From contig CALLZN010000363.1 of assembly GCA_937858895.1 (NCBI GenBank), positions 1 to 57,979 of the forward strand: 57,979 bases of DNA, read 5' to 3'. The notes below the pieces were generated by a model. That model was not told the DNA's origin. It searched no databases and saw only the letters and a program-made list of their open reading frames with translations. Source of the stretch: an uncultured bacterium. Lineage in GTDB: Bacteria; Planctomycetota; UBA1135; GCA-002748355. The translations under genes were made by a program, and so were the position numbers. Numbering within the stretch: the stretch's first letter is position 1; every line of letters begins with the position of its first letter. This document shows positions 1 through 57,979 of this stretch, piece by piece.

Positions 1-2085
1 TGGAACTTCGATCATGTCGTGACAGCGCTGCACGACGGCGATCCTGCAGTGCGCGATGCGACGGTCAACTGGATCGGTCGCGCGCTGGAGCATGCGCTCG
101 ATACGCACGATGAGGAACGTTTTGCGGCCTTGATGGAGCGGGTCGATCTACTCACAGCCGCGGAGGACTCGAGCTTCCGCAGCCGCTTCGTCTCGAGGTT
201 TGTCGACGCGCCCGATTGGCAGACGACGGTATTCCGTCACACGCTTGGGCGACGTTGGGTTGTCAAGCGGTCCGAGTGGTTTCAGCGAATCGACCTCAGT
301 AACTACGGCTCGCGGGTCGGACTGTACCAAGGAGCGAGCACGTTCGAACTCTTCGATGGCGCCTTCGATCGCGAAGGTGACGCAGACGGCAGAGTGCGAC
401 TGTGGATTGCACTCCTCGCGGAGCGGACGCTACCGGCACCGAGCGTCGACAATTTGGAGCAGTGGCTCAAACTCGCCGAGGCCTACCCGACATACAATTG
501 GGGAGAGCTCGTACGCGGTGCCTTTCAACCCGAGAATGCAAAGCTGTGGATGTCGAAGCTCCATATCCTAGTGCAAGGTACGCACCTCCACGCCATCCCG
601 TTCGATCGCGCCGGCGAACAGTGGAGCTCCGAAATCACGAAGATCGCCATCGATCAAGCCGATCGCCTCGCAGACGTCAATGGGGTTGATCACTTGATCC
701 GCTATCTCGCGCTGCGCGGCACGCCCTCCGCGATACTTGACGCAGATCTCTTCTTTCGAGACGCGGATCGATGGACTCTTGGGATGACAGGGCTTCTCAA
801 CAGAAGCCATATCGACGCCGCAGCGGCACGATTCACCTTGGATCACGAGCCTCAGAATGTGCCCAGCTCCTACACCGGGCGTAACATGCTCCTCGCCGTC
901 GCCACACGTGGCGGAGCCACTGACCTCCGCGAAGTGTATGGCCGCGCTTATACACGCGGCTTGTCCCACAGCGGCTACCCGTCCAAGTCATTGACGAAAG
1001 AGGCCAACCCGCCGCGACGCGGCTTGGGCTGGCTGCTGCAGCCTCACCCACAGCCGCTGGCCCGCAAGCACGACCCGCGTGAAGTCGCTCAGATCATTCG
1101 CCACTGCATCCTGCGCACACGCGAAGCCAAACGCGCCGAGGCGGACGTTTGGCAAGACCTGCAAGCGTCCCTGCAAAACGAGGACGCCCACTTCGACAAC
1201 GCCATCTTGGAGTGCATCGTCAGCGACATCGACGAGCACCCGGAGAACATCCTTGCCTACGGAACACTCGACCCCCTGATCGGCCGCAATCCCAACTACG
1301 AGCCGGCCCGACTCGTCGCCGATCGTTTGCTTCGTTCCGACAAGACGCGCCGAGCCTTCTCGGCGAAGTGCGAACGCAGATCAAGCTACTGCGAAGCAAT
1401 CCGCCAGCAGTTACCAGCCATCGTCCAGCAAGCAACCAACAGCGACGACACGGAGCTGCAGTGGGCAACGCTCACGCTCGGCCAGACTGGCGGTGATGCC
1501 AACCTGAGCGCGCTGGTCGACCTGTTGCAACACGAAGCAAGCGTCGTCCGTCGCCTCGCGGTCAACGCCCTCGCGCTGCAGCCGAAGTCCGAACAAGTCC
1601 TCGCCATCTTCGACCTCGTCAGCGATCCGGATGTGGCGACACGCCAGCGGATCGCCATCGCGAGCCAGCACATCAGCCGTCTCGAGATCGCGCCCAAGTT
1701 GCTGGTCTTGCTCGAAGACACGAATGCGAGCATTCGCAAGGACGCACAACAGAGCCTCGAAGCCCTACGCTTCCTCGACAGCCAGCGCAGCCACTGGAAG
1801 ACCTGGCTCGCCAAGCGCGGCGCGCCGAGTGCTTCCGTAGTCTTGCTCCAACAAGCCCAAGACGAGGCGCGCTCCAAAGAAGGCCGCCTCGCCGCGATCC
1901 GCTCGCTCGGCATTCTCGGCGACGCCGAGGCCCTGCCCTTCCTCATCGACTTGCTCGAGAGCAGCGACGAGGCTGTGCGCAGCGCGGCCAAGGCGGCCGT
2001 CGACCGCCTGCAAGCAGCAGCACCGCAGGGCAGCGCGACGCGACCGGCAACTGGCCTCCCCGCTGCGACGCAGCGCGACAAGTAA
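1..2085 (+). CDS. HEAT-repeat protein, 5' end outside window
   Basis: The frame is open to base 1 (codons for WNFDHVVTAL precede the first in-window GTG at 19), so this is the 3' part, 694 residues, of a longer gene. The C-terminal third (about residues 460-675) carries helical repeats of HEAT/PBS-lyase type: periodic blocks such as DVATRQRIAIAS, NASIRKDAQQSLEALR and DEAVRSAAKAAVDRL, each following a residue pair typical of the second helix. The N-terminal two thirds is alpha-rich without a recognised domain. HEAT solenoids are protein-interaction scaffolds; no catalytic motif is seen. It ends about 40 bases before a convergent small secreted gene. Function unknown. Confidence 0.75.
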   Translation, partial: WNFDHVVTALHDGDPAVRDATVNWIGRALEHALDTHDEERFAALMERVDLLTAAEDSSFRSRFVSRFVDAPDWQTTVFRHTLGRRWVVKRSEWFQRIDLSNYGSRVGLYQGASTFELFDGAFDREGDADGRVRLWIALLAERTLPAPSVDNLEQWLKLAEAYPTYNWGELVRGAFQPENAKLWMSKLHILVQGTHLHAIPFDRAGEQWSSEITKIAIDQADRLADVNGVDHLIRYLALRGTPSAILDADLFFRDADRWTLGMTGLLNRSHIDAAAARFTLDHEPQNVPSSYTGRNMLLAVATRGGATDLREVYGRAYTRGLSHSGYPSKSLTKEANPPRRGLGWLLQPHPQPLARKHDPREVAQIIRHCILRTREAKRAEADVWQDLQASLQNEDAHFDNAILECIVSDIDEHPENILAYGTLDPLIGRNPNYEPARLVADRLLRSDKTRRAFSAKCERRSSYCEAIRQQLPAIVQQATNSDDTELQWATLTLGQTGGDANLSALVDLLQHEASVVRRLAVNALALQPKSEQVLAIFDLVSDPDVATRQRIAIASQHISRLEIAPKLLVLLEDTNASIRKDAQQSLEALRFLDSQRSHWKTWLAKRGAPSASVVLLQQAQDEARSKEGRLAAIRSLGILGDAEALPFLIDLLESSDEAVRSAAKAAVDRLQAAAPQGSATRPATGLPAATQRDK

Positions 2086-2125
2086 CCAAGCAATCAGTGG
2101 TCAGAGCGCTCAGCGCCTCACGCCT

Positions 2126-2572
2126 TCACAGAAAGCGCAGACTCACGCCATTCGTCATGGAGCCGCCGCCGAATGCCTGGCCGCTCCCATCCACGACGAG
2201 GTACTGAAACAGAAAGTCCGTGTTGCGCAAGCGCGTGTCGTTCGGAACCGGCACAGGCACTCGTGCAATACCGAGCGTGTCGGTCGCCGTGACCCCGACG
2301 ACGATCGGTAGCACAAGCAAGTTGCACGGGCCGCCGACCGGGATCGCGGCCTGCTGTAGACCGAAGATCAAGACCGCGGGCACGTTCGGCGCCGCGCGGA
2401 AGGTCTGCCAGACGATCGTCTGACCGAGGCCGACAGCGCCGGTGAAGCCGATGTCGGGGATCTGATTTTGCGCACCAGGACAGCCGCTGCCGAAGCCAAC
2501 GAGCTGGTACTGCGAGCGCAGCGAGGCGGATGCAAGGAGGCCAAGGATGATCGAGAGGAGAATGCGCTTCAT
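2126..2572 (-). CDS. Small secreted protein with planctomycete-type exported module
   Basis: 148 residues. The start is the ATG giving MKRILLSIILGLLASASLRSQ, a clean signal peptide likely cut near SLRSQ; the reading frame stays open much further upstream but that part is antisense to the acetyltransferase. The mature part holds the pattern GFGSGC, a G-Q-T stretch, G-x-C-N-L, then PVPNDTRL followed by a Q and the ending TNGVSLRF. The same order occurs in the genes at 5917, 46663, 47858 and 49069. Probably a periplasmic or cell-surface beta protein; no enzyme motif. Divergent from the acetyltransferase at 2687. Confidence 0.75.
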   Translation of the reverse strand: MKRILLSIILGLLASASLRSQYQLVGFGSGCPGAQNQIPDIGFTGAVGLGQTIVWQTFRAAPNVPAVLIFGLQQAAIPVGGPCNLLVLPIVVGVTATDTLGIARVPVPVPNDTRLRNTDFLFQYLVVDGSGQAFGGGSMTNGVSLRFL

Positions 2573-2686
2573 AGATCTGGTCGGGATCGAGATGGATCGG
2601 GACGGGCGGGGCTGGCCGTATGCTTGATCAGTGTAGCGGTCTCCAGCAAAACGGTGGGCCGATACGGCAGCGAGACGCGCTTCGAC

Positions 2687-3319
2687 ATGGTCAAGAACAA
2701 CGATCCTTCCACTCCGCGACCAACGCTTCGCGGCCGACACGTGCACCTCGTACCTCTCGAGCACGCCCACACCGAAGCCCTCTTCGCCTTGGCGCAGCAC
2801 GAGGACATCTGGCGCTACTTCGCCTACCCACTCGACACCCTCGAAGCGATGCAGCGCTGGGTGACCGAGGCGCTCCGCGACGCCGACGCTCGTGTCGCGC
2901 TCCCCTTTACCCTGTTCGCGAGCGACGGCCAAGGCGACGACGCAGGCGACCACGGGATCATCGCGGGGTCGACGCGCTTCGGCGCCATGGTCCTCGACCA
3001 CGCCCGCGTCGAGATCGGCTGGACCTTCGTGGGACGGGCTTGGCAAAGGACCGCCGTCAACACCGAGGCCAAGCTCCTGCTGCTCGGCTACGCCTTCGAA
3101 GTGCTCGGTTGTCGGCGCGTCGAGCTCAAGACCGACGCCAACAACGCGCGATCGCGCGCGGCCATCCAGCGCCTCGGCGCGAGTGAAGAGGGCACCCTGC
3201 GCAAGCACATGCGCTACCCCGATGGTCGACCGCGCGATACGGTCTACTACTCGATCGTCGATGACGAGTGGCCGAAGGTGCGCGCAGGGCTCGAGGCGCG
3301 GCTCAGTCGCAGCACATAG
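2687..3319 (+). CDS. GNAT family N-acetyltransferase (RimJ/RimL-like)
   Basis: 210 residues from ATG 2687 (MVKNNDPSTP). The fold order matches RimJ/RimL-type acetyltransferases: N-terminal LRGRHVHLVPLEHAH strand-helix, a helix LEAMQRWVTEALRDADA, the beta4 region ARVEIGWTFVGRAWQ, the CoA-proximal helix NTEAKLLLLGYAFEVLG, then RRVELKTDANNARSRAAIQRLGA with the typical asparagine, and EGTLRKHMRYPDG. The family transfers acetyl from acetyl-CoA to protein N-termini or small amines; this subgroup (W-x-N/Q...TEAKLLLL, N-x-RS) is often annotated as a generic acetyltransferase. The frame is open upstream to 2468 but that part shows no domain. Convergent with the metallo-hydrolase downstream (6-base gap). 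Substrate unknown. Confidence 0.85.
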   Translation: MVKNNDPSTPRPTLRGRHVHLVPLEHAHTEALFALAQHEDIWRYFAYPLDTLEAMQRWVTEALRDADARVALPFTLFASDGQGDDAGDHGIIAGSTRFGAMVLDHARVEIGWTFVGRAWQRTAVNTEAKLLLLGYAFEVLGCRRVELKTDANNARSRAAIQRLGASEEGTLRKHMRYPDGRPRDTVYYSIVDDEWPKVRAGLEARLSRST

Positions 3320-3325
3320 TCAACG

Positions 3326-4909
3326 TCAGGCGTCCAGCGCCGTCGCGAGCTTGCGAATCAGCTTGCGGCGCGCTTCGTCGTCCTTGCCGGCGCGCAGCTT
3401 CTCAGCGAGGTCGAGCGTGAAAGCCGCGAACTCGTTGTGCCAATCGCTCTCGAGCATCGCGTCATCGACGCGGTGGGCGACGCGGCCCTGCGACTGCACG
3501 GTGTCGGCGACGAGGTCGAAGGACTCGTCGAAGCGCGGCAAGAAGATCTTCTCCACCGGGAAGCCACGCGCCACGAGGGCATCGCGCATACCGACGCGGC
3601 CTTCGTCCTCACCGTGATTCAGGAAGAGCCCACCGAGCACCGGCGAGCGCTCCATGACCCAATCGACGAGCTCGCTCTGGTCCGCGTGGGCCGAGTAGTT
3701 GCCGATGCGCCGAATCGCGGCGCGCACGACGTAGTCCTTGCCATGGATGCGCACGAGCTTCTTGCCGCTCGTGATGACTTGACCGAGCGTGCCGGGCGCT
3801 TGGTAGCCAACGAAGAGCACGGTGGACTCGGGGCGCCAAATATTATTCTTGAGGTGGTGCTTGATGCGGCCAGCGTCACACATGCCGCTCGCCGAAATGA
3901 TGATCGCGCCCTTCTTGATGTTGTTGATCGCGATGCTCTCCTCGACGCTGCTGACGAGGCGGAAGCGCTTGTCGCGGAAGAGCGCTTTGGCCGGCAAATC
4001 CACGTCCTGGAGGTCGTCCGCATATTTGATGAAGACCTCCGTCGCCTTGTGCGCGAGCGGCGAATCGAGGTATACGGTCGCGTTCTGCAACGACTTCTCG
4101 TGCAAGAGCACGCCGATGTCGTGCAAGAGCTCTTGGCTGCGCTCGACCGCGAAGCTCGGGATCACGACGTTGCCGCCACGCTCGAAGCCATCGATGAGCT
4201 CCTTGCGCAAAGCTGCCCGCCGTGACTCCAGCGTGTAGTCGTCCCGCTCGCGGTTGCCGTAGGTCGACTCGCAAACAACGTAGTCAATACCTTCCGGCGC
4301 GTCGGGCTCGGGATGAAAGGCCTTCTCATCGGGCCCGAGGTCACCCGAGAAGAGCAGGCGCAAACCGGCGTCGGGTGAAGCCTTCTCGAACTGCACCTCG
4401 ACCGACGCCGAGCCGAGCATGTGGCCAGCGTTCCAGTAGCGGAAGCGCGCCCCCGGCATCGGCTCGAACCACTGCTCGTAGTCGACGGTCCGCATGAGCG
4501 AATGCGCGCGCTCGGCGTCCTCGCTGTCGTAGATCGGCTCGACCGGGTCGAGGCCGCGCCGCAAGTTCTTCTCGCTCTGCCGCGCCGCGTCCTGTTCCTG
4601 GATCGCCGCAGAATCGAGCATCATGAACTCGAGCAAGTCAGCGGTCGCCGGCGTCACGAAGATGGGCCCGCGGAAGCCATGCTTGACGAGCTTGGGCACG
4701 AGCCCCGAGTGATCGATGTGGGCGTGCGTGAGGACGACGAAGTCGATGCTCTTCGGATCGAAGGGAAAAGGCTCGGCGTTCAGCGCCTTGACCGTGCGAT
4801 TGCCCTGGAACATCCCGCAGTCGACGAGGAAGCGCTTCCCGTCCGATGCGACGAGCGAACACGAGCCAGTGACCGTACCCGCCGCGCCACAGAATGTCAG
4901 TTGTGCCAT
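3326..4909 (-). CDS. MBL-fold beta-CASP RNA metallo-hydrolase
   Basis: 527 residues from the ATG at 4909 (MAQLTFCGAAGTVTGS), which has a GAGG ribosome site 9 bases upstream; the longer open frame to 5236 overlaps the divergent MNT gene. Zinc motif THAHIDHSG gives H62, H64, D66 and H67; further ligands are in GHMLGSASVE and FSGDLG. The beta-CASP half shows STYGNR, PSFAVERSQELL, ISASGMCDAGRI and NYSAHADQSEL, and the C-terminal histidine block LNHGEDEGR. This is the YsgA/KH-less CPSF-like branch of RNA-processing nucleases (predicted endo- or exoribonuclease), cytoplasmic. Intact, usual length. Its 5' end lies 134 bases from the MntA gene. Confidence 0.92.
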   Translation of the reverse strand: MAQLTFCGAAGTVTGSCSLVASDGKRFLVDCGMFQGNRTVKALNAEPFPFDPKSIDFVVLTHAHIDHSGLVPKLVKHGFRGPIFVTPATADLLEFMMLDSAAIQEQDAARQSEKNLRRGLDPVEPIYDSEDAERAHSLMRTVDYEQWFEPMPGARFRYWNAGHMLGSASVEVQFEKASPDAGLRLLFSGDLGPDEKAFHPEPDAPEGIDYVVCESTYGNRERDDYTLESRRAALRKELIDGFERGGNVVIPSFAVERSQELLHDIGVLLHEKSLQNATVYLDSPLAHKATEVFIKYADDLQDVDLPAKALFRDKRFRLVSSVEESIAINNIKKGAIIISASGMCDAGRIKHHLKNNIWRPESTVLFVGYQAPGTLGQVITSGKKLVRIHGKDYVVRAAIRRIGNYSAHADQSELVDWVMERSPVLGGLFLNHGEDEGRVGMRDALVARGFPVEKIFLPRFDESFDLVADTVQSQGRVAHRVDDAMLESDWHNEFAAFTLDLAEKLRAGKDDEARRKLIRKLATALDA

Positions 4910-5043
4910 GCGTTGGACCTCATGACGAGAACCTCTCGTCGTGTCCTCGAACGATGCAGGAACACCCACTGCAGCGCCACCCCAAGGTCGGCATATTTGC
5001 GGCTCGCTGGCCGAAGGGCAACGCAGCACGGTAGGATGCAAAC

Positions 5044-5487
5044 ATGGTCGCTCCACGGATGCGTCAGCAATTTCCGGATCAGCTCGACGCAGAGTGCCGC
5101 GCTCGCATCCAAGCAGCCCTCGAAGCCGAACCTGGCATTGCCTTCGGCATGCTCTTCGGGTCGCTTGCGCGCGGAACCGCAAGCAAGCACAGCGATCTCG
5201 ACTTAGCTGTCTCGATCCCAGGCATCCTGTCCGCACGCGAGTTGCTGGACCTCCGAGAACGCTTGGAGTCCGCGGCCGGGCGCAAGATTGACTTGTTGCG
5301 CTTCGAAGATGCGCCGGCGAGCATTGCCTACCGAATCTTCAAGGAAGGTATCGTCCTCTCTATGCGCGACCGCGCCACTTTCGTCGAACAGAAGGCCAAG
5401 GCCATCCTCGAGTATTTTGACTGGAAGCCCTTCGAAGACATCCTCGTGCGAGGCGCGTTAAGAGCCGCGCAGGAACGCCGTGGTTGA
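5044..5487 (+). CDS. mntA: MntA-type minimal nucleotidyltransferase (antitoxin)
   Basis: 147 residues, ATG 5044. The pol-beta nucleotidyltransferase motif is G39-S40 followed by ten residues and D51-L-D53 (GSLARGTASKHSDLD), which is the exact GSX10DXD signature of MNT-domain antitoxins; a third acidic residue is expected in KIDLLRF. MntA proteins inactivate their HEPN partner by transferring AMP from ATP onto a tyrosine of the toxin. The gene overlaps the HEPN gene by 8 bases, so the two are translated together, antitoxin first. Family known; the pairing and motif are seen directly. Target tyrosine is inferred (see next gene). Confidence 0.88.
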   Translation: MVAPRMRQQFPDQLDAECRARIQAALEAEPGIAFGMLFGSLARGTASKHSDLDLAVSIPGILSARELLDLRERLESAAGRKIDLLRFEDAPASIAYRIFKEGIVLSMRDRATFVEQKAKAILEYFDWKPFEDILVRGALRAAQERRG

Positions 5488-5911
5488 CCATAAGCTCTTC
5501 GCCAGGAGCCTCGCGGACATTCGATCAGCGCTGGCTCGTATCCGTTCGAAGCTGCCAAGCACCCGTCACGCCTTCCTCGAAGATCAAGACGCTCGAGACA
5601 TCGTCGTCTTGAACCTCTTTGTCGCGTTGCAACACACGATCGCCCTTGCAACACACTGGCTCGCCGAGCTCGGCTTGGACGTGCCGGAGCGGAGCGCTGA
5701 GGTATTTCGAGCGCTCGCGAAGCACCAAATCCTCGACGCAGAATTAGCGGAACGTCTGGCGTCGGCGGCAGGTCTTCGGGACTTGATCGCACACCGCTAT
5801 GGAATGCTCGACTGGGAGCGAATCTACGAGATCGCGGCAACGGAGCTGGACGACCTCGATCTCTATAGCCAGGCCTTGGCAAGGGCGGTCGACGACGCTG
5901 GAAGCCCGTAG
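5480..5911 (+). CDS. hepT: HepT-type HEPN ribonuclease toxin (DUF86)
   Basis: 143 residues from GTG 5480, 8 bases inside the end of mntA. All-helical HEPN domain with the catalytic RX4HXY motif complete: R100-D-L-I-A-H105-R-Y107. In HepT toxins R and H form the RNase site of the dimer and Y is the residue AMPylated by MntA. Helices before it (RDIVVLNLFVALQHTIALATHWLAELG) match the four-helix bundle. Known HepT enzymes cleave the 3' end of tRNA; the substrate here is inferred. Gene order antitoxin-toxin, no third gene. The downstream gene is convergent after only 5 bases, leaving no separate terminator. Confidence 0.88.
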   Translation: MVDHKLFARSLADIRSALARIRSKLPSTRHAFLEDQDARDIVVLNLFVALQHTIALATHWLAELGLDVPERSAEVFRALAKHQILDAELAERLASAAGLRDLIAHRYGMLDWERIYEIAATELDDLDLYSQALARAVDDAGSP

Positions 5912-5916
5912 GGTGC

Positions 5917-7155
5917 TCAGAACCGCAAACGCACCGCGTTCGTCGCCGCGACGCTCTTCATGCTGACCGGGTCGAAGAGCAGGGTCTGCACCCACAAAGA
6001 AAAACCAACGAGTCCCGCATCGGGCACGACTGTCAAGCGGCCGCTCTGCCAGACGCCTTCTTGATCGTTCCGGTGACCAGCTTCACCGCCCTTGACATAG
6101 GTCCCGGTCACGCCAAAGACACCGGCGCCGGTGAACAGCGTCGCGAGGCCGAGGCCTGTCGGATCGACGAGCAGGCCCGCGTCGCCGAGCGCGAGTCGCG
6201 TTGTGGGCAAGGTCATCGACGACGAGACGACGAGCGGCAGCGCGCAGAGACCCTTCGAAGTCTCGTGCTGCACAAAGAGCCCGAAGAAGCCGGCACTCAC
6301 CGCCGAAGCCAGAGCATTGTCGTAAGCACCGGGCCCCTTGTGGGTCTCGATGTTGCGCGGGTCGCTGCGCACGCCTCCTGACGCATCCGAATAAAACTGC
6401 AGCGTCGCCTGGTCGAAGTAGAGCTCGATCGCGAGTTCACCCAGGTTGCTGGGCGCGTTGGTCGTGCCAAAGGGAAGGAGCTTGCGTGTGGCGCTGTCGT
6501 ACGACCCCGAGAAACTGAGGCGCCCACCATCGCGGTGGATCTCGCCGAAGCTCGGCACACACATGAAATTGGGCTGGCCGTCGCCAAGGCGTTGACCGAA
6601 GGGCGCGTAGAGGACCATGGCCCAACCCTGGGGACGCCCCCGCGGATCACGCGCCGCCAAGTCCAGCGGCGTCCGCAGGCGCGGGTCCGGCTGCTGCGGC
6701 CCGAAGCGGAAGTCGAAGTTCTGCACACCAGTGCCGAGCACCTTGTAGCCGCCGAGCTGCAGGACCGTCGTGACCGGATACGTCATGTCGGGCACGTCAT
6801 AGGTCTTGCCTTCGATCGTCACCTCGACCAGCGGGACGAAGGTCACGTCGGGCAGCGTGACGAAGGTCGGCAGCGAACCCGTGTAGCCAGCATCGACCCG
6901 AAACCCGATGCGGAAGCCCGAGATGCGCCACTTGTCGTCGCGCGCCCCGACTTCGACCGGAAAGGCCTTGTAGACGAAGTCGTCGAAGCCGCTGCCCTGC
7001 GCGCTCCGCGACCCGGGAAACTCGACCGGCGCGTCTCGACGATAGGCGTTGTCGAAGTCGAGCCGGCTGTAGGCCAGCTGGGTCGTCTGGGCGCTCGCGG
7101 TCGCGAGCATGACGGCGCCTGAGGCGGCGAGGGCGAGGATCGGAAACGTTGCCAT
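5917..7155 (-). CDS. Secreted protein with C-terminal exported module
   Basis: 412 residues from ATG 7155 (MATFPILALAASGAVMLATASAQ), a signal peptide with likely cleavage at ASA-Q. The body is beta-rich with no enzyme motif recognised; it has stretches such as VTIEGKTYDVPDMTYP and many aromatic-glycine turns. The last 45 residues (VVPDAGLVGFSLWVQTLLFD ... TNAVRLRF) follow the same plan as the end of the small secreted protein at 2126 (PNDTRL ... Q ... TNGVSLRF), so the two share a terminal module. The frame is open upstream to 7524, antisense to lysS, and is not believed. Function unknown; probably exported to periplasm or surface. Confidence 0.75.
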   Translation of the reverse strand: MATFPILALAASGAVMLATASAQTTQLAYSRLDFDNAYRRDAPVEFPGSRSAQGSGFDDFVYKAFPVEVGARDDKWRISGFRIGFRVDAGYTGSLPTFVTLPDVTFVPLVEVTIEGKTYDVPDMTYPVTTVLQLGGYKVLGTGVQNFDFRFGPQQPDPRLRTPLDLAARDPRGRPQGWAMVLYAPFGQRLGDGQPNFMCVPSFGEIHRDGGRLSFSGSYDSATRKLLPFGTTNAPSNLGELAIELYFDQATLQFYSDASGGVRSDPRNIETHKGPGAYDNALASAVSAGFFGLFVQHETSKGLCALPLVVSSSMTLPTTRLALGDAGLLVDPTGLGLATLFTGAGVFGVTGTYVKGGEAGHRNDQEGVWQSGRLTVVPDAGLVGFSLWVQTLLFDPVSMKSVAATNAVRLRF

Positions 7156-7345
7156 GCGTCCCCTACGATAGCCCAGGTCGGCAGGACACGCCGCTCGGCC
7201 CCGCGACGATGCGCCCAGGGCTCCCGTCCCGGCTACTTCTGTAGCCACCGATTGGTCCGCGCCCCCTGAGCTGGCTATCCTCCTCGCCCCTGCGTCGCCG
7301 CCTTGCCATCCGCGCTTCGCGGCCGGGTCGCCGCCGGCCGAGCCG

Positions 7346-7376
7346 GCGCCGGCCCGAGACAGCGCCGGCCCGAGAC
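7346..7376. repeat. 15-base direct repeat, 1-base spacer
   Basis: The 15-mer gcgccggcccgagac occurs at 7346-7360 and again at 7362-7376, inside a very GC-rich leader 27-57 bases upstream of lysS. It is preceded by ccgccggccgagccggc, itself self-complementary in part. It may be only slippage-generated low complexity; no T-box or riboswitch is recognised. Confidence 0.7.
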
Positions 7377-7402
7377 GCACCACAGCCGAGAGGGAAGCCT
7401 GA

Positions 7403-8890
7403 GTGACCAAGCACATCCAACAAGACCGCCTCGCCAAGCTCACGACACTTCGGGACAGCGGCGTCCTGCCGTATCCGGCGCGGACACCGGGAACCCCAGT
7501 GCCGACGGCCAAGCTGGTGGCCAAGCTCGAAGAGCAGGCAGGTCAGAGCTTCTTCGTCGCGGGACGGCTCGGACAGATCCGCGACTTCGGCAAGCTGCGC
7601 TTCTCGCACCTGACCGATCGCTCGGGCACGATCCAAGTCGGCTTCGAGCGCGACCGCCTCTCCGAGTTCTGGCCCAACCGCAAGCTCATCGAGGCCAATG
7701 ACATCGTCGGCGTCCAGGGCGAGCTCGGCACGACGCAGAAGGGCGAGCCGACCTTGTGGGCGACCGAGGTGACCCTGCTGACCAAGGCGCTGCGGCCTGC
7801 CCCGGAGAAGTGGCACGGCCTCACCGACGTCGAGACGCGCTATCGCATGCGCTACGTCGACCTCTTCGCCAATGAGAACGTGCGCAGCCAGTTCATCATG
7901 CGCTCGCGCATCATTCGCGAGATCCGCGCCTTCTTCGACGAGCTCGGCTACATCGAGGTCGAGACGCCGGTCTTGCACTCGATTCCAGGTGGTGCGGCGG
8001 CGCGGCCCTTCGTGACGAAGCACAACGCGCTCGACATGGACCTCTACCTGCGCATCGCACCCGAGCTCTACCTCAAGCGCCTGCTCGTCGGTGGGCTCGA
8101 GCGCGTCTACGAGATCGGTCGCGTCTTCCGCAACGAAGGCATCTCGACGCGGCACAACCCCGAGTTCACGATGCTCGAGAGCTACGAGGCCTTCGCCGAC
8201 TACCGCACGATCATGGGTCGGGTCGAGGGCATCTTCGGTCGCGTCTGCGCGAACGTCGTCGGGTCGTACGAGCTGCGCTTCCGCGATGCGACCTACGACT
8301 TGACGCCGCCCTTCCCCAAGAAGCGCTACTGCGAGCTCTTCGCCGAGCACAACGATGGGCTCGATTTCTTCGACGAAGCTGGTGTGCGCGCGCGGGCGAA
8401 GGCGCTCGGCATCGAGCGGCCCGAGCTCAGCCACGAAAAGATCGCGAACGATGTCTTCGAAGCGACGGTCGAGCAGCACCTCGACGGACCGGTCTTCGTG
8501 ATCGACTACCCGAAGGCCATCTGCCCCTTCGCCAAGGCCAAGGACGACGATCCGCGCATCGCCGAGCGCTTCGAGCTCTTCGTGGCCGGCATGGAGCTCG
8601 GCAACGCGTTCAGCGAGCTCAACGATCCGATCGACCAAGAAGGGCGCCTCGAGGCGCAGGTCAAAGACAAGGACGACGAGACGCCGAGCGAGGTCGACTA
8701 CGACTACGTGACGGCGCTCGAATACGGCATGCCGCCAGCCGGCGGCCTCGGCATCGGCATCGATCGCTTGACCATGTTGATGACGAGCTCCGACTCGATC
8801 CGCGACGTGCTGCTCTTCCCTTTGCTGCGCAAGCTGCAGCCTGACGAAGAAGTCGTTGTCGACGGCGCGCCCGACGACAGCGCGAGCTGA
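7403..8890 (+). CDS. lysS: Lysyl-tRNA synthetase, class II
   Basis: 495 residues, GTG 7403 with gagaggga about 9 bases upstream. Charges tRNA-Lys using ATP in the cytoplasm. N-terminal OB-fold anticodon domain (about 50-140: FVAGRLGQIRDFGKLRFSHL), then class II core: motif 1 around FFDELGYIEVETPVLH, the PGGAAARPF loop, motif 2 FRNEGISTRHNPEFTMLE, and motif 3 GIGIDRLTMLM near the C-terminus. Length is normal for bacterial LysS. It heads the tight operon lysS - permease - ATPase - permease - lipoprotein (gaps of 3 to 14 bases), so a housekeeping gene drives expression of the exporter. Confidence 0.97.
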   Translation: MTKHIQQDRLAKLTTLRDSGVLPYPARTPGTPVPTAKLVAKLEEQAGQSFFVAGRLGQIRDFGKLRFSHLTDRSGTIQVGFERDRLSEFWPNRKLIEANDIVGVQGELGTTQKGEPTLWATEVTLLTKALRPAPEKWHGLTDVETRYRMRYVDLFANENVRSQFIMRSRIIREIRAFFDELGYIEVETPVLHSIPGGAAARPFVTKHNALDMDLYLRIAPELYLKRLLVGGLERVYEIGRVFRNEGISTRHNPEFTMLESYEAFADYRTIMGRVEGIFGRVCANVVGSYELRFRDATYDLTPPFPKKRYCELFAEHNDGLDFFDEAGVRARAKALGIERPELSHEKIANDVFEATVEQHLDGPVFVIDYPKAICPFAKAKDDDPRIAERFELFVAGMELGNAFSELNDPIDQEGRLEAQVKDKDDETPSEVDYDYVTALEYGMPPAGGLGIGIDRLTMLMTSSDSIRDVLLFPLLRKLQPDEEVVVDGAPDDSAS

Positions 8891-8896
8891 GAGCAC

Positions 8897-10261
8897 ATGT
8901 ATCGCTGGTTCCTCGCGCTGCGCTACATCGTCAAGCGCCCGATCAACTTGCTCGGGTCGATCGGCGTCATGGTCGCGGTTGCGGCGCTCATCGCCGTCGG
9001 CAGTGTCTTCGCGGGCTTCGTCGCCGAAGCGCGCGCGCACGTGCGCGGAACGAGTCCGACGCTCAGCTACATCGATGACAGCAGCAAGAGCGACTTTCGC
9101 GTCGTCGCCGAGGTGGCGAACGCCGACCCGGCCGTGCGCGCGATCGCGCCCAAGCTGGTCTGGGATGCGCTGCTCTACTTCGACAACCAAGTCGCGCGCA
9201 AGGAGTACACGCGCATCGCCGACCGCGACCTGCGGACGACCAACTACTACCGCATCGTCGGTATCGACTGGGCTCGCGAATGTCAGGTCTCAGACATCCG
9301 CTCGTGGGTCGAGGGCGTGACCGGGCCCTTGCAGAGCGTCGCCAATATCGAACGCCCCTTCGAGGTCGACGACGATCGTTCGCCGCCGCGCGGCGACTTC
9401 GACTACAACGAAGCCGGCATCTTGCTCGGCCGTAGCCGCACGCTCGGCAACATCCCTTCGATCGGCGTCGGGCAACGCGTGCGCCTCGCCTCGGCCCGCC
9501 TCGATGCCGGCGAAGGATTGCGCGCGGTCACGTGGCCGCTCGTCGTGAGTGGCGCCTTCAGCAGCGGGCGCAACCGCGACGTCGAGCACCAGACGGCCTA
9601 CGTCGACATCGAGACGCTGCGACGCATCTTCGGCGAGGACCCTGACGATCCCGACAGCCTCGAGATCGTCAACGAGGTCTCGATCACGCTTCACGACGAA
9701 GGCGACATGGACGCGGTCGCCGCGCGCTTGACGACGGCCATGCTCGCTGCCGGCCTGCGTGGACGCGTCGTGACCTGGGAAGAGCGCAACGCGCGCTTCC
9801 TCGGCGCGATCGCGATCGAGCGCAACGTGATGAAGATCGTGCTCGGCATCCTCGTGATCGTCGCGAGCTTTCTGATCTTTGCGCTGCTGTCGGTCATGGT
9901 CACGCAGAAGACGCGCGACATCGGCATCCTCGCAGCGCTCGGCGCGACGCGGCGCGGTGTGCTCACGATCTTCTTGACCAACGGCGTCGTGATCTCGGCC
10001 TTCGGCATCGCGCTCGGTCTCGGCGCGGGCTACCTGCTCGTGACGCGCCTCGACGCGATCAACGGTTGGCTGCGCGAGACTTGGGGCGTCGGCCTCTTCC
10101 CGACCGAGATCTACGGCCTCGACGCGATCCCGGTCGTGCTCGAGACCTCGTGGTTCGTGCAGGTCGCGGTCGCGGCGCTCGCGATCGCGATCGTGTTCAG
10201 TTTGATTCCTGCGCTGCGAGCCGCGCGCTACGACCCCGTTCGCGCCTTCCGGCACGAGTGA
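8897..10261 (+). CDS. ABC transporter permease, LolC/LolE (FtsX/MacB) family
   Basis: 454 residues, ATG 8897, 6 bases after lysS. Topology: one N-terminal membrane helix (about 18-42, NLLGSIGVMVAVAALIAVGSVFAG), a large periplasmic domain (about 45-300), and three C-terminal helices (about 310-340, 355-385, 415-440) with the cytoplasmic loop KTRDIGILAALGATRRGVL that contacts the ATPase. LolC/E work with LolD to release lipoproteins from the inner membrane. The protein starts MYRWFLALRYI and is a paralogue of the permease at 11004 (MYKLFLALRYL). The pair plus ATPase is the LolCDE layout; a MacB-like exporter of another cargo cannot be excluded. Confidence 0.88.
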   Translation: MYRWFLALRYIVKRPINLLGSIGVMVAVAALIAVGSVFAGFVAEARAHVRGTSPTLSYIDDSSKSDFRVVAEVANADPAVRAIAPKLVWDALLYFDNQVARKEYTRIADRDLRTTNYYRIVGIDWARECQVSDIRSWVEGVTGPLQSVANIERPFEVDDDRSPPRGDFDYNEAGILLGRSRTLGNIPSIGVGQRVRLASARLDAGEGLRAVTWPLVVSGAFSSGRNRDVEHQTAYVDIETLRRIFGEDPDDPDSLEIVNEVSITLHDEGDMDAVAARLTTAMLAAGLRGRVVTWEERNARFLGAIAIERNVMKIVLGILVIVASFLIFALLSVMVTQKTRDIGILAALGATRRGVLTIFLTNGVVISAFGIALGLGAGYLLVTRLDAINGWLRETWGVGLFPTEIYGLDAIPVVLETSWFVQVAVAALAIAIVFSLIPALRAARYDPVRAFRHE

Positions 10262-10274
10262 AATTGCACGAGTG

Positions 10275-11000
10275 ATGATGGAAGCCAACGAATCCCTGGC
10301 ACGCGAAGACGCGCTCGTCGAAGCCGTCGGCGTCACCAAGTCCTACCGCATCGGCCGCCGTGAGATCCAGGTCTTGCGCGGCGTCGACGTGGCCGTCCAC
10401 CCGGGAGAGATCGTCGCCCTCGTCGGCCAGAGCGGCGCGGGCAAGTCGACCTTGCTCCACATCCTGGGTCTCCTCGATCCGCCGACCTCCGGGGAAGTGC
10501 GCTACGCGAACAAGCCGGTGACGCGCCTCTCGGCGGCGCGGCAGGCCGCGATGCGCCACCGCCACATCGGCTTCGTCTTCCAGTTCTACCACCTGATACC
10601 CGAGCTCACGGCCCTGCAGAACGTCTGCCTCGGCTCGATGATGCACGAGTCGGTGCTCGGCTGGATCGCACGTCGTCGCGAGGTCCGTGATCGAGCGCGC
10701 GAACTGCTCGACCACATGGGCCTCGGGGATCGCTTGCAGAACCGGCCCAACCAACTGTCGGGCGGTGAGCGCCAGCGCGTCGCGATCGCGCGGGCGCTGA
10801 TCGCCGAGCCGAGCCTCATCCTCGCCGATGAGCCGACGGGCAACCTCGACAGCGAAACCGCGAAGGAGATCCTCGACCTGATCTGGTCGATCAACGAGGC
10901 TTCGAAGATCGCCTTCCTCATCGTCACGCACAATGAGCGCGTCGCGCAGATGAGCGATCGCATCGTTCGCCTGCGTGATGGGGCGATCAGCAAGGAATAG
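10275..11000 (+). CDS. lolD: ABC transporter ATPase, LolD-like
   Basis: 241 residues from ATG 10275 (a GTG at 10272 and an ATG at 10278 are also possible). Walker A GQSGAGKST, Q-loop VFQFYHLIPELTALQN, signature LSGGERQRVAIARAL, Walker B LILADEPTGNLD and switch histidine VTHNE are all present. This is the LolD/MacB subfamily that couples ATP hydrolysis to lipoprotein release or periplasmic mechanotransmission. It sits between the two permease genes, 13 bases after one and 3 bases before the next, so a heteromeric LolC-D-E complex is expected. Confidence 0.92.
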   Translation: MMEANESLAREDALVEAVGVTKSYRIGRREIQVLRGVDVAVHPGEIVALVGQSGAGKSTLLHILGLLDPPTSGEVRYANKPVTRLSAARQAAMRHRHIGFVFQFYHLIPELTALQNVCLGSMMHESVLGWIARRREVRDRARELLDHMGLGDRLQNRPNQLSGGERQRVAIARALIAEPSLILADEPTGNLDSETAKEILDLIWSINEASKIAFLIVTHNERVAQMSDRIVRLRDGAISKE

Positions 11001-11003
11001 GGC

Positions 11004-12377
11004 GTGTACAAGCTCTTCCTAGCGCTGCGCTACCTGCTCTCGCGCAAGATCCACCTGATCGGCGCGATCGGCATCACGATCGCGGTCTGGTCGCTCATCG
11101 TCGTCTACAGCGTCTTCAGCGGCTACCTCGTCGAAATCGTCGGCCACGTGCGTGGCTCGGTCGCGGACCTGAGCTTCCTGTTCAATGACACGAAGGATTC
11201 GTGGGCCGTCGTCGGACCGAAGATCCGTGCGTCGCAGGGAGTGCGGGCGGCGGCGCCACGCGTCGTTTGGTACGGCCTCCTCGCTCCTGAGAAACCCATC
11301 GTGCGCGCGCCGGGCGAGATCGACCCGATGAGCACGTCGGGCAAGATGCCGACCAACTTCTTCCAGGTCCTTGGGGTCGACCCGCAGCTCGAGAGCGGCC
11401 TGCGCGACTTGCGCGGTGACTTCGCGGCGGTCGTTGATTCGTCGCGACGCGTCCACGATCCGGAGCGGCCTTTCACGCTCGAAGCGCCGGTCTTCGAGAA
11501 GGGCGCTGCCCTGCCGGCCATCACGCTGGGTCTGGCTCGCGCCGAAGCTTGGGACTTGAAGCGCGGCGACATCATCATCTTGGCGAGCGCGCGCGAGCGG
11601 CAACGGACGCCGACCTTCAATGAGCGCAGCGACCTCGATCAACTCGACATGGTCCACGAGCGCTTCGTCTTCGCTGGCGCCTTTCGATCCAAGTACTACG
11701 AGTTCGAGAACTCGACGGCCTTCACCGACATCGAGGTCATGCGGAAGCTCTTCCCCGTGGCTGGCGCGAAGACCTTCGACAGCTTCTCCGAAGTGGCGAT
11801 CATGGTCGAGGACCCCGACCAAGCGGCGAGCACTGCAAAGCGCATCCAGAACGAGCTCGCTGAAGATGGCATCGTCGGGCGCGTTGCGCAGTGGCAAGAG
11901 CGGGGCTTCGCGAGCTTCCTCGACAACGTCGCGCACCAACGCAGCCTCATGACCTACGTCCTGTCGATCCTGATGGCGGTCTCGGCCTTCTTGGTCTTCG
12001 CGACGCTCCTGATGATGGTGAGCGAGAAGACCAAAGACGTCGGCATCCTCGCCGCCCTCGGCGCGACCCGCACCGGCATCCTCGTGATCTTTCTCTTGAG
12101 CGGGCTGACGATCGCCGTCGTCGGCGCGAGTATCGGCGTCGGGCTCGCGATCCTGACTTGCATCAACCTCGATCACATCAACGCCTGGCTCGAGGCGACG
12201 ACGGGCTTGTCGCTCTTCCCGCGCAACATCTACGGCCTCGACCGCATCCCGTATGATCTCGACTTCATTTGGATCCTCATCGTCGTCGCGGTCGCCTTGG
12301 TCTGCACGCTGGTCTTCAGCATGATCCCGGCCTGGCTCGCGGCGCGGCTCGATCCGGTCAAGGCTCTGCGTCGATAA
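11004..12377 (+). CDS. ABC transporter permease, LolC/LolE family (second subunit)
   Basis: 457 residues from GTG 11004; aagga lies 8-12 bases upstream within the end of lolD. Same topology as the permease at 8897: N-terminal helix (IHLIGAIGITIAVWSLIVVYSVF), periplasmic domain of about 270 residues, three C-terminal helices and the coupling loop SEKTKDVGILAALGATRTGIL. Both permeases end with the R-A-A-R/L-A-A-R-x-DPV-x-A-x-R tail (ALRAARYDPVRAFR, WLAARLDPVKALR). Being a paralogue next to lolD, it supports a heterodimeric exporter rather than a MacB homodimer. Followed after 8 bases by a small lipoprotein gene. Confidence 0.88.
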   Translation: MYKLFLALRYLLSRKIHLIGAIGITIAVWSLIVVYSVFSGYLVEIVGHVRGSVADLSFLFNDTKDSWAVVGPKIRASQGVRAAAPRVVWYGLLAPEKPIVRAPGEIDPMSTSGKMPTNFFQVLGVDPQLESGLRDLRGDFAAVVDSSRRVHDPERPFTLEAPVFEKGAALPAITLGLARAEAWDLKRGDIIILASARERQRTPTFNERSDLDQLDMVHERFVFAGAFRSKYYEFENSTAFTDIEVMRKLFPVAGAKTFDSFSEVAIMVEDPDQAASTAKRIQNELAEDGIVGRVAQWQERGFASFLDNVAHQRSLMTYVLSILMAVSAFLVFATLLMMVSEKTKDVGILAALGATRTGILVIFLLSGLTIAVVGASIGVGLAILTCINLDHINAWLEATTGLSLFPRNIYGLDRIPYDLDFIWILIVVAVALVCTLVFSMIPAWLAARLDPVKALRR

Positions 12378-12385
12378 GGACCAGC

Positions 12386-12655
12386 ATGCGAAGCGAAGAA
12401 CCTGAACCCGCGAAGCGCAGCCGAACCGTCTCGCTGCTCGCAGCCTATTTCGCGCTGCTCCTGCCCGTGGCGTGCACGGCGGACTCGTCGACGGGGCAGC
12501 TCTTGAACCGCGAAGTCGACCACCTCGACCGTAGGCCGATGATCTTCGACACGCTCAAAGGCGATGGCGCGCGGGCGTCGCGGCTCGTCGAGGACTTTCG
12601 CCTGCTCGGCCTGCGCGAAGTCGAGCGCGGACGCTCGATCTTCGGCAGGCGCTGA
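12386..12655 (+). CDS. Small putative lipoprotein
   Basis: 89 residues from ATG 12386; aagga is 6-10 bases upstream, overlapping the stop of the permease, so it belongs to the lysS-lol operon. The N-terminus has arginines, a hydrophobic stretch (SLLAAYFALLLPVAC) and a cysteine at the end; the residue at -3 is proline, so the lipobox is imperfect. The mature part is short and charged with DTLKGDGARASRLVEDFRLLG. Not recognised. Position at the end of a Lol-like operon makes an outer-membrane-destined lipoprotein plausible, but this is inference. Confidence 0.6.
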   Translation: MRSEEPEPAKRSRTVSLLAAYFALLLPVACTADSSTGQLLNREVDHLDRRPMIFDTLKGDGARASRLVEDFRLLGLREVERGRSIFGRR

Positions 12656-12660
12656 GCCCG

Positions 12661-12676
12661 CGACCCCTTGGGGTCG
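12661..12676. terminator. Perfect hairpin between convergent genes
   Basis: cgacccc-tt-ggggtcg forms a 7-base inverted repeat between the stop of the lipoprotein gene and the stop of the leftward propeller gene. No T-tract follows on either strand, so it would be a weak or Rho-assisted bidirectional terminator. Confidence 0.45.
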
Positions 12677-12684
12677 GTCACACC

Positions 12685-15411
12685 TCAGCGCACGATGTCG
12701 AGGCGCTGGACGTAGTTCGCATCGTCGACGACGAGCTCCACGCGGTAGCTGCCCTTCGGCACCGGCCGCCGCTGCTGTGCCCGCCGTCCCATCTGGCGCA
12801 CGACCTCGGTGATGCCCGAGCGCTCGGCCCCAGCAGCCCCGCGACGCATGTCCCAGCGCACGACGTGGAGTCCTGCATCCTTGGGCAGAGCGATGCCGAA
12901 AACCTCGGTGCCGGTGACGTCGACGACGCGCAGGCGCGCCTTCTCGGCCCCCTCGGGTAGGAGCGCCGACAGCTCGACGGCGCTCGCGACGGCGCCGACG
13001 TCGGCACGACGCGGCGTGATCGTGTAGCCGCCCGTCGGTCCGGGCGGCATGCGCCGAACCCGGCGAGGCTGCACGACCATGGGACCTGCCTGAGCGGCGG
13101 TCTCGGTCCATTGTTCGAGCGCGCTGACATCGGCGACGAACATGCCGCGGCCGTGGGTCGCTATGACGACTTCGGGCTCGCGGGGGTGGACGACGAGGTC
13201 GTGCACGGCGACGCGCGGTAGCTTCGCACCCATGCGCACCCATGCCCCGCCGCGGGTCGTCGAAGCATAGACGCCGAGCTCGGTGCCGACGAAAAGCAGG
13301 TCTTCGTTGCGCGGGTCCTCGCGGACCACGTTGACCGGCTCGTCGCGCGGCAAGTCACCCTCGATCGATCGGAAGCTGAGTCCGTAGTCATCGGTCACGA
13401 AGACGAGGGGCTCGAAGCGGTCTTCGCGATAGCCGGTGACGCTCACGTAGCAGCGGCCCGCATCGAAGTGGCTCGCCTCGACCCGGCTGATCCAGAGACC
13501 TTGGGCGGACGCCGGTAGCGCGTGATCGAGCTTGCGCCAGGTCTTGCCACCGTCGGGCGTCATCCACAAGAGCCCGTCGTCGGTGCCGACCCAAACATAG
13601 CCGGGCCGCAGCGGACTCTCGCTGATCGTCGTGATCGTGCAGTGTGGCACGTTGCCGGCGAGCTTGTCGGCGTCGCGCGTCGTCAAGTCATCGCTGACAG
13701 CCTTCCACGTGTCGCCTCGGTCGTAACTGCGGAAGAGCTTGTTTCCGCCGAACCAAATCATGCGCGGGTTGTGCGGCGAGATGAGGATCGGCGACATCCA
13801 ATTGAAGCGGTACCCGGCTTCGCCGCGCGCCGGTCGCGGCTGGATGCCCTTGCGCTCCATCGTCCTCAAGTCCGTGCGCCCGAGCCCGCCGAACTGGGAC
13901 TCCGAGTAGACGATGTTCGGGTCGGTCGGATCGACGCAAACGTAGAAACCATCGCCGCCCGAGACCTTGAAGGTGTCTTCGATGCGCAGTCCCTTGGACG
14001 TCGGGCCGGCGCTCGGCATCCCCCAGGACCCGTTGTCCTGCGTGCCGCCATAGATGCGGTAGGGATCCGCCATGTCGACGCCAACGGCGTAGAACTGGAC
14101 GACCGGCAGGTTCTCGAAGTGCGACCACGTTGCCCCCGCATCGAAGGACTCGGCGAGTCCGCCGTCGTTGCCGAGCAGCAAGTGGCCGCTGTCGGCCGGA
14201 TCGACCCACAGGGCGTGGTGGTCGCTGTGCAAGGTCGGCGCGCCGTTCGGGCGGAAGGTCTTGCCGCCGTCGACCGAAACATGGACCGGCACCGAGAGGA
14301 TCCAGACCTTGTTCTCGTCGCGGGGGTCGACGCGAATTTGACCGTAGTAGTACGCGGGCGAACCACCGACGGGACGCGCGTTGGTCTTGGACCAGGTCTT
14401 GCCGGCATCGTCCGAGCGATAGACCTCGCCGCCGACCGTTGCGGGCGCCTGCGCGCGGGCCGCGCCCTGCGGCGCCACTAGCTCCTGGGCGTCCGGGGCC
14501 TCGGCTTCATCGCCGCCCTCGGTGCGCGCCCTTTGAGTCGGAGCCTTCGACGGGTTCTCGTTCTCGACGGTCAAGTAACAGACGCCGGGCTTCGAGGCCG
14601 CGAAGGCGATGCCGATCCGGCCGATCTCGCCGCCCGGAAGCGCCGTGACGCGCGCCCACGTCGTTCCACCGTCCTCGCTGCGCCACAGCCCCGAACCGGG
14701 CCCCTGCCCGTCGAAGTGCCAGGCACGCCGGCGCCGCTCGTAGGTCGCCGCGAGCAAGACTTGGCTATTACCGGGCTGGAAGGCGACATCGACGACGCCC
14801 ACGTCTTTTTGTGCTTCGCCATCGAGGCCGAGGACCCGCTGCCAGGTCTTGCCGCCGTCGGTCGTGCGATAGAGCCCACGCTCTTCGTTGGGCGAATAGA
14901 GGTGGCCGAGCGCCGCGACGAAGACACGCTGCCCATCGCTCGGATCGACGATGATGCGTCCGATGTGGTGGCTGTCGCCGAGGCCGACGTTCGCCCAGGT
15001 CTTGCCGGCGTCGACCGACTTGTAGACCCCGCTCCCCCAGTAGGAAGAGCGCTGGTTGTTCGCCTCGCCGGTCCCGATCCACAAGACCTTCGGATCCGAC
15101 GGGTCGATGGCGATGTCGCCGATCGACGTCGTCGCGTGGGAGTCGAAGATCGCCTCGAAGGACAGGCCGCGGTTGCTCGTTCGGAAGAGACCGCCCGATG
15201 CCGAAGCGACGTACCACGTCGACGCATCCTGCGGATGCACCTCGATGTCCACGATGCGTCCCGAGAAGTGCACCGGGCCGACTTCGCGCCACGCCGCATC
15301 CTTGATGAGCGAATCACGACTCGAGAAGACCGTGATCTGGGTCGCAGCCACGGATGCGAACGCGAGCGAAGCCGCGAGCACCCGAAACTCCATGCTTGTC
15401 ATGAGCTTCAT
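12685..15411 (-). CDS. Secreted BNR/Asp-box beta-propeller (sortilin/VPS10-like)
   Basis: 908 residues. Start ATG 15411 (MKLMTSMEFRVLAASLAFASVAATQ) gives a signal peptide and overlaps the stop of the upstream gene as ATGA. About eleven Asp-box motifs S/T-x-D-x-G-x-T-W are visible, for instance SVDAGKTW, TTDGGKTW, SEDGGTTW, SYDRGDTW and TPDGGKTW, each following an IxVDPxDxxxVW strand; this is the ten-bladed sortilin/VPS10-like propeller. A linker rich in Glu and Ala sits near residues 305-335. The C-terminal 110 residues form a separate beta domain (KGSYRVELVVDD). Many annotated as glycosyl hydrolase, but no catalytic residues are seen. Paralogue of the next gene. Confidence 0.85.
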   Translation of the reverse strand: MKLMTSMEFRVLAASLAFASVAATQITVFSSRDSLIKDAAWREVGPVHFSGRIVDIEVHPQDASTWYVASASGGLFRTSNRGLSFEAIFDSHATTSIGDIAIDPSDPKVLWIGTGEANNQRSSYWGSGVYKSVDAGKTWANVGLGDSHHIGRIIVDPSDGQRVFVAALGHLYSPNEERGLYRTTDGGKTWQRVLGLDGEAQKDVGVVDVAFQPGNSQVLLAATYERRRRAWHFDGQGPGSGLWRSEDGGTTWARVTALPGGEIGRIGIAFAASKPGVCYLTVENENPSKAPTQRARTEGGDEAEAPDAQELVAPQGAARAQAPATVGGEVYRSDDAGKTWSKTNARPVGGSPAYYYGQIRVDPRDENKVWILSVPVHVSVDGGKTFRPNGAPTLHSDHHALWVDPADSGHLLLGNDGGLAESFDAGATWSHFENLPVVQFYAVGVDMADPYRIYGGTQDNGSWGMPSAGPTSKGLRIEDTFKVSGGDGFYVCVDPTDPNIVYSESQFGGLGRTDLRTMERKGIQPRPARGEAGYRFNWMSPILISPHNPRMIWFGGNKLFRSYDRGDTWKAVSDDLTTRDADKLAGNVPHCTITTISESPLRPGYVWVGTDDGLLWMTPDGGKTWRKLDHALPASAQGLWISRVEASHFDAGRCYVSVTGYREDRFEPLVFVTDDYGLSFRSIEGDLPRDEPVNVVREDPRNEDLLFVGTELGVYASTTRGGAWVRMGAKLPRVAVHDLVVHPREPEVVIATHGRGMFVADVSALEQWTETAAQAGPMVVQPRRVRRMPPGPTGGYTITPRRADVGAVASAVELSALLPEGAEKARLRVVDVTGTEVFGIALPKDAGLHVVRWDMRRGAAGAERSGITEVVRQMGRRAQQRRPVPKGSYRVELVVDDANYVQRLDIVR

Positions 15412-18400
15412 CGGATCGAGCCTCCTGTGCTCGCGTTTTCGTCGATCTCGTCCGTTTCGATGCCACCGCCTTCGCCGATGCCCGGCGCGCGTGGCCATGC
15501 AATGTCGAGCGGCTCTTCGTGGTCCACGACGTCGAAGGCGTGGGTCACCGTCTCTTCACCGACCCGGAGCGTCACCGCGTAGCGACCGGCCGCTGCTCGC
15601 CGGCCTCCTCGCGCTACGCCGCCACGTGCGCCTGCGCCGCCGGGGCGACCCGCCGACTGCTCGCGCAGCCCCCAGTCGACTCGATGCAGACCAGCTCGCT
15701 GACTCCCATCAGCCTTGAACACGGTCTTGCCCAAGATGTCGGTCACGACGATCTCGACCTTTTCCTTGGTATTGACACCAATGTGATAATGGAACTCGGC
15801 CCGCTCTGGCGGATTCTCGAGGCGGAAGTATCGATGCCCTTGACGAGCCACGCTGCGGCGGGCGAAGCGCGTCACAGTCCCTGGCTGGACCAACATATGG
15901 GCTGCGCTGCGGTCCTTGTTCGTCAACTGACGCAGCGGACGGATGTCGAGCACCCAAACCCCACGTCCGTGCGACGCGATGATCAAGTGTTGGTCGCGGT
16001 CTTGCTGGTCGAAGTCGAGCACGGCGACCGAGGGAAAGCGCTCGTCGAAGCGCTTCCAAGTCACGCCGCGGTCCAGACTGATCCACAGTCCCATCTCGCA
16101 GCCCAGGTAAAGCAGGTCCGGATTGACGTTGTCGTCACGGACGCAGCGAGCCGAGCCGGCCTCGGGAGGCAAGTTGCTGACCAAGGACTTCCAGGTCGCA
16201 CCGAAGTCCTCGGTAACGAAGACATGCGGAGCGCGATCGCCACTGCGGTGACCGTCGACCGCAACGTAGGCACGACCATCGGCGTGCCCGCTCGCGTGCA
16301 CAGAGCCGATCCACATCGGCTTCTTGCCCGGCAACATGGCCGCAACCTGCTGCGTGCAGTCGTCCCACGCCTTGCCGTCATCCTGCGTCGACCAGAGTCG
16401 TCCGTCGTCGGTGCCGGCCCAGAGGATGCCCGGCTTGCGCGGCGACTCGCCGATGCTCGAGAGGCTCGGCGGCGTCGAGCGCTCTTCTCCCTGGGGCACC
16501 TCACTGATGAGGACCGGGCTGATCGCGGTCGCGTTGCGGCCGCGGTCCGGCGACTTGTAGAGCTTGCTACCACCGTAGTACATCGTCTTCGCGTTGAAGT
16601 GCGAGAGGATGAACGGCGTGTTCCAATTCCAGTTGCGATCGCGCAGCTTGTTGACCCGGCCTCGCTCGCCATTGACGACGTTGACCCAGCCCATGTTGCC
16701 GCCCTGGCTCTCGTAGTAGACGACGTTCGGATCCTCGGGATCGACGCGGCAAACGAAGCCGTCACCGCTGCCAACCTTGAACGCATCGGCGTTCGTGATG
16801 CCCTCGGTCCGCAACGTGGCCGACGGGGAACCCCAGCTACCGTTGTCCTGGTAACCCGAGTAAACCCAGTAGGGCTGCTTGTTGTCCGCGACGGCGTGGT
16901 AGGCCTGTCCGATGTTTAGGTTCTCGAAGGTCTCCCACGTCCGGCACTGGTCGTAGGTGATGTTGACGCCACCGTCACAGCCGAGGATCAAATGCTTGCC
17001 ATTCCGCGGATGAATCCACAGCGCGTGATAGTCGACGTGCACGTTGGCCATCGTGATCTCGCGTGAACTCGACCGGAAGACTTCACCACCATCGAAGCTC
17101 CAGTGAAATTGAATGCCGAGGACGTAGATATTCTTGTTGTCACTCGGGTCGACGCGGATCTGCGAGAAATAGTAGGGCCGCGGATTGAGCGAGTTGATGC
17201 GCTCCCATGTCTCGCCACGGTCCTTCGACAGGTAGATGCCGCCGCACTGGTAGCCCTCGGGCCCTTGGGACTTTTGGCGATTCTCGACCTGGCCGCCGAT
17301 GCGATCGGCGAAAGGAGTTCTCGCCCCCGCGCCGCCGCCGCCTTGCCCTTGGCGCCGATCACCGAAGGTGAGCTCCACGCGCAGGACCTTGCCTTCGCGC
17401 AAGACCGCGACTTTTTGTTTGTCATTGGCGCGCTGCTCACCGAGGACGGCGAGCAAGTCGGCGTACGACGAGGTGCCTTCGTCACCGATCGAGAGAACGA
17501 CGTCTCCGTCCTTCAAACCGGCTGCGGCAGCAGGGCCATCCTCGGTCACCGAGCCGAGCTTCGCGCCGCCGGCCGCGTCGCTGCCGTCCTGCCCGATGCC
17601 CATGATCGCGGTCCCGGGCTCGCCGGGCTCGAGGGCCGGAGCGCCTTCGGGACGCGCGCCGATCTTCTCGGTCTCGATCAGCGCATAGATGTGTGAGGGG
17701 TCCTTACGATAGATGTCGAAGGACACGCGGCCGATCTGAACCGTGGGCAAGCCCTTGCTGAGCTTCTTCCATTTCGTACCGCCATCGACGCTCTTGTAGA
17801 TGCCCGACCCAGGGCCCCAACGCTTCAAAGGATGGTTGCCGTCGAAGGCATCCCGCTGGCGTTCGTACATCGCCGCGTAGACGATCGACGGGTCTTCGGG
17901 ATCGAGGATGACGTCTGTTGCGCCGGTCTTGTCATCGACAGCGAGCACGAGCTCCCATGTCTCGCCGGCGTCGAGGCTGCGATAGAGGCCGCGCTCGGCA
18001 TTCGGAGCCCAGAGGTCACCGCAGGCAGCGACAAAGACGCGCCGCGGGTCTTCGGGGTCGACGACGATGCGACCAATGTGGCGGGTCTTGTCGAGGCCCT
18101 TGTGCTTCCAAGTCTTGCCGCCGTCGGCGCTGTAGTAAACGCCGTTGCCCCAAGACGTAGAGTTGCGGTTGTTCGCTTCGCCGGTGCCGATCCAGATGTG
18201 GTCGCTGTTCATCGGATCGATGGCAATGTCACCGATCGACATCACGACTTCGTTCTGGAACTGCGGTGTGAACGTTGTGCCGTTGTTCACGGTCTTCCAC
18301 AGCCCGCCCGACGCGGTCGCGACATAGAACTTGGATGGATTGCGCTCGTCGACTGCGAGGTCGACGACGCGGCCACCCATGGACGCGGGGCCGATTTCGC

Positions 18401-18650
18401 GCAAGGAGAGGGCACTCGTGTCGAGGGCCGGCGCGAGCCGCGGCGCTTCTTGGGCGGCGGCGACGGGCCGACTGTCCTGGGCACGACCGAGCGGGACCAA
18501 GGCTCCGAACGCGATGATGCAGAGGCCTCGCGCGTCGAACCACGGATGGCGTGTGCGTGAGGGGGACGTGGCGACCGTTCGGCGGGCGGCACGCGGACGT
18601 GACCCGGTCAGACGAGATGAACCGGATACGTCGGGAGGAACGTAGAGCAT
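15408..18650 (-). CDS. Secreted BNR propeller with inserted PDZ domain
   Basis: 1080 residues from ATG 18650. A long basic leader precedes the hydrophobic segment GLCIIAFGALVPLG ending RAQD (about residues 43-58), typical of an extended signal peptide. Eleven Asp-boxes (SADGGKTW, SLDAGETW, SKDRGETW, TEDFGATW, SLDRGVTW and others) form the same propeller as the downstream paralogue. Between blades, at about residues 345-430, lies a PDZ domain: GxIxxGxDGPAAAAGLKDGDVVLSIG and a final VLREGKVLRVELTF. The C-terminal domain has GRYAVTLRVGEETVTHAFDV. Stop and next start overlap by 4 bases, so both propellers are made together. Likely periplasmic or surface; the PDZ suggests it grips peptide ends. 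Confidence 0.85.
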   Translation of the reverse strand: MLYVPPDVSGSSRLTGSRPRAARRTVATSPSRTRHPWFDARGLCIIAFGALVPLGRAQDSRPVAAAQEAPRLAPALDTSALSLREIGPASMGGRVVDLAVDERNPSKFYVATASGGLWKTVNNGTTFTPQFQNEVVMSIGDIAIDPMNSDHIWIGTGEANNRNSTSWGNGVYYSADGGKTWKHKGLDKTRHIGRIVVDPEDPRRVFVAACGDLWAPNAERGLYRSLDAGETWELVLAVDDKTGATDVILDPEDPSIVYAAMYERQRDAFDGNHPLKRWGPGSGIYKSVDGGTKWKKLSKGLPTVQIGRVSFDIYRKDPSHIYALIETEKIGARPEGAPALEPGEPGTAIMGIGQDGSDAAGGAKLGSVTEDGPAAAAGLKDGDVVLSIGDEGTSSYADLLAVLGEQRANDKQKVAVLREGKVLRVELTFGDRRQGQGGGGAGARTPFADRIGGQVENRQKSQGPEGYQCGGIYLSKDRGETWERINSLNPRPYYFSQIRVDPSDNKNIYVLGIQFHWSFDGGEVFRSSSREITMANVHVDYHALWIHPRNGKHLILGCDGGVNITYDQCRTWETFENLNIGQAYHAVADNKQPYWVYSGYQDNGSWGSPSATLRTEGITNADAFKVGSGDGFVCRVDPEDPNVVYYESQGGNMGWVNVVNGERGRVNKLRDRNWNWNTPFILSHFNAKTMYYGGSKLYKSPDRGRNATAISPVLISEVPQGEERSTPPSLSSIGESPRKPGILWAGTDDGRLWSTQDDGKAWDDCTQQVAAMLPGKKPMWIGSVHASGHADGRAYVAVDGHRSGDRAPHVFVTEDFGATWKSLVSNLPPEAGSARCVRDDNVNPDLLYLGCEMGLWISLDRGVTWKRFDERFPSVAVLDFDQQDRDQHLIIASHGRGVWVLDIRPLRQLTNKDRSAAHMLVQPGTVTRFARRSVARQGHRYFRLENPPERAEFHYHIGVNTKEKVEIVVTDILGKTVFKADGSQRAGLHRVDWGLREQSAGRPGGAGARGGVARGGRRAAAGRYAVTLRVGEETVTHAFDVVDHEEPLDIAWPRAPGIGEGGGIETDEIDENASTGGSIR

Positions 18651-18818
18651 CGAGGCTTTGCCTTCCTTCAGGCCTTCTGGGGGTGGGGCCGGCCCGATCC
18701 GGTCCCCGCAATGGGCGGAACATACGCCCAACGGGTCGCTGGTGTTGGCGCCGGGCTCGGCGTTCTCGCCAGGGCTTGCTATGGTCCGGGCCTCCTTCTG
18801 CGCGAACTGACCGAAACG

Positions 18819-20717
18819 ATGCGCCGCCAAGACCTCTATCTTAGTGTTCTGACTAGCCTGCTTGCGTCCATCGCGCTCTTGCCATCGACCGCTGGCGCGC
18901 AAGACCAAGGACCGAGGACCCCTTCGAAGGTCGCCCCGGCGCGGGCGCCAGCCTTCGAGGGTGCGCAGCGCCACGTGCTGCGTCCCCGTCCCGAGCTGGA
19001 GGGCCAGCTCGATCCGCGAAACTTCTGGCAGGACCGCCTCATCGTCAAGTTCGCCGAGGGGATCGCGATGCGCCTCTCTCGCGCGCGCAGGTCTCCTGCG
19101 CGCGACTTGCAGATCGAAGCGCCGCAGCCGCGCCGGGCCGAACTCGAGGTCCTCGGTGATCGCGAAGTCGAGCCGCTCTTCTCGCGCCCGGCGAAGGACC
19201 TGGAGCGGGAACGACGTGCGCTTCGTGCCAGCCGACCCGATGCCGTGTTGGCCGACCTCGCCAATTACTATCGTGTCTTCACGGCCGGACGCGAGGACAC
19301 GCTGGCGCTCATGGCAGCGCTTGCTCGTGAGGAAGTCGTCGAGGTCGCCTACCCCGAGTTCCATCCACGAGCCATCGTCCCTGCTCAAAGCGGGACACGG
19401 CAGAGCCCCGACATCGTGACCGCGATTCGCACGCCCAGTTTCGAGGCGCGCCAAGGCTACCTCGCTTCTGCCCCGCAGGGGCTCGGCATGCTCGATGCCT
19501 CGGGCTTGCTCGGGAGCCAAGGACATGACGGCCAAGTCGTCGTGCAGATCGAGGCAGCATGGACCTTCGACCACGAAGATCTGCCGCAGCTGCGCCTCGA
19601 CCGCGTGCTCGGGCCGACGAACTTCGGCACTTGGGACATCCAAGCTTGGCGTGACCATGGGACGGCTGCCGTCGGCATTCTCGCCGCCGCGCGCGACGAC
19701 AAGGGCTTTCGTGGCATCGTGCCCGAAGCGCGGCACTACGTGTCGAGCGTCGTCTTCGGCAACGCGGATGCGGTGAGCCGAGCGACCCAGATCGCTGGGC
19801 CAGGCGATGTCTTCACGTCCTCGCTCGTCCACGCCGTCGCCTTGCAGAACCAGGGCTTCCACGCGCCCTTTGACTACCCGCAGGATGCCTACGACGCCGT
19901 TCGCATTGCGGTGGCCAAGGGCATCGTGTTCACGGTCGCGGCTGGCAACACGGGCAACGATCTCGCGAACCCGCTGCTCTACGGCTACCGCTACGCTCCG
20001 TCGGCCACCCCATCGGGTGCGTGGATCGTCGGCGCGAGCTTCCAAGGCGGCACGAAGAAAGTCTCGTGGAGCAACTACGGCGACGTCGTCCGCTTCAGTG
20101 CTTGGGGCGCTGGAGTCACTGCGCCGGCTTACGGGACGCTGTTCCGCGATCCGCTTCGACTTGGCGTGCGCGACTACACGGACATCTTTGGTGGCACTTC
20201 GGCGGCGAGCCCGCAGGTCGCTGGCGCTGCAGCGGCGATCCAGTCGACGGCTTGGATGATGAAACGCCGGACCCTCGATGTCGAAGCCCTCGCACGAGCG
20301 CTCGAACGGCATGGCACATGGATCAGCGGACGCGTCGGACCCCGGCCGGACATCGCGGGCACCCTCGTTGGCCTCGGCCTCGTAGACGGCCTCATGACGC
20401 GCGGAGACGTCGAGATCGGCGGTGACCTCGACCTGACGCTCGACCTGCGCCAGAACGAGTTCTTCGCGGTCTTCGGGTCCTCCAGGCCGATGTCACTCGC
20501 CTTGCCGGGCTTCTCCTTCCCGCTCGCGCTCGACCCGGCGCAGACCTTCGTCCTCGCGGTTGGCACGACGCAGAAGGCGGAGCCGTTCACGATCCACACG
20601 CCTCTTGCTGTCCCGCAACGATATTCCGGCGCGCGGCTCTACTTCCAGGCCATGCGCCTGGAGCGTCAGGCTCAGAACAGCGACTTCACGAATCCTGTGA
20701 GCGCGTGGTTGCGCTGA
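18819..20717 (+). CDS. Secreted S8 (subtilisin-like) protease with altered Asp motif
   Basis: 632 residues from ATG 18819; signal peptide MRRQDLYLSVLTSLLASIAL ending TAGAQ. A propeptide-like region (about 60-200, LIVKFAEGIAM ... VEVAYPEFHP) precedes the catalytic domain. His280 (DHGTAAVGILAA), Asn377 (VAAGNTG) and Ser461 (GGTSAASPQVAGAA) match the S8 family. At the Asp strand, however, the sequence reads VVVQIEAAWTFDHEDL: the residue aligned with the catalytic Asp of VAVIDTG-type motifs is Glu245. A few S8 subgroups with an IE-x-x-W-x-x-x-HEDL motif exist, as far as I recall. The C-terminal 130 residues form a beta domain. Activity is therefore uncertain. Confidence 0.88.
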   Translation: MRRQDLYLSVLTSLLASIALLPSTAGAQDQGPRTPSKVAPARAPAFEGAQRHVLRPRPELEGQLDPRNFWQDRLIVKFAEGIAMRLSRARRSPARDLQIEAPQPRRAELEVLGDREVEPLFSRPAKDLERERRALRASRPDAVLADLANYYRVFTAGREDTLALMAALAREEVVEVAYPEFHPRAIVPAQSGTRQSPDIVTAIRTPSFEARQGYLASAPQGLGMLDASGLLGSQGHDGQVVVQIEAAWTFDHEDLPQLRLDRVLGPTNFGTWDIQAWRDHGTAAVGILAAARDDKGFRGIVPEARHYVSSVVFGNADAVSRATQIAGPGDVFTSSLVHAVALQNQGFHAPFDYPQDAYDAVRIAVAKGIVFTVAAGNTGNDLANPLLYGYRYAPSATPSGAWIVGASFQGGTKKVSWSNYGDVVRFSAWGAGVTAPAYGTLFRDPLRLGVRDYTDIFGGTSAASPQVAGAAAAIQSTAWMMKRRTLDVEALARALERHGTWISGRVGPRPDIAGTLVGLGLVDGLMTRGDVEIGGDLDLTLDLRQNEFFAVFGSSRPMSLALPGFSFPLALDPAQTFVLAVGTTQKAEPFTIHTPLAVPQRYSGARLYFQAMRLERQAQNSDFTNPVSAWLR

Positions 20718-20799
20718 GCGCAGGTCGCTGGACGGCAAGGCACGCGCGAGCCAATGTTCGGCCTTTGTAAGGAATGTGCTGCTCGCGTAGGATGATCGC

Positions 20800-23700
20800 G
20801 TGGCTCTGTCGTCCTTCCTGCCTGCGGTCCGAGACTGGTTCCTCGAGTGCATCGGGACCCCGAGCCCACCGCAGGAGCAGGGCTGGCCGGTCATCGCGAG
20901 CGGTCACCACACGCTGATCGCTGCACCGACCGGATCTGGCAAGACGCTCGCGGCCTTCCTGCATGCGATCGACTCGCTGCTGCGCTTGGGCAAGGACATC
21001 CCCGACGAGACCCGCGTCCTCTACGTGAGTCCGCTGCGCGCGCTCGGCAACGACATCCGCGACAACCTCGAGCGGCCGCTGCGCGAGATCACCGACCGGA
21101 ATCTCTTCCTGCCTGAGCTGCGAGTCCAGGTCCGTTCGAGCGACACCTCGCCGAACGAGCGCCAGAAGATGCGGCGGCAGAACCCGCACATCCTCGTCAC
21201 GACGCCGGAGTCGCTCTACATCTTGCTCACGACGGCCAGCGGCCGCGCGATGCTCGAACCTGTGCGCACTGTCATCGTCGACGAGATCCACGCCCTCGTC
21301 CGAGACAAGCGGGGTTCGCACTTGGCGCTCTCGCTCGAGCGTCTCGAAGCGCTGACTGGCGGCTTCCAGCGCATCGGGTTGTCGGCGACGCAAAAGCCGC
21401 TCTCGGACGTCGGCAACTTTCTCGGCGGCATAGTGCACGCGCCCGACGGCGAAGCGCAGCCCCGCCCCGTCACGCTCATCGACAGCGGCCATCGTCGCGA
21501 ACTCGACCTCGCGATCGAGGTGCCGTCGACGCCGCTCGAGACGGTCTGCTCGGGCGAGACCTGGGACCTCGTCTATGCGCGCATCGTCGAACTGGTCCAG
21601 AGCCACAAGACGACGCTCATCTTCGTCAACACGCGCAAGATGTCCGAGCGCGTCGCGGCACGGCTCTCCGAGCTGCTCGGTAACGACGTCGTCGCGAGCC
21701 ACCACGGCAGCCTTTCGAAGGACGTGCGCCTCGAAGCCGAGCGCAAGCTCAAGAACGGCGAGCTCCGCGCCCTCGTCGCGACGGCTTCCCTCGAGCTCGG
21801 CATCGATGTCGGCGACATCGACCTCGTGATTCAGGTCGCACCGACGGCGTCGATCGCGACGTTCTTGCAGCGCGTCGGCCGTGCCGGCCACAGCCTCGGC
21901 AAGACGCCCAAGGGACGGCTCTTCCCGCTGACGATCGACGAGCTCGTTTGGGCGGCCGCCCTCGTTGCGTGCGTGCGTAGCGGGCAACTGGATCGCACGC
22001 CGCAGCCGCCCGAGCCGCTCGACATTCTGGCCCAGCAGATCGTCGCGGCCTGCGTGACCGAGGATTGGCAGCTCGACGAACTCTACGAAGTGCTGCGCCG
22101 GTCCTGGCCCTACCGGACGCTCTCGCGCGAGGACTTCGATGCGGCCATCGAGCTGCACACGAAGGGGCGTCATTGCTTGCTCCACAAGGATGTCGTCCAC
22201 GGCAAGCTGCGTGCGACCAAGCGCGCCCGCCTCACGGCGATCCTTTCGGGCGGCGCCATCCCCGACCTCGGTCAGTATCGCGTCATCCTCGAGCCAGAAG
22301 GGAACCTGATCGGCACGCTCGACGAGGACTTCTCGATCGATTCGAGCGTCGGCGACATCTTTCAGCTCGGGAACGCCTCGTGGCGCATCCTTCGCATCGA
22401 GCGCGGTGTCTTGCGCGTCGCCGATGCGCGCGGTGCGCCACCGACGATTCCGTTCTGGTTCGGCGAAGCGCCGGCGCGCACGCTCGAGGTGTCGGCGGAG
22501 ATCGCGAGGATCCGCGAAGAGCTCGCTGACGCAGCGTGGTGCGTCGAGCACTGCGGCATCAGCTTGGCGGCCGCAGAGCAGATCGCGGACTTCATTTTGG
22601 CGGGCCGCCGGGCGCTCGGCACGGTGCCGACGCAGCAGCGCGTGATCGCCGAACGCTTCTTCGACGAGAGCGGCGGACAGCAGCTCGTGATCCACGCGCC
22701 CTTCGGCGGGCGTATCCTGCGTGCGTGGGGGCTCGCGCTGCGGAAGCGCTTCTGCAAGGGCTTCGGCTTCGAGCTGCAGGCGGCCGCTGGCGAAGACAGC
22801 TTCTTGATCTCGCTGGGGCCGATGCACAGCTTCGAGCTCGCCGATGTATTCCGCTTCTTGAGCAGTTCGACGGCGCGCGACGTGCTCATCCAGGCCTGCC
22901 TCGGCTCGCCGATGTTCGAGCGTCGGTGGCGCTGGAACACGACGCGGTCGCTCCTCGTGGAGCGCATGCGCAACGGCATCCGCGTGCCGACGCCGCTGCA
23001 GCGCTTCCGCGCCGACGACTTGCTCGCCGAGGCCTTTCCGCAGGTCGCTGCCTGTCCGGAGACCTTGCCGGGCGGTGACTTGCCGGTGCCGATGGAGCAC
23101 CCGCTCGTGCGCCAGACCATCTTCGACTGCCTGCACGAAGCCATGGACGTCGATGGCATGCTCGCGGTCCTGCGCGGCATCGAAGACGGCAGCATCGAGA
23201 CGGTCGCGCTCGACCTGTCGGAGCCATCGCCCTTCGCGCGCGGCATCCTCGCGGCGCAGCCCTATGCCTTCCTCGACGATGCGCCGCTCGAAGAACGACG
23301 GACGCAAGCGGTGATCACACGGCGGAGCCTCGAGCCACGCGTCGCGGACGAGCTCGGCGCCCTCGACCCCGACGCTGTGGCGCGGGTGCGGAGCGAGGCT
23401 TGGCCGCAGCCCTGCTCGGCCGAAGAGATGCACGAGGCCTTGCAGTGGATGGGCTACGTCGCGCATGGCGAAGCCGCGGCGTCGGATTGGCTCCCCTACC
23501 TGGCTGCGCTCGAAGCGGACGGGCGCGTCGAGTGGGATGGCGATCGCTGCTTCGCCGTCGGTGCGCCGCGCGACGACAAGACCGTGTGGCGCGGTCGCCT
23601 CGAGGCGCTCGGACCGTGCTTCGCGGAGGACCAGGCACTGATGGTCCTCGAGAGCGAGGGCATCGCAATGCGCTGCCGCCTCGATGGACGCGAGGCGTGG

Positions 23701-24777
23701 TGCGATCGTCGCTTGCTCGCGCGCATCCATCGCTACACGGTCGATCGCTTGCGGCAGGAGATCGCGCCGGTCACGGCGGCCGACTACCTGCGCTTCTTGG
23801 CGCGCTTCCAGCACGTCGAAGAGACGCAGCGTCTACATGGACCCCACGGCGTGCGCGAAGTCCTGACCCAGCTCCAAGGGTTCGAGGCACCTGCGGCTGC
23901 CTGGGAGAGCAAGATCCTGCCGATGCGCGTGCGCGGCTACCGCCGCGAGTGGCTCGATGAAGCGACGCTGTCTGGCGCGTTTGTCTGGGGACGGCTCTGG
24001 AGCACGGGCAAGGGACCGATCAAGACGACGCCGCTCGCGCTCATCCCGCGGCAAGGCCTCGATGCATGGCTCGAGCTCGCAGGACCAAGCTCGAGCGACG
24101 GACTCTCCGATGCCGCAAGAGCGGTCCTCGCGACGCTCGCCGCGCGCGGCGCGGTCTTCCCACAAGAACTCGAACGACACTCGGCGCAGGGTGGAGCCAA
24201 GCTCGAGGCCGCCCTCGGCGAACTCATCGGCCAGGGCCTCGTGAGCTGCGATTCGTGGGGCGGACTGCGCTCCCTCATCGTACCGCCGTCGAGGCGCAAG
24301 TTCGCGATGACGACGATCGGGCGCTGGAGCCCGCTGCGCTCCCACGGTGCCACAGCTGACGACGATCTGCGTTCACGAGCCGAAGCCCACGCCGAGATGC
24401 TCGTCCAAGTCCTGCTCGCGCGTTGGGGCGTCCTCTTCCGCCGCGTCCTCCAGCGAGAGCGCTTGCCCATCCCTTGGCGCGAGATGCTGCGCGTGCTGCG
24501 CCGGCTCGAGCTGCGAGGCGACGTGCGCGGTGGCCGCTTCATCGCCGGCTTCGACGGCGAGCAGTTCGCTCTACCCGGCGTGATTCGCGAACTGCGCCAA
24601 GTGCGACGCGCGCAGAACGGCGGCGACTTCGAGGTCGGCGCGGCGGACCCGCTCAACCTCGCGGGCATCTTGACACCCGACGCTCGAGTCGCCGCACAGC
24701 GCCGCGGGGTCGTGACCCCGCTCAGTCCCCTTGTCGCATCCGAGCCGCGTGGCGGCGGGCAACATACTCGTACATGA
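20800..24777 (+). CDS. lhr: Lhr-type large DEAD/H helicase
   Basis: 1325 residues from GTG 20800 with agga at about -10. Superfamily 2 motifs: Walker A APTGSGKT (residues 42-49), motif Ib TTPESLY, Walker B VDEIHAL (about 160), SATQK, then the second RecA domain with VATASLELGIDVGDIDLVIQ and QRVGRAGH (about 355). The Lhr-specific winged-helix and beta-barrel region follows (GGAIPDLGQYRVILEPEG, SSVGDIFQLGNASWRI), and a long C-terminal part (residues 860-1325) typical of full-length Lhr, slightly shorter than the E. coli enzyme. Lhr unwinds RNA:DNA and branched DNA in repair. Its 3' end overlaps the convergent membrane protein gene by 56 bases. Confidence 0.93.
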   Translation: MALSSFLPAVRDWFLECIGTPSPPQEQGWPVIASGHHTLIAAPTGSGKTLAAFLHAIDSLLRLGKDIPDETRVLYVSPLRALGNDIRDNLERPLREITDRNLFLPELRVQVRSSDTSPNERQKMRRQNPHILVTTPESLYILLTTASGRAMLEPVRTVIVDEIHALVRDKRGSHLALSLERLEALTGGFQRIGLSATQKPLSDVGNFLGGIVHAPDGEAQPRPVTLIDSGHRRELDLAIEVPSTPLETVCSGETWDLVYARIVELVQSHKTTLIFVNTRKMSERVAARLSELLGNDVVASHHGSLSKDVRLEAERKLKNGELRALVATASLELGIDVGDIDLVIQVAPTASIATFLQRVGRAGHSLGKTPKGRLFPLTIDELVWAAALVACVRSGQLDRTPQPPEPLDILAQQIVAACVTEDWQLDELYEVLRRSWPYRTLSREDFDAAIELHTKGRHCLLHKDVVHGKLRATKRARLTAILSGGAIPDLGQYRVILEPEGNLIGTLDEDFSIDSSVGDIFQLGNASWRILRIERGVLRVADARGAPPTIPFWFGEAPARTLEVSAEIARIREELADAAWCVEHCGISLAAAEQIADFILAGRRALGTVPTQQRVIAERFFDESGGQQLVIHAPFGGRILRAWGLALRKRFCKGFGFELQAAAGEDSFLISLGPMHSFELADVFRFLSSSTARDVLIQACLGSPMFERRWRWNTTRSLLVERMRNGIRVPTPLQRFRADDLLAEAFPQVAACPETLPGGDLPVPMEHPLVRQTIFDCLHEAMDVDGMLAVLRGIEDGSIETVALDLSEPSPFARGILAAQPYAFLDDAPLEERRTQAVITRRSLEPRVADELGALDPDAVARVRSEAWPQPCSAEEMHEALQWMGYVAHGEAAASDWLPYLAALEADGRVEWDGDRCFAVGAPRDDKTVWRGRLEALGPCFAEDQALMVLESEGIAMRCRLDGREAWCDRRLLARIHRYTVDRLRQEIAPVTAADYLRFLARFQHVEETQRLHGPHGVREVLTQLQGFEAPAAAWESKILPMRVRGYRREWLDEATLSGAFVWGRLWSTGKGPIKTTPLALIPRQGLDAWLELAGPSSSDGLSDAARAVLATLAARGAVFPQELERHSAQGGAKLEAALGELIGQGLVSCDSWGGLRSLIVPPSRRKFAMTTIGRWSPLRSHGATADDDLRSRAEAHAEMLVQVLLARWGVLFRRVLQRERLPIPWREMLRVLRRLELRGDVRGGRFIAGFDGEQFALPGVIRELRQVRRAQNGGDFEVGAADPLNLAGILTPDARVAAQRRGVVTPLSPLVASEPRGGGQHTRT

Positions 24778-24961
24778 AGTAGGCCCAGAGCACGCCGATC
24801 GGGATGAGGACCGCGACGCCGACCATGAAGGTCGAGAGCCATTCGGCTTGTTCGAAGGCGAGCTTCATGCCGATCGTGAAGAGGACCGCCAGGCCGACTC
24901 CGTACATGAGGACGCCTTGAACGAGGACGAAGCGCGTGCGGGTCGGGAGCGTTGTGGCCAT
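24722..24961 (-). CDS. Small two-helix membrane protein
   Basis: 79 residues from ATG 24961 with GAGG 9 bases upstream. Two membrane helices are clear: FVLVQGVLMYGVGLAVLFTIG (about 11-31) and FMVGVAVLIPIGVLWAYFMYEYVA (about 43-66), then a basic tail. No family recognised. It is divergent from the ECF sigma gene and overlaps the end of lhr by 56 bases tail to tail. The strong start and TM pattern argue it is a real gene. Confidence 0.7.
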   Translation of the reverse strand: MATTLPTRTRFVLVQGVLMYGVGLAVLFTIGMKLAFEQAEWLSTFMVGVAVLIPIGVLWAYFMYEYVARRHAARMRQGD

Positions 24962-25068
24962 GTCGAATACCTCGGCAGATGATTGGGCACGATAGCACGC
25001 CCCGGTCACGGGCCAATTTCGGTGAACTTTCTCTGTCGGGCTTCGCTGGCTCGTGCGTCTTGGCGCTC

Positions 25069-25644
25069 GTGGACCAACGGCACGCCCCACAAGACCAGGA
25101 CAGCGACTCGGCTTGGCTCGAGGCCTTGTGGCGCGAGCATCGCGCATGGATCGCCGCGATCGTGCAAGCGATCCGACCCGGCGCCTCGGAGGTCGAAGAC
25201 CTGCTGCAAGAGGTCGCGCTGAAGGTCGTGCAAGGCTCGGCGCAGTTGCGCGATGCAAGCGCCGTGCGCCCGTGGCTGCGTTCGATCACGAAGAACGTGT
25301 GCACCGACGCCGGACGGCGGCAACAGGTACGACACTGCGAAAGCGTTGACCTCGCCGAACTGAGCCTCGCTGACACAACAGGCGCGAAGCGCGTCGAAGA
25401 CGAAGACGAACTCGAACGCGTTCGAGTCGCCCTCGCGACTCTGCCAGAGGCGAGCCGCGAGCTGCTCGCGCTGCGCGCTGTCGATGGCCTCAGCTACAAA
25501 CAAATCGCCGAGACCCTCGAGGTCCCTGAGACCACGATCGAGCAACGCCTCGTGCGCGCGCGCAAGGCCTTGCGTTCTGCCCTCGACAAGAGTCGCGCGA
25601 ATCGCGCCCACAGCCGCGACATCCAGACGTGGAGCCCCCTATGA
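25069..25644 (+). CDS. ECF-type RNA polymerase sigma factor
   Basis: 191 residues if GTG 25069 is used; TTG 25060 and ATG 24979 are in-frame alternatives and none has a good ribosome site. Sigma region 2 (about 17-85): WREHRAWIAAIVQAI ... EVEDLLQEVALKV and VRPWLRSITKNVCTDAGRR. Region 4 (about 118-168): LATLPEASRELLALRAVDGLSYKQIAETLEVPETTIEQRLVRARKALR. The SigE/RpoE-like arrangement directs RNA polymerase to a stress or envelope regulon. Its stop overlaps the start of the next gene (ATGA), which encodes a membrane protein likely to be its anti-sigma factor. Confidence 0.9.
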   Translation: MDQRHAPQDQDSDSAWLEALWREHRAWIAAIVQAIRPGASEVEDLLQEVALKVVQGSAQLRDASAVRPWLRSITKNVCTDAGRRQQVRHCESVDLAELSLADTTGAKRVEDEDELERVRVALATLPEASRELLALRAVDGLSYKQIAETLEVPETTIEQRLVRARKALRSALDKSRANRAHSRDIQTWSPL

Positions 25645-26270
25645 ACACCGTGAACGACAAGCTCGAGATCATCCTTCAACGCGCCGTCGATCGCTGCGCA
25701 AAGCGCGACGATTGGCGCGTGATCGACGCCGCGCGGCGGAACGACCCAGACTTGGATCGTGTAGTCGTCGACGCCCTGCGAGACGCGGATGCATTGCGTC
25801 TTGCGCTCGCTCCGGCCATCAGCTCAGCGACCATGGTCGAAGTGCCGCTCGCGGCGAGGTGTGAGAGTCGGCGAGCGCGCGCATCGGTGCGCACCAAGCC
25901 GTTCTTCCTCGGCATGTTGACGGCGGCACTTTTGTTGGTCACGTGCTACCTGGCTCTCGAAGGTCCTAAGCTCGATACGGCTGGGCGTGAAAAGACAGAA
26001 GTGGCGACGGCCGGCGCGGCCAACTCGGAGGACTTGATCCAGTCCTTCATCGCCGCCAGCGCACGCGAAGGCAGGTCCGTCGAAGAGCTCCCACTCGTGA
26101 CTCTCGGCCTCGAGCCCGGCGAGGACGACAAACCCGTCCTCCTGGTCCTACGCCGCTTCGTCGAGCGCAGCGCCGTCGAAGACGTTCAGCGCGTTGCGCT
26201 CGACGAGTACGGTGAAGCCATCACGATGCCGGTCTCAACGATCCAAGTAACCCATCCCAGAAAACTCTGA
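25641..26270 (+). CDS. Single-pass membrane protein, candidate anti-sigma factor
   Basis: 209 residues from ATG 25641, overlapping the sigma stop by 4 bases. A cytoplasmic helical N-terminus (1-85), one membrane helix (about 87-106, KPFFLGMLTAALLLVTCYLAL) and a periplasmic tail of 100 residues. No zinc-binding HXXXCXXC anti-sigma motif is visible, so assignment rests on coupling to the sigma gene and topology. The next gene, after 28 bases, is a secreted PDZ protein, which may be the sensor or target. Confidence 0.65.
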   Translation: MNTVNDKLEIILQRAVDRCAKRDDWRVIDAARRNDPDLDRVVVDALRDADALRLALAPAISSATMVEVPLAARCESRRARASVRTKPFFLGMLTAALLLVTCYLALEGPKLDTAGREKTEVATAGAANSEDLIQSFIAASAREGRSVEELPLVTLGLEPGEDDKPVLLVLRRFVERSAVEDVQRVALDEYGEAITMPVSTIQVTHPRKL

Positions 26271-26286
26271 GAGCTAGCTGACTCAC

Positions 26287-26293
26287 AAGGAGG
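26287..26293 (+). promoter_or_regulatory. Full Shine-Dalgarno site of the PDZ protein gene
   Basis: aaggagg, 5 bases before ATG 26299. It is the strongest ribosome site in the region and fixes the start over the second in-frame ATG 54 bases downstream (MRTRPLT). Confidence 0.8.
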
Positions 26294-26298
26294 TCCAA

Positions 26299-27315
26299 AT
26301 GACGACGTTTCGTACACAAATCTGCAGACAAGTTCGCGCACACGCGCCTCACATGCGCACACGACCGCTCACGCTTCTAGTCGCTGCAATCGCCTGTCTC
26401 GGCTCGACCGCTGTCGGTGCGGCTCAAAACGCCACGACGCAACCGAGCACCGTGTACGACGCGATGGTCGCAGCGGCAGCCTTCGGTTCACCAATGGCCA
26501 CACCGGTCGCACGCATCGTCATCGGCGAGGGCGCGTCGTCCTTCGAGATCGACGTCCAGAGCAGTGGACACGTGACGATCCGACGCCTCGACGGCTCGTC
26601 TACCAAGCAATGCCTGCCGGGCCGCACGCTCCATTGCACGCCAGACGGCAACACACGCGTCGAGGTCGTTCGACCCAAGTATGGAACGACGGCTATCGTC
26701 AAGCGCGCCACATTGGACATTGCCGTCGAGCCCGTGCCACAAGCGCTCGCTTCCCACCTCGGCATCAGGGAAAATGAGTGCCTACTCATCGACATCGTCA
26801 AAGGCGGCGCAGCGGACAAGGCGGGACTGCAAAAACACGACATTCTCTTGTCGGTGGACGGCAAGCACAAACTCACGCCCAAATCGCTCGTCCAGATTTT
26901 GGCTGAACACAAGCCAGGCGACAGGATCGATGTCGTCATTCTGCGCCGTGGTGAAGAACTGCGCTCGACAGTCCTCCTCGGCAGCAAGACCGAGAGACAG
27001 CAGGCCATGTTTCCACCTATTTATGCGCTTCCGCCGACTCAGCTACTTGTGCCACCACAAAGCTCGACCAAGGACGGCAAGCCGCATCCGTGGTGGCAAC
27101 AGCCGCAATCGACGACACTTCCGCGAGTGCCTTTCGTGCGATTTTCGGAGCCTGACACCGCGACGATCGAGAAGCTGATCCGTGAACTCGGCAAGCAGCG
27201 CGTACGCGTCGATGGTCTCCTGAAGAAGCTCGAGCGCATGACGAAAGCCGAAGAGGCGATTGCGATACCGCCAATCGACGGCGTCGAGCTCGAAGGCGCC
27301 AAAAAGAACCAGTAG
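26299..27315 (+). CDS. Secreted PDZ-domain protein
   Basis: 338 residues. The hydrophobic stretch is at about 23-42 (PLTLLVAAIACLGSTAVGAAQ), so the signal peptide has a long basic n-region. After a beta region (about 65-130) comes a PDZ domain (about 135-215): SHLGIRENECLLIDIVKGGAADKAGLQKHDILLSVDG, ending GDRIDVVILRRGEELRSTVLL, the HtrA/RseP-type circular permutation. The C-terminus is proline-rich then a coiled-coil helix (TIEKLIRELGKQRVRVDGLLKKLERM). No protease residues. It follows sigma and anti-sigma genes, so a role in sensing or regulating envelope stress is inferred. Confidence 0.8.
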   Translation: MTTFRTQICRQVRAHAPHMRTRPLTLLVAAIACLGSTAVGAAQNATTQPSTVYDAMVAAAAFGSPMATPVARIVIGEGASSFEIDVQSSGHVTIRRLDGSSTKQCLPGRTLHCTPDGNTRVEVVRPKYGTTAIVKRATLDIAVEPVPQALASHLGIRENECLLIDIVKGGAADKAGLQKHDILLSVDGKHKLTPKSLVQILAEHKPGDRIDVVILRRGEELRSTVLLGSKTERQQAMFPPIYALPPTQLLVPPQSSTKDGKPHPWWQQPQSTTLPRVPFVRFSEPDTATIEKLIRELGKQRVRVDGLLKKLERMTKAEEAIAIPPIDGVELEGAKKNQ

Positions 27316-27327
27316 CGCCTCGCCTGG

Positions 27328-27359
27328 CCTGATCGCGAGAGTGGCTTGATCGCGACAGG
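27328..27359. terminator. Hairpin between convergent genes
   Basis: cctg-a-tcgcga ... tcgcga-cagg: ten base pairs with one bulged A and an 11-base loop, lying between the stops of the PDZ gene and the leftward EboE-like gene. No T-tract on either side. Confidence 0.45.
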
Positions 27360-27366
27360 TCCGGCT

Positions 27367-28545
27367 TCAGCTTCTTGCGCCACGCTGCAGGCCGAGCAGC
27401 CGCTCCACGACGAAGGCCAACTCTTCGACGATCTGCGGATTGGTGTACGTCTCGACCTCGAGCGGAACCCCTTCGGGCAAGAGGCTTGGCTCGGCTTCGA
27501 TTGCTTCCAAGAACTGGACAACGACGTCGTGCGAAGTGTCGACGTCCGCGTCCCCGTGCCAATGCAAGGGCACGTGGTAGTGGCAACGAAAGACATCGGC
27601 CTCGAGCGGATTCAGCCCGAGGAAGCCTTGGTCTTCGATGTCGACGAAGGGCCCGACACGGCCATTCGCCTCAAATGTCTGGTGCAAGTAGACAGGATCT
27701 CGAAAGCGCCGACGCAAGCCATCGCAGCCCTTGCTGCCACGAGCTGCAAGAGCCGAACTCAGCTGGACCTTGCCGACGCGTAAGCCGCAGCGCTGCGCGT
27801 CGCGTAGACACGCGACCGGGTCTTCGCCGACGACGAAGGCGTGGCAGAGGTCGAGGCAAAGGCCAATGTGTCGGCGCATGGCGGCCTCGTTGCCATGCGA
27901 CGCCGCGAAGGGCAGCGCGAAATCTTCGAACCAGGCGACGGCTTCAGCCATGGTCTCGAGCAAGCACCAGGGCTCGGGCTCGAGGGCGAGCACGATGTCG
28001 ACCCCGCTTCGTGCATGAAGCTCGTCGAGGGCCAGCGCTGCCCTGAAGATGTTCTCGACGTGGTCGCAGCTCGGCGCCGCGTCACGACCTTGGCCGCGAA
28101 AGCCCAGTGGCACCGTACTCATGACTGCACGCTGGCCACCTGCGGCAGCAACGAAGTCAGCGCAAATCTCAGCAGCGCGCAGACTGTAGCTCAGGCGTTC
28201 GAAGCTCGACCAGTCTGGCTGGTAGACACGCTCCTTGACGGCCTCACCATGAAAGCGACCTTGTGGAAAAATGTTGATGGAGGCAGGCACGAGGCCAAGT
28301 TCTGACAACAGCGCACGATGTCGAAGGCGTCGCTCCGATGACGCCGAGAGTTCATCGACAATGTCCACGGGCCACCACGCGCCGAGAAGTAGATCGGCCT
28401 CGGATCGAAGACTGCGGCGAAGGCCGACTGCGACGATATCGCGCAGGCAGGCATCAAAGCTGTCGAGATTCGCTGCAGGGTGAACGTTCGTGCAGTACGT
28501 TAGGGGTCGCTTCCCGAATGCAGCCAAGTCCTGGGCGTCCATCAT
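27367..28545 (-). CDS. eboE: EboE-like TIM-barrel protein (xylose-isomerase-like fold)
   Basis: 392 residues from the ATG at 28545; ATG 28620 (MKSASKLLVM) has GAGG closer to it and is an alternative. The opening LTYCTNVHPAANLDSFDACL and NIFPQGRFHGEAVKERVYQPDW match what I remember of EboE metabolite-traffic proteins, which have an AP-endonuclease-2/xylose-isomerase fold. Metal-site residues appear in LALEPEPWCLLE, GLCLDLCHAFV and CHYHVPLHWHG. Ebo clusters move polyprenylated or aromatic precursors to the periplasm. No other ebo gene (eboA, B, C, D, F) is in the window, so it is isolated here. Divergent from the secreted protein at 28713. Confidence 0.75.
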   Translation of the reverse strand: MMDAQDLAAFGKRPLTYCTNVHPAANLDSFDACLRDIVAVGLRRSLRSEADLLLGAWWPVDIVDELSASSERRLRHRALLSELGLVPASINIFPQGRFHGEAVKERVYQPDWSSFERLSYSLRAAEICADFVAAAGGQRAVMSTVPLGFRGQGRDAAPSCDHVENIFRAALALDELHARSGVDIVLALEPEPWCLLETMAEAVAWFEDFALPFAASHGNEAAMRRHIGLCLDLCHAFVVGEDPVACLRDAQRCGLRVGKVQLSSALAARGSKGCDGLRRRFRDPVYLHQTFEANGRVGPFVDIEDQGFLGLNPLEADVFRCHYHVPLHWHGDADVDTSHDVVVQFLEAIEAEPSLLPEGVPLEVETYTNPQIVEELAFVVERLLGLQRGARS

Positions 28546-28633
28546 CTGGATAGTGTCGCTTCCACAGCCCGATTGCGAGCGCGACACAGCCATAACTAGG
28601 AGTTTCGAAGCGGATTTCATCGGCCTCGCTAGC

Positions 28634-28645
28634 ACGTAGCTACGT
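28634..28645. promoter_or_regulatory. 12-base palindrome in divergent intergenic region
   Basis: acgtagctacgt is a perfect palindrome, 68 bases before ATG 28713 and about 90 bases before the 28545 start of the divergent gene. It could be a repressor site for both genes; nothing else supports this. Confidence 0.3.
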
Positions 28646-28712
28646 AGTCCCCCGATTCGGGCTGCTTCCGGCCCGATCTGCCTTTTCTGCCGACAGGCGA
28701 CGTGTTGTGCCT

Positions 28713-30941
28713 ATGAGAATCCTATCTGTCCGAGGCGCGCTTCTTGCGTCGACTCTTGCGTCGACGATCTTCGCCGCCTCTTCGTCGTCGACCCTCGCGC
28801 AACAGTCCACGATCTCGTTGACGAACTCTTCGTATCTGCCGCGGGTCGAATGGGCTCGAGCGACTGTCCCATTCGCGCAGGGGCAGATCCGCAAGAACGA
28901 TCCGATCCCTTTCAACGTCGACTGGAAGCCGACCGAATGGCGCCCGCTCCAGTACTGGCCGGACGGGACGCTCAAAAGCGCGCAAGCTCAGTGGGTCGAG
29001 GTCCTCAACGGCGGCCAAAAGACCTCGCGCAAGATCCAGCCGGGTGAGGTGCGGGCGCAGCCCTTCTCGCTTCACCCTGCGATCAGCGACGCTGTGCCGA
29101 ACTTCCGCATCTACACGAGCGTCACCGACCGTGACGGCGTGCCTTACGTCGCGGAGTCTCGCCCCTTCGACAAGCCCGGCGACCACGTGACCGTGCTCCA
29201 CGGCAACCACGCGACCTACAGCGTGCGTACGCGAAGCTACCACCTCAACCCAGCCAACAAAGGCATCGGGCGCGACTACTTCAGCCAGACGAACTACTTC
29301 ACGTTCTTCAGCGACATGCCGATCGCGATCGTGGACGTGGTCGTCGCCAACGACTACCTCGGCGCCGACAAGCCCAAGTCGAACGACCCCAATCTCTATC
29401 CTCTCGGCGATATTGGTTTCAAGTCGCTCGACCTCTTCGTCGCCAATGCTCGCGGCGTTGTCCGCAACGCAGCCTGGAATGGTGTCGGAACGCACCTGAT
29501 CGACACCTTTATGAGCCCGTCGACGCAGGTCAATCTGCTGAGAGACGACTACTTGGGTGATGCGCAGGGCAAGCGTTGGCGCGTCATCCTGATCTTCGAT
29601 TCACCGCGCTTCACCCCGGGAGAGCGCAGCGCGTGGGCGCACGTCGCAGCGTCGTGGTGGACATACTCTCTGATCCCGATCACCGACCTGGCCACGTGGC
29701 AACGCAGCAAGGGTTTCTCGCTGTACGGCGGCCCTGTGAATCCGTCGTCTTGGAGCAACAACCAAATCGTCGATGATTACAATCTTTGGTTGAAGGCCGA
29801 CCACTTCGGCCCTTGGGCCGACTGGGGAGACTACACCCATAGCTGGGTAACCGGCACGCACCGCAATGGACCTGCAACCGAGCACCGTATTCTGGAGCTG
29901 CAGCAGCAAGACCCGCGGCCGCTCTATATGTTGGAGGGCAAAGCTTGGCAGCAGACCGCAAGGACCTACCAGATCTGGGGTCTTCGCGTCCAGCCCGATG
30001 ATGACATCTACATGTGGGACGGGCTGCCTTACACGATTGTGAGCTCCAGACGCATCAGCGCGGAGACGCTCGGGCGCTATGCTTTGCAGCAGAACGATCC
30101 TTACGCCTACTACCGCAAGGACGTGCCGCTCGGGTTCGCACATCGGTGGAATGCCTACGAACCTGAGCACTTCTCGACGGAGCGCCTCTTCGACTACTTC
30201 GCCATGACCGGTGATTGGCGTTGCATCGACGAGATGAGGATGCTTGGCGAGTGCTACCTCGGGCTCTTCCGCTTCAAGAAGTATCAGATCTCGGAAGGTC
30301 CACTCAATGCGCGGGCAGAGGGCTGGCCGGCGCAGGCTGCGATCAAGATCTGGTTCGCGACAGGCGAAGACCGCTTCATCGAAGGTTTGCGTCGTCGCAT
30401 CCGCGACATCATCGAACCAAAACGCCGGAAGGACCATCCGAGCAAGGCGATCAGCTTCGAGCCGGCACATCCGCTCACGCTCTTCCCGACGCAGAGCACC
30501 GCGCTCGTCCCGTGGCAGCACGCAGCCATCATCTATGGCTACTACCCACTATGGCAGTATTGGGGGGATCCACTCGCGCGGCAGATTGCTCACGACATGG
30601 TCAGCGTCGTCGAGTACTCGTGGGTATTCAATTACACGGATCCCGTGCTTGGCTTCTTGCCGAACATGATGCGGTACTACGTGCCGATCAGCTACCTAGG
30701 AAAACCAGTGTCGCCTGACATTTGGGACCACACGCAGGGCATCGGAGTTCGATACGGCGACTTGCCGCTTGGCGGAGCACACACTCACTTTGCGGCGGCG
30801 CTCGATGTGCTTGCGGAGGACACGACCGATCCGATCGAGTACGCGAAAAACCGCTATGCGCGCAAGCACCTGATGCACGATAAACCGACGACTGACCGCT
30901 GGCGCTTCAGTCGCTGGTTCGCGCTACGCGAGAACCAGTGA
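28713..30941 (+). CDS. Large secreted protein, possible glycan lyase-like
   Basis: 742 residues from ATG 28713 with an in-frame GTG two codons earlier. Signal peptide MRILSVRGALLASTLASTIFAASS, cut near LAQQ. The start of the mature protein (RATVPFAQGQIRKND, then LQYWPDGTLKSAQAQWVEV) resembles the RIFT-barrel domain of PcRGLX/YetA-like exo-rhamnogalacturonan lyases, where a W-P-D-G-S/T-x-K motif recurs. The C-terminal 300 residues are helical and rich in Trp, Tyr and His (EPEHFSTERLFDYFAMTGDW, ALVPWQHAAIIYGYYPLWQYWGD), like a six-hairpin alpha barrel. Polysaccharide breakdown in periplasm or outside is likely but substrate and catalytic residues are not identified. Confidence 0.7.
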   Translation: MRILSVRGALLASTLASTIFAASSSSTLAQQSTISLTNSSYLPRVEWARATVPFAQGQIRKNDPIPFNVDWKPTEWRPLQYWPDGTLKSAQAQWVEVLNGGQKTSRKIQPGEVRAQPFSLHPAISDAVPNFRIYTSVTDRDGVPYVAESRPFDKPGDHVTVLHGNHATYSVRTRSYHLNPANKGIGRDYFSQTNYFTFFSDMPIAIVDVVVANDYLGADKPKSNDPNLYPLGDIGFKSLDLFVANARGVVRNAAWNGVGTHLIDTFMSPSTQVNLLRDDYLGDAQGKRWRVILIFDSPRFTPGERSAWAHVAASWWTYSLIPITDLATWQRSKGFSLYGGPVNPSSWSNNQIVDDYNLWLKADHFGPWADWGDYTHSWVTGTHRNGPATEHRILELQQQDPRPLYMLEGKAWQQTARTYQIWGLRVQPDDDIYMWDGLPYTIVSSRRISAETLGRYALQQNDPYAYYRKDVPLGFAHRWNAYEPEHFSTERLFDYFAMTGDWRCIDEMRMLGECYLGLFRFKKYQISEGPLNARAEGWPAQAAIKIWFATGEDRFIEGLRRRIRDIIEPKRRKDHPSKAISFEPAHPLTLFPTQSTALVPWQHAAIIYGYYPLWQYWGDPLARQIAHDMVSVVEYSWVFNYTDPVLGFLPNMMRYYVPISYLGKPVSPDIWDHTQGIGVRYGDLPLGGAHTHFAAALDVLAEDTTDPIEYAKNRYARKHLMHDKPTTDRWRFSRWFALRENQ

Positions 30942-32069
30942 AGCCACGGCGCGGGAGAGCCTCAGCTCGACCGCGTCGAAGTGCAAGCGCGACTCACAAG
31001 ATTGAATGAGCGCGCGGCGCGCGCTTCGTAGTTCGCTCGCGAGAGCGCTGCGATCGAGTAACGCGAGGGTCGCAGCGTCGAGGTCAGAGACGCAGCGCGC
31101 GTCGTCTACGACCCTCGCGAGTTTCGCACCCGCGACCCAAGCGGCGACACCGTTCTGCCGCGTGGTCACGACCGGAAGCCCCGTCGCTAGCGCCTCCAAA
31201 CCACAAAAACTCAAGTTGTCCTCGAGACTCGGCGCGAGCAGGACATCACAGGCGTGGTAGAGACCCGCGATGTCTTCGACGAAGCCGAGGCCGAGGATAC
31301 CCCGCTTCGCGGAGGTCCAACGCGCGCTTCCGTGTCCAGCGAGGACGAGGCGTGCATCGAGGCGTCGCGCACGCAGACGTTCAAGGACGGCTAGCGCCGC
31401 TCCTAGACCTTTTCGCCTGGGATCGTTCCCGATGAAGAGGATGGCCACGGCGTCGCCAAGGCCCAAGGCTTCGCGAGCAGCTTTGCGTTCGGCTCTCGTG
31501 GGTAGCGAAAAGCGTTGCAGATCCACCGGCAAGCCGACGACCTCGATCGTCCCAGCGAAGCGAGGGTAGCGCCGCCTGATGTCATCAGCCACCAGCGGCG
31601 AATTGGCGAGACAGAGCCGACCTCCACTGTTCGCCGCTTCGTCAAAGAACGCATCCTCGCGCGCCAGAAAAAGGCTCGTCCGCTTCGACAGACGGCGCAG
31701 ACTCGCGCGCAGGTGGCGCAAGCCCGGGACTTCCGAGCGCCGCCTGGCATCGAGACTCGTACGCAGCAGCCCACCGAGTGGACAAAAGACATGCGCGGGG
31801 CCGGCATGCCTGAAGGCAAGGGTCAGGTAGCCCTCTACTTCGAGCGCGCGCTGGCGCCGGTCCGCTGCGGCGTAAAAGGCGGCGCCACTCTCTTCGACGA
31901 TCTCGACCCGACTTCGCGACTGGCCTTCCATCGGCTGGCCTAGGTAGCAAGCTGTCAGAATCGCGAGTTCATGGCCGCGTCGCAGGAGTTCGGCATGGAG
32001 CATGGCCGCGTACGCTTCGAGCCCACCGCGGCGCGGATCCCAGCGGTCAAGGCAGAGCGCGATCTTCAC
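30924..32069 (-). CDS. Glycosyltransferase, GT4 family
   Basis: 381 residues from GTG 32069, which lies inside the end of the MEMO gene (4-base overlap). Two Rossmann domains of GT-B type: N-terminal MKIALCLDRWDPRRGGLEAYAAMLHAELLRRGHELAILT with the glycine-rich acceptor loop, and C-terminal ILFIGNDPRRKGL, LVLAGHG, GFVEDIAGLYHACDVLLAPSLEDNLSFCGLEALATGLPVVTT. The last holds the conserved E-x7-E-type nucleotide-sugar motif (LEDNLSFCGLEA). WaaG-like enzymes use UDP-glucose for lipopolysaccharide core, but donor and acceptor here are unknown. Confidence 0.88.
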   Translation of the reverse strand: MKIALCLDRWDPRRGGLEAYAAMLHAELLRRGHELAILTACYLGQPMEGQSRSRVEIVEESGAAFYAAADRRQRALEVEGYLTLAFRHAGPAHVFCPLGGLLRTSLDARRRSEVPGLRHLRASLRRLSKRTSLFLAREDAFFDEAANSGGRLCLANSPLVADDIRRRYPRFAGTIEVVGLPVDLQRFSLPTRAERKAAREALGLGDAVAILFIGNDPRRKGLGAALAVLERLRARRLDARLVLAGHGSARWTSAKRGILGLGFVEDIAGLYHACDVLLAPSLEDNLSFCGLEALATGLPVVTTRQNGVAAWVAGAKLARVVDDARCVSDLDAATLALLDRSALASELRSARRALIQSCESRLHFDAVELRLSRAVASLVLA

Positions 32070-33337
32070 GCCTGGTCACTCGGTGGTCGCGGGAAACTCA
32101 TGGCCGCGAACGAGACACATTGCGAGCGATCTTCGGCCACTGCTTGTTCATAGTGCAGGAGCTCGCCAGCACCGCCGCCGAGTTCGCGAACGACTTCGGT
32201 CACGAACCAGCATGGCGTGCCTCCGCAGACACGACTGGGATTTCCGTCGGCTTCGATCGTGGCCTGCAAGGCGTCGCTGCGAAGCTCGCCCGCGTGCTGG
32301 AGGAGGGCGCCATCCATTGCGCGAACGCGATCGAGGTCCTTGTCCGTGACGGCACCGGAATCACCGAAGAACGGTCCAATGTGCGAGAGGTCGGCGCCTG
32401 CGATGAGCGTGACCTTGTCGACGCCAACGTCACGGCAAGCCTCTACCAGAGCAGAGACACAGGAGCGCACCATGGGCTCACGCTCGGCCCCCAGCGGTAG
32501 AGCTCCCGTCAAGAACGGCGCGATGCGACAAGGTCGTTGGCGTTGACGCTGCACGTGGTGCGTGAGCAGAACCTGAAACTCGAGCGAGTGTTCGTCGCGA
32601 TGCAGGTACTCATCGCGTCGCCATGCCTCAGTAGCACCCTTCACCTCCCGATCGAGCCGCGCGCCCACGGCGTGAACAAAATCGCGATCCACATCAACAA
32701 CACCAAAGGGCGTCTCGAAGCTCTTGTCCGTGACCGTCAGCACGCAATCTGACCCGCGGTGCGCTGTTCCGAAGACGACGAAGAGCTCGGCACTGTCTTC
32801 GGCGGCCTGCAATGCGCCGTAGGCCGCCGCGTAGCCGCGGGCGCCACGCTGCAGATCGATGTGTGGCGATATGAGCCCTAGCACGCTCGACGCACTCGAG
32901 GCCTTTTGGTCAACCGGGCGCTCATCGAGGAGCGCGTCGAGACGCGCCGCACAAGCGGCGCCATCGCGCGGATACTCCGCCGGACCACAGTGCCGCATCG
33001 GACGAACCGCGCTCGCGAGGAAACCCTGACGAATCGCCTCGATCGACGCCCTCGTGCGCTCGTCATCGAGACAGGACCGGCCCTCGAGGTCTGCTGCCAC
33101 CCGTGCGACGGCCTCTGCTGTCACCGCCTGGCCGAAGTCGCGGCTCAAGACTTCCGCGATCTCGGAGCAGGTCAGCCGCCCGTTGAAGTGCTGAAGCACC
33201 GGTATGAGACCGCGTGGCACGAAGACCGCAGCATCGAAGAGGCCGGTCGGATCGACCAGGAAGATCCCTGGCATGGACTCGTCGACCGAGTGGCGAAGCT
33301 CGAGTTCGCGCAGGCGCGGCGCTTCTTCCGTTCGCAT
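32066..33337 (-). CDS. MEMO-family AmmeMemoRadiSam system protein B
   Basis: 423 residues from ATG 33337 with AGAGGTGG 8-15 bases upstream; upstream ATGs in the open frame run into the divergent regulator. The MEMO domain (about 150-415) shows the metal-site set: His in SPHIDLQRG, His in GTAHRGSD, His in ADLSHIGPF, Cys in CGGTPCWF, plus RDEHSLEFQVLL. An N-terminal part of about 130 residues (IPVLQHFNGRLTCSEIAEVLSRDFGQ) looks like a winged-helix/PqqD-type domain. In AmmeMemoRadiSam systems this protein pairs with AMMECR1 and a radical SAM enzyme, neither of which is in the window. Coupled to the glycosyltransferase. Confidence 0.85.
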   Translation of the reverse strand: MRTEEAPRLRELELRHSVDESMPGIFLVDPTGLFDAAVFVPRGLIPVLQHFNGRLTCSEIAEVLSRDFGQAVTAEAVARVAADLEGRSCLDDERTRASIEAIRQGFLASAVRPMRHCGPAEYPRDGAACAARLDALLDERPVDQKASSASSVLGLISPHIDLQRGARGYAAAYGALQAAEDSAELFVVFGTAHRGSDCVLTVTDKSFETPFGVVDVDRDFVHAVGARLDREVKGATEAWRRDEYLHRDEHSLEFQVLLTHHVQRQRQRPCRIAPFLTGALPLGAEREPMVRSCVSALVEACRDVGVDKVTLIAGADLSHIGPFFGDSGAVTDKDLDRVRAMDGALLQHAGELRSDALQATIEADGNPSRVCGGTPCWFVTEVVRELGGGAGELLHYEQAVAEDRSQCVSFAAMSFPRPPSDQA

Positions 33338-33392
33338 CGCTGGACCACCTCTGTCATCGTTCCCTTGGACAATTGCTGGACTATCCGGAAGC

Positions 33393-35489
33393 ATGGAGTC
33401 CATGTCGCTGCGGGACAACGATCAGATGACCGATGAAGCCTGCTCCCCCTTTCTGCTCCACGTCCATCGCGACGGAGACCGCACATCCCATCGCTTCTCG
33501 AAGGCCCTCGTCACGCTCGGGCGCTCACGGGAGCGCGACGTGCCGCTCGGCGAGAAGTGCATCTCGCGCCACCATGTGACCCTCGAGTGTCGGCGGCGGC
33601 ACTTCTTCGTTCGCGATGAAGGGAGTCAGAACGGAACTTGGCTGCAAGGCGTCCGCATTGAACCAGGCATCGAAACCGAGTTGCGGCCCGGCGATGTTCT
33701 CAAAGTCGGCAGCTTCGAGATCTCGGTGCAGCGGCTGGAGGAGCCGGCCGAAACCACCGACGCGCACACCGCAGTAGAAACAGGTCACTCCGAAACCAAT
33801 CTCGACGCAAGCACCTTTGCCCGGCTCATTCAGGCGCTGAACGAAGAGCTCGATCCTGATCGCCTGCTCATGATCGTCGTTGACACGGCCATCAGGACTA
33901 CCGAGGCCGAACGCGGCTTCTTGGTCGTCTTGCACGCCGACGGAAAGTCAAACCCCGAGCTGCGTGACAACTATGAAGTGCGCGTCGGGCGCAACTTCGT
34001 CGGCGAGACCCTCGCGGATCCGCTGTCAGCGATCAGCAAGACGATCGTCAACGATTGTCTCACTGACGGCGAGGCCCGCCTGACCGTCAACGCGCAGGAC
34101 GATGAACGATTCTCGGCCCTGCAGAGCGTCGAAGACCTGCGGCTGCGCTCGGTGCTCTGCGTGCCACTTCGCGTTGCCGGCAAGATCGAGGGCGTCCTCT
34201 ACCTCGACAACCGGCTCCAGCAGCACGCCTTCGACGACAACGACAAGAGCTTGTTGATCGTGCTCGCTGACATCTCGGGCGTCGCGATCCGCAACGTGCG
34301 ACTGATGCAAGACTTGTCGGAGAAGAACCGCGAGCTCGTAGGCGCCCATGACCGGGTTGCCGAACTTGCGGCCAAGCTCGAGGGTCGAGTCCGTGAGCAA
34401 GCCGACGAACGCAGCGAAGTTCGCCAAGAACTCGCCGCGTCGAGGAAGGTCTTAGGCCTTCGCCACGACTACCGCGCGATCATCGGTGAGTCGGTGACGA
34501 TGCAGGAGGTCTTTCGCCTACTCGATCGCTACGTCGACTCTCACGATCCGGTCTTGGTCTTGGGTGAGTCGGGCACCGGCAAAGAGCTCATCGCCAGAGC
34601 GCTGCACGAGCAAGGCGCACGCCGCGAAGGCCCATTCATCAGTGAGAACTGCGCAGCACTGCCGGCTTCTCTCTTGGAGAGCGAACTTTTTGGCTATGTA
34701 AAAGGCTCCTTCACGGGCGCCGTTCGGGATCACAAAGGACTCTTCGAGCAAGCAAAAGGCGGAACTCTCTTCCTCGACGACGTCGGCGATATGTCGTCGG
34801 ACCTCCAATCAAAATTGCTCCGCGTGCTGCAAGAGCGCGAAGTCCGCCCCGTGGGCGCCAGCCACACGATTCCGATCGACGTGCGACTCGTCACGGCGAC
34901 GCACCGTGACTTGGCCGCGCTCGTCAAGGCGAGTGAATTCCGCGAGGATCTCTTCTATCGCCTCCACGTCTTGCCGCTCCGCCTACCGCCTCTCCGCGAG
35001 CGGGTCGGCGATGTGCCCCTGCTCGTGCAGTCGATCTTGGACAAGGCCTGCGTCGAGGCACGCCGCCCCATCCCACGCATCAGCGCCAAGGCGATCGACC
35101 TCTTGGTCGCTCACCGTTGGCCAGGCAATGTTCGAGAACTCGAGAACGAAATCCGCCGGGCACTCTTGCTTGCCGAAGGCACGATCGACGCCCAGCACCT
35201 GAGCGACCACATTCAGAATCCTTCGATGCGCCTCGACGATCGTTCGCCCCTACCGGCAGAGTCGGGCACGACCCTACCACGCATGGTTCGCATGCTGGAG
35301 GAGAGCGAGATTCGCCGAGCGCTCAAGAGAGCCGACGGAAACAAGTCGAAGGCTGGCGACCTGCTGGGGATCTCGCGCTTCGCGCTCCAGCGAAAGCTCG
35401 ACAAGTACGGCCTCGACGATCCGAGCGCATCTCTCGATGCCGCGCCGACACGCGACACCGATGACAGTGACGGCGCGTCGGCGGACTGA
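33393..35489 (+). CDS. FHA-GAF-AAA+-Fis sigma54-dependent regulator
   Basis: 698 residues if started at ATG 33393 (MESMSLRDND); ATG 33402 and 33426 are alternatives. Domain order: FHA (about 20-115: VTLGRSRERDVPL, ISRHHVTL, GSQNGTWLQG), GAF (about 150-310), coiled coil (310-350), AAA+ (about 365-600) with Walker A GESGTGKE, loop GSFTGA (438-443), Walker B GGTLFLDDVGD, and arginine fingers in REDLFYRLHVLPLRLPPLRER; Fis HTH at the end (EIRRALKRADGNKSKAGDLLGISRFALQRKL). The loop that touches sigma54 reads GSFTGA, not GAFTGA; Ser is tolerated in some family members. Input is phospho-Thr via FHA and a ligand via GAF, instead of a receiver domain. Confidence 0.9.
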   Translation: MESMSLRDNDQMTDEACSPFLLHVHRDGDRTSHRFSKALVTLGRSRERDVPLGEKCISRHHVTLECRRRHFFVRDEGSQNGTWLQGVRIEPGIETELRPGDVLKVGSFEISVQRLEEPAETTDAHTAVETGHSETNLDASTFARLIQALNEELDPDRLLMIVVDTAIRTTEAERGFLVVLHADGKSNPELRDNYEVRVGRNFVGETLADPLSAISKTIVNDCLTDGEARLTVNAQDDERFSALQSVEDLRLRSVLCVPLRVAGKIEGVLYLDNRLQQHAFDDNDKSLLIVLADISGVAIRNVRLMQDLSEKNRELVGAHDRVAELAAKLEGRVREQADERSEVRQELAASRKVLGLRHDYRAIIGESVTMQEVFRLLDRYVDSHDPVLVLGESGTGKELIARALHEQGARREGPFISENCAALPASLLESELFGYVKGSFTGAVRDHKGLFEQAKGGTLFLDDVGDMSSDLQSKLLRVLQEREVRPVGASHTIPIDVRLVTATHRDLAALVKASEFREDLFYRLHVLPLRLPPLRERVGDVPLLVQSILDKACVEARRPIPRISAKAIDLLVAHRWPGNVRELENEIRRALLLAEGTIDAQHLSDHIQNPSMRLDDRSPLPAESGTTLPRMVRMLEESEIRRALKRADGNKSKAGDLLGISRFALQRKLDKYGLDDPSASLDAAPTRDTDDSDGASAD

Positions 35490-35509
35490 GTCGTCCGGCC
35501 CCGTTCTCG

Positions 35510-35544
35510 GCCTACGATCGAGGGCTACTGCCTACGAGCGAGGG
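35510..35544. repeat. 15-base near-perfect direct repeat
   Basis: gcctacgatcgaggg at 35510-35524 recurs with one change as gcctacgagcgaggg at 35530-35544, between the stops of the regulator gene and the convergent HTH gene. Confidence 0.5.
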
Positions 35545-35883
35545 TCAGGCAAGAACGCGGTTGAGCACTTCGCGGATGTTCTCGAGAGCACCGCGCAGGC
35601 TATCACGCTCGTTCTGGATGTTCCGGATGCTCGTCAAGAGATCATCGAGCCCGCCGGTTGACATCGAAGAGCTGGCCCTGGCAACCGAGGCCGAGGTCGA
35701 CGTCGAGGCCGACGTCGAACCCTTGGGACGGCCCGGGCCGCGGCGCGGGCCGGTGCCCTTGCTCATCTTCGACTTGACGATGTAGACGAGGTTGCGCGAA
35801 CAACCCACCTTCTTGGCAATATCAGCGTCGGCAATACCTTTGCCTAGCATTTCGCGGATTTGATCCGACTTGGAAGCAGCCAT
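35545..35883 (-). CDS. Small HTH protein with GPGRPKGS tail
   Basis: 112 residues from ATG 35883 (MAASKSDQIREMLGKG). A helix-turn-helix occupies about 6-40: QIREMLGKGIADADIAKKVGCSRNLVYIVKSK. It is followed by GPRRGPGRPKGS, an AT-hook-like minor-groove motif, then a Ser/Ala/Thr linker and a C-terminal coiled coil (about 82-112, DDLLTSIRNIQNERDSLRGALENIREVLNRVL). This looks like a DNA-binding oligomer, possibly a nucleoid or silencing protein. A 7-base-pair hairpin (35930-35949, gcgacga/tcgtcgc) stands in its leader. Not recognised as a named family. Confidence 0.7.
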   Translation of the reverse strand: MAASKSDQIREMLGKGIADADIAKKVGCSRNLVYIVKSKMSKGTGPRRGPGRPKGSTSASTSTSASVARASSSMSTGGLDDLLTSIRNIQNERDSLRGALENIREVLNRVLA

Positions 35884-36059
35884 ACTCGATCTCCAGGCGA
35901 TGGACTTGGTGTCCTTTGATAACGGAAGAGCGACGACGAACATCGTCGCTGATCGTGCGCGTCAGACTCTATTGGAGCAAGGCGCCGCACTTCTGCACCC
36001 TATTACAATCCAAGCGCGTCTTCAAATGCAACCATCGAATTGACTTGGGTGCATTGCGG

Positions 36060-37088
36060 TCAACGAGCGAAGGGTCGCGTCAACTCACCACGCAAATCAC
36101 ACTGCATTTGGCGGCGAACTTCGTCCACCGCAAGGCCACGACCAAAGAGATAGCTCAACTTGGTCAAGGCAGCCTCGGGCGTCATGTCGAAACCGTTGAT
36201 CATCCCCGCTGCAGCCATCCCTCTCCCGGTTTCGTAGTCCGTGTTTGCGACGCGCCCCGACAAGCACTGCGTGCAATTGACAAGAACAACCCCCCTGTCC
36301 GTTGCCTCTCGGAGCGCCCGGGTGAAACCCTTGCTCGTTGTCGGACCGTTCCCTAGACCGTACGAGAGAATCACTGCGCCCTTGAGCGGAGGTTCGAGGA
36401 AATTCCGCAAGAACTGTTCCTGGATACCGGGAAAGAGCCACAGCACGCCGACATTGGAATCCATGCCTTCGTGGAGCTTCATCTCGGCAGCCGGAGCCGG
36501 CGCTGGCAACACGTGCTTCCAATCTACTTCGATGGCAACACCGGCTTCGGCTAGCGCAGGGTAGTTCGGCGAAGCGAAGGCCGCAAAGCTGTCACAGTCG
36601 ATCTTCCGCGTACGGCAGCCGCGTAGCAGCTTGTCATCGAAGAACACGCAAACCTCGGGGATCGCTTCTTCGGCGGCGATCAGCATCGATGTCAGCACGT
36701 TGAGCCACGCGTCATTGCGCAGTCGGCACAGAGGCACTTGTGAACCCGTCAAGACGACAGGGCACGTCAACCCTTCGAGCATGAAGGCCAACGCCGAAGC
36801 CGTATACGCCATCGTGTCCGTGCCATGCAGGATAACGATGCCATCATACTCACGCACCTTGGCCTGGATTCGCCGACCGATGCGCAGCCAGTCGTCCGGA
36901 ACCATCTCCGCCGAATCGAGCAAGGGCTCGAACTCTTCGAGGTCGAAGTCGGGAAGCCCGGGTCGAGGCAAGAACTGAGCGTTCTCGAGGGCGGCTCGGA
37001 TAGCGCCAGTGCGTGGCGCCAATCCGTGCTCACCCGGCTGCATGCCGATCGTACCGCCCGTGTGTGCGATGTAGACTCGCTTCGTCAC
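36060..37088 (-). CDS. ansA: L-asparaginase, type I
   Basis: 342 residues from GTG 37088. Hydrolyses asparagine to aspartate and ammonia; type I enzymes are cytoplasmic and form dimers or tetramers. Threonine nucleophile region AHTGGTIGMQ, second site DGIVILHGTDTMAYTASALA (TDT), and the lysine-containing region LTGSQVPLCRLRNDAWLN are seen; the C-terminal domain runs from VDWKHVL to the end (GVVLVNCTQCLSGRV). Length is the usual 330-345. Part of a leftward run following the lipoprotein gene, 82 bases apart. Confidence 0.93.
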   Translation of the reverse strand: MTKRVYIAHTGGTIGMQPGEHGLAPRTGAIRAALENAQFLPRPGLPDFDLEEFEPLLDSAEMVPDDWLRIGRRIQAKVREYDGIVILHGTDTMAYTASALAFMLEGLTCPVVLTGSQVPLCRLRNDAWLNVLTSMLIAAEEAIPEVCVFFDDKLLRGCRTRKIDCDSFAAFASPNYPALAEAGVAIEVDWKHVLPAPAPAAEMKLHEGMDSNVGVLWLFPGIQEQFLRNFLEPPLKGAVILSYGLGNGPTTSKGFTRALREATDRGVVLVNCTQCLSGRVANTDYETGRGMAAAGMINGFDMTPEAALTKLSYLFGRGLAVDEVRRQMQCDLRGELTRPFAR

Positions 37089-37170
37089 GACGCCTGTCTC
37101 GCTCCGATCATAGAATCAGCTTGGCGCCCATTGGCACGCACGCCGTCTGGCAGGCGTCGGCCATGTCGGC

Positions 37171-37581
37171 TCAAAAGAAGCTCGTGAACTTGCGCAAGAT
37201 GTCGATCGCACCATTGGCGCTCGGCGCGATCTCGGGTTCACGTGTCGCGGCTGCGGTGAGGTTGTCCGTCGTCTGACGGATAGGACCGGACAGCTTCTCG
37301 GCGAGCATGTTGCGGATCGCTTCATCCGGCTTCTCGAGCGCGGCCATCTTGTCCTGCAAGCCGCCCAACGTGCCGGTGGCCTTCTCGATAGCCGCTTTGG
37401 CATCAGCTAGCATCGTCCCGCCGAGCCCCACCTTGCTGGCGATGTCGCCGAGCTCGGTCACTGAGCCCGCGACTTGGGACGCGAGCCCCTTGAACATGTC
37501 CATGTTGCTCATGATCGCGTTGCAGGAGCTGAGGGCGACCAAGAGTGGTGCGGCGAAGAGAATCAGGCGTGCTCTCGGCAT
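37171..37581 (-). CDS. Lipoprotein with helical mature part
   Basis: 136 residues from ATG 37581, with GAGG about 6-9 bases upstream. Signal peptide MPRARLILFAAPLLVALSSC with a good lipobox (L-S-S-C). The mature part is alanine-rich and helical with amphipathic repeats (LADAKAAIEKATGTLGGLQDKMAALEKPDEAIRNML), like a short coiled-coil lipoprotein. No family recognised. Sits between LemA-GIDE and asparaginase genes, same strand. Confidence 0.75.
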   Translation of the reverse strand: MPRARLILFAAPLLVALSSCNAIMSNMDMFKGLASQVAGSVTELGDIASKVGLGGTMLADAKAAIEKATGTLGGLQDKMAALEKPDEAIRNMLAEKLSGPIRQTTDNLTAAATREPEIAPSANGAIDILRKFTSFF

Positions 37582-37677
37582 GGAAACCTCGGACGAAGAC
37601 TCGAAGAACTGCGTCGCCAAGTCGACGACGCCCCACGTGTCACATGCGGGGGCGACATTAGACTCGCTCACCCGGCG

Positions 37678-39054
37678 TCATCGCAATGAGTCTCTTGGAG
37701 GGGCTCCGCTTGCAAGCACAACGCGGGTCGCAGCACGCTCACTGTCCATAGCACCGAAGAAGGCTTTGCGTTCGAAACCAAAGAGCCTGGCCACCAGAGA
37801 ACTCGGGAAGCTCTCGACGAGACGATTCCATTCGAGCGCCGTGTTGTCGTAGAAGGACCTGGATGCGGCGATCTTCTCTTCGAGCGCCCAGAGGCCGTCG
37901 TGGAGCCTCGAGAACGTTGTGTTCGCTTGCAAGTCAGGATGACTCTCGGCGACGGCCAGTAGGCGCCGCACGGCGCGACTGCGGATCCGTTCTTCGCGGA
38001 TTGCAGCGTCGACGGACGTTTGCGCTTCGTTGCGCATGCGAGCGAGCGACTCGAGGAGCTCTGACTCATGCGTGGCGTATGCCCGTGCGACCTCGACGAG
38101 CTTCGGAACCAATTGGTAGCGAACATCGAGGTCGACATCGATTTGGCGCCAAGCCGCCGCCGTGGCCTGCGCTTGACGAACGAAACGGTTGTAGGTCGAC
38201 CACAACCAGATGGGGGACCAACCGAGAAGCCCGATTGGAAGCCCCAGCTCCCAGTGAGGAGCCTGCCACGTGCTCGCGCCTATCATCGAGAAGGCGATGA
38301 CGAAGGCTAGCAAGGTCAAGAAGAGCCCGAACCAGCGCAGCACACCTTCAGTCCGGTCACCACGTCGCAAGTAATCGTCCGACGTCGTCGTCGTCACGAT
38401 GAGCGGCACCGCCCCCAAAGGCCCGAAGCGCCCATCTTCGAGCTTGACCCCGAGCAAGTGGACACCGATTCCGACGGGCAACATCGTCGCCACATGACGG
38501 CGTGACAAACCGGCGTAGTCGTAGCCTGTCCCAGGTAGGTGCTCGAAAGACGCCCTGCTGGCATCCACCTCGATTGCAGAACCGTCGTCAACCACCAGAA
38601 AATCGCAGACGTCGCTCTCGCTATGCTCCGTCTCCCAACTCGTGACGGTGCGCGTGCGCCCCTTCGAATCGCGGACGACTCTCGTGACGAGGCGCTCGAG
38701 TCGGTAGCTGAAGTAGACGCAGGGCGTGCGAAACCACGGGCAATAGAGGGGCTGATCACGCTCGACGACGCCGGCGATCCAAGCGTCATCATGCTCAGCC
38801 AGGACGCGAATCGGGAGGCGCGGCGCTCTGGCAAGAACGAAGTTCTTCTGTTCTTGCCTCTTCGTCGAGTAGAGCAACGCCGCTGCGATGAGCGCTAACA
38901 CCAGAGCGGCGAGCAGTCCCGGCCCAGTGCCGTCGACGAAGTCCTGCGCCGGCACCACGAAGAGCGGCAGACGAACAGAGGACGCGATCGAGGGCCGACA
39001 TCGGCCTTCGACTTCGGACGGGCAGCGTTGCTTGGGACAGCAGGGCGACGACAT
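37678..39054 (-). CDS. Membrane protein, GIDE-like plus LemA domain
   Basis: 458 residues, ATG 39054. A first membrane helix (about 47-63, GLLAALVLALIAAALLY) precedes a GIDE-type domain (about 80-210: PCVYFSYRLERLVTRVV, DFLVVDDGSAIEVDASRASF, GTGYDYAGLS), named after the eukaryotic E3 ligase but found in bacteria too. Two membrane helices follow (about 240-290). The C-terminal 170 residues are a LemA helical bundle: NRFVRQAQATAAAWRQIDVDLDVRYQLVPKLVEVARAY ... SHPDLQANTTFSRLHDGLWALEEKIAASRSFYDNTALEWNRLVESFP. LemA proteins usually stand alone with one TM. Biological role of either part is poorly known. Confidence 0.85.
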   Translation of the reverse strand: MSSPCCPKQRCPSEVEGRCRPSIASSVRLPLFVVPAQDFVDGTGPGLLAALVLALIAAALLYSTKRQEQKNFVLARAPRLPIRVLAEHDDAWIAGVVERDQPLYCPWFRTPCVYFSYRLERLVTRVVRDSKGRTRTVTSWETEHSESDVCDFLVVDDGSAIEVDASRASFEHLPGTGYDYAGLSRRHVATMLPVGIGVHLLGVKLEDGRFGPLGAVPLIVTTTTSDDYLRRGDRTEGVLRWFGLFLTLLAFVIAFSMIGASTWQAPHWELGLPIGLLGWSPIWLWSTYNRFVRQAQATAAAWRQIDVDLDVRYQLVPKLVEVARAYATHESELLESLARMRNEAQTSVDAAIREERIRSRAVRRLLAVAESHPDLQANTTFSRLHDGLWALEEKIAASRSFYDNTALEWNRLVESFPSSLVARLFGFERKAFFGAMDSERAATRVVLASGAPPRDSLR

Positions 39055-39131
39055 CGCGGATCGCGATTGTGGCGCCCTGCGATGGCGTCGTCTTGGCCTT
39101 TTTTCGACGCCCGCGCCGCCCCCTTGACTAG

Positions 39132-39167
39132 TTGTCGCTGACTACTTGTCGCTGACTACTTGTCGCT
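39132..39167. repeat. 14-base tandem repeat over a stop codon
   Basis: ttgtcgctgactac is repeated 2.6 times (39132, 39146 and a partial unit at 39160). On the minus strand the unit reads AGCGACAAGTAGTC, supplying the last codons S-D-K and the TAG stop of the adjacent gene; the duplication lies just past that stop. Confidence 0.8.
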
Positions 39168-40175
39168 CGTGGTCTTGGACTTGCCGGCGTCCTTGGTTTC
39201 GCCCGTAGCGCTCGGGTCCTTGCCAGGCTCACTCCCACCCGTGGCACCCTGCTGCTTGGCGTCGGTCTTGGCGTCGGTCTTGGCGTCGTGCTTCTCACCG
39301 AGCTCTTTGGACTTCTTAGCGAGCCACACGTCGCGCCCCTTCTTCCATTGCTCGAAGAGTTCGATGAAGCGCCGCTCTTTTTCGTTGGGGAAGACACGCA
39401 CCGTCAAGCGACGGATGTTGATCTGGTTGATACGCTCTTCACCCCAACCTTCGTCAGGCGGAAACTCATCGATCAAGGCCAAGGCGGCGGCATCCTCCTC
39501 GGCTCGCTTCTTCTTCGCGGCGAGGTCGGCAGACAGCTCGCCGGCTTTGTCGGCCGCGGCTTCGCCTTGCTTCAGGGCGTTGGACTTTTCGGCCAGTTGC
39601 TTGCCGCGCTTCTCGGCCTCGGCGTTGGCGAGCTTCTCCGCTTCCTTGATCTCGTCGTGGATGACCTTGATGTCGGTATCCGTCAGTCGCTTCAAGACCT
39701 TGTAGGTCTCGATCATCGTGTAGGGCAGAAAGATGTAGCCGTCCGTGCGGTTGTAGTACCAGAGCCGCAAGCCTGCGTCCTCCTGCGTCATCTCTGCCCG
39801 AACGAACTCGAGTCCGCCGGAGGGCCGCTCGACGAAGTTGCCGTCTTTGACGATGCCCTGCAGGCGCTCACCGTTGCGGAGTCGCACGCGCACGGCGACG
39901 TGAGTCCGAACGATGTTCGTCGTCAGGCGCCGCGCTCGCTCGCGCTGGATGCGCTCGCGGATCTCCTCGCGGCGCTGCTCGAGCGCCTTGTCGTCGCTGG
40001 TCTCACCGGAGACCTCATTCTTGCCCGGTGTGGGATCGCCGACGCCGCCCGCCCGATCCGGCCCAGCGGGTGGCACCTTCTCGGGGAGCTGCTTGGCCGG
40101 TTCTTGGGCCCGCAGCGACAGCGTGCCCGACAAGGCAAGAAGACAGGTGGCGATGGCGATTCGTGCAGCGAACAT
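39156..40175 (-). CDS. Secreted coiled-coil protein
   Basis: 339 residues, ATG 40175, signal peptide MFAARIAIATCLLALSGTLSLRAQE. An N-terminal charged helix (about 60-85, EQRREEIRERIQRERARRL) leads to a small beta region (about 90-150: VAVRVRLRNGERLQGIVKDG, WYYNRTDGYIFLPYTMIETYKVLKRL) that could be an Sm-like or PDZ-like barrel. A long coiled coil then follows (about 160-225, rich in Glu, Ala, Lys). The C-terminus is low complexity with the repeats DAKTDAKTDAK and ends KTTSDK. Not recognised. First gene of the leftward run after the 331-base intergenic region. Confidence 0.75.
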   Translation of the reverse strand: MFAARIAIATCLLALSGTLSLRAQEPAKQLPEKVPPAGPDRAGGVGDPTPGKNEVSGETSDDKALEQRREEIRERIQRERARRLTTNIVRTHVAVRVRLRNGERLQGIVKDGNFVERPSGGLEFVRAEMTQEDAGLRLWYYNRTDGYIFLPYTMIETYKVLKRLTDTDIKVIHDEIKEAEKLANAEAEKRGKQLAEKSNALKQGEAAADKAGELSADLAAKKKRAEEDAAALALIDEFPPDEGWGEERINQINIRRLTVRVFPNEKERRFIELFEQWKKGRDVWLAKKSKELGEKHDAKTDAKTDAKQQGATGGSEPGKDPSATGETKDAGKSKTTSDK

Positions 40176-40300
40176 GGCGTCTCTCCGTTCCCGACCACTT
40201 CCCGCGGAAGCAACCCAGCGTATCTATCGGCCAGTTACGCGTTCCGCCCGTCGCGAACTTGCGAGGAAAATGCGCCACGGCCCAGCCGCGCCCCTGTGTC

Positions 40301-40344
40301 TGGGGATAAGAGTGCCTGGGGATAAGAGTGCCTGGGGATAAGAC
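40301..40344. repeat. 16-base tandem repeat, 2.75 copies
   Basis: tggggataagagtgcc starts at 40301 and 40317, and a third partial copy tggggataagac runs 40333-40344. Copies are identical. The array abuts the nested hairpin. Confidence 0.85.
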
Positions 40345-40398
40345 ACGAGCCGCAGACTCAGCTCCCGGACGGATCCGGGAGCGAGGCAGCGGCTCGTG
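40344..40398. ncRNA. Nested hairpin, possible structured RNA or cruciform
   Basis: Outer arms cacgagccgc (40344-40353) and gcggctcgtg (40389-40398) are a perfect 10-base inverted repeat. Inner arms gctcccgga (40361-40369) and tccgggagc (40374-40382) are a perfect 9-base inverted repeat around a 4-base loop; on the minus strand the loop is tccg, of the stable UNCG class. The internal loop has 7 and 6 bases. If transcribed leftward it would be in the leader of the gene ending at 39156. RNA nature is inferred from shape only. Confidence 0.4.
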
Positions 40399-40506
40399 GT
40401 GGGTTCTTGTTGGTTACGCAGAGACGAGGGCCGTGGACAGGCGCTACATTTCCAGGAACGTAAGCGGCACGTTGCGACCTGACCGTCGGCCTCATTTTCT
40501 TTTTTC

Positions 40507-41910
40507 ATGCCTGCCCCGACGCCTGCCTTCAAATCGGCTCGCGACTTCGTCCTCGACGAGCTGCCCTTCGCGCGAGAGCCTGAGTTCGAGGTCTGCATCG
40601 TCGGAACTACTGCTCTCGCAGAGGCTTGCGTTCGCTGCGGCCAGAGCCGCCGCCCTGCGGCGCGCGACATCGACCTTGCGTGGCGGCCCGAAGGGGACGA
40701 GGCTCTGGCCATCCTCGCGCGCTACGGCTTCTCGGCCTCCCAGACCTCCGGGTCTGAAGCACGCGGCACGCTCGGCATCCGCAGCGCGAAGTGGCGCTTC
40801 GAACTCACGAGCTTCCGTGGCGGCGGTGACAGCCCGAGCGCCCGGATTCGCAACGACGCCCTGGGCCGCGACATGACCATCGGCGCCGTGCTCTGGCGCC
40901 TGCACGACGACACGATCCACGATCCGCAGGGCGGCGTCGGAGATTGGCAACGCGGCATCCTGCGCGCTTGTGGCAATGCGGTCGAGCGCATCGAAGAGCA
41001 TCCGGTCCGCATCCTCCGCTACCTGCGTCGGGCCGCTGAACTCGGCTTCACGGTCGAAGAGGCGACGCGATCCGCGCTGCGAACGCGTGGCGCCGCGGCC
41101 ATCGCGCACATCCTGCCCGAAGCTGCCGCCGAAGAGCTGCGTCGCGTGCTCGCCGGCGTGAGCCCCGGTCTCTTCTTCGCATTCGCCTACGAAGAGCGGT
41201 TGCTGTCAGCCCTCGCACCCGAGCTCGAGCCGCTCTTCGACGGTCGACCCGCGGGGCGCCTGCGCTGGCACCCGGAGCAGTCGCAAGGACTCCACACGAT
41301 CCTCACGTTGAAGATCGCGGCGGCACTCGCGGATCGAAGCCGCCTCGACGACGCAGCGCGCCGACGCCTCATCCTCGGCGTCCTCTGCCACGACCTCGGC
41401 AAGGGCCTCACGGAGCCCCACAAGATGCCGAGCCATCCCGGGCACGATGCCGCGGGAGTGCCCCTCGTCGGCTCCTTGCTCGACCGCTTCCCGAGCTTGG
41501 CGGACCGGCGCGCGAGGCGCTTCTGCGAAGTCGTCGCGCGCAACCACCTCACACTGGCGCAGCTGCGTCACTTGCGAGCGGGCACGCTCGTCGAGCTGTG
41601 GGAGCGCGACCTAGCGCCGATGCGGGAGGACTTCCCTTTGCTAGCAGCGGCCGTACGTGCCGATCGGGAAGGTCGCTTGCCACCGGACCTCATCGGTCTA
41701 CCCACAAGACCCGGGGCGGACTTCGACGGCGGCGCGCTCGAGCGCCGGGTCGTCCGTGACCTAGAAGCGCTCGACGCGATCTTGCGTGAGGTGCGCGGGG
41801 ACGAAGCCGCGGCGCGCCACCCGCGCGACCCGGTCAAGCTTCGCGCCATGCTGCACGAGATGCGCAGTCGCGCGATTCATGCCGCCGGCTTCCGTAATGA
41901 CGAGGCATGA
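40507..41910 (+). CDS. cca: CCA-adding enzyme / poly(A) polymerase family with HD domain
   Basis: 467 residues, ATG 40507. Class II tRNA nucleotidyltransferase layout: nucleotidyl domain with D-x-D in RDIDLAW and RNDALGRDMTIGAVLW, then neck and body (HPVRILRYLRRAAELGF, which matches DPLRxLRAxRFAxxLGF), then an HD domain (about 260-380: LHTILTLKIAAALADRS, LCHDLGKGLTEPHKMPSHPGHDAAG). The usual G-G-S/T stretch before the catalytic acids reads VGTTALAEAC, a deviation. It repairs tRNA 3' ends or adds tails. Its stop overlaps the AsmA/TamB-like start by 4 bases. Confidence 0.87.
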   Translation: MPAPTPAFKSARDFVLDELPFAREPEFEVCIVGTTALAEACVRCGQSRRPAARDIDLAWRPEGDEALAILARYGFSASQTSGSEARGTLGIRSAKWRFELTSFRGGGDSPSARIRNDALGRDMTIGAVLWRLHDDTIHDPQGGVGDWQRGILRACGNAVERIEEHPVRILRYLRRAAELGFTVEEATRSALRTRGAAAIAHILPEAAAEELRRVLAGVSPGLFFAFAYEERLLSALAPELEPLFDGRPAGRLRWHPEQSQGLHTILTLKIAAALADRSRLDDAARRRLILGVLCHDLGKGLTEPHKMPSHPGHDAAGVPLVGSLLDRFPSLADRRARRFCEVVARNHLTLAQLRHLRAGTLVELWERDLAPMREDFPLLAAAVRADREGRLPPDLIGLPTRPGADFDGGALERRVVRDLEALDAILREVRGDEAAARHPRDPVKLRAMLHEMRSRAIHAAGFRNDEA

Positions 41911-43664
41911 GACGCCGCCTGACTTCGAAGCGCTTGCTGCCGCGCCTGCTGACAGGCATCCTGGCCCTGACCCTCTGCTCCGCGGCCGCAATCTGGTTCT
42001 TGCGCAAGCCGCTGCTCCGAGAGCGCTTCGCTCGAGCCACGCTCCTCGCGCTCGGAGAGAGTATCGGCGGCGATGTCACTTGCGGCAGCATCAGCGGCGA
42101 TCCCTTCGGCACCTTGCGGCTCGACGACGTGCGCACGACTGGGGCACGCTGGTCGCAAGGCATCGCACTCGACGTCGCTTCCAGCAGCATCGAGGTCGAC
42201 ATCTCAGTGGCCCCGCTGCTGAGCGAGGCTGCCGGGAGCGCGGCGGATCGCTTCGTTTGGCGTATCGCCCACGCAACGCTCGAAGTGACGAGCGCCGACA
42301 GGGCGACAGGGGACCAAGAGCAGCATGGAGCAGCCGCGCTCCAAAGTAAATCGACCAAGCTCGATGAGGTCTTGGCACTCGCACCGCCGAGCTTCGAGGT
42401 TCTCGTCGATCACCTCATGCTCGTGATCGACGGTCACCGTTGCAGCCTGCAGGACGTCGTCATTACGAGGTCTCCCATCGGTCTCGTCGTCAAGCTCGCT
42501 GAGGTTCGCAGCGCCGACGTCGCCTGCAAGCACGTCGAAGTCGAGATCACGCACGCCGCTCTTGCTGAGGACTTGAAGGCTTGTGCGGCGGCGTTCCGTT
42601 GCCGCGCTGAGGCGATCGAGGGACCGCGCTTCGTCGCCGGTCACACACGCGCCGACTTCCGCCTCGCGGACGCGGAGCTTCATGTCGATGCCTTCGAGAT
42701 CGGGGGACTTGCAGCGACCCGTAGTGGGTCCGATTCCAACCTTCGCCTCGAAGGGCACGGCCGCATCGACTTGCCGCGAGGCCGCGCGCGCCGCGTCTAC
42801 CGCGTCCATTGGGACGTCCTCGGCTCTGTCGCCGCCTCGCTCGCACCGGCGCTCGTCAGTGCTTGCCTGCCAAGGATGCTGCCGCGCCACAACCAGGACG
42901 CGCTCGGAGCAGCACGTCTCTCGAGCGCAGGGAGCATCAAGCTCCCGATCGCGAGCACCGGCGGCGAAGAGGAATACCTCGCAGGTCACGCCAAGATCGA
43001 CTTCGACGGTCTGACTTTGCCGAGCATCGTCGAAGGAGGGCACATCGCAGCCGAAGTCGAGATCGACGGCTCTGGTGCCCTGATCTTCAAGCGGACATCG
43101 CTGCGCCACGGAAAACGCCAAGTCATCGCGATCCGAGGCCGCTATCCGCTCCACAAGTACGGGCGCCCGGATCTCCGCGTGGATGTCGACATCGACCGCG
43201 TCGGCGCCCTTTGGAGCTACATCGATGCACCAATACGGGAACGCCTCGGCGACGGCGCGCTGCGCGCTTCGATCCGCCTGCGCGGCGAGAAGCGCGATCC
43301 GCAGGTGCGGGTCGAAGCAAGCTTCACCGGCACAAGGGCCAGCGCTGCCCTCGCGCTGAAGGGCACGGCCGCGAAGATCGAAGTCGACAACTTCGAATGC
43401 CGTGTTCGCGACGCGACGTGGATCGCCTTCGGAACTCTGCCGCTGGCGATCCAACCGGGGATCGAATGGGGCGAAACCTTCGCGAAGATCGAAGCCAGCA
43501 CTGACCTGCGCGGCCTGCGTGTTGTCGGCGTTGCATTCGCAGGCGAGCAGTGCCTCGTTCACACCGGTCGCCTGAGGCCGGGTCCGCGTCCCTTCTATCC
43601 AGACTTCTCGAGCACCGTGATCGGCAATCCTTGCCTTGCGGCGAGGACCTTCAAGTGGCCATGA
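41907..43664 (+). CDS. Short AsmA/TamB-like envelope protein
   Basis: 585 residues from ATG 41907, coupled to cca (ATGA). One N-terminal membrane helix (about 12-33, LLTGILALTLCSAAAIWFL), then the signature opening of the AsmA/TamB group: GGDVTCGSISGDPFGTLRLDDVRTTGA, followed by repeated beta strands of a lipid-transport groove (IRLRGEKRDPQVRVEASFTG). TamB is usually over 1000 residues; this one ends early without the C-terminal DUF490 core, and the TamA-like gene starts 12 bases later, so it is natively short, not cut by a frameshift within the window. Likely spans periplasm partially, feeding the barrel. Confidence 0.7.
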   Translation: MRRRLTSKRLLPRLLTGILALTLCSAAAIWFLRKPLLRERFARATLLALGESIGGDVTCGSISGDPFGTLRLDDVRTTGARWSQGIALDVASSSIEVDISVAPLLSEAAGSAADRFVWRIAHATLEVTSADRATGDQEQHGAAALQSKSTKLDEVLALAPPSFEVLVDHLMLVIDGHRCSLQDVVITRSPIGLVVKLAEVRSADVACKHVEVEITHAALAEDLKACAAAFRCRAEAIEGPRFVAGHTRADFRLADAELHVDAFEIGGLAATRSGSDSNLRLEGHGRIDLPRGRARRVYRVHWDVLGSVAASLAPALVSACLPRMLPRHNQDALGAARLSSAGSIKLPIASTGGEEEYLAGHAKIDFDGLTLPSIVEGGHIAAEVEIDGSGALIFKRTSLRHGKRQVIAIRGRYPLHKYGRPDLRVDVDIDRVGALWSYIDAPIRERLGDGALRASIRLRGEKRDPQVRVEASFTGTRASAALALKGTAAKIEVDNFECRVRDATWIAFGTLPLAIQPGIEWGETFAKIEASTDLRGLRVVGVAFAGEQCLVHTGRLRPGPRPFYPDFSSTVIGNPCLAARTFKWP

Positions 43665-43676
43665 TCGCCCTCGAAC

Positions 43677-45755
43677 ATGACTCGACATCGACGACGCCGT
43701 GGGCTTTGGGTCGCCTGTGCCCTGCTCGCTTCTTGCCAAGGCACGCGCAGCCTTCGCTTCTCGGGCGGCGCGGACAAGGAGCCGCTCGTGGTCGACTTCG
43801 TCGGCAGCAAGGCCTTCGACACGCAGGTCCTTGGGCGACGACTCGGTGAGGATTTTGAGCGCGGAGTCCTGAAGCTCTCGACGCTACTCGACAGTGAAAC
43901 GCGTGACGCCGCTTCGATCGATGCGGCCAAGGCCGACTTGTGCGAGCAGCTGCGCAAGTTGCTCGTCTCCGAAGGTTATCCCGAAGCGCAGGTCACGCTC
44001 CGCCTCGAGGATGAGCGTGCGACGCGCACGCTGACGTTTTCACTGCGCGAGGGCCAGCAGCTTCGAGTCGAGGCAGTCGACTTGACCGGCAACAAGAGCT
44101 TGACGGCTGCCGAGTTGACGGGACCCTGGTTCGAGCGCAGGCGCGGCCTCGAAGGCGGCGACGCGCCGCCCTTCGTCGCGACCGAAATTGATGCACTCGC
44201 CAAAGAAATCGCTGCACGCTACCAAGCGGCGGGCTACCTCGAGGCCACGACCTCGACCCCGCAAGTCGTGCGGAGCGGCGCTTCTCCGCTCGTGACCGTG
44301 GCCATCACGGTCACCGAAGGACCGCTCTACACGATCCTGCGCACGCGCGTCGATCGTTCACTCGCCGCTGCCCTCGGCGAAGAACTGCCATCGGGTCTCG
44401 ACGGCAAGCCCTTCTCGACGTCCGAGGTCGAGAACTATCGACGCGAACTCATGCGGCGCCTGCGCGAGCGCGGCCACGCGGATCCGAGCACTTCGGTCGT
44501 GCTCGGCGCCGTCGAAGAGCAGAACGGTGTCGATGTCCTGGTCCGCGGCGAAGCCGGGCCGATCCGCGAGATCGGCGCCGTCACGGTTCGCGGTAACAAG
44601 AAGATCCGCGCCGACAATATCCTCGCGACCGCGGGCCTCTCCGTCGGCGAGACCTTCCGTGGCAGCGCAGAAGACAGGGCCTTGCAGCGCTTGCACGCGA
44701 GCAACAACTTCGCGCGCATCAAGGTGCTGCACGAGGACGCGGAGGATGGACGGCTCGCCGTCGTCTTCGAGGTCGTCGAGATGGAGCGTCCGCCGCTCGA
44801 CATCGAGGTCGGCTACGGCAGCTACGTCCGGGCGCGTGTCGGCCTACGCGTCGACGTCGAGAACTTCGCCGCAACTGGGCTCGACCTGAGGACGCTGGGT
44901 GAAGTGCACTCTCGCGGGCACGTCGTCTCGGCGTCGATCGCCCGGCGCGAGCTCTTCGAGAACACCAGAGTCGCCCTCGGTCTCGCCCATACGCGGCGAC
45001 GCCAACCGTCGTTCTCCGACCAAGTCCTCGCCGCCGAGCTCGCGTTTCAATATTCGCTCGGCTCAACGTCCGAGTTGAGCGCTGGCTATCGCTTCGAGGA
45101 CCACGGCAACTCATGGTCGGATACGAAGCAAGCCGACCTCGACCTGGCCGACCATGAGCGCAGCGTTGTCTTCGCTGACTGGAAGACCGTCGATCGCGAC
45201 CACCCGGTGCGCAGCTTCGATGGCTACAAGGCGAAGCTAGGCCTCGAATGGAGCGAGGCTTCGCTCGGCGGCGACGTCGACCTGCTCGCCGTTGGTGTCG
45301 ACATCGCTCGCTGGATGAGGCTCGGTGATCGAGTCGCGGTCAGCGCACGCTGGCGCAGCGGACTCCTCTGGTCGAAGAGCAGCGCGGCGATTCCGATACA
45401 ACACCGCATGTTCGCTGGTGGCGAGGATAGCGTCCGTTCGTTTCGCGAAGATCGCCTCGGTCCGAAGGACGCCGACGGCGAGTCGATCGGCGGTGAGTAT
45501 CGCAACGTCTTCAACCTCGAAGGCCGCTTCGTCCTCGATGATCCCTTCGACTTGATCGTCTTCGCCGATGCAGGCAACGTCGGGCGTCGTGCCGAGGACT
45601 TCGACCTGGACGGGATGCGCTACGCCGTCGGCCTCGGCCTCCAGTACTTGGCTCCTGTTCAACTGCCGCTCCGGCTGGATTTTGCCGTCAATCCTGATCG
45701 TCGAAGTGGCGAAGAAGTCTGGGTCCTTCACTTACGCATCGGCCTGCTCGACTGA
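43677..45755 (+). CDS. TamA/BamA-like outer membrane barrel with lipobox
   Basis: 692 residues, ATG 43677. The N-terminus MTRHRRRRGLWVACALLASC fits a lipoprotein signal (L-A-S-C), unusual for an Omp85 protein. About three POTRA domains: 35-110, 120-220 (LREGQQLRVEAVDLTGNKSL) and 265-355 (GAVTVRGNKKIRADNILATAGL). The C-terminal barrel (about 370-692) contains the loop-6 motif VRSF (583-586, for VRGF) and closes with LHLRIGLLD. BamA folds outer membrane proteins; TamA works with TamB. The adjacent TamB-like gene favours TamA. If the cysteine is lipidated, the POTRA end would be anchored. Confidence 0.85.
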   Translation: MTRHRRRRGLWVACALLASCQGTRSLRFSGGADKEPLVVDFVGSKAFDTQVLGRRLGEDFERGVLKLSTLLDSETRDAASIDAAKADLCEQLRKLLVSEGYPEAQVTLRLEDERATRTLTFSLREGQQLRVEAVDLTGNKSLTAAELTGPWFERRRGLEGGDAPPFVATEIDALAKEIAARYQAAGYLEATTSTPQVVRSGASPLVTVAITVTEGPLYTILRTRVDRSLAAALGEELPSGLDGKPFSTSEVENYRRELMRRLRERGHADPSTSVVLGAVEEQNGVDVLVRGEAGPIREIGAVTVRGNKKIRADNILATAGLSVGETFRGSAEDRALQRLHASNNFARIKVLHEDAEDGRLAVVFEVVEMERPPLDIEVGYGSYVRARVGLRVDVENFAATGLDLRTLGEVHSRGHVVSASIARRELFENTRVALGLAHTRRRQPSFSDQVLAAELAFQYSLGSTSELSAGYRFEDHGNSWSDTKQADLDLADHERSVVFADWKTVDRDHPVRSFDGYKAKLGLEWSEASLGGDVDLLAVGVDIARWMRLGDRVAVSARWRSGLLWSKSSAAIPIQHRMFAGGEDSVRSFREDRLGPKDADGESIGGEYRNVFNLEGRFVLDDPFDLIVFADAGNVGRRAEDFDLDGMRYAVGLGLQYLAPVQLPLRLDFAVNPDRRSGEEVWVLHLRIGLLD

Positions 45756-45822
45756 CACGACCGATTCCGACTGACTCGTTGCATTCCTCCTTGGGTGCGC
45801 CGTTGTGGCGCATGGATTGAAA

Positions 45823-45828
45823 AAGGAG
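45823..45828 (+). promoter_or_regulatory. Strong ribosome binding site
   Basis: aaggag, 6 bases before ATG 45835. It selects this start over the in-frame codon at 45805. Confidence 0.75.
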
Positions 45829-45834
45829 AACGAG

Positions 45835-46629
45835 ATGAATGGCATCCCAGTCAAGCTCGCCGCGGCTCTCACGGCAATCATGGTGACCGCCTCATGTAGC
45901 GTGCACCATGATCGCTTCACCAGTCGGGGAGACGTCGTCGAAGTGTCGTGCTCGAGCGTGTCCGTTCGCAGTGACAAGGTCGGCACGTCGATCGACCTGA
46001 CGAACATCAACATCACACCAAAGAGCGGACGTAAGGCGTGTGAAGTCAAGATCTGCATCGAGGCCGACACCAACGGCAACGGCACGATCGAAGACAGCGA
46101 ACGCAAGTGCATCTACGACAAGTCCGGCAGCTTCGTCGGCTTCAGCAAGCAGCGCATTTCGTTCAAGGTCAATGAGCAAATCGAGAGCGCAAAGCTGGTC
46201 ATCGAAGCGCGCGACTGCGACCGCCTCTTGGACGAGCCGGACCGACACGTGATCTCGATCGACCGCGATGGCATGCACCGCCTCGATCGCGACCGTCCCT
46301 ACTCGGTCACGTTCGCCGCTGGGCGCGCGCGCACTCACTACGTCGAGGTCCTGCCGACGGGAGGCGGAAGCGCTCAGCTCACCATCGGTGACGTGCAGTC
46401 ACGCGGTGGCGTCCTCACGGGCCTGGGACGGAAAGGCGCGCCGGACTTCATGGCCGCCTTGGTCTTCATCGACGACGCCCTCCTGACGGTCCTCACCGGC
46501 CCTGGTCCTGCGAGCATCTCGATTCCCAAAGTCAGCTCACCGATCGGCAAGGTGCGCATCGTGACCTTCGATCGCGCCTTCACGCGCTGCGCAGACATCG
46601 AGCTTCTTGGGTCACGACTGAGACTCTGA
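45835..46629 (+). CDS. Putative lipoprotein with EF-hand-like loop
   Basis: 264 residues from ATG 45835. N-terminus MNGIPVKLAAALTAIMVTASC resembles a lipoprotein signal, but the residue at -3 is Thr, so lipidation is tentative. The segment EADTNGNGTIEDSERK contains a canonical 12-residue EF-hand calcium loop (D1, N3, N5, G6, I8, E12). The rest is beta-rich with paired cysteines (EVSCSS, ACEVKICIEAD, RKCIYD, ARDCDRLL, TRCADIEL). Not recognised. Separate from the TamA operon by 79 bases and convergent with the next gene. Confidence 0.7.
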   Translation: MNGIPVKLAAALTAIMVTASCSVHHDRFTSRGDVVEVSCSSVSVRSDKVGTSIDLTNINITPKSGRKACEVKICIEADTNGNGTIEDSERKCIYDKSGSFVGFSKQRISFKVNEQIESAKLVIEARDCDRLLDEPDRHVISIDRDGMHRLDRDRPYSVTFAAGRARTHYVEVLPTGGGSAQLTIGDVQSRGGVLTGLGRKGAPDFMAALVFIDDALLTVLTGPGPASISIPKVSSPIGKVRIVTFDRAFTRCADIELLGSRLRL

Positions 46630-46644
46630 GCACGCGTGCGTCAG

Positions 46645-46657
46645 CGCGATTGTCGCG
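46645..46657. terminator. Weak hairpin between convergent genes
   Basis: cgcga-ttg-tcgcg, five base pairs, between the stops at 46629 and 46663. Preceded by the palindrome gcacgcgtgc. No T-tract. Confidence 0.3.
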
Positions 46658-46662
46658 AGGGC

Positions 46663-47679
46663 TCAACCCTTGCGGCAGTCGACGCTGATGCCGTTCGTCG
46701 ATTGAACGACGATGTTGCCGCCGCCGAGCGAGAGCACGACGTTTTGACCGTAGAACTTGCCTTCGAAGTCCTTCGGGAGATTGAAGCGATCCGACGTTGC
46801 ACCGCGGGCGCCAACGACTTGGCTGACCATGATCAGCGGCTGCGTGTAGAGGTAACAACGCGTCCCAGGGAATGGAACATTGATGGCCGTACCGCCGAGC
46901 ACAAGGACGGCAACGCCTCGCGGCGTGGCATTCGTCGTCGTAAAGGTCAGGACATCGCCGCTCGGCTCAACGCTCTCGCTCGCCGCGAGCACAGGTCCGC
47001 ATCCAGTGCCTACGTTCGCAAAAGTGCAACGTCCGGTGTTGCCGCCAGTCGGAATAATGTCGATCGCGAGAGTTCCGTTGTAGCTACTCGACCCGGACGC
47101 GCCGGTCGTGGCCAGACCTTCCGTTTTCATGCCGATGACGAGCCCCGCGGCCGTGGCTGTGAGTTGCCAGCGCATGGTTGCGGGAGTCGTCGAGAGCTTG
47201 GCGGACCAGTCGGGCCGGCCGTTGTTGTCGATATCGACTTCGGCGCTGACCGCGGACGTGCCCTGCATCGAGCCGCTGAGCGTGGCGATGACGTTGAACT
47301 TCGCTCCAGACTGGGCCGGGTAACGTACGACGATGCTGTGCGCACCCGGAACATAGCTTTGCGAACTATTGGAAGCGCTCGTGCCAGCGCTCGAGTTCGG
47401 CGAGTCGACCTGGGCAACTTCTTGCAGGTTGACCGTCGTCTGCGTCGAGTTCGAAAAGAGCGTCGCATAGGTCGTCGCGCCAGCCTGCCGCAGTTGTGAA
47501 GTCACGGTCATGGGGAGCCGCACTCGCATCGACGCCGCAATGAAGCTGAAGTCGGACGAGTTCGCTTGGCGCGCGAAAGACGCCACGTTCGACCCGGTTT
47601 CAACCGTGGTCTGGGCCTGGAGACCTGAGGTGAGGACGGCGAGCGAGCAAACGGATGCAACGAGATAGCTAGACTTCAC
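46663..47679 (-). CDS. Secreted protein with exported module
   Basis: 338 residues from GTG 47679 with aggag about 9 bases upstream. Signal peptide MKSSYLVASVCSLAVLTSGLQAQ. A beta-sandwich region carries DIDNNGRPDWSAK, a calcium-loop-like motif. The C-terminal 120 residues (GTGCGPVLAAS ... GTRCYLYTQPLIM ... RFNLPKDFEGKFYGQNVVLSL ... STNGISVDC) follow the same order as the proteins at 2126 and 49069: G-S/T-G-C, a second C with aromatic neighbours, then P-x-D-x-x-G ... Q ... S/T-N. Function unknown; exported. Divergent from 47858. Confidence 0.75.
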   Translation of the reverse strand: MKSSYLVASVCSLAVLTSGLQAQTTVETGSNVASFARQANSSDFSFIAASMRVRLPMTVTSQLRQAGATTYATLFSNSTQTTVNLQEVAQVDSPNSSAGTSASNSSQSYVPGAHSIVVRYPAQSGAKFNVIATLSGSMQGTSAVSAEVDIDNNGRPDWSAKLSTTPATMRWQLTATAAGLVIGMKTEGLATTGASGSSSYNGTLAIDIIPTGGNTGRCTFANVGTGCGPVLAASESVEPSGDVLTFTTTNATPRGVAVLVLGGTAINVPFPGTRCYLYTQPLIMVSQVVGARGATSDRFNLPKDFEGKFYGQNVVLSLGGGNIVVQSTNGISVDCRKG

Positions 47680-47857
47680 AGTGACTCCTGTTGGAACCTC
47701 GAGAGTGAAAACTCAGGGGAGGGGCAGCGCCATCCTACCGCCCGCATCTACGGGTGCGGCCTCCATCGGGAGATGATTGTCAGAAAGCGGTCACATCGTC
47801 GGGCGCGCCTCCGCTTCGAGGAGGTCAACGCAACCACTCAGCTTCGAAGGAGACGCC

Positions 47858-49039
47858 ATGAGACTTCACCGCACTACCCTGTTCGTCGCGTTCGTTCTCG
47901 GCATCCACGCCGCCACCACCGCCCAGAAGAGTCAATGCCTCCGGTTTGAAGTCCCTGCTGGCCAGACCGCAACAGGGACCACGTCCGACAACGCCAAGTC
48001 GCAGTTTGGCGTGAGCATCGGCGGCATCGGTATGGTGTCGATCGATGTGCCCAAGGGCGCAACTTCCAAGGACATCGTCGATGCGCTCGTCGACAAGCTC
48101 ACGAAAGAGGGCTACAAGATCCGCCGAGACGGAGACCATGCGTTCTATGTCGAGGAGGGCCCCAACGGCACGCCTATCGAAAAGGGAGGCGGCATGGGCG
48201 GCACGGACACGGGTGTCAATTCCTTGGGCACCAAGATCGTCCCCAAGAAAAATGCCAAGAAGAAGCAGAACGGCGGCATCTTCGGGAAACCCAGGGCAAA
48301 GAAGAAGGACGCCAAGGCGACCGCAACCGGGCGCATCCAGATCGACGTCGAGGTCGAGATCATCCAAGGCAACACGAAAGTGCGCGTGCACGTGCAGGTC
48401 GTCGTCCCAGTATTTCCAGGCGACACCCAAGCGGACATCGAGCAACGAGTACGCAAAGAGCTGCAGGCAAAAGGCCTGAGCCCGCGCAGCGTCACCGTTC
48501 CGTCCAATCTCGATGCAAAGACCCAACTCGAGTGCTTCGGACTCGACCGAACACTGCAAGGGGACCCGATCCTCGGAGTCGCCTGCACGATGCTCCTGCC
48601 TCCCGAATTCTATTGGCCCATGGAGTGCTTCACCGGCACGACGCCAATCTTTGGAATCACGAACGAAGGCCTTGGCAGCCAAGCTCGCGCGCCGTGGATC
48701 TACGGCGGAGATCCCTTCTTGGGGACTCTGTGGCCGCTCTTCGTCGAGGTCGGTCCTCGGCCCGTCATTGCTGGCATCTTCCTGAGCCCGCAACGCGCTG
48801 AACTAGAGATTCCGCGCTTCGGTCCAGAAGCGTGGCTCCTGGTGGATCCTCTGGGGAGCATCCTCCTGCCGATGCCCGCACCGAGCCTCGGCCGCACCCA
48901 AGTGCAGCTTCCCCTGCCGCCTGATCCCCTGCTTGGAGGCGTCGACCTCATGTTCCAAGCGGTCGTACTCGATGTCGGTACGATCCAGTTCGACACAACG
49001 GATCGCCTCGTCGTTCGACCGATTCCGATCGGCCGCTGA
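47858..49039 (+). CDS. Secreted protein, Lys-rich middle
   Basis: 393 residues from ATG 47858 with gaaggag 5-11 bases upstream. Signal peptide MRLHRTTLFVAFVLGIHAATTAQ. After two similar beta segments (VSIDVPKGATSKDIVDALVDKLTKEGYKI and VVVPVFPGDTQADIEQRVRKELQAKGL, which look like one repeated unit of about 50 residues) there is a basic stretch (KKNAKKKQNGG, AKKKDAKA). The C-terminal part has PLPPDPLLGGVDLMFQAVVLD, the same pattern as PVPNDTRL ... Q at 2126. Its stop lies 29 bases from the stop of the convergent gene at 49069. Function unknown. Confidence 0.72.
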   Translation: MRLHRTTLFVAFVLGIHAATTAQKSQCLRFEVPAGQTATGTTSDNAKSQFGVSIGGIGMVSIDVPKGATSKDIVDALVDKLTKEGYKIRRDGDHAFYVEEGPNGTPIEKGGGMGGTDTGVNSLGTKIVPKKNAKKKQNGGIFGKPRAKKKDAKATATGRIQIDVEVEIIQGNTKVRVHVQVVVPVFPGDTQADIEQRVRKELQAKGLSPRSVTVPSNLDAKTQLECFGLDRTLQGDPILGVACTMLLPPEFYWPMECFTGTTPIFGITNEGLGSQARAPWIYGGDPFLGTLWPLFVEVGPRPVIAGIFLSPQRAELEIPRFGPEAWLLVDPLGSILLPMPAPSLGRTQVQLPLPPDPLLGGVDLMFQAVVLDVGTIQFDTTDRLVVRPIPIGR

Positions 49040-49062
49040 TCGCAAACGCGAAGGCCTCGGGT

Positions 49063-49091
49063 CTCAGATCAGGCCTGGATCTTGATCTGAG
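49063..49091. terminator. Inverted repeat at a convergent gene end
   Basis: ctcagatca (49063-49071) and tgatctgag (49083-49091) are perfect 9-base arms with an 11-base loop, overlapping the stop of the leftward gene. It could end transcription from both sides. Confidence 0.45.
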
Positions 49092-49530
49092 CGATGACGC
49101 CCAACGGCGCGACACAGGTGCCGCCAAAGGTCGACAAGCAGCCGCCTTGCACGCAGAACGTACCGCCGATGAGCATCGTGTCGTTCGGGATCGGCAGGTT
49201 CACACTCGCCGTGATCGGCTTGAAGAAAGACAGATCGATGGGCGCCATCATCGTGCATGGATTCGACTGGCCGCAGCCGAACATCAGGTTCGGGATCGTG
49301 CCACAAGAAAAATTCAGCAGGACGAAGGCAAAGGTACCAGGCGAGTTGCACGGCAGTTGGCTCGCGGCGACGGTCAGTGTCTGGCCGATCTTGGACGAGC
49401 CAACAACCGGTGTGTTGGCGGCGTTCTTGCAGCCCGTGCCGTTCAGGTAAGAAATCTGCGCGCTTGCACCAACGGATAGTGCGAACGTGAACAGGATGGC
49501 GAGGGCTATCGCGACGGCAGACGTTCTCAT
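49069..49530 (-). CDS. Small secreted Cys-rich protein with exported module
   Basis: 153 residues from ATG 49530 (MRTSAVAIALAILFTFALSVGASAQ), signal peptide cut after ASA. The mature part begins LNGTGCKNAANTPVVG and contains GQTLTVAAS, FSCGTIPNLMFGCGQSNPC, then PIPNDTMLIGGTFCVQGGC. Order and motifs match the protein at 2126 (GFGSGC, GQT, PVPNDTRL ... Q), so the two are homologous. Eight or so cysteines suggest disulphides. The frame is open upstream to 49638 but without support. Confidence 0.78.
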   Translation of the reverse strand: MRTSAVAIALAILFTFALSVGASAQISYLNGTGCKNAANTPVVGSSKIGQTLTVAASQLPCNSPGTFAFVLLNFSCGTIPNLMFGCGQSNPCTMMAPIDLSFFKPITASVNLPIPNDTMLIGGTFCVQGGCLSTFGGTCVAPLGVIAQIKIQA

Positions 49531-49585
49531 GCTCGCCAGTATGCGAAGCCGCGTGCTGTCCGACAACCGCGCGGAACGCGTCACC

Positions 49586-51061
49586 TCAATCGATCGGCAC
49601 GACGAGCGCTTCGAGCCAGGGGCGAGCGCCATCGGCACGGCCGCGAAGCGTCATGCGCTGCTGAAAGAAGCGCATTCCCGTCAAGGTCGACGCATTCGTC
49701 GTCCACGGCCCCGCCCCCCTACCCATCGCGTCCAGCGCTTCACGCAGTTCGACGATGATCTCAGTGCCCGCAGGAATCGTTGCCGCGAGGATGGGTTGCT
49801 GATAGATCGGCGTAGCGCTGCCGCTATCACGCCATGGCGAAGTCGCGATGCTGGTGGCATCGACCAGATCGACCTCGAACTCGAACAGCGTGTTGTCAGT
49901 CGTCGACGCGACGTTGATCGGCGCGAGGAAGGGGTCATACGTCGATGCAGCAAAGCCAGCGGTTACGATGCGAGCATTGGGCAGCGGACTCGACGGAACC
50001 GGCAACCAAACTTGATGGCCGAGCTGACCGCTCAAGGTGCTCGTCGGCGCAACGCGGAAGTCGATGAGCAGGCTGTCGCGACCGTTGTAGCGGAAGGTCT
50101 GCACGATCGGCGGATAGGGCAGATAGCCCGATGGCGTCACCTGACTCGGCTGAATGGCCCAGGGCCCGAGGTAGACGCGACGAGGCGATGTCTGCGGCGT
50201 GATGTTCCTAGAAAAGATCGGCGACAACCCGCTCGCTGGGAAGCGCGGCAGTGACGTGAACGGATCCAACGTGAAGTCGGGCACAACAAGTGAATGCGAT
50301 AGATCGATGGCCATCCTCGTGATCAGACCCGGCGAGACATTGCCAAAGGGCCGCATGCGAAGCGCCACCACGATCTCTTCATCGCCTTTCGCCGCCAGAT
50401 CTGTCGCACGGAGCACGACTTGCTGGTGCGCACCGAAGGGACTGAGCTCGCCTACGAGCGCTTGGCCAAAGCGCGCGTGCTTGGACTTGTCCACGGTCAC
50501 GACGCTCCGCTTCTTTGCAAGCAGACCGATGAGGCGCCCGTCGGTCGTTGGCTCGAACTCACCTGAAAACCCTTCGCTAAGCGGATCGTCGAAGCGCTCG
50601 ATGTGCGCGCTCTTCGCCGAGTGGAAGGTCAAGCTCTCGCCATCCGTGCTACGGAAGATGCCGTTCGGAGAAGTCGCGTCGAGGACGAAGCCCTGCGCGA
50701 ACACGCTCGCGCCGACCAGGCTCGGCAAGTTCGGAATCGCAATCTGCCCGACGCCGACACCGTTGCCATCCGTGATGCCGATGCTGTGCGAAAAGGCGGC
50801 TGGACTCAGCTGAATGCGCAACGATTCGCCGAGTAACAGAGAGGCTTGCGGCTCGACGTCAATCCAGAGCGCATAAGCCGCCCGCGTCGCAGCAAGGACT
50901 CCGTAGGAAACGGTCTGTCCCGGCGCGATGGCTTCGGGAAGGACGCGCAGGCGCGCTTGCTGTGCGCTCACAGTTGATGCAGCCACGAGCGTGGCTGTCA
51001 AGGCGCTGATCAACGCTAGCGTCGACTTCTTTCGGTCGCAGTGGGTGTAGCTCTTAGTCAT
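49586..51061 (-). CDS. Secreted beta-rich protein
   Basis: 491 residues from ATG 51061, signal peptide with a long n-region (MTKSYTHCDRKKSTLALISALTATLVAASTVSAQ). No domain recognised. Regions such as YRPGQTVSYGVLA-type openings, LRATDLAAKGDEEIVVALRMRP and RYNGRDSLLIDFRVAP suggest beta sandwiches; the last resembles planctomycete secreted proteins with a TFRYNGRDSLLID motif. Downstream of the NuoN-like gene on the same strand, 105 bases apart. Confidence 0.68.
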   Translation of the reverse strand: MTKSYTHCDRKKSTLALISALTATLVAASTVSAQQARLRVLPEAIAPGQTVSYGVLAATRAAYALWIDVEPQASLLLGESLRIQLSPAAFSHSIGITDGNGVGVGQIAIPNLPSLVGASVFAQGFVLDATSPNGIFRSTDGESLTFHSAKSAHIERFDDPLSEGFSGEFEPTTDGRLIGLLAKKRSVVTVDKSKHARFGQALVGELSPFGAHQQVVLRATDLAAKGDEEIVVALRMRPFGNVSPGLITRMAIDLSHSLVVPDFTLDPFTSLPRFPASGLSPIFSRNITPQTSPRRVYLGPWAIQPSQVTPSGYLPYPPIVQTFRYNGRDSLLIDFRVAPTSTLSGQLGHQVWLPVPSSPLPNARIVTAGFAASTYDPFLAPINVASTTDNTLFEFEVDLVDATSIATSPWRDSGSATPIYQQPILAATIPAGTEIIVELREALDAMGRGAGPWTTNASTLTGMRFFQQRMTLRGRADGARPWLEALVVPID

Positions 51062-51166
51062 CCAAGTCTCCCAAGGAGGAACAAACGGTCGGCTGTGCTC
51101 TCAAAGACGTCCTTACACCATTCAGCGAAGGTCGTAACGCGAACATCAATCCGACGAGGTCCCCAC

Positions 51167-52834
51167 TCACAGGCGTAGACCAAAGGCCGCGCGCCGCGCA
51201 AAGTCAGTGACGATCTGAACTTCGAAGCAGAGCAGCACGGTGGCGACGCCGGCAAGAAGCGCGAGCAAAAACACCAAGAACCCGGCTCCGCCTCGAGCAA
51301 AGCCGCGATCCTCACCCTCCACGCCGATTGCCAGTTGCCCGTCACTCCACGCGAGGATCGCTTGCTGAAGACGCAACAAACAGGCAGCACCAAAGGGGAG
51401 CAGGAGCCAGACCTTCACCTCTGGCACGGCGGTAACGCGCAGCGCCGCCAAGAGACCCAGGAAGCCGATCGTCGGTGGCGCGAGCGCGAGCGTCGCTGCA
51501 AAGACGAAGCGTAAGCACCTCTGTGCCAATGCCGCGGGTCTGCGCCAAGCCCGTTCGTCGCGCAGCAGCAAGAGGCCGGAACTAGCGAGACACCAAGCAA
51601 AGAGCAGGACGACGACGCAGGCGGCGACGCCTTCGCGCGCATGGCTCGCTTCCACAATGCCCGCTTCGGAGCGCGTGAAGTCCCAGAAAGCAGTCATGAG
51701 CATCGAGACGATGCCGATCGAGAGCAGGCTCTGCAGTGCCGGGTCGAAGCCCGAACGCCGCGTTTCAGGCGTAGCGAGCACGGCTTTGGCCGCCATCGGA
51801 AGCAGGGCTCCAGCGAAACAAAGGAGAGCCGCAACGACGAAGGCACTGTGCAAGAAGGGCGCAACCACCGTCGTGCCACTCGTCGCCATCGCCACGCGCA
51901 GGATCAAGGCAGAGACGAGCGCCGGGGCTGCACAGGCAGCAAAGCCCACGCCTGCCCCGCGCGTCGACCCGAGCAACAGCCAGAGACTTCCTCCGACCCC
52001 AAGCGCCGCGCGCACGCGCATAGCCGTGTCGACCACGCCTTCCTGCGCACGGCGGTCCAAGGCGAAGGCGAGCGAGTCCAGCGACCAGCCCGCCTCGAGC
52101 GGAGGAAGCGCGCTCACCGCCAGTCCAACGCCGACGGTCGCCACCAAGCAAGCCACCCGACTGATCGCAGTCGAAGCGCAGGCGATCCAGCCGAGCAAGA
52201 CGACGAGAACAGCGAGCAGCAGGACGTGCTCCGTCTCGGCGCAGAGCATCGCGAGCGCGTGCGCGAGCAGCACCTTGCCGACGTGGATCAGCGTCGTCGC
52301 TTCTTGCCTCCGGAACAGCAAGAGCAGCGAGACCGCGAGGCTCAGGAGCATGAGAATGCGACAAGCCATCGAGAAGGCGTCGATGCGCAGAGCGCGCCCC
52401 TCCCCTTCGGCATCCACGAAGACGCCTCGCAGCACACCTTCGTCGAAGGCACGCGGTTCGTCGAAGACGTGATAGACCGCCAGTCCGAGCGCGAGCATCG
52501 CGAGCAAGAAGGCAGCATTCGACTGTCGATCACGACCACTGCGAGCTTCTTCACTCCGCCCCGCAATCAGATAGAGCGCAGCAGCGACGGCGAGCCCAGC
52601 GAGTTCCGGAAGCGCCGGGTTGCCGCCATCGAAGTAGGTGCCGGACGCAACGAAGCGACGCGTGACTTCGGCGACGCCGAAGATCATCGCCGCAACGAAA
52701 CCGACGATAGCAATCCGCCACGCCGTGCTGTGCCGCCTTTGCCAGCACGAACCGAGGACGAGGCACACACAGGCTGCCCCGACCAGTCCGAGCTCAGGCA
52801 CGATCGCGATGCAGTCTTCGAGCAAGTCGGACAT
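51167..52834 (-). CDS. Diverged NuoN-like multi-pass membrane protein
   Basis: 555 residues, ATG 52834 (MSDLLEDCIAIVPELGLVGAACVCLVLGS). About fourteen membrane helices. The N-terminal PELGLVGAACVCLVLG and the later LAPPTIGFLGLLAALRV correspond to the PE and PPTxGFxGK patterns of proton-pumping subunits NuoN/MrpD. The lysine after GFLG is absent and I could not find the central TM lysine pair, so pumping function is doubtful. No other nuo gene is nearby in the window; genes further left could be. Could be the last gene of a complex I operon, but upstream on this strand is a CarboxypepD protein. Confidence 0.65.
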   Translation of the reverse strand: MSDLLEDCIAIVPELGLVGAACVCLVLGSCWQRRHSTAWRIAIVGFVAAMIFGVAEVTRRFVASGTYFDGGNPALPELAGLAVAAALYLIAGRSEEARSGRDRQSNAAFLLAMLALGLAVYHVFDEPRAFDEGVLRGVFVDAEGEGRALRIDAFSMACRILMLLSLAVSLLLLFRRQEATTLIHVGKVLLAHALAMLCAETEHVLLLAVLVVLLGWIACASTAISRVACLVATVGVGLAVSALPPLEAGWSLDSLAFALDRRAQEGVVDTAMRVRAALGVGGSLWLLLGSTRGAGVGFAACAAPALVSALILRVAMATSGTTVVAPFLHSAFVVAALLCFAGALLPMAAKAVLATPETRRSGFDPALQSLLSIGIVSMLMTAFWDFTRSEAGIVEASHAREGVAACVVVLLFAWCLASSGLLLLRDERAWRRPAALAQRCLRFVFAATLALAPPTIGFLGLLAALRVTAVPEVKVWLLLPFGAACLLRLQQAILAWSDGQLAIGVEGEDRGFARGGAGFLVFLLALLAGVATVLLCFEVQIVTDFARRAAFGLRL

Positions 52835-52873
52835 GTGCCAAGATCGGTGCGGCGTTCGTGCTCGGACCGGCGA

Positions 52874-55800
52874 TCAGCGGAGGTCGCGACCTGCGACTCG
52901 GAACTGCCACTGACTCGAAGCGCCGTCCTTGACCTGCCGCTCCAACTCGACGCTACCGAGCGAGAAGGCCTCGAGGCGGACGCGATACGTGCCAGGTTGC
53001 AAGCGCCCAAGGTCGAACTCAACAGCCAAGTCTCCGCCTGGACCGAGTTCGGGCAGGGTCCAACGACCGGCACGCACGAAGCGCCCACGGTCATCGTAGA
53101 GTGCAAAAGCGATCGACTGCTTCGCAAGCGCTGGGTCCGGCTTGCCCTCGATGCGGACAACGACCGAGACTCCGTTGCGCAGCCTGACGGTAGTCGAGGT
53201 GTCTTCGCGGCCTATCACGAGAATGTCCGAGACTTCGGCGGCGTGGCCTTCAGCGTTGATGACGACACGGTAGGCGCCACTCGAGAGCCCCCCAATCGCA
53301 GCACGACCACGGTCATCGGCGAGCACGGCCTCGAAGGCACGCATGGGCCGGCCCGCGACATCGAGCAAGCGCACGCGCGCGCCGCGGGCAGGACTGCCGT
53401 CCGAGTTCTTGACGCTCACTTCGAGTTCGGCCGCCTCCTCGACGACGATCTCGACTTCGTCGAGGCTCTGCGCTTCGCCGAGGCGAATGCCGGTGCGACG
53501 TCCGGCTCGCGGTCGATCCCGCACGTCGATCTGTCGAGCCGTGAGCCCATACTCGCCGGCCATGAGGCCCTCGAAGACGAAGCCACCTTCGGCGTCCGTC
53601 ATCGTCAAGCCGTTGCCAAGGTCAAAGCTCGCGTCGACGCTGGCCTCACGCAACTCATCGACGCGCGACAAGCGCAAGAAAGCAAAAGGCACGGCGACAC
53701 CATCGCTCGTGACGACACGGCCCCGGATGCGACCCGCAGGCAGCTCCAGGTCGATGCGCTGCTCGCGCTGCTCGGCCTCGACCCGCACCGTCGCACCATC
53801 CGAGCTACCGGCATCGAAGAGCGAAGCGCGCACACGCGTGCGGTAGGCACCAGGTGCAAGGGCATCGAAGCGGTACGCCCCCGCCTTGATGGTCGCGAAG
53901 GAGCGGCCCTCGGTACCGATCGCTTCGAACTCGACGATGCCGTCTTCGAGGGGACGCCCCCCCATCGTGACGCGACCAAGGACCCGCCGCGCAGATGCAG
54001 CCTCCCCATCCACCTGACTCGCGATCAGCTCGAAGGTCGCTCGGCCCGCCGGCGGCACATGCACCTGCGACACGACCATCGCGCGCATGCTCTCACTGAT
54101 GAGCTTGCCGATGTCAGGCCCCTTCCCGAAGCGGGAGCCTTGCATCGACTCCCGGCCGACCTTGTCGAAGAACGAAGAGGGCAGCGCCTCGACTCGGTAG
54201 TCACCAGCCGCGATCGCTTCGAAGCGCACATTGCCGTTCTCGTCCGTCTTGCGCGACAACTGAACGCCACGCGCCATCGACTTCAACGACACGAGCCAAT
54301 CGCTGACCGGACGCTGTTGATCGTCGACGACGCGGCCCTCGACGATCGAACCGCGATCCAGGACGAGCTTGATCGGCCCGGTAACCTTGCCCTTCTCCAC
54401 GACGACGGGCTCGCTGCGCAAGGGCGCGTATCCTTCCTTCTCGACGTGCAAGCGCGTCTTGCGCGCGGGCAGCCCCACGAGCTCGAAAGCACCGTCCGCT
54501 TCGGTCGTGACGCCGCGATCGCCGCGCATCCACGCCATCATCTTCATGTCCGCCATGCCGCCCTTCGAGACGCGCACGGTTGCGCCTTCGATCGCCTTGT
54601 CGTCGACGTCGACGACGTTGCCGCGGAGGGAAGACGGTGGCGCGAGAGCGACGACTCCGACATCGACTTGCTCTGTTGCGGACGTGATCTTGACGCGCAC
54701 GGTCTGCGGCGCGCGGTCGGCGGCTTCGATCTGCAGCGTGTGATCGCCGAGGGGAAGCTGAGTCAGCGTAAAACCCCCGCCGGTCGCTTGTTCTTGCCGA
54801 CCGCGTTCGGACTCGAAGAAGACCATGGCACGCGACACGGCGCGGACCTTGAAGTCCTCGACGGCCTGGCCGTCCTCTTCGCGCACGACGCGCCCACGAA
54901 CGGAGCCGAGCTGCTGAAGCTCGATGACGACGTCATCGGCCCCGATCTCGGCCACGAGAGCCGCGGGAGAGTGGCCGCTCTTCGATGCAACGAGGCGCAC
55001 GCTCTCGTCGCCTTCGAGCCCGCGCAACTCGAAGCGCCCTTCCTCGTCGGTCGTTACCGCTCGCTCGAGCGAGGCGGCCACCATCGCGGCCTCGGGCACG
55101 AAGGAAGCGACATCGAAGCCCATGACCTTCTGCCCCAAGAGCGGCGCAGCACCAACCTTTGCGCCGACGACCGGAGCCTCACCTTCATCGATCACACGGC
55201 CGCGCACGGACTTGCCGTGATCGAGCACGAACTCACGCACGACGCTGAGACCGGCGTCGAGCCTCACTTCGGCCTCGAAGGGAACGAAGCCCTGAGCGAC
55301 GATCTTGATCGCGCAAGGCCCCGGCGGAAGGGAATCCAAGACGACCCGGCCGTCATCCGCTGAGCGACCGCGCGCTGTCCTGGACTCGATCTCGTCGACT
55401 CGCAGCGCCAGGGCGTCATTGGATATCGCTTGAACGGCGATCCTCGCGCCAGACACAGGCTGTCGCTCATCCGAGAGAACGGTGACTTCGAGCTTGGCCG
55501 CCTTCGTCAGTTTGACGCGTGCGACGCGGGAATAGCCCGGCGTCAGATTCACCATGGTGCTCGCGGGACCGTGGCCATCGGCGCGAACGTCGACCTCGAC
55601 GCTCCCCGCTCGGTCGATCGCGTTGAGCTTCGCGATGCCGCTGGCGTTCGTCCGCGCCTCGATCTTCCGCATCAGGCGCTCGAGTTGACGAAAGTCGAAC
55701 ATGCCCGTCTCGAAGTTGACGAAGGCCATCGGGTTGAAGGGCGTCGACAAGCGCACGCGCGCTCCGTCGACAGCGTGACCATTCGCGTCTTCGACGACGA

Positions 55801-56464
55801 CGACGAGGGCCGAAGCCAACTCGCACGGGATGTCGCCAAGTTCGACGACACGCTGGTCGCTGCCTCGAGGCCTCCCAGGCTCCGTCTGCGTCGCCGGCTC
55901 CGGCTCCGGCAAGGCCTCGATGCGGACATCGTCCGTGAGCCTCGCGATTCCGTGCTGGAGCTCGAGCTCGATCGCTCCCCGGAACGAAGTCGAGACCTCG
56001 AAGCTGCCGTCGTCGGAGATCGCCGCGCTCGCGAGGCGCGTCGGTTCGCGCCCGAGTTCGCGCAAAGCCCCCGAGCGCATGGAGTTCTCCATGTCGTTCC
56101 ACGCGCTGCGCATCACCTCGAACATCGCCGCCTCGTAGTCGGGGCCGGACTCGAGGATGGCGACCGTGCCTTCGCTGAGTTTGACGGGTGCGCGAAGGCG
56201 GCCGCGAATCACTCGCTGGTCTGCGGTCTTGCCGACGCGCGCTTCGTCGCCAAGCGTGACTGCTTTGGAGAGGCGTCGCGCATTGCCTTCGACTTCGATT
56301 GACGCTCCGCCCGCATCTTCGATCGCGATGTCGCCGCCTTGCGCTGGCGTCGTGCTCGTGTCGCTGACACTGGGCCGGCCCTCGTCCTGCTTCGATCCAA
56401 AGAGCCACCATGCCAAGAAAGCAAACAGCGCGAAGGTCAAGAAGGCGATCGTGATTCGGCGCAT
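52874..56464 (-). CDS. Large CarboxypepD_reg-repeat envelope protein
   Basis: 1196 residues, ATG 56464. One N-terminal hydrophobic helix (RITIAFLTFALFAFLAWWLF), either signal or anchor, then a Ser/Thr/Ala-rich linker. From about residue 210 on, at least eight carboxypeptidase-regulatory-like/Ig folds are repeated, each with a pattern V-x-G-R-V-V-D-x-x-x-x-P-V-x-G-A-x-V and D-x-x-G-x-F-x-L/F-x-G-L (SVRGRVIDEGEAPVVGAKV, DEEGRFELRGLEGDE, TEADGAFELVGLPARK, TDENGNVRFEAIAAGDY, TDAEGGFVFEGLMAGEY). No peptidase domain. Such proteins are surface or periplasmic scaffolds. The 40-base gap suggests co-transcription with the NuoN-like gene. Confidence 0.8.
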   Translation of the reverse strand: MRRITIAFLTFALFAFLAWWLFGSKQDEGRPSVSDTSTTPAQGGDIAIEDAGGASIEVEGNARRLSKAVTLGDEARVGKTADQRVIRGRLRAPVKLSEGTVAILESGPDYEAAMFEVMRSAWNDMENSMRSGALRELGREPTRLASAAISDDGSFEVSTSFRGAIELELQHGIARLTDDVRIEALPEPEPATQTEPGRPRGSDQRVVELGDIPCELASALVVVVEDANGHAVDGARVRLSTPFNPMAFVNFETGMFDFRQLERLMRKIEARTNASGIAKLNAIDRAGSVEVDVRADGHGPASTMVNLTPGYSRVARVKLTKAAKLEVTVLSDERQPVSGARIAVQAISNDALALRVDEIESRTARGRSADDGRVVLDSLPPGPCAIKIVAQGFVPFEAEVRLDAGLSVVREFVLDHGKSVRGRVIDEGEAPVVGAKVGAAPLLGQKVMGFDVASFVPEAAMVAASLERAVTTDEEGRFELRGLEGDESVRLVASKSGHSPAALVAEIGADDVVIELQQLGSVRGRVVREEDGQAVEDFKVRAVSRAMVFFESERGRQEQATGGGFTLTQLPLGDHTLQIEAADRAPQTVRVKITSATEQVDVGVVALAPPSSLRGNVVDVDDKAIEGATVRVSKGGMADMKMMAWMRGDRGVTTEADGAFELVGLPARKTRLHVEKEGYAPLRSEPVVVEKGKVTGPIKLVLDRGSIVEGRVVDDQQRPVSDWLVSLKSMARGVQLSRKTDENGNVRFEAIAAGDYRVEALPSSFFDKVGRESMQGSRFGKGPDIGKLISESMRAMVVSQVHVPPAGRATFELIASQVDGEAASARRVLGRVTMGGRPLEDGIVEFEAIGTEGRSFATIKAGAYRFDALAPGAYRTRVRASLFDAGSSDGATVRVEAEQREQRIDLELPAGRIRGRVVTSDGVAVPFAFLRLSRVDELREASVDASFDLGNGLTMTDAEGGFVFEGLMAGEYGLTARQIDVRDRPRAGRRTGIRLGEAQSLDEVEIVVEEAAELEVSVKNSDGSPARGARVRLLDVAGRPMRAFEAVLADDRGRAAIGGLSSGAYRVVINAEGHAAEVSDILVIGREDTSTTVRLRNGVSVVVRIEGKPDPALAKQSIAFALYDDRGRFVRAGRWTLPELGPGGDLAVEFDLGRLQPGTYRVRLEAFSLGSVELERQVKDGASSQWQFRVAGRDLR

Positions 56465-56731
56465 GTGCTTCGCAGACGGACTCGGAAGAAGAGGTTCATC
56501 TCACTGCCGGCATGCCTCCAGGCGGCAGGCCCACGGCCTCGATAAAACTGCGTCGGCGCCCCCAGGCCGGCCGGCTAGGCGGGTCCAAAAATCGGCAAAG
56601 CAATGCGGAGCGGACACCGCAGTATTCCAAGAAGCGTTCAAAGTTCTATCCTTGGCTTCGACTTGGACTTGCGAGCACCGAGACTCTGCGATCGACCTTT
56701 CCCTGCCTATCGATTCGTGCCGGGAACCTCT

Positions 56732-57250
56732 ATGCCGCACCCGATCTGCCATCCGGCGGGGCACAGCTTCGTGCCTCGTGCGCAACGCTTGCCGGGCTTG
56801 GCCGACCTCGATCCAAAGCGCTTCGCCGACTCGACCGACTACCTGTTCGGCGTCGACCTCTACAACCACGGCTACTTCTGGGAAGCTGCTACGGCCTTCG
56901 AGGCATGCCTCCGGGCCGTCGAAGCCGATCGTGGGCTCGAGCGCTTCTTCCGGGCCTTGATTCAGGCTTCCGCGGGGCAGCTCAAAGTAAGGACTGGGCA
57001 CCTCGATGGCGCGGCCAGCTTGACGGCTCGGGCTTCCTTTCTGTTGCGAGCCTGCGCGGCCGACCACGCCGACTCGACGGGGCCGTTCGAGTCTGGCAAT
57101 CCAACTACGCTACTTGGCATCGATGTGGCTGTGGCAGCGCGCGAGCTCGACGCCTACAGGCACGCGGTGATGGAAACGGAGCCGCCGGGTCATGACCCGC
57201 GGCTCTTCCCCTACTTGCGGGTCGTCACCGGTCCACGACGCCTCGTCTGA
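56732..57250 (+). CDS. DUF309 family protein
   Basis: 172 residues from ATG 56732 (MPHPICHP). The block LFGVDLYNHGYFWEAATAFEACLRAVE ... LERFFRALIQASAGQLKVR fits the DUF309 pattern (LFNxGxYWEAHExxExxW, then FLQGLIQxAAAxxK); a helical hairpin fold of unknown role. The family's histidine in WEAHE is alanine here (EAATAFE). No obvious operon partner; the divergent neighbour is 267 bases away and the HtrA gene is convergent with a 1-base gap. Confidence 0.75.
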   Translation: MPHPICHPAGHSFVPRAQRLPGLADLDPKRFADSTDYLFGVDLYNHGYFWEAATAFEACLRAVEADRGLERFFRALIQASAGQLKVRTGHLDGAASLTARASFLLRACAADHADSTGPFESGNPTTLLGIDVAVAARELDAYRHAVMETEPPGHDPRLFPYLRVVTGPRRLV

Positions 57251-57251
57251 C

Positions 57252-57979
57252 TCAGCGTCGACCTTCGGCGCCTTCGATGCGCGGATCGTCGGGCCGAGCG
57301 GCGACGTTGGCCAACAGCTCACGCGTCGCGCCGCTGCGCTCGACGAGGACCTTGACGCGCTGGCGCACCGGCAGATCAGCCACCAGGAAGATCAGGTCTC
57401 GCGAGTCTTTGACCGACTGTCCGTCGATCGAGAGGATGACGTCACCGGCCTCGATGCCAGCGCTCGCGGCCGGTCCGCCCGGGACGAGCTTCTCGACGAG
57501 GACACCCTTCGATCCTGGCTCAGCGTCACGCACGTAGAAGCCGAGCCAACCGCGCTCGACGCGCCCCGACTCGACGATCGACTCGAGGACACGCGTGGCG
57601 ATCTTGCTCGGGATAGCGAAGCTGATCCCATTGTAGGCACCGGTCCGCGAGGCGATCGCGGTGTTGATGCCGATGACCGCACCGTCGAGATCAACGAGCG
57701 GGCCACCACTGTTGCCCGGGTTGACCGCCGCGTCGGTTTGGATGAAGTCTTCGTAGGTCGCCACTTGGACGCCCGATCGACCGAAGGCACTCACGATGCC
57801 TGCGGAGACCGATTGCTCGAGGCCGAAGGGACTACCGACAGCGAGGACCCAATCTCCGACTTCGAGGCGGGGCGCAACAACGAGGCTCCCCCCCCCGAGC
57901 CCCCCCCCGGCGCTGCGCGGCAGCGCCCATTCCGTGGCGCGGGCCGGCCCCGCCACCCCCGCCCCGGAGACGCCACCGC
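57252..57979 (-). CDS. HtrA/DegP-type serine protease, 5' end outside window
   Basis: Partial: 242 residues, open to the window edge. The trypsin part shows [27 protein letters not shown], the catalytic-serine motif NPGNSGGPL and ISFAIPSK. One PDZ domain follows ([30 protein letters not shown] ... KVLVERSG). The catalytic His and Asp should be further upstream. The 30 or so residues at the window edge ([27 protein letters not shown]) do not look like the expected D-x-A-V-L-K/R and GDS region and are encoded by two runs of nine Cs. Periplasmic quality-control protease by family. Confidence 0.82.
57888..57908. other. Two C9 homopolymer runs, likely low-quality sequence
   Basis: C runs at 57888-57896 and 57900-57908, separated by gag, followed to the window end by extreme GC (nearly no A/T). 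This is where the HtrA reading stops resembling its family. Looks like an assembly or sequencing artefact at a contig end, or a true low-complexity insertion. Confidence 0.6.

Follow-up and report, generated by a model that had tools for sequence, protein, structure and literature searches.

The question raised by this locus was whether a subtilisin-like protease could work with Glu at the position of its catalytic Asp. The gene lies in a planctomycete contig of 57,979 nucleotides (the window, i.e., the whole stretch of DNA analysed). Most subtilases use Asp as the third residue of the triad, and the preliminary description of this DNA had left the choice between an S8 subgroup with Glu in the triad and an inactive protein that binds instead. 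In our assessment, the gene very probably encodes a secreted subtilase zymogen of the E-H-S branch, with the triad Glu245-His280-Ser461 and Asn377 in the oxyanion hole. The features of the gene were as follows (family rows are those of the 117 domains described below).

18819..20717, + strand: E-H-S type subtilase (S8 fold), 632 aa (ORF, Pfam, homologues)
18819..18899, + strand: putative signal peptide, aa 1-27 (MRRQ..LTSLLASIALLPSTAGA), inferred by eye from the sequence
19035..19355, + strand: putative N-terminal prodomain, about aa 73-179, strands and helices mixed (model blocks with pLDDT 48-75)
19431..20333, + strand: catalytic domain, aa 205-505 (Pfam, profile alignment, AlphaFold2 model)
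19551..19553, + strand: GAG codon of E245, at the position of subtilisin BPN' Asp32 (alignments)
19560..19562, + strand: W248, family signature (W in 96/117 family rows; mostly V/I in canonical subtilases)
19572..19583, + strand: HEDL, aa 252-255, counterpart of canonical HPDL (alignments)
19656..19658, + strand: H280, predicted catalytic His (117/117 family rows)
19665..19667, + strand: A283 (His+3), a small residue in the E family and His in most canonical subtilases (alignment)
19947..19949, + strand: N377, predicted oxyanion Asn (117/117 family rows)
20103..20105, + strand: W429, aligned with the Pro of APG in canonical subtilases (alignment; W in 108/116 covered family rows)
20199..20201, + strand: S461, predicted nucleophile (116/116 covered family rows)
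20415..20714, + strand: C-terminal beta-rich domain, about aa 533-632 (model strands, block pLDDT mostly 59-78)

The frame, coordinates and numbering given in the preliminary description for E245, H280, N377 and S461 were all correct. The start at 18819 was preferred over an upstream ATG at 18711 because a relative with 64% identity (L096) aligned from residue 1. Pfam analysis gave a match to Peptidase_S8 (PF00082) at 1.5e-15, with 57.8 bits against a cut-off of 21.8; this alignment started at profile position 49, corresponding to protein residues 273-485, so the acid motif lay outside it. The His of the HGT motif, the Asn of AAGN and the Ser of GTS that mark S8 proteases were present as H280, N377 and S461, but the catalytic Asp of the first motif was replaced by Glu245 in the context V-V-Q-I-E245-A-A-W-T-F-D-H-E-D-L. 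With this replacement the protein falls in the E-H-S branch while remaining in the S8 fold family. The NCBIfam search of the protein returned sub-threshold matches only, and assignment to the T7SS mycosins (TIGR03921) was rejected at 50.5 bits against 278.75 required.

The 632-aa protein is probably secreted. The Pfam search gave no match for the putative prodomain region (about aa 73-179) or for the C-terminal domain (about aa 533-632). A C-terminal part of about aa 515-625 (window about 20361-20693; 1501-1833 in L005) matched, with 28-33% identity, loci in planctomycete genomes whose similarity was confined to this part (e.g., G000:C121, G044:C243, G026:C14 and G036:C23); Pfam provided no name for it in either the window or L005.

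Based on this layout, the zymogen would comprise a signal peptide, a prodomain that would be processed, the S8 catalytic domain and the beta-rich C-terminal domain, in that order. By analogy with subtilisin, Glu245 would take over the place and the job of Asp32, orienting His280 and stabilising its charge. His280 would then activate Ser461, Asn377 would serve in the oxyanion hole, and proteolysis would follow the ordinary subtilisin route.

Homologues were searched in 151 genomes (the window's own and 150 relatives), of which 53 had matches. In all, 86 places matched, two of which were second pieces of one gene, and 72 genes including that of the window were aligned. The alignment with S8 relatives, which the preliminary description had proposed as a check, showed E at the 245 column in 72/72 homologues from related genomes, and in all of these proteins the columns 280, 377 and 461 were H, N and S, respectively. 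When a profile of 41 relatives was aligned with solved structures, the Glu fell on BPN' Asp32 (vrvadiEaswtldHeDl vs VKVAVIDSGIDSSHPDL).

A wider set held 117 distinct domains that were counted as family because they scored 100 bits or more, a cut set after a gap between 78 and 125 bits had been seen; the other 59 rows had 78 bits or less. Among the 117 domains, the acid was E in 112, D in four and Q in one, a share of E that was somewhat favoured by the search, since the homologue queries carried Glu and the family was split from the canonical rows by a profile built from Glu-bearing rows. His and Asn were present in 117/117 and Ser in 116/116 covered rows. The canonical lower-scoring rows had D at the acid column in 43/43 covered, the 16 of the 59 rows without a residue at this column being excluded from the count. 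Two strong matches absent from the 72-gene alignment (L211 and L212) were joined to the wider set, and both had E. Out of ten weak matches, L004 and L005 were dropped, three others were excluded, and L214-L218 (46-78 bits) were included; the acid was covered in two of these five and was D in both. On these comparisons, E245 is more than chance and not a one-off, and the suggestion of an S8 subgroup that uses Glu in its triad was well supported (E in 112/117).

Four of the five family rows without E had D at the same column (L119, L121, L209 and L210), as expected of a carboxylate site. The fifth, L208 (Paenibacillus phage phiERICV, about 3007-3885), was the sole family row without a carboxylate there; it had Gln for Glu and a small insertion in the motif, with His, Asn and Ser intact, and was annotated as 'GlcNAc-binding protein A'. 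The Gln of L208 means that the family has at least one possibly inactive copy.

An AlphaFold2 model of the catalytic domain (11 sequences) had a mean pLDDT of 79.2 and a pTM of 0.85. E245 was model residue 53, the final residue of strand 48-53, and model residues 244-263, just ahead of the Ser, had pLDDT below 50. The predicted fold was that of a subtilase on structural comparison, the best match being the StmPr1 protease (9grg; Z 29.7, rmsd 2.9 over 275 residues). A full-length model (8 sequences) had a mean pLDDT of 49.4 in the catalytic domain and was too poor for use there. The dN/dS against L096 was 0.09 in the catalytic domain, where dS was near saturation at 1.66, 0.24 in the N-terminal region and 0.37 in the C-terminal region. 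The catalytic domain is thus under purifying selection relative to L096.

The best surviving alternative, which we consider improbable, is that the change from Asp to Glu marks a pseudoprotease that binds its substrate without cleaving it. Loss of the canonical Asp would be expected to lower activity strongly, as in subtilisin mutants, the acid column of one relative (L208) holds Q, and inactive subtilases do exist, CspC being named a subtilisin-like pseudoprotease in the abstract of PMC6199464. However, the complete conservation of His, Asn and covered Ser in the family, the low dN/dS of the catalytic domain, the presence of an N-terminal region at the position of a prodomain and the active E-H-S precedent SprP, described below, all argue against it. 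The inactive binder of the preliminary description was therefore not favoured, given the His, Ser and oxyanion Asn kept across the subgroup and the activity of SprP. By analogy, the protein is probably active as a protease.

A second alternative, which we regard as very improbable, is that the register is shifted and another Asp is the acid, either D251 or the Asp found two residues before the Glu (-2) in the DxE motif of relatives. The preliminary description had named D251 as an Asp that might occupy the catalytic site, but this column was poorly conserved, with D in only 35/72 proteins and G in 19. H252 and D254 were conserved in 72/72, and the D254 column had D in 104, N in four and E in three of 111 family rows; D254, however, is the counterpart of the Asp in canonical HPDL. 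The only serious competitor of E245 is the -2 Asp, which was present in 75/117 family rows and in 13/13 plasmid-borne relatives, and a fungal group is described by a DxExG motif in PMC5567314.

At -2, the 72 proteins mostly had D (34), M (15), H (11) or Q (9), and the 117 family rows had D (75), M (15), H (13), Q (9), V (2), E (1), N (1) or I (1); the canonical rows had V (27), I (14), A (1) or L (1). The window protein had Q at this position. All 42 family rows lacking Asp at -2 (one with Glu there) had an acidic residue at the 245 column, E in 38 and D in four; the 38 rows with E were E/H/N/S, and the four with D were D/H/N with Ser in the three covered. The comparison thus clarifies the DxE motif, in which E is the retained residue and D is not, and points to Glu245 as the acid. 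This natural separation of the two acids, with the upstream Asp dispensable, may be new.

A sequencing or assembly error that changed an Asp codon to one for Glu would take a single base (GAC/GAT to GAG) in this fragmented assembly of 449 contigs, but E in 72/72 sequences from separate genomes and contigs ruled this out.

Glu-bearing subtilases are not new as such. Siezen, Renckens and Boekhorst reportedly described 'E-H-S' subtilases, with Glu replacing the catalytic Asp, in 2007. The definition, as quoted in passages of PMC3937732 that cite the 2007 work, is that His and Ser are retained and an equivalent Glu stands for the catalytic Asp, and the window protein showed this combination. Since the branch was already known, though little studied, the protein is an unusual member and not a new kind of enzyme, and its importance was rated moderate to low because the basic idea was known.

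According to the same passages (PMC3937732), SprP (PA1242) of Pseudomonas aeruginosa has the putative triad E262-H299-S499 and cleaves skim milk and Suc-AAPF-pNA, and its S499A variant was without activity. By this published description, SprP resembled the window protein in its S8 domain with Glu-His-Ser, predicted export signal and C-terminal extension, the Glu being residue 262 there and 245 here. SprP differed in its N-terminal DUF, which the passages report as nearly Pseudomonas-specific. The acid-His and His-Ser spacings set SprP apart from neither the family nor the canonical group in a listing made up of rows other than that of the window. No mutant of the Glu was found in the literature search, which included the passages on SprP and had most subscription journals outside its coverage.

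The conserved domain cd04843 (Peptidases_S8_11) was also considered. Passages of PMC3188533 assign Paenibacillus larvae proteins to it, and those of PMC5567314 describe a fungal group mapping to it by the DxExG motif. Compared by motif alone, the family was similar in that D-x-E was present in 75/117 rows, but the window protein, with Q-I-E-A-A-W, lacked the D of the motif and did not carry DxExG.

The preliminary description had drawn a parallel with sedolisins (S53), which was inexact. Sedolisins have a related fold and Glu among their catalytic residues, the triad being given as Glu, Asp and Ser in PMC9549277. Their triad is without a catalytic His, whereas the window family kept the H280 column in 117/117 rows. 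In sedolisins, the Glu occupies the place of the His base, and Glu/Asp lie on the helix carrying the His of S8 enzymes; here, by alignment, the Glu replaces the Asp. A strict sedolisin-type mechanism was set aside on the retained His, the S53 signature not being present. As a whole, then, the earlier interpretation stood in its Glu-triad subgroup, while the sedolisin parallel was inexact and the inactive binder was disfavoured.

Canonical D-H-S subtilisins (BPN', intracellular subtilisin 7xr8 and StmPr1 9grg) shared with the window protein the fold, the His, the Ser, the oxyanion Asn and the HxDL motif. Apart from the acid, which is Asp in these enzymes, four columns differed: -2 and +3 (usually V/I in canonical proteins; usually D/M/H/Q and W, respectively, in the E family), His+3 (usually His vs A/S/G) and the APG Pro (usually Pro vs W). 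In BPN' numbering, the four co-varying changes were V/I to D/M/H/Q at 30, V/I to W at 35, His to Ala/Ser/Gly at 67 and Pro to Trp at 201, positions that we take to lie near the acid. The +3 residue in the family was W in 96, F in nine, Y in six and another residue in six (n = 117). At His+3, the family had A (98), S (12), G (5), C (1) and R (1), and the canonical rows had H in 36/52 covered; the APG Pro column was W in 108/116 covered family rows vs P in 47/52 covered canonical rows. These correlated replacements alongside Glu may be new.

The coupling was loose. L209 (Sodalis phage phiSG1) and L210 (a Sodalis praecaptivus plasmid), which had Asp as the acid and His at -2, retained the Trp of the family and its small residue following the His, and Trp was absent in 7/112 Glu rows. 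A tree of 92 rows, with the acid region omitted, separated 66 family rows from 26 canonical rows (SH-aLRT 99) and required at least four state changes. When the E and Q rows were constrained to one group, the tree was slightly better (p-AU 0.635), and the idea that Glu reverted to Asp was accordingly unsupported. Because the Glu clade was one branch and the D-bearing rows could not be placed, the correlated replacements may be a single inherited event and not repeated coupling. We tentatively put forward, at somewhat short of an even chance, that the E-H-S type is a re-packed active site that accommodates the longer Glu, not a simple swap, and that the planctomycete clade shows the -2 Asp to be accessory. 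If the re-packing is true, the branch could have its own pH or substrate profile. The conserved and broad Glu branch, with its natural D and Q variants, offers a ready test set for the role of the third residue.

The 117 family domains came from six bacterial phyla, Haloferax and phages. The genome contig collection yielded seven loci, of which the closest five (L096-L100) were from Planctomycetota MAGs; the Streptomyces and Anaerolineae records also came from this collection. Profile search of Planctomycetota found Glu members in at least 17/149 genomes (16 strong and L120), and L119 and L121 were in-between bearers of D. Glu members were found in at least 6/198 Actinomycetota genomes and at least 3/101 Chloroflexota genomes, each count including the centre genome of its draw; the tallies are lower bounds, with candidates scored in part in many genomes. 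The Streptomyces member L133 was the same place as L101.

In the window's own genome, there were 21 S8 matches. The acid was readable in 13, with three E (the window gene, C94 and C65) and ten D; for the other eight, the motif script gave no clear acid, and they stand outside this count. The planctomycete relative L098 had two E-type subtilase genes in tandem, with open frames at 3383-5269 and 4932-7076.

Among annotated phage records, four matched, namely L208 with Q, L209 with D and two others that were the same Sodalis phage. In viral contigs, three tblastn scans with protein or alignment queries found no relative. A degenerate DNA pattern picked out 19 stretches of viral contigs, one of which (L177) encoded a family member, and a further alignment scan gave four loci, three with canonical D and one partial. 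Fourteen plasmid records matched, and 13/13 of those read were E/H/N/S. Their hosts were Haloferax, Nostoc, Paenibacillus, a Bacillaceae strain, Bradyrhizobium, Paracoccus, Paraglaciecola, Mycetohabitans, Paraburkholderia, Serratia, Arsenophonus, Proteus and Nocardia. Where listed, the plasmid genes were annotated as 'S8 family peptidase', 'S8 family serine peptidase' or 'subtilase family protein'.

The protease gene was adjoined upstream by one further feature.

15408..18560, - strand: divergent neighbour, Sortilin-Vps10/BNR protein with PDZ insert (Pfam)

Of the orthologous loci, four (L096-L099) had enough sequence upstream to judge, and all four carried a divergent sortilin/Vps10-type gene next to the protease, the two genes being about 2 kb apart in L097; L100 had too little upstream sequence and was excluded from this count. 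A counterpart of the Lhr helicase gene that follows the protease in the window was not seen at those loci within the downstream sequence covered, about 1.8-3.6 kb. Nine more distant relatives or paralogues (L221-L227, L229 and L230) showed no sortilin-like gene next to them, and this neighbour may therefore be either a partner specific to the clade or no more than an inherited order of genes. The conserved divergent neighbour may be new.

A second, tandem Sortilin-Vps10/BNR protein was encoded at window 12688-15498 (-). An antisense ORF of 1634 aa at window 15408-20312 (-) spanned the protease gene and is probably a high-GC artefact that extends the sortilin-like gene. Elsewhere in the window, an open frame of 1240 aa without a Pfam match lay on the strand opposite to 52877-56464 (-), which encoded a protein with nine CarboxypepD_reg stretches.

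Follow-up and report, generated by a model that had tools for sequence, protein, structure and literature searches.

Exported proteins of the uncultured planctomycete to which the window belongs (the whole stretch of DNA analysed, 57,979 nucleotides) share a domain of about 120 positions that is most likely undescribed and is absent from the protein-family databases searched. By analogy, we judge it somewhat probable that this is a C-terminal sorting or attachment domain which works much as the T9SS CTD does while standing outside that family. The family is real and far larger than first described, and the function put forward for it here is our reading of the evidence. The original prediction had named five proteins, at 2126, 5917, 46663, 47858 and 49069, with signal peptides and a common C-terminal module; their ORFs were found at these positions, and each begins with an N-terminal signal peptide that is typical by eye. 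The proposal that these exported beta domains form a single expanded family is supported, as a profile recovers its members and an Ig-like beta-sandwich is predicted, and so is that of differing N-terminal additions, the cargo being very varied.

No pair of window proteins cross-matched directly in phmmer, and because pairwise detection failed, the 2126 protein alone was used as a query on the whole genome of the window (5.77 Mb, 449 contigs, 87.6% complete), where it gave 88 matching places at E ≤ 1. A profile of 30 domains, to which the 2126 protein was the sole contributor from the window, the rest coming from other contigs, was run on all window ORFs and matched the proteins at 47858 (E = 1.2e-13), 46663 (E = 4.8e-12) and 49069 (E = 3.3e-9), the N-terminal part of the 49586-51061 protein (E = 8.3e-11) and the C-terminal part of the subtilase at 18711-20717 (E = 6.5e-4, then 4.8e-10 after iteration with a profile that includes window members), in each case over most of the roughly 120 positions. 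Reversed ORFs from an unbiased genome sample gave zero matches even at E < 1, against 24–25 for the real ones. Since the profile recovers the window members and reversed ORFs give none, the observation is more than chance, and at the level of sequence the reported module is a real family whose members differ from the earlier list, which had overlooked two window copies (Table 1). The neighbouring genes at 46663, 47858 and 49069 do not form one operon because that at 47858 lies on the + strand.

Table 1 Copies of the domain in the window and the proteins that carry them
Feature	Position	Strand	Protein and remarks
Domain copy	2135..2491	-	Ends the 148-aa protein 2126-2572, otherwise signal peptide only; AlphaFold2 model
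Exported single-domain protein	2126..2572	-	MKRILLSIILGLLASASLRSQ; signal peptide by eye
Divergent copy, approximate bounds, predicted helical insertion	5920..6309	-	C-terminus of the 5917-7155 protein
Domain copy	20391..20702	+	Ends the subtilase (Peptidase_S8) 18711-20717; overlooked earlier
Domain copy	46681..46998	-	C-terminus of the 46663-47679 protein, whose N-terminal ~200 aa have no assigned family
Domain copy	48674..49015	+	C-terminus of the 47858-49039 protein (start ATG 47858); strand opposite to that of its neighbours
Domain copy	49123..49440	-	151-aa protein 49069-49530 (start ATG 49530); signal peptide and domain only; Cys-rich
Domain copy	50627..50941	-	Follows the signal peptide of the 49586-51061 protein directly, as an N-terminal copy; gene next upstream of 49069, same strand; overlooked earlier

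The end of the 49586-51061 protein may hold a degenerate second half-copy (3.7 bits). Near the domain-bearing cluster at 46663-51061, an Omp85/BamA-TamA-like outer-membrane protein with POTRA domains is encoded at 43677-45755 on the + strand (PF01103, E = 7e-29). On the - strand, 52874-56464 encodes a 1,196-aa protein, probably a surface protein, with eight CarboxypepD_reg-like domains and no match to the domain within it, and 36060-37088 an ordinary asparaginase/glutaminase (PF00710, E = 1e-56).

The claim of a shared C-terminal module thus stands by profile for the proteins at 2126, 46663, 47858 and 49069, the last three of which were recovered by the profile search, and is marginal for the 5917 protein, which matched the 30-domain profile at E = 0.018 with an alignment covering the second half only. 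We count 5917 as a divergent member, not a proven one, because its orthologues support it: those in seven related genomes show a clearer core (P-[VI]-P-N-D...L-x-G...Q...SN), and the best of them matches the iterated profile at E = 1.3e-5. Profile–profile comparison (hhalign) gave 87% probability over the C-terminal 51 columns. When the AlphaFold models of 5917 (pLDDT 76) and 2126 were compared loosely, by strand order, the last five elements agreed (strand, short helix, long strand, strand, strand), with an additional helix inserted ahead of them in 5917. The motifs originally listed fit 2126 and 49069 nearly in full and the other three proteins incompletely: the G-S/T-G-C start is absent from 47858 and 5917, G-Q-T from 46663 and the second Cys of the domain from 47858.

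Five genes proved a large underestimate of family size. Profile searching placed at least 150 copies in the genome (150 of 355 candidates were scored, and 150/150 matched at E < 1e-6), and a sample of 40 contigs taken at even spacing (475 kb) has 25 copies, which extrapolate to about 304 per genome, with a bootstrap 95% interval of 190–422; assuming roughly 5,000 genes, an estimated 1 protein in 16 would carry the domain. Across the phylum, 56 of 294 genomes match at E < 1e-6, many of them with at least 14 copies each, and no genome of the same order is among the non-matching genomes listed (218 of those without a match lie outside this list). Used as a query on contig records, the consensus returned 590 pattern matches with no relative among them, and it had no match in plasmid records; an alignment of seven closer members found 15 loci, of which 14 have Planctomycetota in their titles and the other belongs to an unplaced bacterium. 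Apart from that bacterium, the matching named records come from metagenome assemblies of Planctomycetota, for example HKST-UBA76, HyVt-539 and DOLJORAL78_63_9. Presumably, similar C-termini also occur in cultivated planctomycetes of the same part of the phylum.

The consensus of 169 copies reads GsGCaGsggavPtlsgsgaPtlGttftltlsgappssaavLllGasrtnlpLPapGCtLyvdpdllllavatdanGaaslplPiPndpsLvGatfyfQalvlDaaaNalGltfSNGleatIG. Three of its positions are nearly invariant among these domains (P85, 93%; Q98, 93%; G92, 90%), followed by G76 and L90, and mean pairwise identity is 24%, a divergence so high that any common recognition surface must be small, which weighs against sorting. Among copies with the first Cys position aligned, Cys4 and Cys57 covary perfectly: the second is present wherever the first is (72/72), and where the first is absent both are (9/9). 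This pattern indicates a predicted Cys4–Cys57 disulfide, which fits an exported protein. AlphaFold2 predicts the 2126 copy to be an all-beta, nine-stranded, Ig-like beta-sandwich (pLDDT 96, pTM 0.88). Foldseek found nothing below E = 1e-3 in PDB and BFVD and returned generic Ig-like folds only, with best TM-scores of about 0.5; the best PDB fold match, to an S-layer protein, is weak (E = 5e-3). No family in Pfam, NCBIfam or PDB sequences, carbohydrate-binding modules included, matches the domain, and a search of the open literature found no description of it.

Position within the protein is strongly biased. Among C-terminally complete members in the same genome, the domain lies at most 5 residues from the protein end in 106 of 153 and at most 20 in 117 of 153; the evenly spaced sample of 40 contigs gave 22 of 25 within 20 residues. 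The corresponding values for other Planctomycetota genomes are 49 of 52 (at most 5 residues) and 51 of 52 (at most 20), from 35 loci (20 from the whole-genome set and 15 named records) that are best matches and may favour canonical members. About 30 of the 153 own-genome members have 25–50 extra residues after the domain, and in six, including 49586-51061, it lies near the N-terminus and far from the C-terminus. A handful of proteins (2126, 49069, L029) consist of signal peptide and domain only, with nothing to sort. In none of 157 own-genome and 53 other proteins did a second copy rise above the threshold used. In the tailed members (such as L010, L016, L018, L074, L085 and L132) the tail often ends in a strand resembling the final hairpin of a companion domain of about 180 aa. 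By eye this suggests that the domain may be inserted before that hairpin, but profile scores gave the idea no support: excision of the domain raised the companion-profile score by more than 3 bits in 1 of 28 cases, the same as with shuffled tails.

The proteins that carry the domain are otherwise diverse. Of 121 complete ORFs, 97 passed a crude signal-peptide test. Comparison of 151 N-terminal regions linked 65 in a single set and gave 14 small clusters besides, with 38 regions left as singletons; among the cargo families are subtilases, FG-GAP, kelch, laminin-G-like, lamin-tail, CotH, M64 and M12 peptidases and ELWxxDGT repeats. An 820-aa ORF (L107:169-2628, contig C36 of genome G000) combines nine CxxCH heme motifs with the C-terminal domain, a multiheme cytochrome for which surface display is possible. 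The name of the NCBI choice-of-anchor families refers to their varying C-terminal anchors. These families (NF041895, V; NF041940, X; TIGR04312, B) define cargo, and they take in cargo families found in this genome; members of V and X, above cut-offs, bear the domain at the anchor position, so that it occupies the place where other species have anchors. In one V member the family match spans residues 113–257 and the domain residues 283–415 of 417.

That the domain sits at the C-terminus, occurs once per protein, follows diverse cargo and takes the anchor position together argues for sorting or attachment. Planctomycetota of this lineage would place one domain of about 120 residues, usually disulfide-bonded, at the extreme C-terminus of hundreds of unrelated Sec-exported proteins; after Sec export and removal of the signal peptide the domain would fold in the periplasm, and one common envelope component would recognize the folded domain, which would then direct or fix the cargo at the cell surface, as the T9SS CTD does in Bacteroidota. 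We infer export from the signal peptides and the predicted disulfide, and we further infer the common recognition machinery and the surface fate of the cargo. The more specific proposal, that planctomycetes have a secretion or surface-attachment system not yet described, in which a dedicated envelope machine reads the folded, disulfide-bonded C-terminal sandwich as its cargo signal and handles about 300 proteins per genome, is tentative, and we would sooner doubt it than adopt it. Tailed members, N-terminal copies and signal-peptide-plus-domain proteins argue against a strictly C-terminal signal, and the finding of no partner gene for the domain counts against sorting. Small CTD proteins exist in T9SS organisms, for example Fjoh_0547 with 112 aa (PMC7712824); thus, signal-peptide-plus-domain copies do not exclude sorting.

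Unrelated Sec-exported proteins end in the T9SS CTD, an Ig-like sandwich (PMC4804311, PMC11285876), and the present domain resembles this CTD (TIGR04183/TIGR04131, Bacteroidota) in its predicted Ig-like antiparallel beta-sandwich, extreme C-terminal position, occurrence once per protein, unrelated Sec-exported cargo and very divergent sequence. Unlike the CTD, which has about 70–90 residues (67–88 when cleavable), it has about 120, with a conserved Cys pair and the motif P-x-P-N-D-x-x-L-x-G...Q...D...S-N-G. PEP-CTERM is likewise a C-terminal homology region that recurs in numerous exported proteins of a single genome (PMC1569441), but consists of a motif of about 25 residues, a transmembrane helix and a basic tail, whereas our domain is predicted to be folded and has no such tail. 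A planctomycete-specific signal for surface proteins, RRLxxExLExRxLLA (PF07595; PMC8567305), is similar in being a sorting signal special to planctomycetes; it is N-terminal and short, unlike the domain, has been described in Rhodopirellula and Tuwongella, and had no match, nor had any other family, in a Pfam search of the window members. The shared C-terminal Ig-like sandwich could suggest a diverged branch of a known signal, but 28 members had no match, even at E < 1, to the NCBIfam models for T9SS CTD, PEP-CTERM, GlyGly-CTERM and MYXO-CTERM, the greater length and the lack of the transmembrane and basic tail found in the last three also speak against it, and we regard this already disfavoured reading as very improbable. 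Membership in the T9SS CTD family was rejected for want of a profile match and because the genome, at 87.6% completeness, has no match to Por_Secre_tail (TIGR04183; control positive in two genomes) or PorV_fam (control positive); SprA had no match in the genome, nor in any control. PEP-CTERM was rejected as an account of the domain on its single match above cut-off in the whole genome (C102:765-836, L232), the single exosortase (C132:19540-20307, L171; E = 1.6e-46) and the lack of a PEP-type tail. This exosortase is a near-orphan sortase. That the bulk alternatives are missing in this way supports sorting.

As the most serious rival we consider a terminal binding or adhesion module, which would attach outside the cell to a matrix polymer (polysaccharide, S-layer or sheath) and hold diverse enzymes and adhesins near the surface with no dedicated secretion machinery. 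Such a module would easily tolerate N-terminal, pre-tail and stand-alone copies, Ig-like sandwiches often serve as binding scaffolds, with an S-layer protein as the weak best PDB match here, and high divergence would suit varied ligands; however, the single copy per protein, without tandems, is unlike adhesive or carbohydrate-binding repeats and supports sorting, as does the strong C-terminal bias across families, and the lack of any carbohydrate-binding family match and the merely generic Ig-like fold matches also speak against this rival, which we hold to be unlikely. The carbohydrate-binding half of the original guess at function, with no Pfam match, only generic folds and one copy per protein, gained no positive evidence, and its cell-surface sorting half is the best explanation. 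We give still less credence to a structural cap, in which a C-terminal Ig-like domain would stabilize proteins against proteolysis or aid folding and have no role in localization: the compact predicted fold, the covarying cysteines and the very different cargo agree with it, but single-domain secreted copies and use at the choice-of-anchor position would be left unexplained, and the extreme copy number would be unusual for a passive cap.

Should about 300 exported proteins of one bacterium share this domain, whatever handles it may be needed by almost all surface or secreted enzymes of the lineage. With a profile of the domain, the exported proteomes in a little-studied section of the Planctomycetota can be annotated at once, and how proteins are moved to and held at the unusual planctomycete envelope becomes a question directly testable with one tagged reporter.
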